64,000 nucleotides of DNA from Branchiostoma floridae (Eukaryota > Chordata > Leptocardii > Amphioxiformes > Branchiostomatidae), in assembly GCF_000003815.2 (NCBI RefSeq), contig NC_049982.1:17184365-17248364 (forward strand), read 5' to 3'. A program made the translations under genes and the position numbers. Positions 1 to 64,000 of the stretch are shown piece by piece. Under the pieces are notes generated by a model. It was not told the DNA's origin and made no database searches. It saw only the letters and a list, made by a program, of their open reading frames with translations. Numbering within the stretch: position 1 is the stretch's first letter; each line of letters opens with the position of its first letter.

Positions 1-256
1 TCTTCAAGTTAACGTATTGTGTGGTCCCGCTTATGAATATTAATTAGCCTTCGCTTTCCTCTTCGCTGATTGGCTGAACCATTAATTGAATTAACTCTTC
101 CTGCCGGCTAGACGCAGGTGCAGATGTCGGCTCTGTGGGGTAAACGTCCGAAAGGTCATGGCATGGAGAACGAAAGAAAACCAATTTCGCCTAAAAAAAG
201 TGCTGTAATTAAGCATTTTACAGTACTTTATGCCAAAAATTTTACTTCGATCATTT

Positions 257-925
257 TACCAACTATCTTATGCCTATCTGTACCAAATGTTACTCATACC
301 AGGGTACAGGGGTGCAAAATATACCGTTATAAGACCGTCAACAACAGTCGCACGGAGCTAACAGCGCAGCGAAAATACCATCGCTAGCGTTTCAACTTCG
401 GATAACAAGTTATAAGTACTGTTGAACTCAGTAACGTTAAAGCTTGTTTTTAGTTGCCTTTGACGGTTTGACCTGAAATAGTATTACGCTAAACTCCTGA
501 AGAGAAGTTATTACGACCTTCGGGCCGGTCGACATCATAGATATGCCCCTAAGAACATGATACCAACTATCTAAAGCCTATCTGTACCATAGTCTAAACA
601 TGCGAGAGCACTTGAGTGCGGGCTATACCGCTATCCCCCTGGCGGGAACAGTCGCTCGGATATAACAGGGCAGCGATGAGGCCATCGCTTAGTGATTCAA
701 CTTAGGATTAGCCTGTTATAAGTCCTGTTGAGCTCAGTAGCGTTAAAGCCTTTGATTTTAGTTGCCTTTCACGGTTTGACGCGAAATAGGTATTACGCTA
801 AACGGGGTGAAGAGAAGGTTATTATAAGTGACTGCTGCGAATTATAATAGATTTGCCCCTAAGAACTGATACCAATATAAAGCATTTTAAAATTGTTTAA
901 GTCTAAAATTTTGCTTGAATCTTGT
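257..925. repeat. Two diverged copies of a ~302 bp direct repeat
   Basis: The block starting with TACCAACTATCT at about 260 recurs at about 562. The shared core (GTTGAACTCAGTAACGTTAAAG versus GTTGAGCTCAGTAGCGTTAAAG and the following TTTGACGGTTTGAC-like stretch) lies at about 420-520 and 728-830. A third, partial start (TACCAAGTATCTAATGCC) at about 927 leads into the 163 bp array. No gene is visible in bases 1-970. Confidence 0.7.
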
Positions 926-969
926 TACCAAGTATCTAATGCCTATCTATACCAAATTTCAGGTCATTT

Positions 970-1985
970 AATTGTAATACCAGGGTACAGGAGCCAAAAG
1001 TGCCTTTTTTGGTCAAAAATTGGCCAAAAATCGCAAAAATAAGCATTTTGTTGCACTGTACACCAAAAGTGTTATTGAATTTATATGAAGGGATTATCAA
1101 GGCACATCTGTGTCAAATTTCAGCTCATTCGGTTGCAATACCAAGGTACAGGAGCCAAAAGTGTCCTTTTTTGGTCAAAAATTGGTCAAAAAATCGCAAA
1201 AATAAGCATTTTGTTGTACCGTACACCAAAAGCGTTATTGAATTTATATGGGGGCATTATCAAGGCACATCTCTGTCAAATTTCAGCTCATTTGGTTGTA
1301 ATACCAGGGTACAGGGGCCAAAAGTGTCCTTTTTTGGTCAAAAATTGGTCAAAAAATCGCAAAAATAAGCATTTTGTTGTACTGTACACCAAAAGTGTTA
1401 TTGAATTTATATGGGGGCATTATCAAGGCACATTTCTGTCAAATTTCAGCTCATTTGGTTGTAATACCAGGGAACAGGGGCCAAAAGTGTCCTTTTTTGG
1501 TCAAAAATTGGTCAAAAAATCGCAAAAATAAGCATTTTGTTGTACTGTACACCAAAAGTGTTATCGAATTTATATGGGGGCATTATCAAGGCACATCTCT
1601 GTCAAATTTCAGCTCATTTGGTTGTAATACCAGGGAACAGGGGCCAAAAGTGTCCTTTTTTGGTCAAAAATTGGTCAAAAAATCGCAAAAATAAGCATTT
1701 TGTTGTACCGTACACCAAAAGCGTTATTGAATTTATATGGGGGCATTATCAAGGCACATCTCTGTCAAATTTCAGCCCATTTGGTTGTAATACCAGGGTA
1801 CAGGGGCCAAAAGTGTCCTTTTTTGGTCAAAAATTGGTCAAAAAATCGCAAAAATAAGCATTTTGTTGTACTGTACACCAAAAGTGTTATCGAATTTATA
1901 TGGGGGCATTATCAAGGCACATCTCTGTCAAATTTCAGCTCATTTGGTTGTAATACCAGGGTACAGGGGCCAAAATATACAGTTT
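970..1985. repeat. 163 bp tandem (satellite-like) array, about 6 units
   Basis: The motif ACCAGGGTACAGG/ACCAGGGAACAGG recurs near 979, 1138, 1300, 1463, 1626, 1789 and 1952. Spacing is exactly 163 bp in the later units and slightly shorter in the first two. Unit identity is very high. The units happen to lack stop codons in some frames, which makes overlapping open frames of 97-148 codons. They shift by one base per unit (163 is not a multiple of 3), so they are repeat artefacts and not genes. Confidence 0.95.
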
Positions 1986-2296
1986 TGGTCTAAAATTGAC
2001 CAAAAAATCTCAATAAAATCATTTTAGAGGCAGATATGAAAAAACTGAGAAAAAAGCATCAAGGTATTGGCCCATTCTACCCCTGTGCCAAATTTCAGAT
2101 CATTCGGTCCAGGAACGGCGGAGATGAATCACTTTGAAGATTTGACAGGAGAAAGAAGAAGAAGAAGAAAGAAAGAAAGAAGAAACATTACGAATACAAT
2201 ATATTTCACCATACTATGTATGGCTGAAATATAAAAATGTATCAAGTATAACATACATCGTACACATGTGTCTAAGTTGGAAACAGACAGGATAAA

Positions 2297-2425
2297 GCGT
2301 GGGACCGCGTGGCGCAATCGTCAGCACGTTTGATCAGGTCCAGAAGGTCCTGAGTTCAAACCCCGACGTGTCACCGATCTTGTGCCCTTGGGAAAGGCAC
2401 TTTACACGACTTTCCTATATAGGCT
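2297..2425 (+). mobile_element. tRNA-derived SINE (5' part)
   Basis: The stretch carries RNA polymerase III promoter-like boxes: a degenerate A box at TGGCGCAATCGTC (about 2311) and a B box at GAGTTCAAACCCC (about 2352). A tRNA-unrelated body follows (CCTTGGGAAAGGCACTTTAC). It lies in the second intron of the reductase-like gene on the other strand. A relative with the same TGGCGCAA / GTCCTGAGTTC layout is at 54172. Confidence 0.7.
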
Positions 2426-2484
2426 ACAAAAGTCTTCAGCAAATTGAAGTTGGTAGCGTCAAAAACGGAAAAAAAAAAGCTAAC

Positions 2485-2909
2485 CTTGAAGTCCTTATCA
2501 GGGACCAGATCTTTCATCTTGTCCGGGTTCCTGACCAGTGCGGTGACATCATGGCCCAGCGCAAGGGCCTGCTTTACAACCTCAACACCTACAGGACAAT
2601 ATAGCAATCACTGTGACTGGCGATCTGAGAGGGAAATTCCTAATACATGTAGTTTTTTGTTCTTTTCACCTGTTTTTGAAAAAAAATCCACCTATTCTTG
2701 AGCACTGAAAAATCTTTTCTATCTTAATTCGTGTATACAACTGTATTTCAAATCCAATATATTGTTGGTAAATAAAACAGCAACATTGGAGTTTTAAAGC
2801 TAATAAAATCGTACACTGAACAATAACTCGGTGGACGCACAAGTTACATATTAAACATGATCTTTAACATACCTGTAGGACCAGTCGCCCCAAACACTGC
2901 CAATTTCAT
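2485..2909 (-). CDS. BLVRB: Biliverdin/flavin reductase B-like NAD(P)-binding protein, first two exons (3' partial)
   Basis: Join, read on the minus strand: exon 1 = 2909..2873 (37 nt), exon 2 = 2588..2485 (104 nt), giving the first 47 residues. Exon 1 ends ACAG|GT and exon 2 follows CCTGTAG|; phase 1 matches phase 1 across the intron. The product starts MKLAVFGATGPTG, a strand-loop-helix with the GxxGxxG dinucleotide-binding glycines. It continues VEVVKQALALGHDVTALVRNP, the second strand ending in the Arg typical of NADPH users. This matches the start of flavin reductase/biliverdin IXbeta reductase (BLVRB) and related atypical short-chain dehydrogenases, which reduce flavins or biliverdin with NADPH in the cytosol. 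Exon 2 ends AAG|GTTAGC in phase 0. No later exon is seen down to base 1, so the remaining ~155 residues should lie left of the window. A broken copy is the alternative. Confidence 0.75.
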
Positions 2910-3001
2910 CGTGCAGATGGTCAGAGTCGCCTTTTCAAAGCTCGTGTAGGGAATATTATCACTTCCTTTATTCAAAGGGCAAAAAAGGAAATTAAATGAA
3001 T

Positions 3002-3221
3002 GTACAATTACAAGGGCCTCGTATTATGCAAGAAGCACGGGGTACTAGCTAAATATTAACGGTCTCTTTATAGTTTTATTCGTCAGATGGACCAATGTAA
3101 CTGTCACTTTTTGTGCTGTTTCCTTCTTTTACAAAATGCAGAATAATGTCTGCAGATTTACAAGTCTGACGACCTATGTCCTGATCAGTACAATTACAAG
3201 GGCCTCGTATTATGCAAGAAG
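3002..3221. repeat. 34 bp perfect direct repeats around a 152 bp segment
   Basis: The 34 bases at 3002-3035 (GTACAATTACAAGGGCCTCG...) recur exactly at 3188-3221. The 152 bp between them (3036-3187) show no similarity to the DNA that follows the second copy. The second copy runs into the LINE reading frame. Confidence 0.85.
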
Positions 3222-4300
3222 TATGTCTCTATGCTGATGATACGGCAATTTTTTGCTCCAGTGATGACACTAGGTACATTGAAGCCACTCTGAATTCAGA
3301 ACTCTCTCATATAGCTACATGGTTCCAGTTAAACCATTTGACCCTAAATGCTTCAAAGACGAAGTGGATGCTCTTTGGGAGCAGTGGTAAGCTTAAGAAA
3401 GCACATCCAGTGTCAATCAAAATTGGACTAGAGTCAATAGAAAGAGTGGTTTCATTTAAATACCTAGGGCTTATTCTTGATGACAAATTGTTGTGGAATG
3501 AACATGTTGACAAACTCTGCTCAAAGGTAACCCAACGAGTAGGTTTACTCAGACGTCTTAGACCTTGTTTCACTGTAAATATAGCTGACATGTTGTATAA
3601 AGCAATGGTACTACCCCTTATGGATTACTGTGACACCGTGTGGGATAGCTGCGGAGTGGGGAGACAACAACAACTCCAAGTGCTACAGAACCGGGCTGCC
3701 AGGGTAGTTCTGCAACTCAACCTACAGGCCAGCAGTGTCCTCAACCTTCATGAGAAGCTCAGCTGGCAGTACCTTGCAGGGAGAAGGCGGGATCATGTGT
3801 GCATTATGGTTTACAAGTGTATCAATGGGCTAGCACCAACATACCTATCATCCATCTTCTCTCACAACCACAACTTACACAATTACCAAACCAGACAGAC
3901 ATCACTCCTATACAAACCCTTTTTCAAGACCACAACAGGACAGCGTACATTTTCATACAGAGGTGCTAAACACTTTAATTCACTTCCAGCCTACATTAAG
4001 CAAGTTCAAAGCCTAAATTCATTTAAGTCAGCTTTGAAAGACATAACATAGTCTCAGTACTGAGTAGTGACCTCTGACCTCCCAAACTGTTGACCTTGGA
4101 TCGGATTATGATTTTGATTTATCTGTGTCTTTCATGTTTCAGTTGTATTTATATGTTCCGACGTATATGTCTACTTTTCTCTCTGTAAGTTTTTATTTCC
4201 TTGTATGTATATGTGAAACTGGGCCCTATTGAAAACCAGTGTACCAGCACTGAATAGGCTACCCAGGTGTATGAAAATAAACAAACAAACAAACAAACCA
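3212..4300 (+). mobile_element. 5'-truncated LINE fragment (reverse transcriptase C-terminal part)
   Basis: An open frame at 3212-4051 (279 residues) starts at the LYADDT catalytic box of a non-LTR reverse transcriptase. It continues through the thumb/connection motifs (LTLNASKTKWMLFG, KYLGLILDDKLLW, CSKVTQRVGLLRRL, MDYCDTVWDS, LQNRAARVV) to the usual C-terminal region. The endonuclease and most of the finger/palm are missing. A ~220 bp 3' UTR follows, ending in an (AAAC)n tail at about 4277-4300. The family looks like the CR1/L2/Jockey group. It is not the same subfamily as the copy at 7080. No gene function is expected. Confidence 0.9.
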
Positions 4301-4431
4301 GAAGTAAAAGCCTAATGGTCTTTCTAACTTAGTCAGGCATTCATACCGCCTTGAACGGCAACGTGACACTTGTACAGGGTGACCTAAAAAAACCCTGGTG
4401 ATCACGATTGCCATGCATTCATGTACTAAAT

Positions 4432-4625
4432 ATTACTCTCCAAGCGGAGGTTCGGTCTTTTTTTACGTGTCTTCGGCGTTTTTTTCGGTCTTTCTATTTT
4501 GTAGTTTTCTTTATGTCCCGCGGCCAAGACGGCAAGAGACAAAATGAAAACGGTACAAAACAGAAAGCCCAATAAAGACACCTAAAACACGAAAAACCAG
4601 CTAGTCGGAGCCGAATTATGCTTGA
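4432..4625. repeat. Imperfect foldback (MITE-like) sequence
   Basis: The left half (GGTCTTTCTATTTTGTAG region, 4440-4520) is complementary, with mismatches, to the right half (CTACAAAACAGAAAGCCC-like region, 4540-4610). The centre is near GCGGCCAAGACGG. This gives a long imperfect hairpin as in non-autonomous DNA elements. Clear target duplications were not found. Confidence 0.5.
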
Positions 4626-6125
4626 AGATGTCCTAAATATCACATCATATCCATCGATCACTTTGGTTTAGTACATCTATTTCAATTAGCTCGTTTTTAC
4701 GGCTTAAATGTGGCACGTTTTTGTTTTCGTGAATGCATCCTTACATATAGGACCTCACGTGACTTGAAAAAAACGGTAAAACGAGTTGCAGAGATTAAAA
4801 ATGGTGAGAAAAATCTCACCTGTACATCTTCTGGGACATTAACAAACGATGAGAATCACTCTCACCTTGCAGTTGCACCTTGCAAATATCAGCAGATATC
4901 TGGCAAATACCAATGACCCGTGATGTTCCACACAGTTCCTACAATTCCACGTGTTTTGGGGGATCAGGAACTTGAGTCACTGCTTGAACTTTGTGCCCTG
5001 TGACATAAGTGGACTGTGACCTCAAACAAAAGGTTTCGGTGAGTCAAGCTGACAATGTAGTCAATTGACTCAATCCAAATCGGACTGTCATTACAACTAG
5101 GACACATGCAGGGAGGAACCACTAAATGAACCTTTCATTGCAATACACGTGACCGTTTGCGATGTTACCAAGGATAAGGCAGGAGTGTCGGTTTTCGAAA
5201 TGCCAACTAGCGGTCGAAAACCAAACGAACTCTTACTGCACGTTTAGCTACATTGCAAACCTTGCGAATTTACCTCCCATTCAGATTTAGATTTATCTCG
5301 TTTGTTTGGGTACAATAAAGCGTGAGGTTGACCAAGGAGCTTGATTTTTAACCTCCTTGGGTTGACATTTTACACCCAGAATATTGAAATGACACCAGGA
5401 TTTCACCCCTACCCTAGTGGACCAGTCTAGTCAGTGAGAAAGCATTCAGGTGTCAATTGTGCATATATTGGGCAAAGGATAGAAAATATAAATTTTCATC
5501 AGTCTATACATATGTATATATTCCTGGTCATACTTTCTGTCACACGAAAATCAAGACCATTGCATACCCAGTACATTCATGAAAACGGACCAAGACAGAA
5601 GACTCAACATCGTTTTGTTTAAAATCTACCCACTACCAATCATCACAGTATCACAGGTAGATAAAAAAATACGTTCATATACACATAAAAACAACTACTA
5701 CTTATACATATCTTTGGTCAGATTGTAAGAAATTCTTGTGCCGGAGAAAAGTGCACATTATAAAAGTCACTGCAACAAAGACGTAATACATTATATAGTA
5801 CAGTAAATCCTATAAAAGGTAGCACACCCACATTTTCTAAGTTTCCGCTGTAGTTCTACTACAGATGTGTACAGGTAACCATCCCTGTTGTCGTTTTTAA
5901 AATCCCAATGTGAACGAAATTGTCAGTAAAAAGGAGGCTACAGCCACATAGCAAGAGGTTAACATGAATTCAGTTTAGGTGTGGCCTTGAGCCAATGTCG
6001 AATCAAGTGACACACGGGGTGTTTTATCTTACTCGAATACGGAAATATTACAAAAATCTTGCTCCTCTTTATATAAAGGAAAACTGTATCTTAAGAGACA
6101 ACTCATTAGCATTCATTTGCTGATA
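4626..6125. other. Spacer with no recognised gene
   Basis: AT-rich intergenic DNA. Short open frames at 4710-4916 and 5434-5622 show no family motif and no splice-consistent context. It includes the region downstream (3' side) of the TMEM121-like stop codon at 6126. Confidence 0.5.
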
Positions 6126-9100
6126 TCACACCGAAGAGTGGGCTTCCACTGGTAGTTTGCTTGCTTCCGACTCAGTCTGTCCATCATGGAGCTCTATGGC
6201 TTCTTCTGGCACGCACTTCTCCTTGTGTGGCTCAATGTGATCAGGGTGGAATGTTCCGTCACACTCCGAGCACTTCTTGGGTCCGTGCGGGCCGACGTTT
6301 TCCCAAATGTCTTTAAACCCAATGATCAGCAGCATGACGTTCTTAATTAGGAATACAGACACGTCTTGGTTGTAGATATTCCACAGAAGCATCCTGATGA
6401 CAAGGAAGGGAACGTTCACTAACAACATGAAGAGGAGGGAATAGAGCACTCCGAAATTTACGGATGCCACTTCACCATCCGACCTGTTCTTCCTCAGTTC
6501 AAAGAGGGCGACTGTGGGGAGGAAGAAGACGATGCACGCGAAGGAAAGAATGGCGTTCTCCAGCTCAAAGGTTAAGATCACCCGCGATTCCTGCACAAAC
6601 AGGATATCCAGTAACTCTAGAGAGTCCAGGATGTCGAAGGTCACACCCAAGGCGAGCCTATCTACGTAGTTTTTCCTGTTGGTGTGCGGCTTGGCGTCGT
6701 GATGCCCGTACAGGAGCAGAAGGAACAAAGGGGCAGACAATGCTAGAGTCGTCTTGAGTGCGTTGGGGCCGAACCAGTCGTGGTCGGTGAGTTCGTCTGC
6801 TATCTCCCATTTGAAAATGATGGCGACCCTGGGGACGTACAGACAGGCGTACACAAACCACGAGATAAAGGCGAAGGGCAGCTCATCACCGATCCGGGCA
6901 AGGCCAGGCGACATCCACTTCTGTCTGAAGTACCGGTACGATGTTATGAGCGCGTACAGCCACAGACAGACGACCACGATGTCCGCAGTGATCCAACCTA
7001 ACCAGTTCAAGTTCAGGTAGAAGGCCAAACAATAGTCGAGCAGGGCGCCTTGGCACACAAGAACCAACACGCACAACACTTTTTCTTCCAAATTATCTCA
7101 ATGTGTTGACAAATATGTTCCCTCCAAAATGGTAGGCGCCAAACGCCACTTACCATATGTCACTCCTGACCTTAAACGGTTAATGAGGAAGAGGGACAGA
7201 TACTACAGAAAGACCCTAGGTCAAAAGTCACCTGAGAGAAAAGACAAGCTGAACGAGTATAAAAAAGAAATCAAGAAAAAGTTAAAGGAATGCTACTGGC
7301 AGTACATTGAATCTATTATAACTGACATACCCGTACCAGGAGATACTAGTGATAACACCAATAACTCCTCTGCAAAGCAAGGCACCAAGAAGTTCTGGAG
7401 CTTTCTTAAATCCATTAAGTCAGAAAGGTCTGGTGTTTCCCATCTTAGGAACAATGGTACCCTGGTGTCAGACAGTAAGTCTAAAGCTGACCTACTCAAT
7501 CAACAGTTTCAATCTGTATTCACCAATGAGCCCTCAGATGACCCCCTGCCAGACCTAGGACCTAGTCCTCATGTCTGTATGGAGGACATCCAAATAGAGG
7601 TGAGTGGTGTTGACAAACTGTTGGGGAATTTAAACATCCATAAAGCCTCTGGGCCAGATCAAGTTCATGCCCATGTCCTGAAGGAACTCAGCTCAGTCCT
7701 CAGTCCCATCCTTCAGATCATATTCCAGAGAAGCCTGGACACCGGCATTGTGCCCGAGGCTTGGAAAGAGGCTAACATAGCCCCTGTGTACAAGAAAGGT
7801 GATCGTTCCAAACCAGAAAACTACCGTCCAATCTCGCTCACATCCATTTGCTGCAAAGTAATGGAACACATTATTGCCAGCACGACGATGACACACTTTC
7901 AGGATAACAACATTTTGTATGACCTCCAGCACGGTTTCAGCCACGGCAAGTCATGTGAGACCCAATTGCTCTCACTAACAGATGACTTGGCTGTCAATAG
8001 GAATAGTGGAATCCAGACAGACCTCGTTTTTATGGACTTCGCGAAAGCGTTTGATAAAGTCCCACACCGTAGACTGCTACACAAACTACAGTACTACGGT
8101 GTCCGAGGGAACACCCTTGTCTGGATACAGAATTTCCTGTTGGGCCGGTCCCAAACGGTTGTGCTTGATGGAGAGCGTTCGGACCCTATGCCAGTGACCT
8201 CGGGCGTTCCCCAGGGTACAGTGTTGGGGCCCATCCTCTTCCTAGCATACATAAACGATCTCCCAGAACACGCTGCAAATGCAAAGGTGAGACTCTTCGC
8301 CGATGATTGCATTTTGCAGATGCCTATCCATGACAGCTCTGATTGCGACAAGCTACAGGAAGACATAGATAACATCTGTCTCTGGGAACAAAGGTGGCTG
8401 ATGGAGTTCAATCCATCTAAGTGTGAGGTTATGACCATACCATCGTCCAAAACACCTATCACCCACACATACACCCTTCACAGCCATCCACTAAACAAGG
8501 TAAGTACCACCAAATACCTTGGAGTCACCATCTCCTCCAACCTCACATGGGGCAGCCACGTCGACGCCATAACATCAAAGGCCAACAAAACTCTGGGCAT
8601 GCTCAGACGCTGCCTGCGGGTTGCCAGCACGACGGCAAAGGAGAGGGCCTACATGGCCCTGGTAAGACCACACCTGGAATATGCCTGTAGTGTGTGGGAC
8701 CCGCACACCCAAGATCAGGTGAGGCGGGTCGAGATGGTTCAGCGTCGAGCAGCCCGGTATGTCACCAACAATTACCAGTATACAAGCTCTGTCACTACAC
8801 TTATAAACCAACTGGGCTGGCAGTCCCTACAAACTAGAAGGAAAAATGCCAGGCTTACAACTATGTACAAGATCATTCATAACAACATTTCCGTCCCACA
8901 CGCGTCCAAACTGGTCCTGGCGACTCGATGCTCCCGCCGCACCAACCACGCTTTCAAGCTGCAGGCCATCGCGAGCAAATCCAACTTTTATAGGCTCTCG
9001 TTCTTCCCTCGTACCATCCAGGAGTGGAATGAACTTGAGCCTGGTGTGGCGGAGGCGGGGTCTCTCTCCCAGTTCAAAACTGAACTGGGGAGGGCCCTGC

Positions 9101-9390
9101 TGCATTGAGTCGCCCCTACACGTCCTTGTACATATGTAAATAACACTAACCCACCACATTCACTTGTCTTGTCATTTGCACCCACAGTTTCATTTGTTTA
9201 TGTTCCTTTGTGTTACCTCTATTTTCCCGATGTTTGTATGTTACTTTCACCTGTAACTAACTAAGCATGCGCACTGCTATTAATCCCCGTCAAGGGGGCT
9301 GAGCAGTAGAAAAGAAGAAAAGAAGAAGAAGAACACACGGGCCGGAATGTTGCCGAAACGGGCACAAATGAGATTTGCAACCTCCCCCAT
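6126..9390 (-). CDS. TMEM121: TMEM121-family multipass membrane protein with C-terminal C2HC finger, interrupted by a LINE
   Basis: The main block is 7079..6126 on the minus strand. The first 18 codons are at 9390..9337, with start context AACAATGGGG. The 2.25 kb between is a LINE plus a 5 bp duplicated target (AACAC). Removing them leaves one frame of 335 codons that crosses the junction in phase. The open frame alone would begin at a TTG (7091) inside LINE sequence, so that start is not real. About seven hydrophobic segments are visible. The block DRLALGVTFDILDSLELLDI, the FFLPTVALFELR segment and a VFLIKNVMLL segment match TMEM121/TMEM121B (hole/CECR6) proteins, which are poorly understood membrane proteins. 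At about residues 288-307 lies C-x2-C-x11-H-x3-C with the F/D/I spacing of ZC2HC-type fingers, followed by an acidic tail. As sequenced, the coding region is broken near its start. Either this is a disrupted allele or expression uses a downstream start. Confidence 0.8.
7080..9331 (+). mobile_element. 5'-truncated LINE (CR1/Jockey-like) inserted in the TMEM121-like gene
   Basis: The element runs from 7080 to a GAA-rich tail ending at 9331. AACAC is duplicated on both sides (7075-7079 and 9332-9336). Truncation falls just after where the endonuclease domain would end: the frame is open from 7081, starting in the linker before the reverse transcriptase. The ~220 bp 3' UTR (9109-9330) ends in an AAAAGAAGAAAAGAAGAAG-type microsatellite tail. 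The intact reverse transcriptase frame and nearly clean target duplication suggest a recent insertion. The element is antisense to the host gene. Confidence 0.9.
7081..9108 (+). CDS. Non-LTR retrotransposon ORF2, reverse transcriptase part
   Basis: From the first ATG (7129) the frame gives 659 residues; it is open back to 7081 at the truncation point. The order of motifs is a basic linker (KRHLPYVTPDLKRLMRKRDR), then WKEANIAPVYKKGD and NYRPISLTSICCKVME (finger boxes), QHGFSHGKSCETQL, FMDFAKAFDKVPH (first catalytic Asp), SGVPQGTVLGPILFLAYIND, then LFADDC (catalytic Asp pair), KYLGVTIS, and the C-terminal HLEYACSVWDP and VQRRAARYV boxes. All three catalytic aspartates are present. It copies element RNA into DNA at a nicked target. 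The element's own endonuclease is absent from this copy, so it could not move by itself. A CR1/Jockey/L2-type clade is most likely. Confidence 0.92.
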   Translation, partial: FSSKLSQCVDKYVPSKMVGAKRHLPYVTPDLKRLMRKRDRYYRKTLGQKSPERKDKLNEYKKEIKKKLKECYWQYIESIITDIPVPGDTSDNTNNSSAKQGTKKFWSFLKSIKSERSGVSHLRNNGTLVSDSKSKADLLNQQFQSVFTNEPSDDPLPDLGPSPHVCMEDIQIEVSGVDKLLGNLNIHKASGPDQVHAHVLKELSSVLSPILQIIFQRSLDTGIVPEAWKEANIAPVYKKGDRSKPENYRPISLTSICCKVMEHIIASTTMTHFQDNNILYDLQHGFSHGKSCETQLLSLTDDLAVNRNSGIQTDLVFMDFAKAFDKVPHRRLLHKLQYYGVRGNTLVWIQNFLLGRSQTVVLDGERSDPMPVTSGVPQGTVLGPILFLAYINDLPEHAANAKVRLFADDCILQMPIHDSSDCDKLQEDIDNICLWEQRWLMEFNPSKCEVMTIPSSKTPITHTYTLHSHPLNKVSTTKYLGVTISSNLTWGSHVDAITSKANKTLGMLRRCLRVASTTAKERAYMALVRPHLEYACSVWDPHTQDQVRRVEMVQRRAARYVTNNYQYTSSVTTLINQLGWQSLQTRRKNARLTTMYKIIHNNISVPHASKLVLATRCSRRTNHAFKLQAIASKSNFYRLSFFPRTIQEWNELEPGVAEAGSLSQFKTELGRALLH

Positions 9391-11509
9391 TGTTAAAAAC
9401 ACAATCAGGTTAGAGATAAAAGTCCTTAATCCACCCAAGAAGTTGATGAAAGCTCCTTGATCCACCAAAGCATCAAAATATTACCAACCCAAAACGACAC
9501 TGTTCTTTGTTTCTCTCCACAGGATCAACCCGGAAGTGGTTGAGCGCCTGACCCTTTTTCCCGCCAGTGGTCCCGCACCAAAGTTTCGTCTCGCACTAAA
9601 GTTTTTTTTTTTGCGAAGTTTCGACGGGAAAGATCGGGAAACGATTCAATGCGAAGCAATGCCACCACTCCGAAAAGGGGAAATTACGATGATTGTGTCT
9701 GTAGATGCTGACTGCTAATACCGATATTTCTGTTCCTGTAAAAAAACTTTGGAAATCCAATATTTCAATTCCAGTAACAAACTAGGCCTCCAACCTCTGT
9801 GACCCTCTGTGATATGTCACCCATGTCACCAGGAAGCTCATCTCACCATTGGTAGTGATCGAAGTTTCATAGAATTCGAACCTCCTTGGTAGCTAAACTT
9901 TCTTCTAAAACAAGCTTAAGGTTACACACAAATCAGATTTTCAACGACCACTGTCGACTTCTTCAGGATCAACAGGAGTTTCACGACTCAGGCCGTACCT
10001 TTACCCGATCCGATTTCAATCTTAACAAAGAACAACAGATGTATTGATTGTATGTATCATTAATAATTCAAATAAAGTCCTCATGTGCATGTATTATGTT
10101 CGTTGATCATTTTCTTAACCCAAATAACAGACGTAAATAATCTATGTAAAGAAAGTAGACTTTAATCAAATTTTCTGATAATTAATGCAAGTGAGGTCCA
10201 CATCTGCATAATTAATGTTCAGTGTTAACCTGCACGTAACTATAAAATATCACAAGGATGAAATTCCGGTGAATTATTTACATAGTTACTTACAAAATAT
10301 TGCTACATCAGTAAAACAGATAAATTTGGAGTATCGATACTATAAATTCCATCCACTTTTTCTAAACACAGAGACTATCGGCTGAAACCGCACTAGTATA
10401 AGGACTTCTATAAGGTTTCCCAAGGCTGGGAAACTTACATTTCTTATTGTTTTGGTTTTCTGACTATGTAACGTCAGTAATTCCCTGTAACTTTTTTTCT
10501 GAGTATGCTTAATTAGGCTAAAGACACCATAGTCACGAGAGCCTGAAACCGTAGGCATTCTCTTGACTAGGGAAACAATATTTCTTATCGATTAGTCTTT
10601 GCTAACATACACTTCTGTACACATCTATAATTCCCTATCCCCATCAGTTCTTAACAAATGGCTTACTCAATAATCATTTAGAAAATGTCATAATGCCATG
10701 GTGGTAAATGATGGAAACATTATTGCGACACTTGGTAGCTACTTTGATTTAGTTGAACATTTTCAGACATAAAGCATGCATGTTGTCTCTTAGAATATAA
10801 TAATCATTTCACACAGTTCAGTAAAAGGTGACACTAGTTTATTTAGTGATTTATTCAATATAAACAGCATATCTCAGTACATATATGTCAGTATCGCAAT
10901 ACGTGCAAGGAGTTTATGACTATAACCTCCTTGATATGTGAGTATTTATGACCTAGCTGTATGTGTAATATTGCCTACTTGTGATAGTGAACAAAAAGTA
11001 CAAAAAGACACTTTACTGTGCAATATTCTAAGTTGAAAATCTTAAAACAAAACTTTTTCATTGCATTGATTCCATAAACGATTGCCCATTTGTTAAACAT
11101 GTTAAAAATCATAAGCATGCACTTCTGTGACTCTTCTCTAGGTGGCGTCCTACGAAAAACTACAATGTAGTCTTGGGTGTGTAATAGGTTCAAACGAAGT
11201 TATCATAACGGGTTGTCTATTGGTGACCTGGAATCATTAACATTCTTTTCTCCTGACAACACTTTTTCTCGTGACAACAATACGCAAAACCTAGAAATTG
11301 CGGTGAGAGTACGTCGGATTTTGCCCTTCGTACCTACTAATATCAATAAACTACCTATTATAATCGGCGATTCATTCTGTAATTTAGAATACGTCCAATT
11401 CTTTCATGCTACTTCTATAGTCTGCTGTCAATTACAAATGTACAAGCAATATTCATATATCTCAACCCTGACATTCATCTGTTCATATATTTTCCATATT
11501 ATGATAATT
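9391..11509. other. Intergenic spacer, no gene recognised
   Basis: This lies between the upstream end of the TMEM121-like gene and the 3' end of the CIMIP2-like gene; both genes are read leftward. A CCGGAAGTG (ETS-type) site is at about 9529, some 140 bp upstream of the TMEM121-like start codon. Two TTTATT stretches near 10839 and 10851 read AATAAA on the minus strand and could serve as poly(A) signals for the CIMIP2-like gene. Nothing else stands out. Confidence 0.45.
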
Positions 11510-14500
11510 TCATGTGGAGACCTGTAGTGCTTGACTCCGTATGTAGGATCCGAAGGTGGGCTTGTCATGGTAGCAGACCGGAAGAGACCGGCTGGTTGCA
11601 CCGTACGTGTTGCCAAATTCATACCGTCTCTCTGTGGAAGGGAACATAGCATGGAACTTGTGACTCTTTTGTTGCGAGACCAACGTCAAGTATCACTCCG
11701 GATACGATACAAAATATCAATGCAAGAAACAAACAGCTGAGTTTATCTGATTTATAATTGCTTGTGTTAATCAAATGTTGTCTTTTAGCAAAAGAAAAGC
11801 ACTGTAGGTATATATGTCTAATAGCAATTAAAATGTACTACCCAACAACTGTTAATGTGTTGTTTTGCATTTACGTCATAGTTAGTATAGTACCTAACAA
11901 GTAAGAAATGACTTACGAGGGATATATCCCGTGTATTTGGGCACCATTCCCTCAGGACGGTACAGACGTCTGTCCAACAACCCTGTGTCTTCTTCCTCTG
12001 GAGACTCATTTCTATAAATAGAACACAATGATTTATCAAATATCATTCATGAATATCATAAAATAAAGTCATTTTACATCTAGATGTACAATTTGCTCTT
12101 CCAGTGGCTATGGCGAATGTGGTTAACGTTGATTTACACAAAGAAAATCCTTGCTACGCCGTAAGGCTGGTAGATATTCTATGTTGTGTCCTGCAGTACC
12201 TTTCTAAGGTGACAGGGGTGTCCCGTAGCGACGAATGTCTGTCCATGTGGTCTTTCTGCTCGCAGAATCCGTTCTTGGCTACAACGGCGTACCGCCTGCC
12301 CAGGCCGACCTCCGTGATCTTCTTTCTGGGCACATATCCGGTCCAACCCGGCATGGGGGGTTCTAGAAATGATCTTTTGTCCTCTGCAAATAGAGATGCC
12401 CAAGTCTATTTGTAATTTTACTAGAGTCTGCATTTTGTTTCAATACAGCTAGGAACTCATAGTTCGAACAGAAGGACAATATTTCAAACGTTATCAGTCG
12501 TGTACTAAAATTAGCAACGTCTATCCTCTTTGATGACTTTATTCCTAGAATCATCAACTGCCGCACGTCGATATTATAGCAATGATGCTCGATGTTGTTC
12601 TGACGTTTTAGTACTAACTACAGAACAATGCGACAGTCTTTTCACAAGAAAAGCAAATTGTGGTGAGGACAAGTACAGCACAAAAGTGGCGGACATTGCA
12701 CTCCACTAAAGGATGTTTTTCCTTTGTTAGAAACACTTCATAAAATATTCATCACAGGCTTCGATAGTCCATTTCATATAAGATTACTCTGCACATTACC
12801 TAGTAGGGTGACTTTTCTTGGCATGAAGCAGTCCATCTTTTGCAGGGTCTCCTCCTGGCTGGCGGTGGGTGTCATCCTCGGTGCCTGGGCTACGGTTGCC
12901 CGCAGTGCCCTGTCGGCTCGTACGGCGTCTTTTGTGTCCCCGAAAAACTCATTTATACTGAGGGCACTGTCGCGGCCGTACGTGCCGGCATCTTTGTACC
13001 TTTTGCGTGGGATGTAACCTGGAATGAACGGAGAGAGTCTTGCTTCACAAAGCCTTTATCGGGGAAGAACTGTTAGAACTGTTCTCACTGTACCGTGTAT
13101 GTGGCACTGTTAATAAAAGTTTAAGTGCAGTGCCACATTGTCCTCGTCTGTCCAAAAGCAAAATAGAAAAAAAAAACTGGGTCTCTGAGAGCCCCGCAAA
13201 TGACAGATCACTATGGGATGCAGCATGTGTACTCATATGTTTCGTTCTCAATCTGATACAATTGGGTCAGCTTGTGAAACTGTATGTCTGACTATGTCGA
13301 TGGAGGTTAGGTGGTTTGTTTGTTTGTTTGTTTGTTGTTAATGTAAGTACTTAGCGTCTCTTCGGATTGACAGAACCCCTCACCAGCGGATTACTTATCA
13401 ATCTTAGTCGTCTCTACGTAAGCCTCCGGTTAATCCATGCACGAAATCCACATCAATTATACCACATACAGCTTTAGATTTTAGCGTACACTAATAATTA
13501 GTAATATTAATAAGAAGATTACTTTTGTCTAATACGATTGAAACGTGGTTAATGCTAAATAGGACGGACGTCATCAGACCTTTGTTTCAGCACCTCGGAC
13601 GGACCCAATGTCTACATTTTACCTCCATAGTTGGCGGAAGCTGCCCTACCTGTATAGCCCGGCACCATGCCTTCCGTCAGCCTCCTGGTCCCGTCAAACC
13701 TGGGCAGGTGGGCCAGTCTGGGCCCTGCCGCCTGGCCCGGGTCGGAGGTCGTCAGGGGGTTGTGTTTCACGCCCTGCGGGGAACCAGAAACAAAAGGTGA
13801 TTCTACCGTGTAGTAATGGCGATAATCCTAGAACAACTCGTCTACATGCTGATGTAGTCGTGGCTTTTCTGCTTCGCAAGTTAATTTTTTTGTAGATTTT
13901 ATCATTAAGGTTTCGGTTACATTAAAACGGTTTAGTTTCCTTCCTTTCTCTTATTCATTTCCCCTTGTTTGTCTTTCTTGTCTATGTCAATTTTCTTCCT
14001 GTAATTTTGCAAACTGTCCATCATAGCAGAAGTTAGGCTGGATACCAGACCCCATCCCGATCTCTCCACATGATAGATATTTTGGAGATCGGACTGGGGT
14101 CTGGTATCCAGGCTAAGCAGAAGTGGGGATTTTTTAAATAAATGAACTGATTTAAAGATCCGCTGTATAGATTAGACAGTCACTCCCGAGGACAAACTGT
14201 TTTATGCTCCAGATGTCATTGACAGATAGCATCATAGTACCAAATAACTCAATGACGTCAATGCTATAATTGTTACATTCTTTGAAAGACACATTGAGCT
14301 GTAATAATGTTCAAACCTGAAACGCCTGGTATAAACGTTAGACATTGTCAACTTTTGCTGTACTGCAGGACATATAACTTGTTACGGGTAACTGTGGTGT
14401 GGCAGAATAGACTCGCTGAACCGATTGACTGGTAGAAGCATATCTCTAGTTTCCATCTCAAGCCTTTCAGTAGGCTGAGAAAAATACACTTAGTAGAGAC

Positions 14501-17500
14501 AAATAAGGCGAATAATCTTTCAGGACTTAGCCTGCATGCTATTGAAGGAGAGGCCCACATAGGAGACCATGTAAATGGTACTTAATTGTAATGCTTTATT
14601 ACTTGTGTGGGTTTATTTTGCCATTATATCAACATAATTCCCGTTTCTACACATTTCTGTGGTGAATACCTCCAAGCTTCTGTCTTATCAGTTACGCCAA
14701 TCGCAGGCTAACCGGCCACCGTGAAATGGCCGAGCCTTTTCCGAATTGTTAAAGCAGTGTAGCATTGTTTCATGAATTCAATCTTTGGAATATCATGGAT
14801 CCTCGCGCAGTTCACAAAACAATGCTTACACTATGTACGGATCTTGGTTGCTTTTACGTCTCCAGGCTTACTAAGTTACAGGCCCCACGTGTCGTGTCCC
14901 CCCTCCAAGAGTTTACTGAGTAAAATGCGCCATGTCACACTATGTACAGTACTGTCAACGCTTATTACTTCTGGGTGCTTAATTTGACATAGGTTGGGAG
15001 GACTATTTGTCTAGCCACTTTATCGTTCCATTTTCTCCAACCTTCTCGATCCTTTGCCCACAGCGGGTTCGTTTACCCTTTTTCCTTTGTGGTAACCGCG
15101 CCGGAACAGTACGTCGTTCAGACGTATTTGCTCAAGGCCACAGAAGGGAACACGATGTGACAGGTTATATTTGTCGTCCACATTTGTCAGGCTGTCGATG
15201 GCTACGTTTTGTCAACTAAATGCACCTGTACTAATGTACAGTTCCGTTGATCATGCCACACTACACCATCCCCGGTAGCTGATAGTCTTAAATGAACCGT
15301 ATCAAAACAGAACTACGAAGAGAGATGTCTTTGTAGGAAAACAGTGAATCACAAACTAAGACACCTTCTTGTCATTCTGATCCAAATATGATAAACAAAC
15401 AAACAAACAAACAAACACGACAGGTTTAATGAACCGGGACAATCTTGGTTTCCTGGAGTTTGTGACATTGTGCAGGGACTTTCACTTTTGGGTTTTTCAT
15501 TTCATAATCTGGCAAATTCATCGGGTTGTCTTGATGATCTCCGATTCGAAAGTTTCTATTATTTGAACTATTGTCTATAGCTAATTGAAAGCAAAATGGT
15601 GCCTAAGACGATTAAAAATCGTTGTAGTGGTGCCCCTTCACCACGACCCAGCAAATAAAAGGAAACGTAAAGATGGCATGCTCGTAAGGCAAAATGCTTT
15701 GTTGCTTTTGACTTCTTGGTGTTTGCCGAGAGTATATACAGTGAACACCTGGTTTATAATGAATATTTGTGGCGCCAGATCGACTTTTATCAGTATGAAA
15801 CATCAACTTCTGACTGATATAACAGCGATAGAAGCGACCAGCGATGCTAATTGTGATAAAATGAAATGTATATAGTGTGGACATCGCATGACTGAAAGGT
15901 TATTCAAAATGAGTGATTGGTTCCAATTTTTGTCACGGGAAACCGGACAAGTCCTAGCGATATAGCACAGCTGTTCAATCCCGTTCTCAACCAATCTTGT
16001 CGTGACGTAGTGTTCTCCCCGGATAACATGCCGACGCAAGTTTCCCACCTCCCAGGACAACACAGTCACCAGGCAGCGTTTGTTATGGCGAACGTTAATG
16101 CACTTCACGACGTTACCTCATTACTAGTGTTGTGCGTGTTATAGACGGCGTTTCATGTGGAAGAAGTATCTTAACTTACCATTTCAAACTCAAGCGCTGG
16201 CTTGGGTTCAGTTTGCCACATGTTCACATATTTTGATTCGCGCTTTTGAACGTTGAATAAGGAAAGTATTAAAGACAACCACTTCTTTTCCTTCTAAAAG
16301 ATATACAACGTCGACGTCACCGTTCAGTGTATTATCATTGATAAAATCGTTTGGATCCATAACACATTGTCTTGACAAGTAAAAACAACAGTGCGATGCT
16401 ATGTTTCCATGTCATGGGAACAGATCTGATGGGAAGAACTGCCAATGAACCCAGAAGTTTCGGCAGTGGTCTGTCTGACACCATGTCCGTCGCCTTGGAA
16501 GCAGAACTTTGTTTACGTACTGTTCAACTCAGGCAGACAGTCAGTCCCACAGTGTTCGGCGACGCGGTGTATATCACGGTGAGATGTACCGTTCATGTGC
16601 ACACACGACTTGGCATTTCTTGCCACGAAGTCTCCAACCAGTACTTCGCCACAGACGACGAATGAACTAGACTCTCGAGATCTGTACATCAGTATATCAT
16701 ACTATAGCTAGTATATGGCTTTGTAAATAAGTAAGATTTCGAAAACATCTGTGCATTCCAGCGGTAGTATTGATCTGTAGTTTGATCCGCTTTGTACACG
16801 ACACTGTCCGTGTGAACATGTCTTATCTCCTTTGAACATACATATCAGACCTGTTTGATGCCTGCTTTTGCCCTTCCTGAAAACAAACGGTCCGACCGTC
16901 TGACGTAAATACTCTCACTGGCTCTGATGCCCGACAGGTCCGGCCCACCGGCAGTCCCCCACGGTAACAACTGGACCTGCCGATGTCCGACACCGTTTAA
17001 GTCTTACTTACCCATTAGTACAGAACTGCTTTGCGAAGATAAATGAGGGGGATAAAAACGCCACCCTTTTGAGAAAGTTCTCGGACCGTGTCTGGTTTGT
17101 TTACGGTCAAACAGCAACACAAGGACCTAAGAGGGGTAAACGAGATAACAGGTGGATAATACAGGGAATTGGGGTTCAATTCATACCCTGAACTTTAGCT
17201 TCCATGCGTACTTGCAATTGGATGCATTGCACTACCATCTGCTCTACAAGTGAATGGACAGCAAGTTGAATGACTCACAGACCGTGTCCATTTTGACACT
17301 ACCACAGGCTCAAGTCACCAAACCGGACGGCGCCAAGACCGAACTCAACCTATGACTCAAATTATTGCTTAATTTATCTCCTGACTGTCGTTGACGGAGG
17401 AGATTGATAGTTATGAACTTTCCTTTAAATTTACTCAATAACATTCACAGAGCTAAAACTGTCACAATGCTTACGTCAGCAAAGAAGATTTGTTCATAAC

Positions 17501-19619
17501 GGTGCGCATAAGCATACAAGGTAAATCAGCCTAATTGACATTGCTATGGCAACCACTTTCTCAACACCTTAGCAAGTATTATCGATTTTAGGAGCGCCGA
17601 CATTTGGTTCAAAGTGAACCATGGTGTACCACGACAACAGTACGATCGTTGGGTGCTGTTGCTTGGAAAATATCAAAGTCAAATCAAAATGCTTTTACGG
17701 TTGTAAAGATTAAGTCCAAACAAGACATAATAAATGACCGGCAACTGCGTTGTATTTGTAACGCGTCAACAACGCAATGTAAACAGACGACCACTAAATA
17801 ATGTGTCAACTAAGCACATTACTTAGAAACAAACCTCTTGTAAATTCTATATTACAAGCTCATAATGCTTTAGTATGATAGCTGAGTTCCGTCTTGAGTG
17901 CAAATGTACAGTTGCCCTTAAAACACATTACCGTTCTCCAGCAGAGCAAAGGTAAACAAGCCGACCACTCCACTGCTCGCCATAGTGGGGTTGCCATGGG
18001 GTTGACATGGTCTTTTGTAGCCACAGTGTATACACGAATGCGCTGACAGTTACGTACCACAAAGTGGAAAATATTTCAACGGACAAAATCGAATGTTTCC
18101 TAAAATATATATTTCCTTTGCAATGAGAGAGTCAAATAGTTTAAAGTCTTTTTCACTAAGGGGTCTTCAAATATTCTAGATGTCTGAAAGTTAACAATGC
18201 CGGTAGCTTACTGAGTGTTCATTCATTCGCCGAGACGTCGAAAACAGCAGTGCAATGTCTGTATCCGGAATGAAAAGAGCATTGAAAGCGTGTCGTATAT
18301 AAAGAAAATATCATTGTTAAAGTTGACATATATTACTCACAGGAGTAATGTATTTTGACGTATATTACTCACAGGAGTATTGTATTTTAACACTATTTTC
18401 TTCTATACGACATACCAACACCAACCAATTAACATCGATGGTAATGAATGAATCAGTGTTTGTATCAGGTGAGATAGAGTATGCTTCCGAACAACATAGC
18501 GACCGACCGCTGTGCTTGTGTCCGCAAATGTACGGTACCGTACAAAATAATCGACTCAAGTGCGCGACTATCTTACAAGCGAACAAAGGTCCGCTCTAAT
18601 TAGAGGATATGACACTTACACGTGCGTTCTAAGATAGCCTTTGAACGCTTCGACAATCAATCGTCGAAGGTACGTGACGCTTACCAGTTACAAAAACAAG
18701 GTTTTCAGTCAGGTCAGCCATTCCTTCACGATCAAGGTGACGGCTATGGCAAATTGTAGAGGCAAGTTTGACATGTATGATGGCAGCTTAAGCCTGCTTA
18801 TTACTCCATATGCAAAAGTCACCAAACTTCTTTTATGTTCCCCTGGGACACAGCTGTACCTTCGAAGCTGCATTGCCACGGCCCAAACCACTCGTCTTCT
18901 TTTTGGGAACATGGCGAAGGGTTGGAACATCCCACAGTTGGGAGAAACTCGGGAAACTTGGGACTTCTGTCTACTGGGGTTTGATCATAAATCCATACAC
19001 GTAGTATTGTGTGGCGGATTCTAGTCTTACTAGTTATAACCTGGCAGACGCGTCTGTCACCACAAGGCGCATTTTTAAACGCCAAATGTGTCAACCAATT
19101 GAAAGGAACAAGCAAGCATTTTTGCGCTACACAGGATCGATTTTTCCTGTTGCAGTGAAAGTGTTTAGGTATGTAGGACCAGACTGTATAGACAGTTAGC
19201 TTGTCTATACTTACCTTTAGCATTTTCGCAGAGACGTTGCCGTACGTGAGCCCAATCAAGAACTTGTATTGCGGACAGTACCCGGTGTAGCTGCAAAATT
19301 GAGAGAGCATTGAATTAGCCAGGCACGCAAAAACTAGAGGAGGCAGTTACTGTGACCAGCAAATACTTGACGTTGCGCATTCGACAGAAGTCGATACCAA
19401 GTCAATTGGACCACTCAACTCCCCGTCTGAGATGTTCATGTTTCCACTCAACGGTTGGCGAGAATTACATAGAGTACCAGTCGACTAATCCGATATGTTT
19501 GTGGCGGGGCTCTGGTTAAGACAGGTGACGTCCAGACAAGCTTACCCGGGAAGCTGAGTGCCTTCCTTCGGCTGAAGGAAACGTCTCCGCCGGTCGACTC
19601 CCTCCATCCCTGCCGGCAT
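11510..19619 (-). CDS. CIMIP2B: CIMIP2/FAM166-family ciliary microtubule inner protein (four PGYTGY repeats)
   Basis: Exons on the minus strand: 19619..19546, 19290..19215, 13773..13650, 13018..12800, 12362..12200, 12011..11917, 11631..11510. They sum to 873 nt, 290 residues plus TGA, and every junction is GT-AG with matching phase. Four repeats of the form P-G-Y/W-T-G-Y-x-P are seen at about residues 24 (PGYTGYCPQYKF...TYG), 88 (PGYTGYIPRKRY...TYG), 169 (PGWTGYVPRKK) and 243 (PKYTGYIPQRRYEFGNTYG). FAM166B/CIMIP2B also has four such repeats and a similar length (about 275). Family members bind the lumen of doublet microtubules in motile cilia and sperm flagella. The start was chosen because the frame has a stop upstream and no other ATG. 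The 5.4 kb second intron could hide a further phase-0 exon. The last exon runs to TGA at 11510-11512. The next gene, a TRPV channel, is read divergently. Confidence 0.85.
13312..13339. repeat. (GTTT)n microsatellite
   Basis: About six GTTT repeats lie inside an intron-free part of the CIMIP2-like locus (intron between 13018 and 13650). On the minus strand it reads (AAAC)n, the same tail as the LINE fragment at 4277, so it may be a LINE 3' remnant. Confidence 0.8.
14033..14116. mobile_element. 84 bp foldback MITE with 7 bp target duplication
   Basis: The left end TTAGGCTGGATACCAG is the inverted complement (one mismatch) of the right end CTGGTATCCAGGCTAA. The arms pair for about 30 bp (through GACCCC...GATCTC). 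The direct repeat GCAGAAG flanks it exactly at 14026-14032 and 14117-14123. It lies in the large intron of the CIMIP2-like gene. Confidence 0.85.
15391..15416. repeat. (AAAC)n microsatellite
   Basis: About six AAAC units lie in the large intron of the CIMIP2-like gene. This resembles the LINE tail at 4277-4300, but no LINE coding similarity is visible next to it. Confidence 0.8.
18323..18386. repeat. Two tandem 32 bp units with an internal palindrome
   Basis: TTGACATATATTACTCACAG... at 18323-18354 repeats at 18355-18386 with few changes. Each unit contains ATTACTC-ACAG-GAGTA(A/T)T, a short hairpin. Confidence 0.8.
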
Positions 19620-22148
19620 ACTCCCACGGGGAATACGTGCTGTGTTCTTATCGCTCGACTTGGCCCGACTGTTGTTTGTCCGTTGGCAAGGGACGCTACC
19701 CGTATCCAGGGCGGGAGGTTGCCACCCCCATTTGTGTTGACTTGGAGCGACCCTTCATGCCAATAGCCACTGAAAACATCTCAACAATTTACCCACAATA
19801 ATCCACTCATTGTCCAAAGAAACAACTCATCCCGGGGACCATGCGTGACACCATGAAAAAGGAAACGGAAAAAGAAGAGACAAAGTTTACTAAGGATGAG
19901 ATCCAGAAGTGTCCCACCCCTATTTCGACATTGTGAGTGTCCCACAAGGACTTGCCTAACCTAGAACTGACGTAACCATCCTTATCGACATTTGTAAATG
20001 TTCAACCTTTCGATACATTGGAGCTACAATCAAAATCCAATTTGCCACACAGTAAGCATACTACCTGTCCGCGACCCCTTTGAATGACTCCATGTGACTC
20101 GGCGCAAGTTTATCCCAAAACAAACCATTGTGACAATCATGAGGCAATCAGGTAAGAGAAGCTACCAGCATGTTACTTCTACAACTTCTCATTAGAAATT
20201 AAGGAGCCGTCATTCAAGACTAGCAGATACATTTGTGAAAAAAAGTATAATGCATAACATAGTCATAGACCCGGTTGGGCCATCTTCAATGGGAGCCACA
20301 GCATTTGTCGCAAAACCCTAGACCATCTCGTACATGTCATTAAAAGCACTTGTAATCAAAGAGAACATCATCACTCCTATAACCACGCTCCTGTGCGTAA
20401 AAAAGCGTGGCCGAACAAAATGATGACATTTTAATGACTTTAATTGTACGTCCATTGTAATGGCATTTGTTGTGGGATCAAGGGATTTGCTTTGGTCGCG
20501 AACCAAGAAGGACGACCAAAGGGGAAGTGGACAACATGCATGAACATTTTGTATATTTTTATTTGACATCAATTTTTTCTCAGTGCATAGATTTTCCCTT
20601 CCCAGGCCCGCACACATGTTAACATAACTTGTCCCGAGAAGAAGAAGGGTGACTTAAGACAATAAAAAGTCTTGCAGCTATAACACATGCCATATATGCT
20701 TTGGTCGTTACATACAAAATAAGTGCGATCCGTGTGTTTGTGAAAGGCCTGAATGTAAGAAACGTGCATAGTTCCATTTTGATGCCGATGGAGTATCATT
20801 TACCATATAGTAGGTCAGCGCTGTTGTTTGTACGGTTATGACAACACGGTCGTAAAGGCCGTACAGGTGTTTGCCATTCTTTCTCTCTGCACAAGCTAGC
20901 AGTCCCCAATTGGATGGACGTGTGGATGTTCTTTTGACATACATCAGGGGCAGACAAGAAGGCAAGAAAAATCTTTTCATTTGCAAGGCGTTAACTCATT
21001 AGTGCATAATGACTGGCTTGATTACCTAGGTTGCGTCGAACACCAAACTCGTCATTACGTAAGGACCGTCCACAGGACCCACCTCGTTGTAACAATGCTT
21101 GTTCATCCGTGGTCACGAATCCCACAAAGCTAAAGTTGATCACACACAACTCGGAGATTTCCTTCAACACGTATGTTCAGGTGCACCATTCAATTCTGAT
21201 TGCTACCAAGCGACACGAGTGGACTAGTTTCGTCATGTCTCAAACAGCCATGCAAGGCTGCGAACTGGGAATCACGATCACGGTCAGGTGTAAATTATAC
21301 ATTTCTATTACTGATTATCTGTTGGACGAAGAAGTTCTAAAACTAGTAACCTGGTGTTATGGGGCAGTTTGGTTCTCTCAGAAACAACTAAATGGCCTAA
21401 CCATTATAGATTAATGTAGCCGACAAGAAGAGGCTGGATTAAAACGGTCTGTGTCATTTGTTGGTATCTCACCGACTTGGGGGTCCGGTAGGCATTGGGT
21501 GTAGTACTATATTGGTCTTTAAGAAGAGTCACTTTGGAGCTCAATTTTAGATGAAAAAAAGCAGGGGGGATCTCCCACATCGCACAGGAATAACGTTACA
21601 CGTAGAAAACAGTTGTGATAACAGTTATATCATCATAACAATCAACATAAGTTATAGAAACATCGTTCTTGCAACTTTGTGCAAACGCCAAACACGACTG
21701 GCAATGGCGTCTTGTCAGTTTCGGAGTAAAAAGTCGACCAGACAGGTTCGTCGCGCGGTACTTTACATGCTATGATGTACCGTACAAAACCATACTTTCC
21801 TAACGTCAAGCGAAGCAGTCATGCCACTCTACCAAGTTTGGCATGGCGTTAAGTTAAACAGCTTGTTTGGGTATACAGTGACCTGTGCGAGTTGATCATA
21901 GTATACCTTCCGTTGTCTTGATGGTTGATACTGTAATTTTTTTTTCACAACTGCGATGACTTTCTTTCATCAAAACAGAGAAGTCTAACGTTACATGTAG
22001 CTTTGTTCCACGGTTGTTTCTTCTTGAGTCATATCTCAGATACAGCGGCGCCAGATAGCATCGCACAAAGGCTTACACAGGCCACCTGTCTGGATGTTAT
22101 TGAGCCGTGTAAAGCTCCCAACACAAAGGCGGGATAACATGTGACCTG
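19620..22148. other. Divergent intergenic region between CIMIP2-like and TRPV genes
   Basis: Open frames here (20318-20986 minus, 21031-21414 plus, 21551-21775 plus) carry no recognisable family motif and no coherent splice pattern. The region should hold the upstream control DNA of both genes. The only control motif I can support is the X-box listed next, at its right end. Confidence 0.5.
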
Positions 22149-22162
22149 GTAACCATGACAAC
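22149..22162. promoter_or_regulatory. Putative RFX X-box upstream of the TRPV gene
   Basis: GTAACC-AT-GACAAC fits the RFX consensus GTNRCC-N(0-3)-RGYAAC at all positions but one. It lies 113-126 bp upstream of the TRPV ATG at 22275 and sits in a wider inverted repeat (ACCTGG...CCAGGT). X-boxes at this distance drive many ciliary genes in nematodes, flies and vertebrates. A YY1-like AAGATGGCCGCC follows at about 22184. The match was made by eye. Confidence 0.5.
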
Positions 22163-22274
22163 CAGGTGTGTGAAACTGATATCCAAGATGGCCGCCCTGG
22201 GACTTCGCAATACCTGAATCGAGGCTTTATGCACATTTTAGGTTTAATCCAAACACGATCGTGCGCATTTCGGC

Positions 22275-25200
22275 ATGGGGAATACTCTCCGCCACGGCGG
22301 GATCCATGATGCGGTGAAAGACCAGGCGAACCAGCAGGGGGAGAGCCCGGACAAGGCGAAACGCTACCCGCTGTACGAACTGGTGGACCTGAAAGGGGGA
22401 GGGGAGCTGGTGAAACTCACCAGGGAAAGTCTGTTCTCTGCCGAGAAGACCCGCCTGTTGAACCAGACTATACGGGATAAGGTAGGGCGACAGAAAATAG
22501 AATATGCATCAATACAGGTGAGGCAGAATGAGGAGAAATAACTAATTATACAGTCCTCTACTATAATTTTTCACTTGAAGGAACAAAGGTTTTCATTGCT
22601 TCATCCTTGTGTCATCCAGGACTTACTATTTTTTCTCTATGATATTTCCCAGGTAGGGCCGTTCCTGTATAACGAAGGTGCAGGTAAGAAGGTGCCGATC
22701 AGACAGCTGATCATGGCCAGGAACCGAGACCGCATGAGGACACGCCCACAGGAGGACAAGAAGAAAACAGGAGGGTTCGGGCTGGGACAGAAGACCAACT
22801 CAGTGTCAGCCTTGATGGACCCTGTTGACAATGAGCAAGGTGAGAGTTTTGAGCATGATGTGAGATAAATCTTGTAATGTTATCTTTATAACTGTTTAGG
22901 TAGAGTATGAAAGGAAGCATGCTTTTTTAAAAATACATTATAATTATTATCTGTACATTCAGATGTTGTAACGTTAATCTGAGAAACTTGAACTCATCAA
23001 GATGATGATGATGATGATGATGATGTGATCTTTAAGTGTTAATACTTTTTGAAAGTTATTTTACATGTCTGAAAATCAATAATTATAGGATTTATTTGAG
23101 GAGGACATGACTGAGGTAGATGTAACAGTGCGTTTTACTAAAATGTGCTGTCACCTGTCAGGTTACTTGCGCTCCAACAGTGTGAGAACTAGTGTACGTT
23201 ATGGTAAGATGGTCAGGTTTTACTTGCAAGGATTTCCACTGAAAATGCTCTATCCCTCTCAGCATGGCAAAGTCCAACATTGGATGAATGCATGGTCAGA
23301 CCCATTCCCTTTCTAGTGTGTTGCACACTACATTGTACCAAGGAGGTTAAACCTTCACAATGTTCATAATATTAAATATCATTATTGTTGTGAAAAGGTT
23401 GATTAGCAAGCTGATGATAAAAGTTAACTAATATTTTATCACAAGATTTGTTGTAAAAAAATTAACAATTTTTCCAGAATCATATCAGTATCATTTTGCA
23501 TGTTCAGTATCATATCAATATCATTTTGTACCTGTCCATCAAATTCAGACCAGATAAGTGCAAGATGATTTATCCCAAAACCTTGGCTGTAGTGGTAACC
23601 AAAGTAAGTACATTAGAAAGGGAACAGGTCTATGTGACAAGGTTGGACCAGTACAAGGCTGGATAAGTCCAACTGGTGTGTGCAATATATCCTTATATCT
23701 CCTTCTTGGACCTTTGCTGCTTTTAATGCCATGATCAACAGCGCACCTATTTTCAAACTGCAAAGATCTTAAGTTCCACAGAGAACATGCTGCATCAGTA
23801 AAATTCAGCTACTTCACAATTTGTAACATTCAAAAGCTGCTAACTTAAAGCATGAAACTTCTGATATACATGTAGTTGGACTTTGTTTTGGGAATACTTG
23901 CCCAAATTACATGTATTTAAAAAGAGTTTGTTCTTACTCTGCCCGTCATGCTCAATACAAGTTGTACCTGGAACATGGAGGCGTAAAGCATCAAAAAGTA
24001 AGGGTTCAATATAACATATAAGTCCATGCTTGTTTTTTTTCCTGATGAATGCATGCACAAGACTTTCAGTTTCATTCAGAGAAGAGGTGACAAGTTACCT
24101 GTGGCAAAAAAAACGGACAAAACCATCCCATTAAGATTCCGAAACTTCAATGACAAGCCATACTCCTTTTGATTAGAATTAGACATTTATCCTCTATGAT
24201 GTTGGCACCCGCCTCAGATGGCCAGTGGAGAGAGGTATGCTGGGACCTGGAGAAGCGAGGCTCGGTGGGGGAGACCATCCTGCATCTATGTTTCCTGAAC
24301 GGCACCCAGGTGCACAACGAACTGGCCAAGAAACTGGTAGATGTCTTTCCAAAACTCGTCAACGACATCTATGTCAGCGAGGAGTATTATGGTAAGGTTT
24401 CTCATGTGCATTGGAGGTCTATACCCATCTCTATACAAGAAACACTGACAGCACATAGCCTTGGAGTGATACATACTACATACATGTACAATTATTGGTA
24501 ATTTGGAAGATATTGATTGTAGTAGATATAGTATTGGACTTAATGATAAGAAATAAAACATTTCTACAGCACTGCACTAGTGCACGTGTCCCTCAGCAAC
24601 CTTGCAATATAGCATATTAGTCACCATAGTTACCTCCACAGTGTCCATCTTAAGCCTGCTTTAATGTATGCAGGTCTGGCTACAATACAGTTCTATGGGA
24701 AAGCTACGACTCCCATCATTCACACACTCAATCGTCTTCTGGGCCTAGTGAGTAGTGGTCAACAAAAAGTTACTCTAACACAACACTGCTAGCTTTGTTC
24801 CGCTTTTAAAACCTGAAAGTCCTGTTTTTCATAGATTATCAATCAGGCCGGTAATTCTCCATCGCAATCCGGTCTCAAAGTTTCCCGACAAACCCCGTCA
24901 AATATTCCTGTCATTAGGACTGTCTGACCCCAATTAGGCTGCTGGTTGCCATGGCGAGTAATCCCAGTCTTTCAGCTGCGATGTACTTTGTCCCCTTCCT
25001 GGAGATATGGTCACCGCGACAACCACATTCTTAATGAAGGTGGGATTAGCTGTGTCAACATGGCCGTGTTTGCTGGGATTAGTTAAATCGGCAGCGCGGC
25101 TTCTCAGTTCAACATGCCTGGAAGGAATTGAGGGATCTCTGGTACGAGTTAATTGAAACGTGTCATTTTGGCGAAGTGGTGCATATCGCAGGGCATGGGG

Positions 25201-28200
25201 TCGCTGTTATGCTTCAGTTCCCCTGGTACTTGCCTCACCTCATCCGTGCCATGTCCAAGTTGTCACGTACAGCGTGGGCAAACCAAGGCGACCATTGCTT
25301 TTGCGAAGTGAAGCAGATCGGGCAATTTGTTCTGCTGAAAAGGGAGCCTTGTCAAGATCCCCGCCATTCATGCACTGTAAAAAACAGGAAGCAAAGCAAA
25401 AGAAGGCTTTGTGGGACCCATTCGATTGACTGCTCTTGAAAAGTTGAAATATGATTTGCAAATCAGGGTGCGGACTTTGAACGTTGGTCGATTTTGTCTT
25501 TTCACTTCGTCATGCAAAACAAACCACATATTCAATCTGGCAAACCAACAACTACTCCATCCACTTGTAGATGATTCCATGGACCACCTGAGGTCAGTGT
25601 GGGCAAACCAAGGCAACCATTGCTTTTGCAAAATGAAGCAGATCGGGCAATTTGTGCTGCTGAAAAGGGAGCCTTGTCAAGATCCCCGCCATTCATGCGC
25701 TGTAGAAAACAGGAAACAAAGCAAAAGAAGGCTTTGTGGGACCCACACAGCATTTGAGAAGTTGAAATATGAATTGCAAGTTTGGGTGTGTACTTTGAAC
25801 CTTGAAACCTCCTTAAGGTTGATTTTGACTTTTCACTTCATCACACAAAACAAACCGCATATTCAATCTGGCAAACCAACAACCATTTCATCTACTTGTA
25901 GATGATTCCATGGAGCATCTGAGGTCAGCTTTGATCTTTAGATGCCTGGAACAAACCCTGCCAAATGAGAGGTGTAAGTTAAACTGTACATGCCATTCAC
26001 TGTGTAATAAACAAGGGTAAACATGATCTTATCTACTTGTAGGTGAGGCTCCCCTTCATATGGCAATAGTGGGTGAGGATCTGGAGATGGTCAAGTATTT
26101 TGTGAACCATGGAGCAATCGTTACAGGTAAGCCTCTACACTCTGACAGATGGAGTTGATCTCCTTTTTGATTTACTTCACTTTGATGTGTACTCTATCCT
26201 TAAAGTTTTGCAGGGAAATAAATGTTATTGCAATCAAAGATTACAGGATTTAGAAAAGGGGAAACATTTAAGAAAAAAAAGTAAGAAAATGACCCCCTCT
26301 CAAGTTATAAAAATGGAATAAAAAGTTGAAGTTTTCAGATACTTACTTCAAACGCAAAAATATTTGTCATGGTTTTATGTTCAAGGTTATCATAGGGACT
26401 GCTTCACCGCAAACTCAAAACCACTGTGAAAATATTCTCCCCACTTACTTGTCTTAAAGTGCTACACTTATGTACTGTACATTAAACAGTATCATGATGT
26501 GTTGTATCATACTTCCAAAGCATAAATTGAGCACAGAACTGATCTTTGAACATTGAAATATATATATTAGCTATGAAGAAGTGCTAATAGTATGTACTTA
26601 CTGAATGTGGTTAGAATCTTAGATCAGTAAGAGTACATCATGTCAGCACTGCTGGATTAGGGACTATTCTGTTTCTCTGTAGCACCCTTTGCTAGCAGGT
26701 GGCTGTCTGTAAAGGCACTGGTGTTTCCATTACTGTTAAGTATGTGACTATCAATAGCACTATCGTGAAATCAAAACCACTGCAAACACTCCATTACAGT
26801 ACTTAATATCCTGTTGTAACATCAACCAAGCAATTAATTGGCAAACTAACAAGCAAACTCCCATGCAAAGATTACTATTATCAACTTCCCTAGCTAAGCT
26901 TAAGTAAAGTTTGAGAGAGTCAGACATGTTTTTTGGTAATGTTTATCATAACCTTCTCCAGAGAGATGCTGTGGAAACTTCTTCTGTCCAGAGGACCAGA
27001 AAGGGACGAGAGAGGACTGCTTGGATCATGAGTGGGTCAAGGTGTCCTTGGAGACAAACTATGAGGGGTATGCTCTGTCTTGATGTGAGATGAACTTCCT
27101 CAATATACACATAATGTTGTAATAACTTAAGGAGTGCAGACTCTCTCAACACTTCAGAACGGGAAGTCTGAAATGGACAGATTCATAGATCTGCAGAGGA
27201 AAACCTTGCACCTTTTAATGATCTATGTGGCAAAAGTGTCCATTTAAAAGTTATCAAGATATAATGTTTTTGTTAAATGTTTTGGCTATTGAAAGAGCAA
27301 ATTATGATATTTGGGTAATGTGTATCAAGAGATCCAAAATTTAGCATTCTAAGACTTTTTTCTATGTGCTTTATCCAGGTACACATACTGGGGGGAGTAC
27401 CCACTGTCTTTTGCAGCATGTCTGGAGCAGAAGGAGATGTTTAACTTGCTGAGGAAGGCTGGAGCCAACCCTAACCTGGCCGACAACAACGGCAACACTG
27501 TGCTGCACCACATGGTCATACAGAACAAACCTGTAAGTCAATGTGATCCTTGCAATGTGCGTGTCTTTTTTTTAATGAGGATGCATGTATATCAGAAAAG
27601 AGACAGTTTCAACTAACATTGTGGGTTCTCAAAAACCAGCTTCTGCAGTGTTCAACAAAAACTGATAATCTGTAAATGCACCTTCCACTATTATAGTATA
27701 GCTGAAACTGTGAAGTGCACAACACCTAGCAGGTAATACTGGTACTGCAATAAAAGTTGACAATAGTCAAAGTTCATTCCTTGCAGTTGTGAGAGACTCA
27801 TCCCATTTTTCTTCAATGGAAGCTTTTTTCTTTCAACATTACAGAAAATGTATAACCTTGCCTTGCAAAGTGGCGCCTCACCCTGTTTGAAGAACCGACA
27901 GGGTCTCACACCGCTGACCCTGGCCTCCAAGCTGGGCAGGGAGAAGATGTTTCAGCACATCCTGGAGACAGAGAGGGAAGTCTACTGGACATACGGGGAG
28001 GTCACATGTGCTGCGTACAACCTGACAGACTTGGATACTGTGAGTATCCAAATTTTACCATCAAGTTTTATGTCTGTCAAAAGACAGAAGATATTGAGAA
28101 TTTTGTTTTTCAATGATCGGCGAAGTGATTGCCGTTGAGCTATTTTGTATTTAGCCTACTAGTTTGCTGAATCGGGCAAATCTTTATCAACAGTACCACA

Positions 28201-31200
28201 ATTTACATGAACTTCAGACACACCTGCTGTCATTTCTGTCTTACAGATCACACCTACAGGAGAGATCAATAAGAAGTCTGCACTGTCCCTCATTATTCAA
28301 GGGGTATGTCAAAGTTAGATTTTTTTAGAAACTGAAATGCACATTTCACATAAGCTGTTGTCATCATTTAATTTGGACAAAAAGTTCGAATTTTTAGATT
28401 TGATACCAGATACACTCTAAACATTAAAACAAAAAAAGGCTATTTCTGATGTTTCTGATATTTTAAAAAAAATGGAATATTGTAGTGTCGATCTGGAGTA
28501 ATGTTTGTTTTAAATGAACCATAGGACAAATCAAAGCACCTGGACATGATAGACGGCCTGATCTACAATCTGCTAAAGGCAAAGTGGAAGACGTATGCCA
28601 AATACAGGTGGGTTCTCAAACTTCAGGCAACGTTTAAGTCTTACAAGCAAGCATGTAGAACTCTAATGGTGAGGTTTGTCTTGTAGTATCTGACATTACA
28701 TAGCAGTCCCTTTGATATCTGTTTAAAGCGTTTGAACTACTGTCATTTACAGATATCTGTTTCGTAGAAATCATTCTCAGATTCTGTTGAATATGAAAGA
28801 GATTCCAGTTATAAAGATTTACAAATCTTTCATTCCACCACAAATATAAATTGGTGCTCCTTGCAGAAGTCCTTCAGATAGCAGGTGAGCTTTTGAGTGT
28901 GTGAGCTTTTCTGTCGTTACTCAATAAAAATCAGCAACAACCATCTCTGTTTTAAATCTACAGTTTTTATCGGCGATTCGTGGCCTTCCTCATCTACCTG
29001 ATATTTCTGACTGCTGCCTTCTTCCTGCGGCCACGTGTGGTAGGTATTATTTCTGTACTAGGAATTCTATTGAGTTAGAGGAATTAAAAGGTAGTAAATG
29101 CGGCAACTACCAGGCAATGTTTTAAAGCTTGCAATGTCTGAGAGATGAAGGTCAAAGACCGAAAGTCCGATAACCTATACATACAATGTACATTTAGATG
29201 TGCCTTTGATAGTTAGGGAGTATCAAATACATAAGGTAACAATAGGTACTCTTTGCTTTTTCATCAGATATATTTGTAACAATTTTTATACTCCATAAAC
29301 TGCTTCTGAAGTTGGAAAATATACAAATATAAAGTGAAAAACAAGTAAGTTTGCTTGTTTTTAAATCCAATGGCTTCATGTTATTAAGGTTCTTGTAACA
29401 AAGTATTTGTTGGATTGACAATCAAGGAAAGGAAACAAGCATCTTGTTGATACATGTTGTGAAATGATAGTAATAGAAAGGTACCTTACCACTGTACATC
29501 TTTGTGCATTTGGAACGTTCACTCACGTTTCATCCACTTCATGCAGAGTCTGGGAACAACAGTGCAGACTGTGAACCAGACAGATGGAAACGGGACCATG
29601 GTACTGGTGAACCAGAGTGTGTACAACCCATGTTACCTGCAGGTTCTGGTCACTCCCCAGGACAAGGTAAGGAGACATGTGGCTAACATTGACTGTGAAC
29701 TTCAACATGTGGCATGCTAAAGCAGAAATCTGAAATCAATACCAAAGACAAGCAGGTGTATGTGAAAATAGAACATTCCAAGTTCAAATAATGCACCTTG
29801 ACTGTAGTACACTTAGGCTGTCACTTTGAATGAACATGAAATACGAGTAGACAGTGATAAATGCACCTTGACTGTTGCCAGGCACGTCTGGCCATGGAGA
29901 TCCTGACCCTGCTGGGAGCCATGTTAGTCCTGCTGTCCTCAGCCATGGAGATCTACCATCAGGGAGTCAGGACCTTCCTACTCGGGCTGGTAAGAACATA
30001 CTATTAGTTACTACAGTTTAACAAGTATGCAGATTTATGGCCAAAGCAAGGTCCTTTGTTTGGTTTGTGCCAACCTTTACAACATGTATCAATAAGGGTG
30101 ACACATTTGTAGAAAAAAAGAAAACTTGTTGGAAGCAGCACATGCATAACAGCTAATTGCTCTTCCCTACAATACAATGCAATACAATAAAATACAATAC
30201 AATACAATACAATACAATATAATACAATACAATCTGTCTCCCACCATGTATGCTCCAGCTGACAGCCCCAGCTAAGACCCTGTATGTGATCTCCTGTGTG
30301 CTTGTGGTGATGATGATCCCAGGCAGGGCGGCCTGTGCTCCTGAGTACGAGGACGTGGTGTGTATCCTCACCATCTGCACAACCACACCATACTTCCTCT
30401 TCTTCTTCAGGTGGGTACAAGGCTTCAACATACTTGGCATAGGATGTTACCAGTCTTTAGTCAATGAATGGGTTAAAGTTTATGCATACGTAGCAGTTGA
30501 CTTACACAGTGTACCAGCTGGTGGTTGTGTGCATGTGTGCTGAAGGGTAGTTATACCATGTAGTATAGATACAGACAGATAACGCTAGTTCACCTTTATC
30601 CACAGGGTGCCCTATATCCGTTGTATTTAAATAGGATATCTATGGAGATCAAGCCGACAGACGGTTTCAAATTGCATTTTTTTCTTAAATACTGCAGTTT
30701 GAAAACACCGTCAGTCGACTTGATATCCCTAAATACCCCGCTTTTAAATACTACGGATAAAGGTTACTACGTGGATAAAGGTGAACTAACGTTACAGATA
30801 ATGGTACTGTTCTTAGAAATATATTTGGGCTGTATTGTACCCAGCCTTGTACATCTTTGTCATTGAGAGAACAGATTGCATGTTTTTGACTAACATGACA
30901 CCCCAAAACTAAGTGTTGTTGCTCTATTTTGTACTCTCCAGGGGTTTTAAGTTGGTGGGACCATTTGTGGTGATGATCTACAAGATGCTAAAGGGAGACA
31001 TCCTGAGGTTCCTCATCATTTATGCAGTGTTTGTGATGGCCTTCTCACAGGGTAGGTGCTGTTGTCAAGATTAGATGAGTGTAGATAAACAGTATCCACT
31101 TCCCTCTTATCCTATCTTTAATTCTACGTGTTTCCTTTTTTTTTCTTCAAAACTTCTAGCCAGTAGAACATTTTACTGTTTCAATGGTCTTCTGCCAGGC

Positions 31201-33665
31201 TGTACTATTCTGTACCCTCACACCTTGGTACTAAACAGCCTTCCACCAGTATGTACTACCCTTACTATCCCAACTTTGGTACTTAACAGCCTTCCACCAG
31301 TATGTACTACCCTTACCATCCCTACCTTGGTACTAAACAGCCTTCCACCAGTATGTACTACCTGTACCCTCCCTACAATGGTACTGAACGGCCTTCCACC
31401 CATATATACAATCCTGTACCATCCCCACCTTGGTACTGATCAGCCTTCCACCAGTATGTACTACATGTACCCTCCCTACAATGGTACTGAACGGCCTTCC
31501 ACCATTATGTACTATCCAGTGTCCTCCCCACTTTGGTACTGAACATAGTATCATAAGCGAATATAATTCCTGGGGGTACTTTTGCTAAGTTTTTGCTAAG
31601 TATGTTTGTTTTGTTGTGTTTGTTTCTAGTGATGTTTGTGCTCTTCCGAGCTGCCCGCTCCAGCCTAACCTACAACCAGTTCACAGACCCAGTCGAGTCC
31701 ATGATGGGGATGATTGTGATGTCCTTTGGGGAGTTTTCAGACATGTACGAAACCTTTGACCACATCAGGCACCCCATTCTTGCGAAGGTGGGTAAAATGA
31801 ACATTATTGCATATTTCATAACTTTTGATTGACTTGAACATTCAACTGTATGTATGCTGTTCCATATGCTTACTGCTGCTTTTGTGTTTGTTCTCCAGGC
31901 AGTGTTTTTAGCGTACATGTCGTTAGTGACTATCCTGCTGATCAACATGCTGATTGCCATGATGGGGAACACCTACACGTCCATCCAGGAGACCAGGAAG
32001 GAGTGGCTCAGACAGGTGGAACCTTCCACTGATTCTTTCATTAACACTGAATATAGGTTGCAATACTGTCCAGTCATGCTTTAGTGACCACCTAAGAATA
32101 TTCCAACACGTTTGCTACCCTCTGTTGATGGTATTGAAGGTGTAATTGGGAACTAAGGAGACAAAGGAAAAGTCATACTCTGGTCAGGCTAACATTGATA
32201 CATCAAAGGATTTTCAGCTTCTTTCCCTTGCTAGCTGTATGACTCAGTGGCTAAACCTGGGAACTACAGTCTACAATTCCTTGATCACACCTTGATAATC
32301 AGCTAATGACTTGGCACTCGTAGACATGTTATTTTGAAAAACATTGTGGACTCTCACTACGGTCAGTGGAATGACCTTGCAGAAAGATTTGTTGTGAGCC
32401 GCCTATCTTTTCTCCCTGGAACTGCAGTGGGCCCAGATAGTACTTATAATGGAACAGTCGCTGTCCTCGGACCAGCTCAGGAAGCAGCAGCTGAAGTACT
32501 CCCAGCCACTCAGCAGCCAGAACAAGGCAGTCGACACCAGCAAGACTGAGCAGAGACGAGGATTTGTAGAGAGATTCCACAATGTGGTACGTCGTGTAAA
32601 GCTTTCTCTTCGTGAAAAGGTGCAACAGGGGGTTCTTGTGGCCGTGGGGTTATCTTTTTGAGAACATTTTGCAAGTTACAGCAGATTGTGCGAGAACCAG
32701 TTACTATCAGGCAATGGGCCAATATAGTTTAGCAAGAAAAGTTTGGTGGAACTTCATGCCTAAGGCAATTTACAAGTACCAACATAATACTATAAAGGAA
32801 TGAAAAATAAGAAATGGAAAGCTAGAGCTGATGCCTGAAAGTGGGTATATCAAGTTTGGTGTATTGGAAGCAGTGGAAGTTAAAATTAACAGTCTGTTTT
32901 ATATGCTGTGTACTACTAGGTAAAGTGACATTGATAGTAGGATAATTTAGAAAAGTATTAGACTTGGTGACTTTAATTTGAAGTCATGGTAAAAGTGCCA
33001 TTTTGCAATGTTGAAACAGCTCTGAAATCATGCTTTTCTGTCTACCTTTTTACTACAAACAGGATAGGTTAGAAGTAAGTAATCCGTAATAGTCACATTT
33101 TCAAAGTGCACAGTTGCCTTTGCACCAAACAAAACTGATTTTATTGCACCTGTTTAAAGGATTACACTTTTACACTTCAATCCTAAAACTGAAGGCACTC
33201 TAGTCAGCATGAAAGCACCATTTTCATTGAAACTCATAAGCTATTTCTAGTGCTTAGGGGACACTGCTGATATCTATTTCACATGAAGCCAGCTGAAGAA
33301 ACAAAATAGCAAAATAATGCTATAAAGAGCAAGATCTTGACATGTTAATGGAATCAGAATAAAATTGATCTAGTCTACGAATGGTGCATGTTCTTAAACT
33401 CTCTTCCATTTGCTGGCAAGAAAGTTACAAAGAATCAGTAGTGTCTCTCCTGTCATAGACACTAAAAGAGTGGGGGAGGGGGAAAGTCTACTTGTGAGTA
33501 GGCACTACCTGTGTGTAATACAGTTTTTTTTTACTACAGGAGGATGAAGAAGAGCTAAGAATTAAGAGGGAGAAACTGCGGAAGCACATGGATGCTCTGT
33601 TTTCCAAGAGAGATGGGCGCTGGTTGCCTAGTGACAAGGCAGGTCCTGTAAACAAGAATGTGTAA
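22275..33665 (+). CDS. TRPV cation channel, invertebrate Nanchung/Inactive (OCR/OSM-9) type, complete
   Basis: Eighteen exons: 22275..22481, 22653..22839, 24218..24391, 26043..26126, 26962..27067, 27379..27532, 27845..28039, 28247..28303, 28525..28607, 28964..29039, 29547..29666, 29882..29989, 30259..30410, 30942..31051, 31630..31787, 31899..32015, 32428..32586, 33540..33665. They sum to 2373 nt, 790 residues, with all phases matching. The N-terminus starts MGNT. Ankyrin repeats span about 130-390 ([56 protein letters not shown]). The insert [19 protein letters not shown] and the LDHEWV/TNYEG segment are typical of fly/worm ciliary TRPVs. S1 is at about 417-440. Then come a loop with three N-x-S/T sites, S2 at about 484-505, S3-S5, a pore segment with MSFGEF, S6 ([17 protein letters not shown]) and a TRP box (EWLRQWAQIVL). 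The channel would pass cations in the membrane of sensory cilia, usually as a heteromer. Confidence 0.93.
23001..23025. repeat. (GAT)n microsatellite
   Basis: Eight GAT repeats lie in TRPV intron 2. Confidence 0.9.
25265..25940. repeat. Tandem duplication, ~325 bp unit, in TRPV intron 3
   Basis: The block from GTGGGCAAACCAAGGC (25274) recurs at 25598 at about 90% identity, through GGCTTTGTGGGACCCA. The following block (CAAAACAAACC...CTTGTAGATGATTCCATGGA) recurs 332 bp later near 25846. This is about two copies, and their open frames are not genes. Confidence 0.9.
30170..30233. repeat. (AATAC)n microsatellite
   Basis: A run of AATAC pentamers with a few variants lies just before TRPV exon 13. 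Confidence 0.9.
30582..30792. mobile_element. 211 bp foldback MITE in TRPV intron 13
   Basis: The left end ACGCTAGTTCACCTTTATCC matches the inverted right end ACGTTAGTTCACCTTTATCC. The inner parts (GGATATC...GACGGTTTCAAATTGCA and its inverted partner) also pair, so almost the whole element is one hairpin. It is flanked by GACAGATA (30574-30581) and TACAGATA (30793-30800), an 8 bp direct repeat with one mismatch, as for hAT-type elements. Confidence 0.75.
31222..31543. repeat. ~51 bp minisatellite in TRPV intron 14
   Basis: TTGGTACT(A/G)AAC(A/G)GCCTTCCACC recurs every 50-52 bp about six to seven times. It is intronic. The open frame through it (31075-31542) is a repeat artefact. Confidence 0.9.
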
Positions 33666-34118
33666 TGATTTAAGAATTAATCTCAACTCTCCATTTTGTT
33701 CTCTACGCTTACGAGATTTGAACCTATATAGTTTCATGAAGAAAAATACTAAGTGTTTTGGGCAAACTGAGCAAGAGACTGTAAAATATTTTACTGTAAA
33801 TATGTAGGTAAATATAGCTATTTATTGAATTTTTGTCACCCTTGTACTAACAATCTTGCCATTCAGCATCAGCATTACATAAAAAAAGTTAATCAAGATG
33901 TCAATGATGTGCAATTGCCACTGAAATTCAGCATGGTGAAAAAAGCATCGGGATTTGGGGTTAATTCTAGCTATTTTGTGATAACATAATTTGTGCAGTG
34001 GTATTCAAAGGGAAGTCACCCTTGTAGCCACCTCTGCTTTAGAATTCAACCACTAGTGTAAATGTGTAGTTATATCATTCTAACTGTATGTGTGGCCGAG
34101 CCAACAAAATGTTGTTTC

Positions 34119-34124
34119 AATAAA
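34119..34124 (+). terminator. Poly(A) signal AATAAA of the TRPV gene (likely)
   Basis: This is the first clear AATAAA downstream of the TRPV stop codon (33663-33665), about 450 bp into the presumed 3' UTR. Later AATAAA motifs exist, so the site in use is unproven. Confidence 0.5.
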
Positions 34125-36258
34125 GGTGATTTTGGTCTCCAGGCACCATTGATCTTGTCCACTATTGCTTCTTACTATAGGTTACTCACTAGATTTACTC
34201 TCCTCTGGCCTGACTGGTTCTTTATATTTGAACCCTTCATGAGCATCAAGAGGACAAATACTGGTATTAAATGACAAAGCCATACATTGTAATAAAGGAT
34301 AAATCTGTATTGCAAAAAATAACAACACTGAATATTTGAAACTTGATTCAGGTACATGTAACATATATGTACTCATGTGATGTCCTGATTTTGCCTTAAA
34401 TAATACAATTATCTGTAACAGCTGTGCAGCAGCTACTGCAAACAAGCATGATGTATGATGTAGAACTTGTACTACAATGTGTTAACATTACAACAAAAAA
34501 TGTGACCAACCTGAAACTTAACCCTCAAGTTACCTTATAAATATACAAGTCAAATCCAAACAAAAATCCTTGCTGTCCTGCCAAACTACAGTACACCTTG
34601 AACTTAAACAAGTCAAACATGAACTCCACAAGCATTTGTGAAGTATATACAGTAGAATGCTCTGCCAGCAAGAGCTCAAACTGTCAACTGAGACAATAAG
34701 TAATAAACAAACAAGTAAACAGGGGCCCACAGGCATTAACTGTTTGGTTACTATTATTTAACTCCTATTATTTTCCCCTCCAATCTAACCTTCAAAATGT
34801 AACTACTAGTATACAGCTGTTTAGTCATCAGCTGACTGTATGAAAAAAAGAAATTGTGGCACAACTAAGTCCCAAAGAAGACCAAAACATAGACAGGCTT
34901 TCTTTACTGGCTCTACATATGAATCTGATCCTTGAAACAATATTTTTCCTGCCATTGCTCCAACTTCTTCTCCTGACAGCCCTACATAGGAATTTGAATA
35001 TACGAACATCAGATGTGATACCCTCATATCTAACAAAAGCAAGTGCTCATGTTTCAATTACTGATAGAAGTAACAATAGAATGTGGAAAGCAAATTCAAT
35101 TCCTGCTAATTTTTATTACAAATATTTTGGGGCCTAAACCCTAAACACACCCAGCCAAATCCTTGCATATCATTTCAGTTACCACCCTTACAAAATATAT
35201 AATAACTTACTAATTGTTGCATATAAATATCAACATGAAAAACAAAATAAATATCTGTTTCAGGAAAAAAACTGGCAAATAGTAAAAATGATCTGAACAG
35301 GCATGATTATTTATACAAAAGGAAAGAACAACAATGTAAAAAATCTCTGCGAAACAGTTGACCCGCAATAGGAACTTGTAAGAACATTTTCACACTCTTT
35401 ATCACAGCCTTATTATTCAATGCCTGTTATACATGCAACTGTTTATCTTCAACAGTGAAAAAGGAACAGTAAACATTTCCTACATCAAAGGCCCTTCTTC
35501 AGAGGCCAAACCAAGCAGATACACAAATAAACCTCAAATATCTTGGTTGTCATAGTAATCTTCTTTTGATTTTAATGGCGAATTTCCACATTTTGATGGA
35601 ACTCTCTCTTACCACTGAAAAAACGATGTTTACCTGAGATGGGAATGGAGCAACCGTTGCAACTTGCAAACTTTTATCCCCATAATGGGCAAGAGTTTGT
35701 TCATCCAGATGTTTTTTGGGAAATGGTATGAATTAATGAATAGCAACATATTCAAAGCCTTATCATCATTAGACCTACGTGTACCAGTCCCTACTCTCTC
35801 ATGTATAGTCATGTCTTTAAGGCACTAGCCAAGGAAGTTTCAAGAAAAACCTCCTTGGTTTATCAATGACAAAATTTGCTTCTTGAGAGTCAACATCTTG
35901 ATGGCACACATTGTATCTGCATGATAAACTCTCACTCTTAGCTATTGCTCTACAAAGTGGGGATACTTTTACTATTACAAAGCTCAGTGACAACTATGGA
36001 TTACAGGAAACTTCAGGTTAGCAAACTAGTTGGAAGAATAAGTACCCTGGCATTTCTCTTTTTGCTCTATGGCACATTTGACTGAAAGCCTTTTCTCACT
36101 GGAAACAGACAAAGCAAGGGTTTAACAAAGTTATATGTGTATGTGTACAATTTAACAGACAATGCTGAACCGTCAGGGCTCTGGGCCTTAGGCAGATCTG
36201 CATCTGCATTCTTCCATCGTGATATGTTCCTGGTACATGTGAAGGTGCCATTGTAGTA
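34125..36258. other. Convergent intergenic/3' UTR region, no gene recognised
   Basis: AT-rich DNA between the 3' ends of the TRPV gene (+) and the ZNF292-like gene (-). TTTATT at about 35114 reads AATAAA on the minus strand and could end the latter. The short open frames have no family features. Confidence 0.5.
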
Positions 36259-39200
36259 TCACTTTTTCTTTGATCTGTTACCTGAGAGAGGACATAAGAC
36301 TTGCTTTTAGAATTACGAATTACAATAACGAAAGTTCAGCTAGTAATTAGTGTACTGGTGCAAAATTAGATAAGCCCTAACTGTGTGACATATGACTAAA
36401 GAATTTTGTATACTGTGGTTCTCTTTTACATTGAAGCTATAAATATGGCTTCAATTCTAGGTCAAAAAATTAAACAGGGCCTCAAACTGGTGGGAAAAAC
36501 ATTTTGTATAACTTTTTTCTCTTTGCTATGGCCAATTAAAAGTCCTCAAAGAAGACTTAGAGTGAGAGACTAACCTTTGGGAGAAACCTTTCCCTTGGTG
36601 ACAAGAAGTCTGGGGGGCTCTCCTGTTCCTGCAGACTTCTTTCTCCGTGGTGTAGCTTCAGGTTTCCCTTTCCTCATCACCTTAGTCTTCACTCCAGTTG
36701 ATCTGCTTGCAGAGCATGGGGTAGGCTTCTTTGAGGACTTGATGTTCCCAAAGGTACTTTTCTTACCACTGGCAGGGATAGGTACACAATAGTGCTTAGA
36801 CTTGGAACTCTTCACTGCGGTCCGACCACTTGCTGAGTTCACAGCAGTGCCTGCAGCTTTTCTTAAGCTACCATCTGTAGGTGAGGCAGAACCCTTTACA
36901 GTCTTGTTTGATTTCTTTCTTTTAGTGCTTTCCACCATTAATGTGCTGTTCTCAGGCAAAAGGACCTTTGATAAGTCTTCTTCAGATCTGTTCCTCCTCT
37001 GCCTAGTAGCCATGGCCTTTCCTGAGGTTAGATTGGAAGGTCCTGCTGCTGCCTCTTCCATCACACTGGGATCAATTATGTTTTCTCTTGTTTCTCCTGT
37101 TGCTATAGTTACAGAGACACTGGTTGGTGACCTGCTTCGCAAGCGTCTCCCTGTTGTATCTTTTTCCATCACAGGTGTTTTGTTTGGCTTTGTGTGAGGG
37201 GCACATTTCACAGGAATGTTATCCTCAACTGGATTCATGTTCTCTTCCTTCTTGATTGGCATCTCCAGCTCCACTGACTCAGTAGAAGGAGGGTCTATTG
37301 TCTCTGTACCTTTTTCCTCCGGCAGAGCTGATTTTTCTTGGTACCTCTTCTTATCTTCTCTGCTGTATGTCCACCCAGTATTTTGAGGATTGAATAACAC
37401 AAGGCTATCTTGATCAGATTCTTCCTTACTACGTCCTTTAGAAATGTGTGATTTGTGTTTACTGAAGACTGCAACTGTCTTACCCAGTATCTTACATGTT
37501 GGTACCCTTTTTCGGACACTCCTTCTTGTAGCCTCAGCAGCTTTTTCACTCTTCTGTATTACCAAGCAATTAGATCTGTTTTTCTTCTGAGACTTTCTGC
37601 CTTCCAATGTGATTACTTCACTGGGAGTTGGATCTGTTCCTGGGGATGAAGCCAAAACTGCTGTTTCTGCCTCCTGACTGCCGGTGAGGTTGCTGACCTC
37701 ATTACAACAGGCCGACCCTGCCAGTGGCTCTGATGATGTGGGTTCCTGAGAATCCTTGCTGCCATGTTCATGACCAACAGCTGAAATTGTCTCCAGAGAC
37801 GACCCTTTAGAATCTGATACTGTCCTCCCACCGGTAGATTTACGCTTTTGTTGTCTTTTAACAGTCTGTTTTGTCACTTGAGACTTGACCTGGGTTGTTG
37901 AAGATGGCTTTTGTACAAACTGATCACTCCCTGGCACCTCTGCACCACTATCTTCCTCAGCAGAAGACAGTAAGTATTGTGTCATTCTTTGAGTTGCAAC
38001 TCTCCTCCTTACAGTCCTCCCTCGAACAAGGGGAACCTTCTCTTTGTTGTGGCTTCCTTCCAAGGATTTATCTTGTAGTTCCAAAGCAGCATCCTCAGAC
38101 ATCTGATTTGCAAATAACTCTGCAGAGCCAGGATTGAGTTTTTGCTGACTTTTAACTGCTTGTTTTTTTCTTCCTTTTTTGCTAGATGGTGACTTCTGCA
38201 AAGATCCTTGGCTTTTTGATGATTCTGACGTTGCAGCTTCATCTGTGCAATGCGACAATGGTTTTGTCCTGCTTTTCAGACTGCTCGACTTCCTCAGACC
38301 ATTTCCTAATGAGGAGGAAATCTCTCTTTTACTATCCTCACCTTTTCTGTCCACAGATACCTTGCAAGTAGTGGAATCCTCCTCAGAAGCATATCTTCCA
38401 GACTCATTGTCAGTATGAGCTGCTGTTGTCTCTTGTTGGTAAGACCTCTGAGCTCTGCCCCTCCTACCCCTGAACCTGCCCATCTTTTGACTTCTTTTTG
38501 CATTTTCTTTTGGCACTGGAATGTTCTGTGAAAATACTTCTAGACTTTGCAAATCCCCCTTGCTTTCACAAGGCTCTGATGATACACTGGTTTTTGTAGG
38601 GGATGAGTCTTCAAGCCTCTGTAATGATGCAGCTTCCTCAGAAGCTTCGGTTACCAGCTCATCAACAGCATTCAGTTCCTCCTTTGAAGAAGGCATCTCT
38701 GCTTTTTGTATTTCACAAACAGAGCTACGCTTTAGTGAGTCTTTGCATGTTTTTTCTTTCTTCTGGGGAGTAACACATGGATCATGCAAAACATCACCTT
38801 CCATTAACTCAGCACCTTTGCTATCTTTTGATGCCTTGACACTTGTACATGGATCAAGGCCTGCAGGCTGCACTGACTCCTCTCTTTGCTGTGATGTCAG
38901 ACCCTCCTCAGAAGCCTCATTTTTGATTTTGAGAGCATCACTACTAAAAGATGCTGTCTCTGTTGTTATGTTTGACACCGTTGGACTTGCTCTTTTCTTC
39001 CTACCAGCAGACAGACTCTTTTGCAGTGATATCTTAAACTTTTTTCTCTGGTCTGATGAGTTATCGTTGGCCTGTGCTGTGTCAGTTGACATTCTCTTTC
39101 TTGTCACAGGACCCCTGTATCCAGTATTATCAGCCTGTTCACGGTCAGCATAATGAAAGCTTGGCTTGTCATCTTTAGTTTTAGGAATTTGTTCTGGAAT

Positions 39201-42200
39201 TGTTAGCTTCCTATCTGCAAGAGTTTTACTCTGAGGCAAGGAGGCAGAGCACCTATTGCCCTCAAGAGAAGTACTTTGTTTACCCTTAAAGACATCAACT
39301 GTCCGATTGTTAGCAATAACTGCATCTTTGCCATCTATTGAGGAATTGCCAACTGGTTCGTCAATGGTGTCCACTGTACGTGTTGCACTATTGCAGGCAT
39401 GTTCAGGTTCAATGTTACAAGTCTTTACAGGTTCAACACTGCAAGTCTGTTTAGGTTCTACTTTGCATGTCTGCAATGCCTCATCCTTGGACGTGGGCTC
39501 TGGTTCAGACTTGCAAGTCTGACCTGTTTCAACCTCGGCATAAACAATCGGCGGATCTTTATCATTTGTCAGAGAACCATGGACTACTACTGTACCAGTT
39601 GCTGTTTTTCTCTCTTCTGCTGGAACACTGCCTCCACTGCTAATGTGGCCTTGAGTTAGTTGTACCTCACTCAATGGGATGACATCATCATCTGAAGGTT
39701 TATCATTAGTTAAAGGACTTTGAGCAGGTTCCACCTCACTTGCTGTCCTATTAGTATCAACACTTTCCTCTGTGGTCAAACAGCTGTGAGCTGTTATTGT
39801 ACTGTCAGCTACTGGAATATCATCATCAAAAAAGTTGTCTTTGTTGACAAAAAGGCTGTCCTCTGGTTCTTTGCTAGTTGCAACTAAAGCTGAAGATTCT
39901 GACTCAGAATGCAAGTGGATGTGAGATGGTTCAATGTCTGGGGCCTTTCCTGTATCAAGCTCACCAACATTCTCTTCATCAGTGTCATCTTTGGGACCAT
40001 CATCAACATGTCCTGCTGCAGTCTCTGATGTACCTGAGTCCCAAGCCACCATTTCATTACCTGTTATGTTACGATCAATACCTCTGGCCTCATTTGGAGA
40101 TGCTGCTAGTTGTGCAAGTGTCAACCTGTTGCTTTCTTGTCTATCAACTGAGTCTGCCTTCCAAACCTCTACAGCATCTCCACTGGTCATTCTGGTATTC
40201 TCATTCTGCTCAGCACTGCTGGCTGCAGACTTTCCTCTTGCCTTTTTAGTGGTTGCTGCCATACTTGTTGGTTGGTCACTTTCATAAGAGCTACTGCCTT
40301 TTGCTACAGTTGAAATGCTACAACCATTCACAGCTATGTCATTGGAGGCTGTGCAGTGTTCATAGGCTGGAATGTATGGGACAGTCAAGGGCCTTCTGGC
40401 AAGAACTTGGCCTTCACCCTCGCTGTCCTGTATCTGTACATTTTCTGTTGGAGGAGGGCATCCTTGTGATTGTGCATGAAGTGATGATGAAATCTGATCC
40501 ATTCTCATGGGAGAGGACACTTTTCCATTATTATCCACAGGCTCTCTTTGGGATTGTCTAAGAGATGAACAAGCTGAACTGTTGTCAGCCACAGCATAAT
40601 GACTAGCCCACATATGGTTAGCTGAAAAGCTACTTCTGAAGGTTGGAGTTGTTCTGAGGTCTAGTGGTTGTACCTCATTTGTGGTCACAGTGTGAGTCTT
40701 TGGCCAGGCTGCTGGTGAGGTTTGGGCAGGTTTGCTTCTAGCATGAGCAGGATTTTGGCCATGTTGTGGAGAATGCCACCAATCAGCCTGGCTTTGCCAC
40801 AATGTTTCATCAGGTTCTCCATATGGTGTTACATCTGTCAGCCCACTCATGTACCGGGAATGTTGGTCATTTATCCACCTTCGACTGCCTGGTTTACTTT
40901 GAGATGGAGAGGGTCTGAATGTTGGGATACTGCTGTCAGGCACATGCCTTCTAGGGCTGTACTTTGCCTGCGGTGGAATGTTGAGGACAGTTGGCGAAGC
41001 ACCAGCATTCACCGCAGAAGTGCTCTGCTTCCTGGAGTTACTGCTCTTCCCTTTCCTACTGCGCTTCTTCTTGTCTGCAGGTACAAAGAGCCCTTCATCT
41101 CTGCGAAACCCCTGAGCAGTGTCCACCAGCGGTAAACTACCAACATTGTAGCACCCAACAGTTGACTGCAGTCCTGTCTGGAATGGACTAAAGGTAGCAA
41201 AGTTGTGACTGTTGGGAATGTTAGCAGCAAAAGCAGTCTGAGGCAGCATATATGCAGGGGACATGTTAAGTATTGCAGGGGACATGTTACCCGATGCAGG
41301 GGACACATTCAAAGGTGCAGAGGACATGCTCATTGGTGCAGGGGACAAGCCCTGTATCATAGGGATCTCCACTTCCTGTGGGAATAAAGGAGTAACCACA
41401 GACAGTGATTCATTACATCTACTCTGCATTGAAGGGTCAGCTCCAGGACTCCTTGCCACATCCTTCATTTCATCCTTGTCTGTGAGGAGATTATACAAGA
41501 ATGATGCTTTGTAGTCTTTCTTGCCCTTTCTCTTTGATGCAGACTTTACAGTTGGGGATGCAAAATTCTGGTTTTCATCTTTGTTCCTTGACGGACTCAC
41601 ATGTGATGACTTCTTTGGTGGACTAGTATTTTCCGTGGGGGATAATGTTGTTGGTGGACTTGCCATCAACATCACAGGCGGACTCACCATGGGTGACATC
41701 CTCACTGGAGGACTGAAACTATGGTGACTGAAAATGGGCATCTCATTGGTACTGGCATTGGTATCAAACTTTGGATGAGATGCCTCCGGCACCGTTGTTG
41801 GCACTGCAAGCATAGTGTCTTTTACTGGTTGCAGAAGCAATGTCAAGTGTTCTTCATTTGATGGACTGACAAAGTTGTCAAAAGAGGTTTGGGGCAGCTG
41901 TTTTGTGGGTCTTAGGGTAAGTATCCTATCAGTAGATGTTACACCATCATTTCTGGAGGGCATTGGCATCATCAAGGAAGGGTTATCAGCCTGCCAATAT
42001 CTCTCTTCTGTCTTCCTTTCTGGGTCCTCCTTCCCTTGGATCCCACTATCTTTTAATGAATCTATGTCTTGTAGGTGTGGAATTCCCTTTGCTGCCAGCT
42101 CTGCACATGTTTTCTTTCTTATCTCTGCCAAGTTCTGTGGGCACTTTCCTTTTCTCTTCTTTGTGCCTATTTTGGATTTGCTTCCATTCACCTTTGCATC

Positions 42201-45200
42201 ATTTATACCAGACATTGGCACAAAGTCTTCCCTACTACTAGCAAAAGACTGGTGGTCATAGCTGATCTGTTCTTTACCATCAAAAATGTCTTTTGTAGCA
42301 AGTGTGGCAGCCGCTGCATGCCCAAAGGGTAAGTCTGTTGTCCAAGGGTCCAGTGAACTGTTCGGAAAGTTGTGCTGATGAGAGCTTGTCATATGGGTTA
42401 TCACCTCCATTCTGGTGCTGCTTGAATACTCACAATACTGGCACACAAATGAAATGTCTTTTGAGTAGCGCTTGATATGGTCACCATGTCTGTTCATGTG
42501 CCTTTTGATGTTGCCCACATAAATTGTCTGAAACGTACAGCAGCCACACTTGTAGCTCTCACGCTTTTGAATAGCTGTTGGCCCTACTCCTATCATACCT
42601 TTCCTTCTTTTCTTTGTTGCCAGGAAAGGCCGTGGGATATGCAAGAGCTCTCCCCTCATCACGTTTTCCTGTGTGCCTTTGGCTTTCTCTACAAAAGTAC
42701 TATCTGTTGCTGATGCACTATCCCTCCTGTCTAAATCTGCTAGACCCGAGGAATACAATTCACCATGCCTCATCATGTATTCCAAATCAGTATTACAGGC
42801 ATCATCGGTATTAACTCCAATTGTCCTCTCACTCAGATATGGTGAATTTCCTCTCTTCTGTGTCCCTAACACTTTGTCTGTATGTTCCTTGGACAGCCTC
42901 ACGGTGCCACGTTGGTCACTGTATGTCCCCTGACCAGTCATGGTGCCACTTTGGTCATTATATGGCCGGGCCTGACTAGCTTTACCCTCTGACAACATTT
43001 GTCTCAGCTTGTTAAATTGTAATGGCTTTGCAGTTGGGGCACTCTTTTTATCCCTGCTGTCCAGAGACCTGTTCTTCAGTTCAGCTGGCTCTAGCATAGA
43101 TTTCTCCTTTGTCTTTGAGACAATTTCATCCATTCCATCCACACCATGAGTAACATTGTTCTGTCTAAAGTCAAAACCTGTCCAGAAATTCCTGTCACTC
43201 TGCATCTTCTCCGGCCTGCTTGGCCCTTGGATTGGGTGAAGCCCAGATTCCATTCCCTCTCCAGTCTCAGTGCTGTACTCACTGCTACCATCATACCCTT
43301 CATGGCTGCTGGTTGTGTCTCCCCTGCTGCTCAGGCTACTGGCACTGCTATTCCACGTGTTCTTCCATGTTGGATCAAGACTATGCACTGGTGCAACAGT
43401 GTGCATGGAGTCTGAATCATGCAGTCTCGACCTGTTGGGAACACCTGCATCTCTTTGAAGACCTTGCTGTGATGACAGCTTTGAAGGTCTTCTCTTTGCT
43501 TTGGAACCATCTTTTTCACCTTTGGATGAAGGAGAGATAAAGGGTCCCCTGTCTTGTCTCTCAGTTGCATTGGTAACTGTGCTAATAGCTTCAAAAATAT
43601 TTTTCCTAGAAGTGACCATATTTTGGTTGCTTCCACCGGTGGCACCTCCTGCCTCTGCACTCGTATCTGCTGATTTCTGATGACCCAGATGTGCTGCCAT
43701 CCTCATTTCAGCAGCAGCTATAGTGTTGTCGGGGGCACTACAGTTCTCGAGATCTACCAACAAAACAGAGCCACATGGCCCTCCTTGGTCCATGCTGTCC
43801 ACAAAGTCAGCCATCTTGATTTTCAACAAGTCTGCATTGCCATTTTCAGCCATCAAGTCTCCTGTCAAAGTAAAGTCTGACAAGTCTCCTTGGTGGTTTC
43901 CCTTTTCTGGAGAGTGACAAGACACAATCTCTTCACTTTGATCACTGGAATGAGTGTAGATTTTTAGTGGCTCTGGAGGAACAAATCCTCCCCACTCCCC
44001 GAGAGTCCCCCCATACTTTGAATGCAGTTCCTCCATTCTGTCCAATCCTACAACATCACAGGGAACACTCTCTACAGCATCAAGGTCTAGTGTCTCTGTG
44101 CATTCCAGGTCCATAGACTGCTCTTCTTTGTCTACTGGTTGCTGACAGTCACCACAGCTTGCATCTGCTGGGGAGACAGATACTTCATTGACAGCTTCCT
44201 CTTCAGTAGAAGTAGTGAAATCAAAATCCTCTGGATTTGTTTTCCACAGCAAGTCATGAAGGGTCACATGCCTGAGGTTCTTATGTGGCTTTCTCACACC
44301 CTGTCCTGCAGGATGCTCTTTGCTGTGCTCTCCCTGTGTACTGGAGCGTTTCTGGTGCTTGTCTTCATCATGACCATTGCTCAGTACACTGGAGTTCCTA
44401 TTGGATGCAACTTCCTCTACCTTGTCTTTGATTATCCTTGCCAACAAGTCATCTGTGTCCACCATTTTATCCATGCTCACAGTCTCTGTACTGTCAGGTG
44501 TGCTCCTGACAGCATCATTGGCAACCGGTTCCAACCAGCCTTCCTGTGAAACACTTCTTGACTCTTCCATGCTCTCCGCCTGTTTCCACTTGTCTCCATA
44601 TGCTGGACTTCTGCCTTCATTCTCACAGACAATCACCTCCTCTTCTCCCACAAAGGGACTGTCGTTGGCAACATTGTCCACAATACTAGTTGCTTTGGGT
44701 GGCCTTGGAGGGGTGGCAAAATCCAGTCCATACCTGGCCCCGCTGAAGATGGGACTGACTGGACCACATGACCCGTCATCACTATCACTCAGAAGGAGTG
44801 TCAGGTCTTCTTCATCTGACTCCACCGCGGCACAAACTGGCTCCTTCTCCGTCAGCCTGGGCTTAGAGACTGTCGCCTTACATGGAGATTTCCCGATTTC
44901 CTCAAATGCTGATATGTCACATTCAGCCTCAACATGTTCCTGGGTAAGAAAATAAAGGGGCAGTTCAAACTCAAATAAAGTCACCACAATGTCATGTATT
45001 TTGCCCTGAACAATTTGTCATAATTGTTTGCTGTATTTTCTTTTGGTGGAGACAAAGTCCACTCGAACACAAAAATACCAACATAGAAAGGTATTCCTTC
45101 CTTGTGACATGCACATTTCATGAAAAGAATCATTCAGCATACCTGTAAGAGAGTGTTCCTCTCCTCTGAGGTCAGCAGCTTTAACATGTGTGGCTTCAGC

Positions 45201-48200
45201 TGCTGCCAGGACATCTCTGGATGTAGACCGCAGGAGCGGGGTCGCAGCTTCCGCAGGGTCTTCAGGATGTCTCTCCTCTTGTGTCTGCTGAGGTTCACCC
45301 CTGAGGCAAACATGCAATCACAAAATCAAATTAAATGTACAGTTGGACTCAAGAGCTGTAAGGTCTTCTTGACTGTATTTGACAGGGCTGCAGTCCTTAA
45401 TGATATGTTCCCCTTACCTTATATTACTGTCAAGGTACTACTTTTTACTATAATTGCATACCTAGTTGTCTAGCTTCCACCTGTATCTGCGATCACCATT
45501 CCCAATACGTTCTTTACTGTTTTCTGTTTTCTTTCCTCTGCCTGTTAATACTGTAATTACAAATACCTGAAGCCAACGATAGACAGACTTAAGAAATAAG
45601 AGTAATATACAAAGTTTTCCTGTACTCTAATTAGAGGTTAGAATTTTCTCCAAACATTATCCCAAGCAGGTGACTAGGAGGTTGAAGAGGGTTTGTTGTC
45701 TGACCTGTACCCTGCACTTCCTCAGGTAGGTTGACAACAGCTTCCACCACGTAGTACTGATCCAGGTCAGGACTGATAGAGAAGGAGGTCAGCTGGCTGG
45801 CACACCTGGGCAGGGGGGAGAAACACAACCAGTACACGGACAGGTTAAAATCAACCATATACTGACTGTTGAATGTAGTACCATTAATGCAGAAACTTTT
45901 GCGGTGGTTTTATGTTTGCATTTTTTGCAGTGGACGCTTCACCGCGAACTCAAAAACATTTTCCTCCTGTCTTCTGCCTGCGCCACCTACGACACTCCCT
46001 TCTCACTACATGTACGTAGTATAGTGTTACATTGTCAAAGTATGATGACATGTTTGAGGTACTTGCTACGGTGAAGACACACAAATACTTAGTTCGCATT
46101 CATTCATTTCTACATACCACCTACTGTATAACACCATGGTAGAAAAGTACCACTGTACTACGTATTCAGAGGGTAGATACGGTTAAATCAGTGAAAGTTG
46201 ATCACACCAGCAATATCAAAGTCAAAAGTGGACTTTTCTGTCCATTTGTAGCACCCATGCCGAGTAAACAGTTAGTGTTTTCTTTGGTGTAGCAAGCAAT
46301 ATATCGCAATATTTACATCTCCTTGAAGAAAATAAGTTTTGGTGACAATATACATGTACAATGTAGTACGTATCTAATTTGAGTATTCCCACGACACCCC
46401 CAAATCTGGTGATACACACGAGACTTACTATTTTTTTAACCTCCTTGATGTAACATACCTGATCTATTACTTTCCACATATAGGATTTGCTACTAAAGTA
46501 GAGTTTAGGTCTCAACATAAAAAGACAGTAAGTGTCATCTGTAACCTTAGAACTGGAAACTGTTTTGGTTTGCATACTTTATACCATCTGACAGCATGTG
46601 TAGACTGAGTTATTGTGTCCCATCCATATAGGTCAATACCTGATTATTTTCTATCGTTTTGTGCTTTTATCAAACGGTATGTCATAGTTGATCCAGGAAC
46701 TTATTTTCGGACCTTCCTGGATTTCTAAGCATGCCATTTTCGTGGGTATATTGTTACAACTTTGTCAAAAATGCACACAAAATCAGTCAATACATCTTAG
46801 TGGAAACCCAGCATCAGTGTTGAAAGTACACTACACATTGCTAAGTCCATACCTGAGAGTCTTCTTCCTTGGAATACAGAGCTCAAAAGAGACCGTGTGA
46901 AGTGTTCATTTAGAGTTATTTCAGCAGTTTATTCAGGTGTTACCCATTTGGTTACGGGGGTGTTTAAGCATAATATGAGGCATTGTTTTAATTTAAGGGT
47001 ACACATTATAGGAATTGAGCGCGCTGTAAATATCTTGTATTAAAAATCTCCATTCAGATTGAAATTTGCAATATGTTATGTTACTTTTTTTCCACATTTC
47101 CACCATCAGTATACAACACAAAATATAGCAAGCCACTAGAAGTCCCCTAATTTTTGGTAGCCTACCAAAAACTTCCCATTTTGACAAACATGGCTGATAA
47201 ATCAAGTGGTTGCAATTGTGGGACTTGTTTATATTGAATTCCCACGACAAAACACAGTTTGCAACTCATGCTATAGTTGATTCCATGTGATAGTTGATTC
47301 CATTCAGATGCTGCTCTATATGTGAAGGATTTTTTTAAGACTGTTTGTCTTTGGTTTCTCAGTTCTAAAGTTTTTCCGTGTTGCATGTCTCGTATGGTAG
47401 CTGTGCTGGTTAGATACCAAATGTAGTCTACAGTACAATGATGACGGCTCCTTGGAAAGGAGTACTTTGTGAAAGGTACACATGTTGCTTACATAGAGTC
47501 TTTCACTTACAGTCAACCATGATAAGACATTGTGCATATGCTTGATCGGGGTGCAGTTAGTTCTCAAACTAAGTAAGTCTGCCTGCTTTATTCTGCATCA
47601 CTTGTAGTGCGGTGATGTTCTTTTGTGTGGTAGAGGTCCAAACCGCTGCACAGTAGTCAAGATGTTGCAAGGTAGGTGTTTCTGTCAACAATTTCAGTAA
47701 GGACTGATCCAAGTATGCAGCACTCCTTCTGATGGTACCCAGGGACCTAGCCATTTTCTTTATGGTTTCTTCTACATGGAGGTCCCATGTGAGACACTCG
47801 TTCAAGATGCTCCCAAGTAGCTTCATAGTTGTTACTTGCTGTACAGGACATCCGTCAGCAAACAAGGTGAGTTTCGTTTTCTTTGACATTTTGGGTCTAC
47901 TCCCAAGCAACATACATTTTGTCTTATTTGCATTCAACAAGAGTATGTTTAGACTCACCCAGTTACATATATTATTCAAATCTTCCTGCAAATTGACTGT
48001 TACTGTCTCCACTGATGGCGAGCACGTGTATGCGGATGTAGTGCTGTACTACATATTTAGAGAGTAGATACAGTTAGATCAGTGAAAGTTGATCACACCA
48101 GCACTGTCAAAGTCATAAGTGGACTGTTCTGTCCATTTGTACATGTACAAGTAGCACCCTTGCCGAGTAACCACCAAATCATTACCGACTGGCAGTTGGT

Positions 48201-51200
48201 AGATGTGCCGGGTTTTACATTACAGTATTTGACTACAGGGCAGTACTGAAAATGCATTTAAGTTCCCGAGATGGCACAACTGCAAACTCAAAACCAAGTT
48301 GAACACTATTTTCCTTCTAATTAAATCCCAGCAAACATAGATGCATTTACAGTATGAAGTTAAGTTGAAATCCTCGCCAAACATTCCGATAGTTAGGGGT
48401 GGTGTCCATCTCCATTTGTATAGCGCTTGGGCCACAACAGGCAACTACAGCAGGGAGCTGATCAACTCCCCTCTATCTTTTGTCATAAGTGCTGAGTGCC
48501 AAGCAGAGAAAGTTGTTAAAGTTGCCAAAAGTCTTTGGTACAACCTGGCCAAGACGGTCCCCTGATCTTCCTGATGCAAGACAAACACTCACCCCCTTAG
48601 TCATTCTACCATTGTAGAATTTTCTGCCTAGTGACATCATGGGGTCTGCTTCTATTCCTCAATTAGCTAGCATGTAGCTACGAAAAACGGCAAGTCTCTT
48701 TTTAAGTTTGCCTTTCCTTAGCATCTGTTGGTACATAGCTATTTACCAATATGTATGGTAATATACATGTATACAGTTAACAGCGCAACACACAACATCA
48801 TACAAATTGCTAAAACTTTTTCCAGCAGCGCAAAAGTCTGTTGAACAAAAAGAAGCCTTGATTTCAACATTTCTCCTTTTAACTTGGTGTAGAAGCAGAG
48901 TTACTCACTGACCACTAAACCACAACACACTGCAGGCTCTCTTCCCTCCACTGTGGAACTTAAATTGCTTGTTGGACAAACAAAAATTTTACCTTGTCTT
49001 TCCAAAAAATCAGAACTTAATAGCATTAAGATTATGAAAACATACTTCCCTAACTTTGAAATGACAGATTCAACAATGGAACATTGGCTCTCAAACAATG
49101 ATTGGAATGGAAAACAAATTCAAGCTGGTGAAAGCAGGCCAAGTACAGACAAGCTTTTGTTGTTCTACCTTATTTCATAGTCACCCTCCAGCAGTACAGC
49201 CATGTAGCTGAGGATGGTCGGGGCACTGTGGTGGTAGCCTGTCTTGTCTTCTGCAGCGTTGGGGTGGAAGAAGGGGTCTGTGACTGGCTTGTCCATCTCA
49301 ACAGCCCTCAGCAGCAAGTCAGCGACAAGTGGCATGGAATCCTTTCCCACCTTAAAGTGATACACAAGACAAGTGTGTCTGAGTTGGGTTCTCTTACATG
49401 GATATAGCTTCAGAGCACAGGTTCATTGGCTTGTGTGGATTTGAAAACTTGGTGAAACACTTGAGAGTATCAAAGTCTAGTGAGTCCACTTCAATTTACA
49501 TCTTAAATGTTGAATGACAGTGTTTGAGCAATAAAGATGAAATGACAATAACTGCCCAACAAAGGCTTAACATGTATATGGGATGCCCTTTCTAGATCTG
49601 TACTGTAGGAGACAAAACACATATCTTTCAAAATTACATCTTTATGGTAATGTGTTCATGACTATGGCTAGATTTTCCTGACCCAGAAACTACACCTTTG
49701 CACACATTTCTTTTCAACTCACAGGTTGGACACAGCTGCCTTCTTACCTCTTTGTGTAGTGCTTCAGCAAAATACAAAAGGTGGAGAACTTTGGGATCAT
49801 TCTTAAAGGCAAGAGTCCTGGCTGAATCCAGTATGGTGGTGGTAGGGCCTTCTACTGGATGCTGTATATGGCACCATTGTCTGACCAGCTCTCTACAGTA
49901 TGCAAAAGTAACAATCTCCAATCACAAGCAAGACATGTCAATCGAGCAAATGCCCAGTCACTCTAGGCGGCTTCATCATATTGCAAAACACATAGATTAT
50001 ATTTTAATTACTGAGTGCTGAGTACCTGACTGTTACATAGTAGGTTCCTGAAGTTTAACTGGGACAATATTTCTATGCCACTATATGAAATTCACAATGT
50101 TAGTTGTTTTATGCAGATCACATTGCAGGACTGAAAATGGAAAAAGAGAAGCTGAATGCTGTGGTGTCACTTACTTATTGCAGCAATACTCCCCTTTCTT
50201 CCACTGATGTATCAAGTAGCTGGTGGAGACTGTTGCAGCCAGCTCCAACATCCCCTCTGCCTCGAAGTGTTCCACAATGAAGTACAGCTTTGTGCTCTCA
50301 ATGAATTGAACCTGACAGCATCAGAAACATAACTTAATTTTGTTGTTGCAGTCATATTAATCTGTAATCATATTTTAAGAAACACAATCTCTTTGGCTGA
50401 CAAAGCTCTTTAAGACATATAGAACAAATATATATCCATGGACACTGCTACGTTCCCTGCCACAATTGCTTAAAAACCCGTATATAGGAGTATACCGGTA
50501 TTATTTGCATAGGTGCTGGTCCAACTTTCTTTGCCCTACCACACTAGCTAGCTATGTGGGTATGTGGTGGAGGCTGGCTACATTATACAAAAGTTTTTAC
50601 ATCTGTATATCTAATTGCTATCTAATAAAATGGTACCTACTGAACTGGTGACAATTTTTACTATTCTCCATTAGTTGTAAGGAAAAAGAAATTCTACCTG
50701 TCGTTTAATGTTGTCCACCTTGCCTGCCTGCCACTGACAGAGCAGGAACATCTCCCTGAAGACCAGCACGTCCCTGTGGCTGGGGTGGTTCATGCAGTAC
50801 TGTGCCAGCGTGGAGGCGTCGTCCATCGCTCCGTGGGCCTGCAGGGACCTGACCCGGTACTCCATCAGCAGGCTGGGCTCACGGCTCAGGTGAACATCAA
50901 CTACACAGGAGATGGGGCCTTTGTTTCAATGAATGCTTTATTGATGATACATAATAAGCACATGAAAGTTTAACAATTGCCATCACATTGAAACTGTCTA
51001 CATGCAAGGCCAAATAGCATTTCGTGACATGACAATCAACACTATATTTATTGGAATAAAACAATCACATAATTGTATCCATTTTTCAAATTTGCATTTT
51101 GCTACTTGACAATACTAGACATATCACAACACATCCCAGCAACACAGACCCATGGTTTCACATAGGACTATGGCTTGTTTACCACACACAACGTTTTTTG

Positions 51201-51801
51201 TCATTAAAAATTACTGCTAAGAAACTGAGAGACTACCTTCACTCATGTCTGATGCCTTTCCTTGCAGAATCCTCAGAAAGACAGGAGGCCAGGGCTGCCG
51301 TGCTGCCAGTAAAACCTCCAAGAAGTCCTCATGACCGTACGGCTGTAACAGCTCATTAGCCATTGAAACAGTAGCTACAAACTTCACCTTGGTCTCCACT
51401 GGCAGATGCTGGTAGTTCAAATCTACTACATACTGGGCACACAACCTGGAAGGGACAATCATTAATATCTAGTATCAAATTCAACAATTTCCATGCAGTA
51501 GAGCTGTACAAAAGGTGTTGTAATCTTGACTGCCCTGACCAATTCGTTAAACTTTGCTTTAGGTATCACAAAAAGTTCCTACTGGTATAATTGCCATGAC
51601 TACATACAACTGTATACATCTCATAACATTATCTATATAATGTGTTTGTATTCACACAACAGGAATACCATAAGACACAAGAGAGTTTCATTCAATATCT
51701 AAGACTCTTGCTGAGGTAAGTAAGTTCACCATCATTTCATAAAACATAAAATAAAAAGGTGAAGAAAAAAATATTGTTTTAGCATGTAAGAGTAAAAAAA
51801 A

Positions 51802-51839
<38 letters not shown>

Positions 51840-54800
51840 TAATAGTTAACCTAAAGATTCAAGGTTAATTTGTCCCCAGTAAGTAAGCATTGCTGGATAA
51901 ATTTTCTTGACCTCAGAATGTACTTACGTTGCAAGTGAGGACGCTAGCCACTGCATACATGCTAGTCCTTCACTGAAATTCTGTCTGGCTTGTACAAACT
52001 TCTCTACAGCAGCCTGGACTACAGCGATTCCCTCCTCCATCCCCACCACTGGTCCTTCAGGGAGGTGGGCATCAACAATCTACCACAGAAATAAACACCA
52101 TTGGTCAGTACTCAGTACAGGTGGAACATTCCACATAATTAATGATGACAGGTAAATTGTCTTTATGCTCACATAGGACAGAATATGATAGATGTTGTCC
52201 TTGAGAAAATAAAATTAATGCCTGCTTTTGTGAGAAGAGTGTTTATGATCACAAGAAAAGACAGTACATACACATGGCTGATCTACTATTTCTTACATGA
52301 TCTTATTTGTTATTGATATCAAATGTTATATATGTAACAGTCTATCTTATAAGAGAGGTAACAGTTCACACATAATATCTGGTTCTAGATTCGAAGATCT
52401 GAAAATGGCCATTTTATCATCTCCTTGATCTATGGTTTACCTTAAAATAACATCCTGAACAGCATTGTTGGCATAAATAATTGTGTAGACATGATTAAAA
52501 ATTCCTTTTTTCTCCCGTCAATCTAACCCGTTACACCCCACCGAGAAAGAATGCTTTGTAATTCAGGCATTCTAATCACATTAAATTTCTTTCTCAGTAC
52601 TTGTAAGGTATGTATATGTATATGGAAGATATCTAATATTGTCTAAACAATTATCTATGCCAACAATTTGGCATTTAGTATGTTATCTTTATGTTAGCCA
52701 TATAGCTAGCAAATGAATATTTTCAGTATAGAAACTATGATTGGTAACTATAATTTTTTTGGCTTTTTTTTTATTCTGACAACTGTTGCAACAAATATAC
52801 AGCATCATCCCTTCAGTATGCTGACTGTGAGTACAATATGTAGCTATAGTACTGTAGAGCCCTTTTCTGTGTCATTTCCTGCCAGACAATCCTTGTGTGG
52901 AATTCAAGAGTATGAACGTTCCTGAATTATGCATTCCTTCCAAAGCAGTGGAGCAACCACACCTTATTGCTCACCTTACAAACAGAAGAACTATTTTCCA
53001 CAACCCTGTGCAATGATTAGATCTTAAATGACAAACAGCTCACAGCTAATTTTCTGCCCTCCATCCCACCACCAGTATAATATCTGACACTTGCTTGCTA
53101 CTGACCAACAACGACATTTACTAGTATGTTCCCAGACGTGATCATACGCCATACCTAATATGCAAAGCAATGCAATCAAAAGACACAATTGCAAAATATT
53201 CATGAGAAACTTTGTTGATGCAATATGCTGTGCAAAAAGCAGCTTGTACCAATACGCTACATGTCTGAATTTTGACTTGGCTGAAAAAAAAACTATTGAG
53301 TGGCAGTAATTGCACTGAAGATTATCCATTCCAGCATTGCAGAAAAACATGCTTTCACACACTTGCACATATTCCTTATAATGTTTGTAATACCAAAGGA
53401 AATGTAGGGAAATTTTGTTTCTATGAGCAATAAAGTGTGAGTCCCAGACATAAAGGCAGTCCCAAATTCTGTCAACAGGTGCAAAGTTTGATTTAGGATT
53501 ACACTGTGATCATTTACAAAATTTAAAAGGTTTCAAGAACACCTTCAAATCATTGGTCTTTGTCTGAACTAAAGAAAAGATGTATTGCAGGTAATATTTT
53601 GTGTGTGGTACAGGTAATTTGGAATAGTATATACAGTGTACTAGAACTATCTGATTTATCATCTGTCATTCCCTTCATACAAGGTTTAGATATGCTTAAC
53701 TGGTGCAGGTGTGAATAAAAAACATTTTGAGCCCTGTGATAGTCTAGGTCAAATCTTACAAATATTCAGATCCACTTTCTATCTGGAAAGTCAAACAGAT
53801 GCACTTTTAAACATGTCTGCCGTTTTTTTTTCTTTAATTTCAATAATGCACTGAGTGCAACAGCATACAACAAAGCACACCTGAGCTGGGCAAGTAGTGA
53901 GGTACAATCCAGCCGGAAGTACCTAATTTGCATATATCTCAAGGTCAAATGACAGTAAACAAACTGTCAGGTGTGTCTGACCCAAGGTTTATACACAGTC
54001 TCACATGCTTCACTTTACAGGGAATTAAAAAACTTAGATACACAATACACAAGTTTGATATCATTGCTGAGATTAGTATCAGTTACCTGCAGACTATATA
54101 CATAATACATGTAGAATTAAAACAATGCTTACTAAGGCAAATATCTTCGGGCTGTATAAAAAATGGGGAGTGTGTGTGGCGCAACGGCTAGATCGTTGGA
54201 ATCAGAATCAGTAGGTCCTGAGTTCGATACTTGCCATGCCCCCGCCCCCATGACGGTGCAGTGACACCCACCGAGCCTCACGCACACGGCTAATCTGTCT
54301 CAAGGTGCCAAAAACACCTACGGATTTGGTGCTGCCAGTGTGTCAACATCTGCACACTTGCCACTAAGAGTTAAAGACCTGTGAATTTTTTTGTAGAAAA
54401 AAAAAAAAAAATTCAACACACACACACACACACAAATACACACACACACACACACACATGGAAAATTGACCTCTGACCTCTAAGGCCTGCCACACCACAA
54501 AGTTCTAAGTTACATTAATTTGTGTTTGCTGCCGGGGGACGTAAAAATAAGGCCCTATTTTTGTAGGAAGTCTGCAGAGGACCCGGCAGGTACCATAGGG
54601 CTGCACACCTGGCTAACAGTCTGGTAAACGCCCCAAGTTTCAAACTCCATGTATAGCTTTCTGTGTTTCCAAATATATTCGGCTTTCTGGAGCACACAAA
54701 AGTGAAAACCGAAGTATCTTATTGATTATAAGTGTAATCAACTTAATTCTCTACTCTTACGTCCCAAATAAACATACCCCCCAGAATAAACATAACCCCC

Positions 54801-57648
54801 CCCCCGGACAATTTTTCAAATTTTAATAAAGGGAAAACCCACCCCCCCCACCCCCCCCCCCCCCCCCCGGAATACACATACTCCCCGGAAAATTACCAAA
54901 TGGACAAGTGTGCCCAAGATACATCGGCCCAACAGAAAGAAGATGATACGCAGATAGTTTTTTTTTATATTTAACTTATACTTGATGACCCCCATCTCAG
55001 TCACCTGTTATAAATAATAAAGCACTATAGATATCTTATTCGAATTATAATATTTCTCCATTTTGTAATAAAGGGTATACATAGAAAATAATTTCATAGT
55101 ATCCCTAATGTTGAAAATTGGGCATAGGTTCCCCACTATGAACCCTAACTGGGGGCCAACGGTGCTTTCAAATTCAACAAGTAAAAATTTACATGATAAT
55201 GCATATTCTACTCGGAACTTGAACTTGAAGCAATCAATAATCAAGTAATCAATGAAAATTGTTGTATATTACTTATGATTACTGGCAATAGTGGCATATC
55301 ATTAAAATCATTGTATATATATATATAGCTGCAAGTACTCAAACATATTTTCTTCAGACATTACCACCAATTAAAATACACATCAACACTCCCAACATAG
55401 CGTTTTGTTCATTAACTCCTGTTCACAAAGTTTTTGTGAGAGCTCGTCTGTAAAAGTAGCATCTCATTCCACACATACTAATATGTTACAGATTACACTA
55501 GAAACTGCTAACATGAGAAAATCTTATGATTATTTTTGAAATTCAACACTCTTCAACACTCTATATATGGCATTCTTTTTCCATCATTGCACCGAAATAG
55601 AATCATTTTCACGCGTTTTATACAGCATCGTTCTAGTGATCCGAATATGTTGTGCAATAATGTGCTAGTTTTACTGTTACCACGTGAGATATGGCTGCCA
55701 TGTTTGAATTGGTTCGAGTGAAGTTTCCAGCTGTTTTTACCGATGAATTCCTGCCGTTTTGGAGAATTTGCGGCCTCAAAACTCATATCACAAGGGAATC
55801 AAGGTTCTAGTTGTTGATTTTACGTCCATTATTTCTGATTTCATTTTTTCTCAAAACTTCAGTGTGGCGTCTTATTTTCTCAAAATAATAACATTTACCA
55901 CCTCCTTGCATTTACTGTGTAGCGTCATAGCGAGATCGACCGATGTGTTACGAGTACTGCGTGAATGTCATAGCGGTGGGGGGAAAATTATCCGCGCCGC
56001 TAATCGGCCGAAAAATTGTGAATTTTGAGCACAAATGCCGCAGAAATATGGTTAGAAAACCCCAGATTTTCATTATGTCAGGGGTCCCTGGTCCAATCTA
56101 AAAAAAATGAAATAAACGTACCGTCCAAAATAAGAACGTACCGGGTGGATTTTGCGGCTGAAAAAAATAAACGTCCCGGTACGTTTATTTGGGACCTAAG
56201 AGTAAACGGATAAGACTAATAAACTAATTACGTGATTTTCTCGGAGGAAAGAGTCCCATACTATTGTTTTCAACATACTAGTAGCAAATCATTGTTAATC
56301 AATCATGTTACTGATTTCAATCGTACGAATGTATTTCCTGTAACAGTGAGTACTACAGCACTTTCCTCAAACCTGAATTTACAATTCGACACTGATGGCA
56401 AGTGCAAATACTTAATTTTCATTCATTCATTCATTCATTCATTCATTCATTCATTCATTCATTCATTCATTCATTCATTCATTCATTCATTCATTCATTC
56501 ATTCATCTAATTGTATCCATACATTCAATCCCATTTGTTTACTCATTTTCCTTCAATCCCATTCATTCCACATGTACAGTGATGCCCAGCAAACATCGAC
56601 AAATATGACAGAGAACCAAACATCTACAACATACTTAATAATGCTTAACCAACCAATAATCACAGTGTCAACTCCATGACTGGCATGAGCAAATACACAG
56701 GCAAACCACAAAGTTATAATGATTACGTTTTCAGAGGTGGGGAGGGGGGTTGGGCATGGTTGCAAGTCTTTTGTCCTGTGTGTTTCCTTTTCGTTTACCA
56801 ATTGAACAGCATGAAGGATGACCCATGTGTACGGAAATTGACACAAAATAAGCGATGAAACCTTAACAAACAACTGTAAAGTTTGAATCTATGTTGTTGT
56901 CTACTCTACATAAAGGTGAACTGAACTGAACTAAAGGTGAACTGAACTACACAAAGCTTCAAAGGGAAATTATGGCAGTCGTGTTGGGCTGACTACTTGA
57001 GCTGAGTTATTCATCAAGGCCATAAAACCGATTTCTGTTCGATGTTTACAAATGTCTCACATACAGACAGCAATATGAGAGAAAACAAGTTGCACAAACA
57101 ATGTCTATTGACAGAAGACGATTACAACAGGAAACCCTCGATCTGCCTGCAATGACTATGTTCAAAAATTATGTTATGATGAAACACCCCCCTCCCCACC
57201 GGGTCAAAACATCAAAGAGCTGTCCGACTTGATTTGTCAAAACAGCATGCCAGCAGCATGGGCGATCCCGCAGTTCAGGACGTGTGTGCCGTTATGTAAC
57301 AGGCACAGACCTTGATCTTGATCCACATTAGATACTGTACAACACATATTGCCGCCTAATGACCGTACACACACCGTATTGACAATAAACGACATTTCTA
57401 CACACCATCCAGACGAGCACCGCAAGATGGTTTCGCAACAGCGGGAGACACGCGCGGGCAGGTCGAAAACAACGTCACGGCGCAGACAAATACGAGGTGC
57501 AGAGTGTACCTACCTCCCTGAACTTGTTAAGATACTGCTCGGCGACATCTTCGTCGTCACCAAGGCTCTCAAGGGAGAGCAGGAGACGGGAAAGTTCCTC
57601 CGCAACTGCCTCGGCAGACTCAGACATGTACCAAGTCACGTCCGCCAT
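36259..57648 (-). CDS. Giant ZNF292/RLF-like nuclear protein with two C2H2 fingers
   Basis: Eleven exons on the minus strand: 57648..57514, 52079..51928, 51445..51237, 50900..50698, 50311..50175, 49892..49748, 49350..49169, 45805..45711, 45300..45143, 44939..36575, 36281..36259. They sum to 9804 nt (3267 residues), with phases consistent throughout. The start is CAAGATGGCGGAC, a YY1-like start site. Residues 1-470 are helical. Stretches such as AVEKFVQARQNF, LLQPYGHEDFLEVLL...PWPPVFLRIL, MEYRVRSLQAHG..DDASTLAQYC and CASQLTSFSISPDLDQYYVVEAV align by eye with the N-terminus of ZNF292/RLF/ZNF654. The 8.4 kb exon is mostly disordered. It has two C2H2 fingers (residues ~1268-1322; C-x2-C-x12-H-x3-4-H), Ser-Pro-rich parts (~1540-1700), TCKxEP repeats (~2290) and an AT-hook-like GRFRGRRGR (~2627). 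A chromatin or DNA-binding role is inferred. The open frame alone would end in PKG; splicing AAAG|GTTAGT to CTCTCAG| gives NRSKKK-stop. Confidence 0.8.
46145..46270 (+). repeat. Copy 1 of a ~125 bp dispersed repeat
   Basis: The stretch with GTAGATAC, CAGTGAAAGTTGATCACACC and TGTCCATTTGTA...GCACC is shared with 48040-48175 in the same orientation, with several mismatches and one small insertion. Both lie in the 3.4 kb intron 8 of the ZNF292-like gene. Confidence 0.8.
47270..48012 (-). mobile_element. Degenerate LINE reverse transcriptase fragment
   Basis: On the minus strand the frame 48012-47569 (147 codons) reads NANKTKCMLLGS, LLGSILNECLTWDLHVEE, IRRSAAYLDQSLL, HLDYCAAVWTS and MQNKAGRLT, the part after the catalytic box in CR1/Jockey-like elements. 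The sequence continues through frameshifts/stops into 47567-47316 and then 47360-47270 (FTYRAASEWNQLSHGIN). It is a dead 5'-truncated copy in intron 8 of the ZNF292-like gene, in the same orientation as that gene. Confidence 0.85.
48040..48175 (+). repeat. Copy 2 of the ~125 bp dispersed repeat
   Basis: Partner of 46145-46270. It starts right beside the upstream end of the LINE fragment and carries a small CATGTACAAG-type insertion relative to copy 1. Confidence 0.8.
51804..51837. repeat. (TA)17 microsatellite
   Basis: A pure TA run in intron 2 of the ZNF292-like gene. Confidence 0.95.
54172..54415 (+). mobile_element. tRNA-derived SINE
   Basis: The tRNA-like head carries a degenerate A box (TGGCGCAACGGCTAG) and B box (GAGTTCGATACTT). 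An unrelated ~150 bp body follows, with an A-rich tail (54392-54410) and then a CA repeat. It lies in intron 1 of the ZNF292-like gene. A tRNA gene is unlikely because the acceptor and anticodon arms do not fold cleanly. Confidence 0.75.
54415..54458. repeat. (CA)n microsatellite
   Basis: CACACA run with two interruptions directly after the SINE tail. Confidence 0.95.
54754..56202. mobile_element. 1.45 kb non-autonomous DNA transposon with ~25 bp terminal inverted repeats
   Basis: The left end CTCTTACGTCCCAAATAAAC and the inverted right end CTCTTAGGTCCCAAATAAAC match at 19 of 20 bases. Both ends are flanked by TA (54752-54753, 56203-56204), as in Tc1/mariner-type insertions. The left subterminal region holds repeated AATAAACATA-poly(C) units (long C runs at 54795-54869); the right holds AACGTACC repeats. 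No transposase frame is seen. It lies in intron 1 of the ZNF292-like gene. Confidence 0.75.
56420..56506. repeat. (ATTC)n microsatellite
   Basis: About 21 uninterrupted ATTC units. It yields a spurious His-Ser-Phe-Ile repeat frame on the plus strand. Confidence 0.95.
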
Positions 57649-60600
57649 CTTGTTTCTGTGGCTGAACTTTCTGCGAACTCCTGGTCGGTCACGCCCACTT
57701 TTACAGGGGGGACAGAATGGCCCCGTCAGGTTCAAGGACATCATCATTTTGGACTCCCGGACGACATATCTACGTGTCAAAAAATACAGACTCTGTGATA
57801 TTCAGAGACAGGCCGGATCTTTTGTGTACGGATGTACTTTATTGTGCCACTTTAATTAAGGTCAGAGAGTTGGCAACATTACACCAAGGAGTTTTCATCA
57901 GAAGGCCTGTTGATGAAAGCTCATTGGGTACACTAACCAAGGACGCTATTAGTAAACGTCCTTGCAGTCAAAAGATATTGTGTTGTGTTTTGGACCGGAG
58001 AGGGAGAGATCGCTAGGGAGGGATGCAGGCTACAGATATGTGAAATCTCTCTTTCATTGGACCAGGTGTGTTTTCTAGTCTTCAATCCTGATTTGTTTCT
58101 TGGCGTAATACCCAAACAGCTACTGTCGATCTGACGAATTTATAAGCCTCGGTATTCTGGCTTGTAGGTAACATCTACTGTTAATTACGTTACACGTAAA
58201 TGTCACTAGGCACCACTCAGGGCCTCACAAATACACATAACCAGTCTGACTCTGAGCTTTTTTGGCTTGTTAGCGGATCGACGCTATCATTTAGATGTCA
58301 GGCTCTCGCAATGATGAATGCAATGAAAAGTAACGTTAGTGCAGAATGTGGAAGGGATTCTTTGATGTTTAAAGTTGATAACCTGAACTTGTTATAACTG
58401 TTTTGTTGTTACGTTGCCATGGTGTGGATGAGAAATTCAAAGAGAGAAAAGAGAAAGAAACGAACAGCGTTGACCTTGACCAGCATTTTCCCGTTGATTT
58501 CGTGGACGTCTGAAAACGTGGAGCGGCATTGACTAACGTACTGAACTTGGGGAGCGGGCCCAATGATCAATGTTTAAACATGCACTTCAACTACATGTTC
58601 TTTTACTGAATGAATGAATCATGAAAGTGGTCAGCCTTGCATCATTTGTGATCCTAACCTTTGGGAGATTCTTGTAGAAATGTTTACTAACAGAACCTAC
58701 TAGCTGCTACAGGGATGAAAGAATGGGAACTTCTGCCCTGGGGAACTCTGAACTCAACCGTGATATAATAAGGTTTGGTGACTCTTGATCGACGACCTTC
58801 TTGCAGTTTTAAGCGTTGGCGCCAGAAGACGCTGTTGACTGAATTGTCATTTAGGACACTCGATGAGCTCAGTGATAGCATGGATATCAAATTAAACCTC
58901 TGTCAATGTAACTAATTCCTACCATAGGAATAAGATGCATATAATACGCTGTCGTTTGAAAGGAACTAAGGTGTGGAGGGTTGAAATAAAGCTCGAAAGA
59001 AGCCGTAAGGGGTAATTTACCTTTCCGAGCGACGGTTCCTATATAACTCCTACTAGAGTACATAGGCTTTCAAGTCCTCTTAAAAGTTCAAGTCACCTAG
59101 GTACCTCTGCCTTAGTTGAAGGGCTACCCCCAGGCTATGAAGTTCGATTTCGTGAACTTTTTAAAAACTTCATAGTGATCTTCTGTTCACAAGCAAACTA
59201 TGAAACTAATAAGTCAATACGGTTGTAACCATGACCGCGGTGACAAACAGTTCGCAACAATGTGCATAACTCTAATGTCATTCAGAAAATGAGGAAAAAT
59301 CATACCACTCTGAACCAAACACAAATTCTATTGTGGTCATTTCCTTGCAGGTAACGCGGTGAGGTGGTGATTAAACAGGTGCGGAGTTAAACATTCCAGT
59401 ATTCCGGACAGGCGCCTCCCCCCGTGCTGCCCATTAAAGACGGTCGATGCATTTCTTTTCCCTCCACTTGTGAACAGTAGTAGCTGATTTGAATTTCGCG
59501 CGTCAACAAAAATATCCATTTAGGTTATCATATCTCACCGAGCCTTTGTCTTTTTGTAAACTCCAAACAGATTGTCCGGTGGCAAGATCACCCAGCCCTT
59601 ACCACCGGTAGATCTGCCTGTAAAACGTTAGATTTTCCATGTTCCTAGCTTGCGTAAAACAAAATTCACCCGGAATTGCAATATGTACATCATGCGATAC
59701 TACAACAGGGAACCTCTGATGTTCAGTTGTTTGTTCATCCATTCTTTTCTCCTTCACTTCTGCATGTTTATGTTTTCATCACACACAAAGATGGGACTTC
59801 ACAATCAGAGCTGTGTCTTCATTCTGAACATATTATTATTTAGTTATTGTAGAGTGATTCTATGGACAAAACTTGGATCTAGGAATGATACCCAGCGCCA
59901 CAATGTGCCACGTGATACTGATCGGTTGAACGAGTTCAGTGATAGTCATAACAACCCTAGAATCAAGACAAGTTGCATTATTGGTGATAATTGTTGCATG
60001 TTCATGTTGTGTGAAAAGATTTCACGGCGCATGTGGCATTTCACGCGTGCGTTAATGGCTTTGACTTCTGGACTTAGCGCGACGTAAACGGCTCTAAACA
60101 TTGGCGCAGGCAAACCCAAACACCGGGCCAGGGGAAGAAAAACAATCTAGCCCAGGTACGCATTTTCAGCTCTACCTGCCGGATCACATTTCCTTTTCCC
60201 ACAATAGGTCTCCTGGCAACGGGCGTCGCGCTGTTTTACACAATTGTGAGGTCGAACCACTCTGAAAATCGCAGGCGGGGTGCCATGCATACTTTTCTTA
60301 CACCTCCACAGCAAAGATGCGTTTTTAACGCACATACGTAATGTCTCACTCAAGACTAAGACGTGCTAGAAGCAATTTTCTTGGATATGATTTCACTCTG
60401 TGAAAAGATATACCCATCACCCCCGAAGTATTCTGAGTAGGTGGTGCCGCATTTGGCGGTAGCCCGCGGGATATGTGGTACGGAACCTGAGCCTAACCAC
60501 CAGTGACACTTGTGGCGGTGCCCAGCCACACGTATGTGCCGCAGCCACTCTCAACTATATAGCTGTGCAAACACCAAATATTTGTCGTCGACCACCGGGA

Positions 60601-63600
60601 GCTGAACGTTTGTGTGATCGTGGATTTAGTTCGCGCGTGTTCGTGTCGACATCGGGAGCTTCACAGTGGTGCGGCCGTGCGGGGTTGGTCTGCCTGTAGT
60701 CGGCAGGGGAAGATCTAATCTGTGAGTTCGTGACTCCGACAGGTGGTCACGCAGACAAAAGTCTCCCACGTTGATGTTGTCTACGAACTGACAGGTGAGA
60801 AGTTCTTGTTGTCCACTTCTTTCGAATTCCCTCACTTGCAACTCAACTGGCTAAGAATGTACAGCGTCGTTCAATGTGTAACGTAGAGCTGCGTTATAAG
60901 AGTAGATACTGAGTTCCGTGCCAGTCCCCTATCAAAACAAAACGTGTTCACTCAATTTCTTTTCTAGAATACTTTATGACGTCTACCGACCTCAATAGAA
61001 TTCGGGTGTGCCACTTCCTAGGTAATGTTAAGTGGTATGCTACCGAAGAACCTAACAACGCAGCTGGTATATATGATCGAAGTAGATAACTCAAGCAAAG
61101 TTTATTATAGCCTACCTAAGATATACATAGCTTTTGTATGGCTTCGTTTTGCTATGCTGAGCGGAGGCTACGCCCATGCAGCTATTGCGCGACAATGGCA
61201 TTAAAAACTAGGCGTATGAAGCCGCAAACGGTGGCGCAAAAGTTTTGAGACCTTGTGTATATGGATGACTGTTTACGTTTCTATGTAATGTAAGCATAAC
61301 TTCACAAGTAGCACACATGAAAGTGAGACTGTTTGCCTTCTTATCTTTGCATCTGGATAAGAAATCCCTGTGGGAATCAGTTTTCAATCAGCCGTTAAAG
61401 TAGTCGGCACACTACAATTGGAGCGTGGCAGTGCCTTGTACAGCATCGCTTCTCTGACCCCACGTCATCTCCTACAGCAGAGGATGTATATAGATCTATG
61501 GCATCTCCAAGCAGATACAGAATATGCTTCCTATCACGACATGTGTTGCATATGAACTGTGTGGGCGGGTCTGCCATAATCAGAAAAGGTGTCGCTGCCC
61601 CTCCCATACTTCTCCCATGAGGAAGGGCGCAGGTAGGAGTTGCCACCTACATGTCCAGGGCATTAAATGGCGTCCTGTGGTCGGCAGTCGAGGCAACTTT
61701 GAGCGGTCACACTGCAGGGGACATTGGTAAAACGTCTCATTGTCGATTATATTTTCTTGTTTAAATAGACATCCTATTAGTACTTGTTTAACTAAATGGT
61801 GGATCACAATGACACCCTTCACTGCTCGGAAACCACATCATTGGGTTGAATAGGTTACCAAACTGGTTGCATAGCAAACTGCTTGATTCAGGGAAGATAT
61901 TGTGTCAGTCTCTCCAGGCAATTTTCGTGATATTCATGAAGTGCGGGACATTAAGCTGGATGTCTCTCTCTAGTATTTCATGAAGCAAGTATTTTAGAGG
62001 AATGGCACTCTTGTAATAACCGCCAAAATAGTCCGTTGACACCTGACTCTCGATCACGAAAACCAATCACGAGAGGGACAAAGACTAGAAACGCGACACT
62101 TTTGGTGCGCTATAGTGCAGACAAAAAGGAATGGTTCCGTTAGAAATATGCCAATTAGCGGGTAAGATGGGTTCCCTACGTTTCAAAATGTGTGAGATCA
62201 CTGGCTTTTATTTCGCATGAATATTTTCTTGTCCCTTGTTGAAAGCGTTTAACATGTCCCAGATGTTTCCCCGACGATAAGCTCATTCACAAAGAAACCT
62301 TTGCATTCGCTCTTGAATGCCTAGATTATAAGAATTTGTGTAACATTATCTGCTAGCCTGGTACAGCAGAGGTTAATTCAATTGAGGGGACCTCAAAGAT
62401 TACGTGAGTATTGACCTGTAGCTTTTGGAATGGCAAAAAGTATAACGTGCTCCTAATATTTTCTTTCACTTTCCTCAGTGCGTATTCACTAAAACCACTA
62501 ATGATGACTTTAAATGTCGCGACGTACCGTTTTATAACGTTACATGTGCCTGTGTTTGATGTACTGTGAGGGCTGTGTACAGTGGCTCGGTGATATTGTG
62601 TAAACAACAGTCATTGTTGGAGCCTTATTCTTGTCAAACTCAGATTTAGACCTGCCAATAACACGTTAGTCTTGGTTTTATTTCTGTACTAAATAATTAA
62701 TCGCCACGACTTAACACGATGCCAACCCAACTGAAGAGAGAGGTCAGGTTTCTGAAAGACGATTGTTACAACAGCATTTTTCTGGAGAGCAATATAATCT
62801 GCTGTGGGTCAGAATTTGAAAGGATGAGTTCACATGTGTACATATGACGTGTGTGACCCTCGGCATGCATGAGTTGCAAGGACACCGCTATGTTTTCACT
62901 GTGGCACCCTCATTTTCAGAATCTTGGGGAAGTCCATGCCTTTTTAGCTTCCATGTTCTCATCATGATCCTTTTCCCAGCTATATATAAACATTGATTTT
63001 TCTGTGTGTGTGGGGGGGGGGGGGGGGAGCTGCTGAAAGGACTCGGGCGGGGGGTGGTGTTAATGGGTTCGACGGCCTACTCTCTTCCTCATTTTGCTCG
63101 AAAACGGTGCTATAAGTAGTTCCTACAATTCAAGTATCACTTAAGAAATGTAATCGTGTTTTACATCGCTGCGTGGACTAACAACTGGTTAAACCCCGTC
63201 ACATGAGGCGAAAATCGATCGGAACACTAGTCTACAAGCTCTAAATGACATTTTCGTGAGTGAGACGCCCGGTGTTCTAACGATCATCTTGCGATTTTTA
63301 GGGATCGCCGGCGATTTTCAGGGGTAGTACGATGGTCGCGGTGCAGCCAAACATGTTCTTAACATAAGCGACAAGTCTCAGGAGATCGCAGAGCTCGTTA
63401 CCGAGTCGCAGATCGTGCGTGCAAGTCGTGCGTAACTCGCAAGGTTATCGGTCGACATTCGATTGACAGTCGTGCGTCAATCCAGCACAGACCTAGTTAT
63501 TAATCATCGAGCGCAAATCGGATGGTGAACGCCCGTCAGTCGGGCGACGTTCAGGCGACGTTTGCCCGATTTCTGTTTGATTACAAATATCAAATTCCTG

Positions 63601-64000
63601 GGAATGCGAGGGTTATTCTGACATTGTGGCCCCTGTGGCAGTATGCAGGCTGCCTTTGTGACACACTTTCTTTTCTTTCGTCATTTCTTGTATGCCCGCG
63701 CATTTCATTAAATGGTTAAAAAGATTACAACAAAAGAAACAACACTTATTGATCTCTTGCCTTTTTGTGAGGAACATTTTGTGTTACCTTGTTCGTGTGC
63801 AAGAGGTCATGGGAGGTTCATTATCATATTTTATTCACCGGCGATCGCACGAGCCTCGCTTAAATGTGACAGGGACAGTTTTTGGGCGAAAAATACGCAA
63901 GACCCTCTGAAGATCTTAAAATTTGCCTTCCAGCGGTAGCGAGGTACGTCCGAAGATCGTACATGATGTGACAGGGGTATTAGTGATAGACCAAATCTAC
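57649..64000. other. Right-end region, no gene recognised
   Basis: This is the upstream flank of the ZNF292-like gene and further DNA. Open frames up to 149 codons (57349-57798 plus, 59650-60087 plus) overlap exon 1 antisense or lack any family feature. I found no splice-consistent exon chain, no tRNA and no LINE coding similarity. A pure G run is at 63012-63027. Confidence 0.45.
63190..63985. repeat. Possible DNA element with short inverted ends
   Basis: ACCCCGTCACATGA near 63194 and the inverted right end ACCCCTGTCACATCATG near 63962-63980 resemble each other. The interior is rich in short inverted GATCG / GCGATT stretches. Target duplications are not clear, so this is a weak call. Confidence 0.35.

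Follow-up and report, generated by a model that had tools for sequence, protein, structure and literature searches.

A young 5'-truncated LINE at the inferred start of the coding sequence of a Branchiostoma floridae TMEM121-family gene, probably a polymorphic loss-of-function or N-truncated allele

Background

The 5'-truncated copies left by APE-type non-LTR retrotransposons have a common reverse transcriptase (RT) frame, a repeat-type 3' tail and a variable point of truncation, as well as short target duplications and many copies per family. Insertions of transposable elements are a well-known and ordinary type of event, and they are frequent in lancelets, where they make up most large indels. 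According to the accessible portion of one report, a single diploid Branchiostoma belcheri genome holds 36,859 large indels (300-10,000 bp), of which about 65-77% were ascribed to transposable elements (PMC4284660). Polymorphic insertions in lancelets are described both there and in the available part of PMC12373286, which gives 19 chromosomes for B. floridae and mentions 41 resequenced samples, as well as parents with their offspring. Segregating LINE copies at low frequency are also described, in the portion available of PMC5389967, for Anolis carolinensis.

The gene considered here belongs to the CECR6/TMEM121 family of membrane proteins (PF14997). Vertebrates carry a pair of such genes, TMEM121 and CECR6/TMEM121B, and the coding sequence of vertebrate TMEM121 lies in a single exon and begins with a short tail ahead of the first membrane helix (TM1). 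A literature search found no work that names TMEM121 and amphioxus together, and none of the matches listed by a search that combined TMEM121 with Branchiostoma and lancelet names TMEM121.

The window analyzed in this report is a stretch of 64,000 nucleotides of B. floridae DNA (contig NC_049982.1, positions 17,184,365 to 17,248,364). An initial annotation of this stretch had proposed that a LINE splits the beginning of a TMEM121-like gene. The present analysis bears out this proposal for the inferred coding start, by a frame that matches PF14997, a frame that matches the RT profile RVT_1, and a repeat of AACAC at the two edges of the element. The element resembles other truncated APE-type copies in each of the properties listed above, and no unusual feature was seen. 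As in the lancelet polymorphisms already described, the insertion is of kilobase scale and probably segregating, but here it strikes an inferred coding start, in a gene that has no other family match in the assembly, and we infer its polymorphism from its age. A low frequency, as in Anolis, would be expected here as well, although that is another animal. The gene is, like the rest of its family, a multisegment hydrophobic protein, and it matches nearly the full profile; the difference is that, in the sequenced haplotype, a LINE parts its first 18 codons from the remainder. On balance we think it probable, with good though not complete confidence, that this is a young 5'-truncated LINE in the coding start of a TMEM121-family gene, and that it represents a polymorphic loss-of-function or N-truncated allele.

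Results and discussion

The interrupted gene

The features of the locus, in order along the window, are as follows.

6126-7079, minus strand: codons 19-335 and the stop of the TMEM121-family gene, forming its 3' part (317 codons); matches PF14997.
7075-7079, no strand: left-hand repeat AACAC of the target site duplication; flank match in exact register.
7080-9331, plus strand: 5'-truncated LINE copy of 2252 bp, with its sense opposite to that of the gene; at least 51 family stretches in the genome.
7081-9108, plus strand: open RT frame of the LINE, 675 codons plus stop, endonuclease missing; matches RVT_1.
9260-9331, plus strand: 3' end of the LINE, with a weak stem-loop and an AAG-type tail; 3' edges are common to close family copies.
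9332-9336, no strand: right-hand repeat AACAC of the target site duplication; the AA possibly belongs to the LINE tail.
9337-9390, minus strand: inferred 5' coding end, ATG and codons 1-18; in-phase join, and favorable bases at positions -3 (A) and +4 (G).

The main part of the gene matches the Pfam profile PF14997 (CECR6_TMEM121) over positions 1-193 of 194, with an E value of 8.9e-57 and a score of 192.5 bits against a curated cut-off of 25, as expected of a member of the CECR6/TMEM121 family. The protein predicted after the LINE is removed has eight hydrophobic segments over the cut-off used. Two of these, at residues 19-37 (mean hydropathy 2.21) and 45-63, lie ahead of the Pfam domain; the profile match begins past them, and the N-terminus is therefore outside the model. 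Structure prediction from the single sequence of the part after the insertion, with no alignment, gave a mean pLDDT of 44, too low for use. Among solved structures, the gene had a single match, at an E value of 0.5, which is not meaningful, and no relative was confirmed in a viral collection.

The assembly searched comprises 513,431,437 bases in 431 contigs. The DNA of positions 5600-7079 was found in one place only, with no second copy, and the profile search, in which all four candidates were scored, yielded one PF14997 match and no further one. No uninterrupted or second version of this part of the gene was thus found in the assembly.

The LINE and its family

The frame of the element runs for 690 codons from stop to stop. 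About 15 of these are host flank that is open by chance, and 675 lie inside the element, in agreement with an earlier count of more than 650. The frame matches RVT_1 (E value 1.5e-33), as a non-LTR RT would. A search of solved structures returned 13 PDB matches, including chains of LINE-1 ORF2p (E value about 1e-19) and of R2; the top match is an RNA-directed DNA polymerase, and retron-type and group II intron RTs are also among the 13. No relatives of the LINE protein were confirmed in the viral collection or in prokaryote genome contigs. The element may be of the CR1/L2/Jockey-like clade, which is a guess. At its 3' edge is an AAG-type tail like that of its close relatives, whereas the diverged copies L020 and L021 have none in the part seen. 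The RNA fold of the 3' end is weak (z-scores of -1.73 and -1.16).

Scoring of 40 out of 290 first-look candidates shows that the genome contains at least 51 stretches that match the element, the window copy included. The copies are dispersed, with a common 3' end and variable 5' ends, which is the pattern of a LINE. Copies L004 to L008 can be aligned among themselves beyond the first base of the window copy, on its 5' side, and a longer sister copy (L028) has a single frame of 940 codons that contains both a PF14529 endonuclease (E value 2.7e-10), as expected of a LINE, and RVT_1. A Pfam search found no endonuclease domain in the window copy. Because sister copies reach further in the 5' direction and one of them encodes an endonuclease, the window copy is 5'-truncated and lacks the endonuclease, so it should not move by itself. 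Three fragments (L022, L023 and L024) were considered as a short non-autonomous element with one shared start base; this was rejected, since in a second search starts occur at many positions, with three of them on one base, and it leaves a weak hint only.

Evidence of target site duplication was sought across the family by comparing the longest match between the two flanks of each copy with that in shuffled pairings. The test drew on 28 loci (L001 to L028), which correspond to 26 distinct copies, because L027 is the same copy as L007, and L028 the same as L004. For 17 copies, the mean longest match was 4.41 bases, compared with 3.37 for shuffled pairings, and none of 200 shuffles reached it. 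Five copies in which both edges are present (L006, L007, L012, L020 and L021) were added later, and the result was unchanged: the mean over 22 copies was 4.45 against 3.37, and over the 21 that remain without the window copy it was 4.43 against 3.38, reached by 0 of 1000 shuffles in each case. L004, L005, L008 and L026 are outside this test, as their 5' edges were not found in the stretch compared. Clear duplications occur elsewhere in the family, for example AACATG in L003 and AACAATG in L018. Poor or tail-like matches also occur, of 2 bases in L014 and of 3 bases in L002, L013, L020, L021 and L025. Together with AACAC at the window copy, the family-wide signal corresponds to the target site duplication of a LINE. 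The accessible portion of PMC2612034 makes no mention of short flank repeats of CR1 elements.

The insertion site and the predicted empty site

The two copies of AACAC had been reported in the initial annotation, whose coordinates all proved correct, and they are indeed present at 7075-7079 and 9332-9336. The flank match around the element extends exactly 5 bases back and 0 bases forward. Of random places in the window, a fraction of 0.0011 show a 5-bp match in this exact register; when 2 bases of slack are allowed on each side, the fraction is 0.024. At these chance rates, the repeat by itself is modest evidence. At the left copy, the final AC is also what sister copy L002 has there in its LINE sequence, which complicates the assignment of the edges and leaves an uncertainty of about 2 bases in the 5' edge of the element. 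The empty site predicted from the sequence does not depend on the length taken for the duplication (3 or 5 bases).

In silico removal of the LINE and one AACAC brings CGT at 9339-9337 in phase with GTG-TTG-TGC at 7079-7071. Starting at the ATG at 9390 (minus strand), the resulting frame runs for 335 codons plus stop with no inner stop, as expected from the in-frame empty site originally proposed. The break is situated after codon 18, immediately ahead of the first predicted membrane helix. Shifts of the junction by multiples of three leave the ATG in frame, and other shifts lose it. The context of this ATG, previously described as good, reads ACA-ATG-GG, so that position -3 is A and position +4 is G.

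We infer that 9337-9390 is the native coding start of the gene. An in-phase ATG is by itself weak evidence, since among random non-coding 5' sides an in-frame ATG is reached ahead of any stop in a fraction of 0.285, and one with an equally good context in a fraction of 0.0455. Codon usage does not support a coding start and counts against it, because both the 18 codons and the codons of TM1 look non-coding. For the 18 codons, the score is equalled or exceeded in 0.59 of open non-coding windows, and just 0.026 of coding windows fall so low; for TM1, the corresponding fractions are 0.82 and 0.0075. This test is short and is skewed by hydrophobic residues, and it fails the TM1 stretch as well.

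Age and population status

The initial annotation had called the insertion young on account of its open frame. The conclusion stands, and it now rests on a sister copy (L002, on contig C17) that is 99.3% identical over 2254 bases, with 15 mismatches. Since L002 has unrelated flanks and its own truncation point, it is a separate insertion from the same source lineage. Dating by the open frames alone had also been tried (K of 0.028 at the 5% limit, for both frames without indels), and the comparison with L002 superseded it.

Differences between the two copies were polarized among eight loci (L001 to L008), with the six others serving as outgroup. In 2247 columns there are 14 substitution differences, of which 3 are private to the window copy, 7 are private to L002 (3 of them in the tail) and 4 are ambiguous. 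The branch of the window copy thus appears to carry 3 to 7 changes, part of which may predate the insertion.

These counts were converted to ages by neutral Wright-Fisher simulation. The conversion assumes that the diversity of another lancelet species applies, and that there was neither a sweep nor gene conversion among the LINE copies. With the SNP rate of 4.39% given for B. belcheri in the accessible portion of PMC4284660, 3 to 7 changes correspond to an age of 0.06-0.14 haploid-N generations, the frequency expected under neutrality is 0.06-0.13, and no simulated case was fixed. If the number of changes is raised to 13.1, its Poisson upper limit, and diversity is set to an assumed lower value of 3%, the age is 0.39, the frequency is 0.32, and again none were fixed. 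Under this model, the insertion is far too young for neutral fixation and should therefore be segregating; polymorphism is strongly favored by age.

Proposed origin, consequences and alternative explanations

The favored account is that a LINE encoding an endonuclease and an RT copied itself into codon 18/19 of the gene in an ancestral germ line of the sequenced animal. Reverse transcription would have stopped early, leaving a copy of 2252 bp, antisense to the gene and flanked by a 5-bp duplication. Read from the native ATG, the interrupted allele gives a peptide of 36 residues. The first in-frame ATG that is left is residue 74, past the first two predicted membrane helices, and it is the only such ATG that remains before the Pfam domain; an unspliced transcript would present 49 other ATGs between the native ATG and this one. 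Initiation there would at best produce a protein that lacks the two helices, so rescue by a different start is a weak proposition. The allele would make no full-length protein, and loss of function or N-truncation is likely.

A nearly complete protein might be kept if the LINE were spliced out as a makeshift intron or if another start were used, and we consider this unlikely. In-phase pairs are available: the GT at 9338, joined to the AG at 7079, 7085 or 7097, gives proteins of 334, 336 and 340 residues, and 11 of 102 tested pairs of donor and acceptor keep the frame for more than 280 residues. The sites required are weak, however. By a home-made matrix, the donor is at the 78th percentile of GTs in the window, and the three acceptors, which have no pyrimidine tract, are at the 7th, 44th and 42nd percentiles of AGs. 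Strong antisense donors and acceptors occur deeper in the LINE, for example AG 9299 and AG 7232 (99.7th percentile each), but a stop at 7100-7098, just upstream of the acceptor at 7097, closes the gene frame, so such sites cannot restore it with an ATG. That the LINE already serves as a newborn intron, with GT 9338 and an AG at 7079-7097 removing all or nearly all of it while it is still polymorphic, appears highly improbable. Nothing would be broken if the LINE lay within a native intron or 5' UTR and the true first coding exon were elsewhere, an explanation that we hold to be distinctly improbable. The codon usage of 9337-9390 and TM1 is in its favor, as is an AG at 7049 that reaches the 90th percentile. 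Use of that acceptor would place about half of the hydrophobic segment at residues 19-37 in the intron, though, and a good-context in-phase ATG would then have arisen by chance, at the low rate given above. The single coding exon and short tail of vertebrate TMEM121 likewise argue against it.

Two further explanations concern the insertion as such. Great age of the insertion or its fixation in the species, with decay or replacement of the gene, is very improbable. The reference haplotype did yield only the interrupted copy, and a false look of youth could come from a sweep or from gene conversion among the LINE copies. Against this are the near-identity to L002, the few candidate changes, the lack of any fixed case in the simulations, and the fact that the remaining 317 codons are open. 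An assembly artefact, in which LINE sequence was misjoined into the gene, has no specific point in its favor, and both junctions are like those of other insertions of the family, with the AAG tail, a short duplication and a variable truncation point; we give it hardly any credence. We therefore return to a young, probably segregating LINE insertion that interrupts the gene.

Conclusions

If this reading is right, the reference assembly has only a disrupted copy of what appears to be the single TMEM121-family gene of this lancelet, and comparisons with vertebrate TMEM121 and CECR6/TMEM121B that are based on it would mislead. Gene models built on the assembly could miss the N-terminus or omit the gene; the models of this genome have already been described as error-prone, in the accessible portion of PMC4967905. 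Should the LINE instead be removed by splicing, the locus would be a case of intron birth by an antisense LINE, caught while still polymorphic. As an interrupted allele, it would offer a ready natural means of probing the role of the little-studied TMEM121 family in a lancelet.

Other features of the window

Besides the LINE and the interrupted gene, these features were recorded in the window:

945-2025: tandem array with 6.6 copies of a 163-bp unit, matching at about 94%
3185-4051 (+): reverse transcriptase fragment with an RVT_1 match
18819-19346 (-): frame with a short match, at E 1.6e-5, to PF10629 (ciliary microtubule inner protein 2B-like)
36570-45017 (-): uninterrupted open frame of 2815 codons
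47569-48048 (-): reverse transcriptase fragment

The 2815-codon frame is a very large single exon of a gene without a name; the only matches in it are sub-threshold ones to C2H2 zinc fingers, near residues 822-887. The PF10629-matching frame probably represents one exon. Within the tandem array, open stretches of 130-150 codons arise by repetition.

The two reverse transcriptase fragments share about 28% identity with the protein of the LINE. Three short fragments of the LINE family (L022, L023 and L024), in separate places with differing flanks, share a start at element base 201; the start bases of the remaining copies are scattered.

Splice-like sites antisense to the LINE

Read in antisense, the 3' end of the LINE has a strong acceptor-like site at 9299 (-) (99.7th percentile) and, approximately 50 bases farther on, a donor-like site at 9250 (-) (98.0th percentile), as ranked with a home-made matrix among the AGs and GTs of the window. 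Given this pair of sites, the family, when inserted in antisense, could be a source of new exons.
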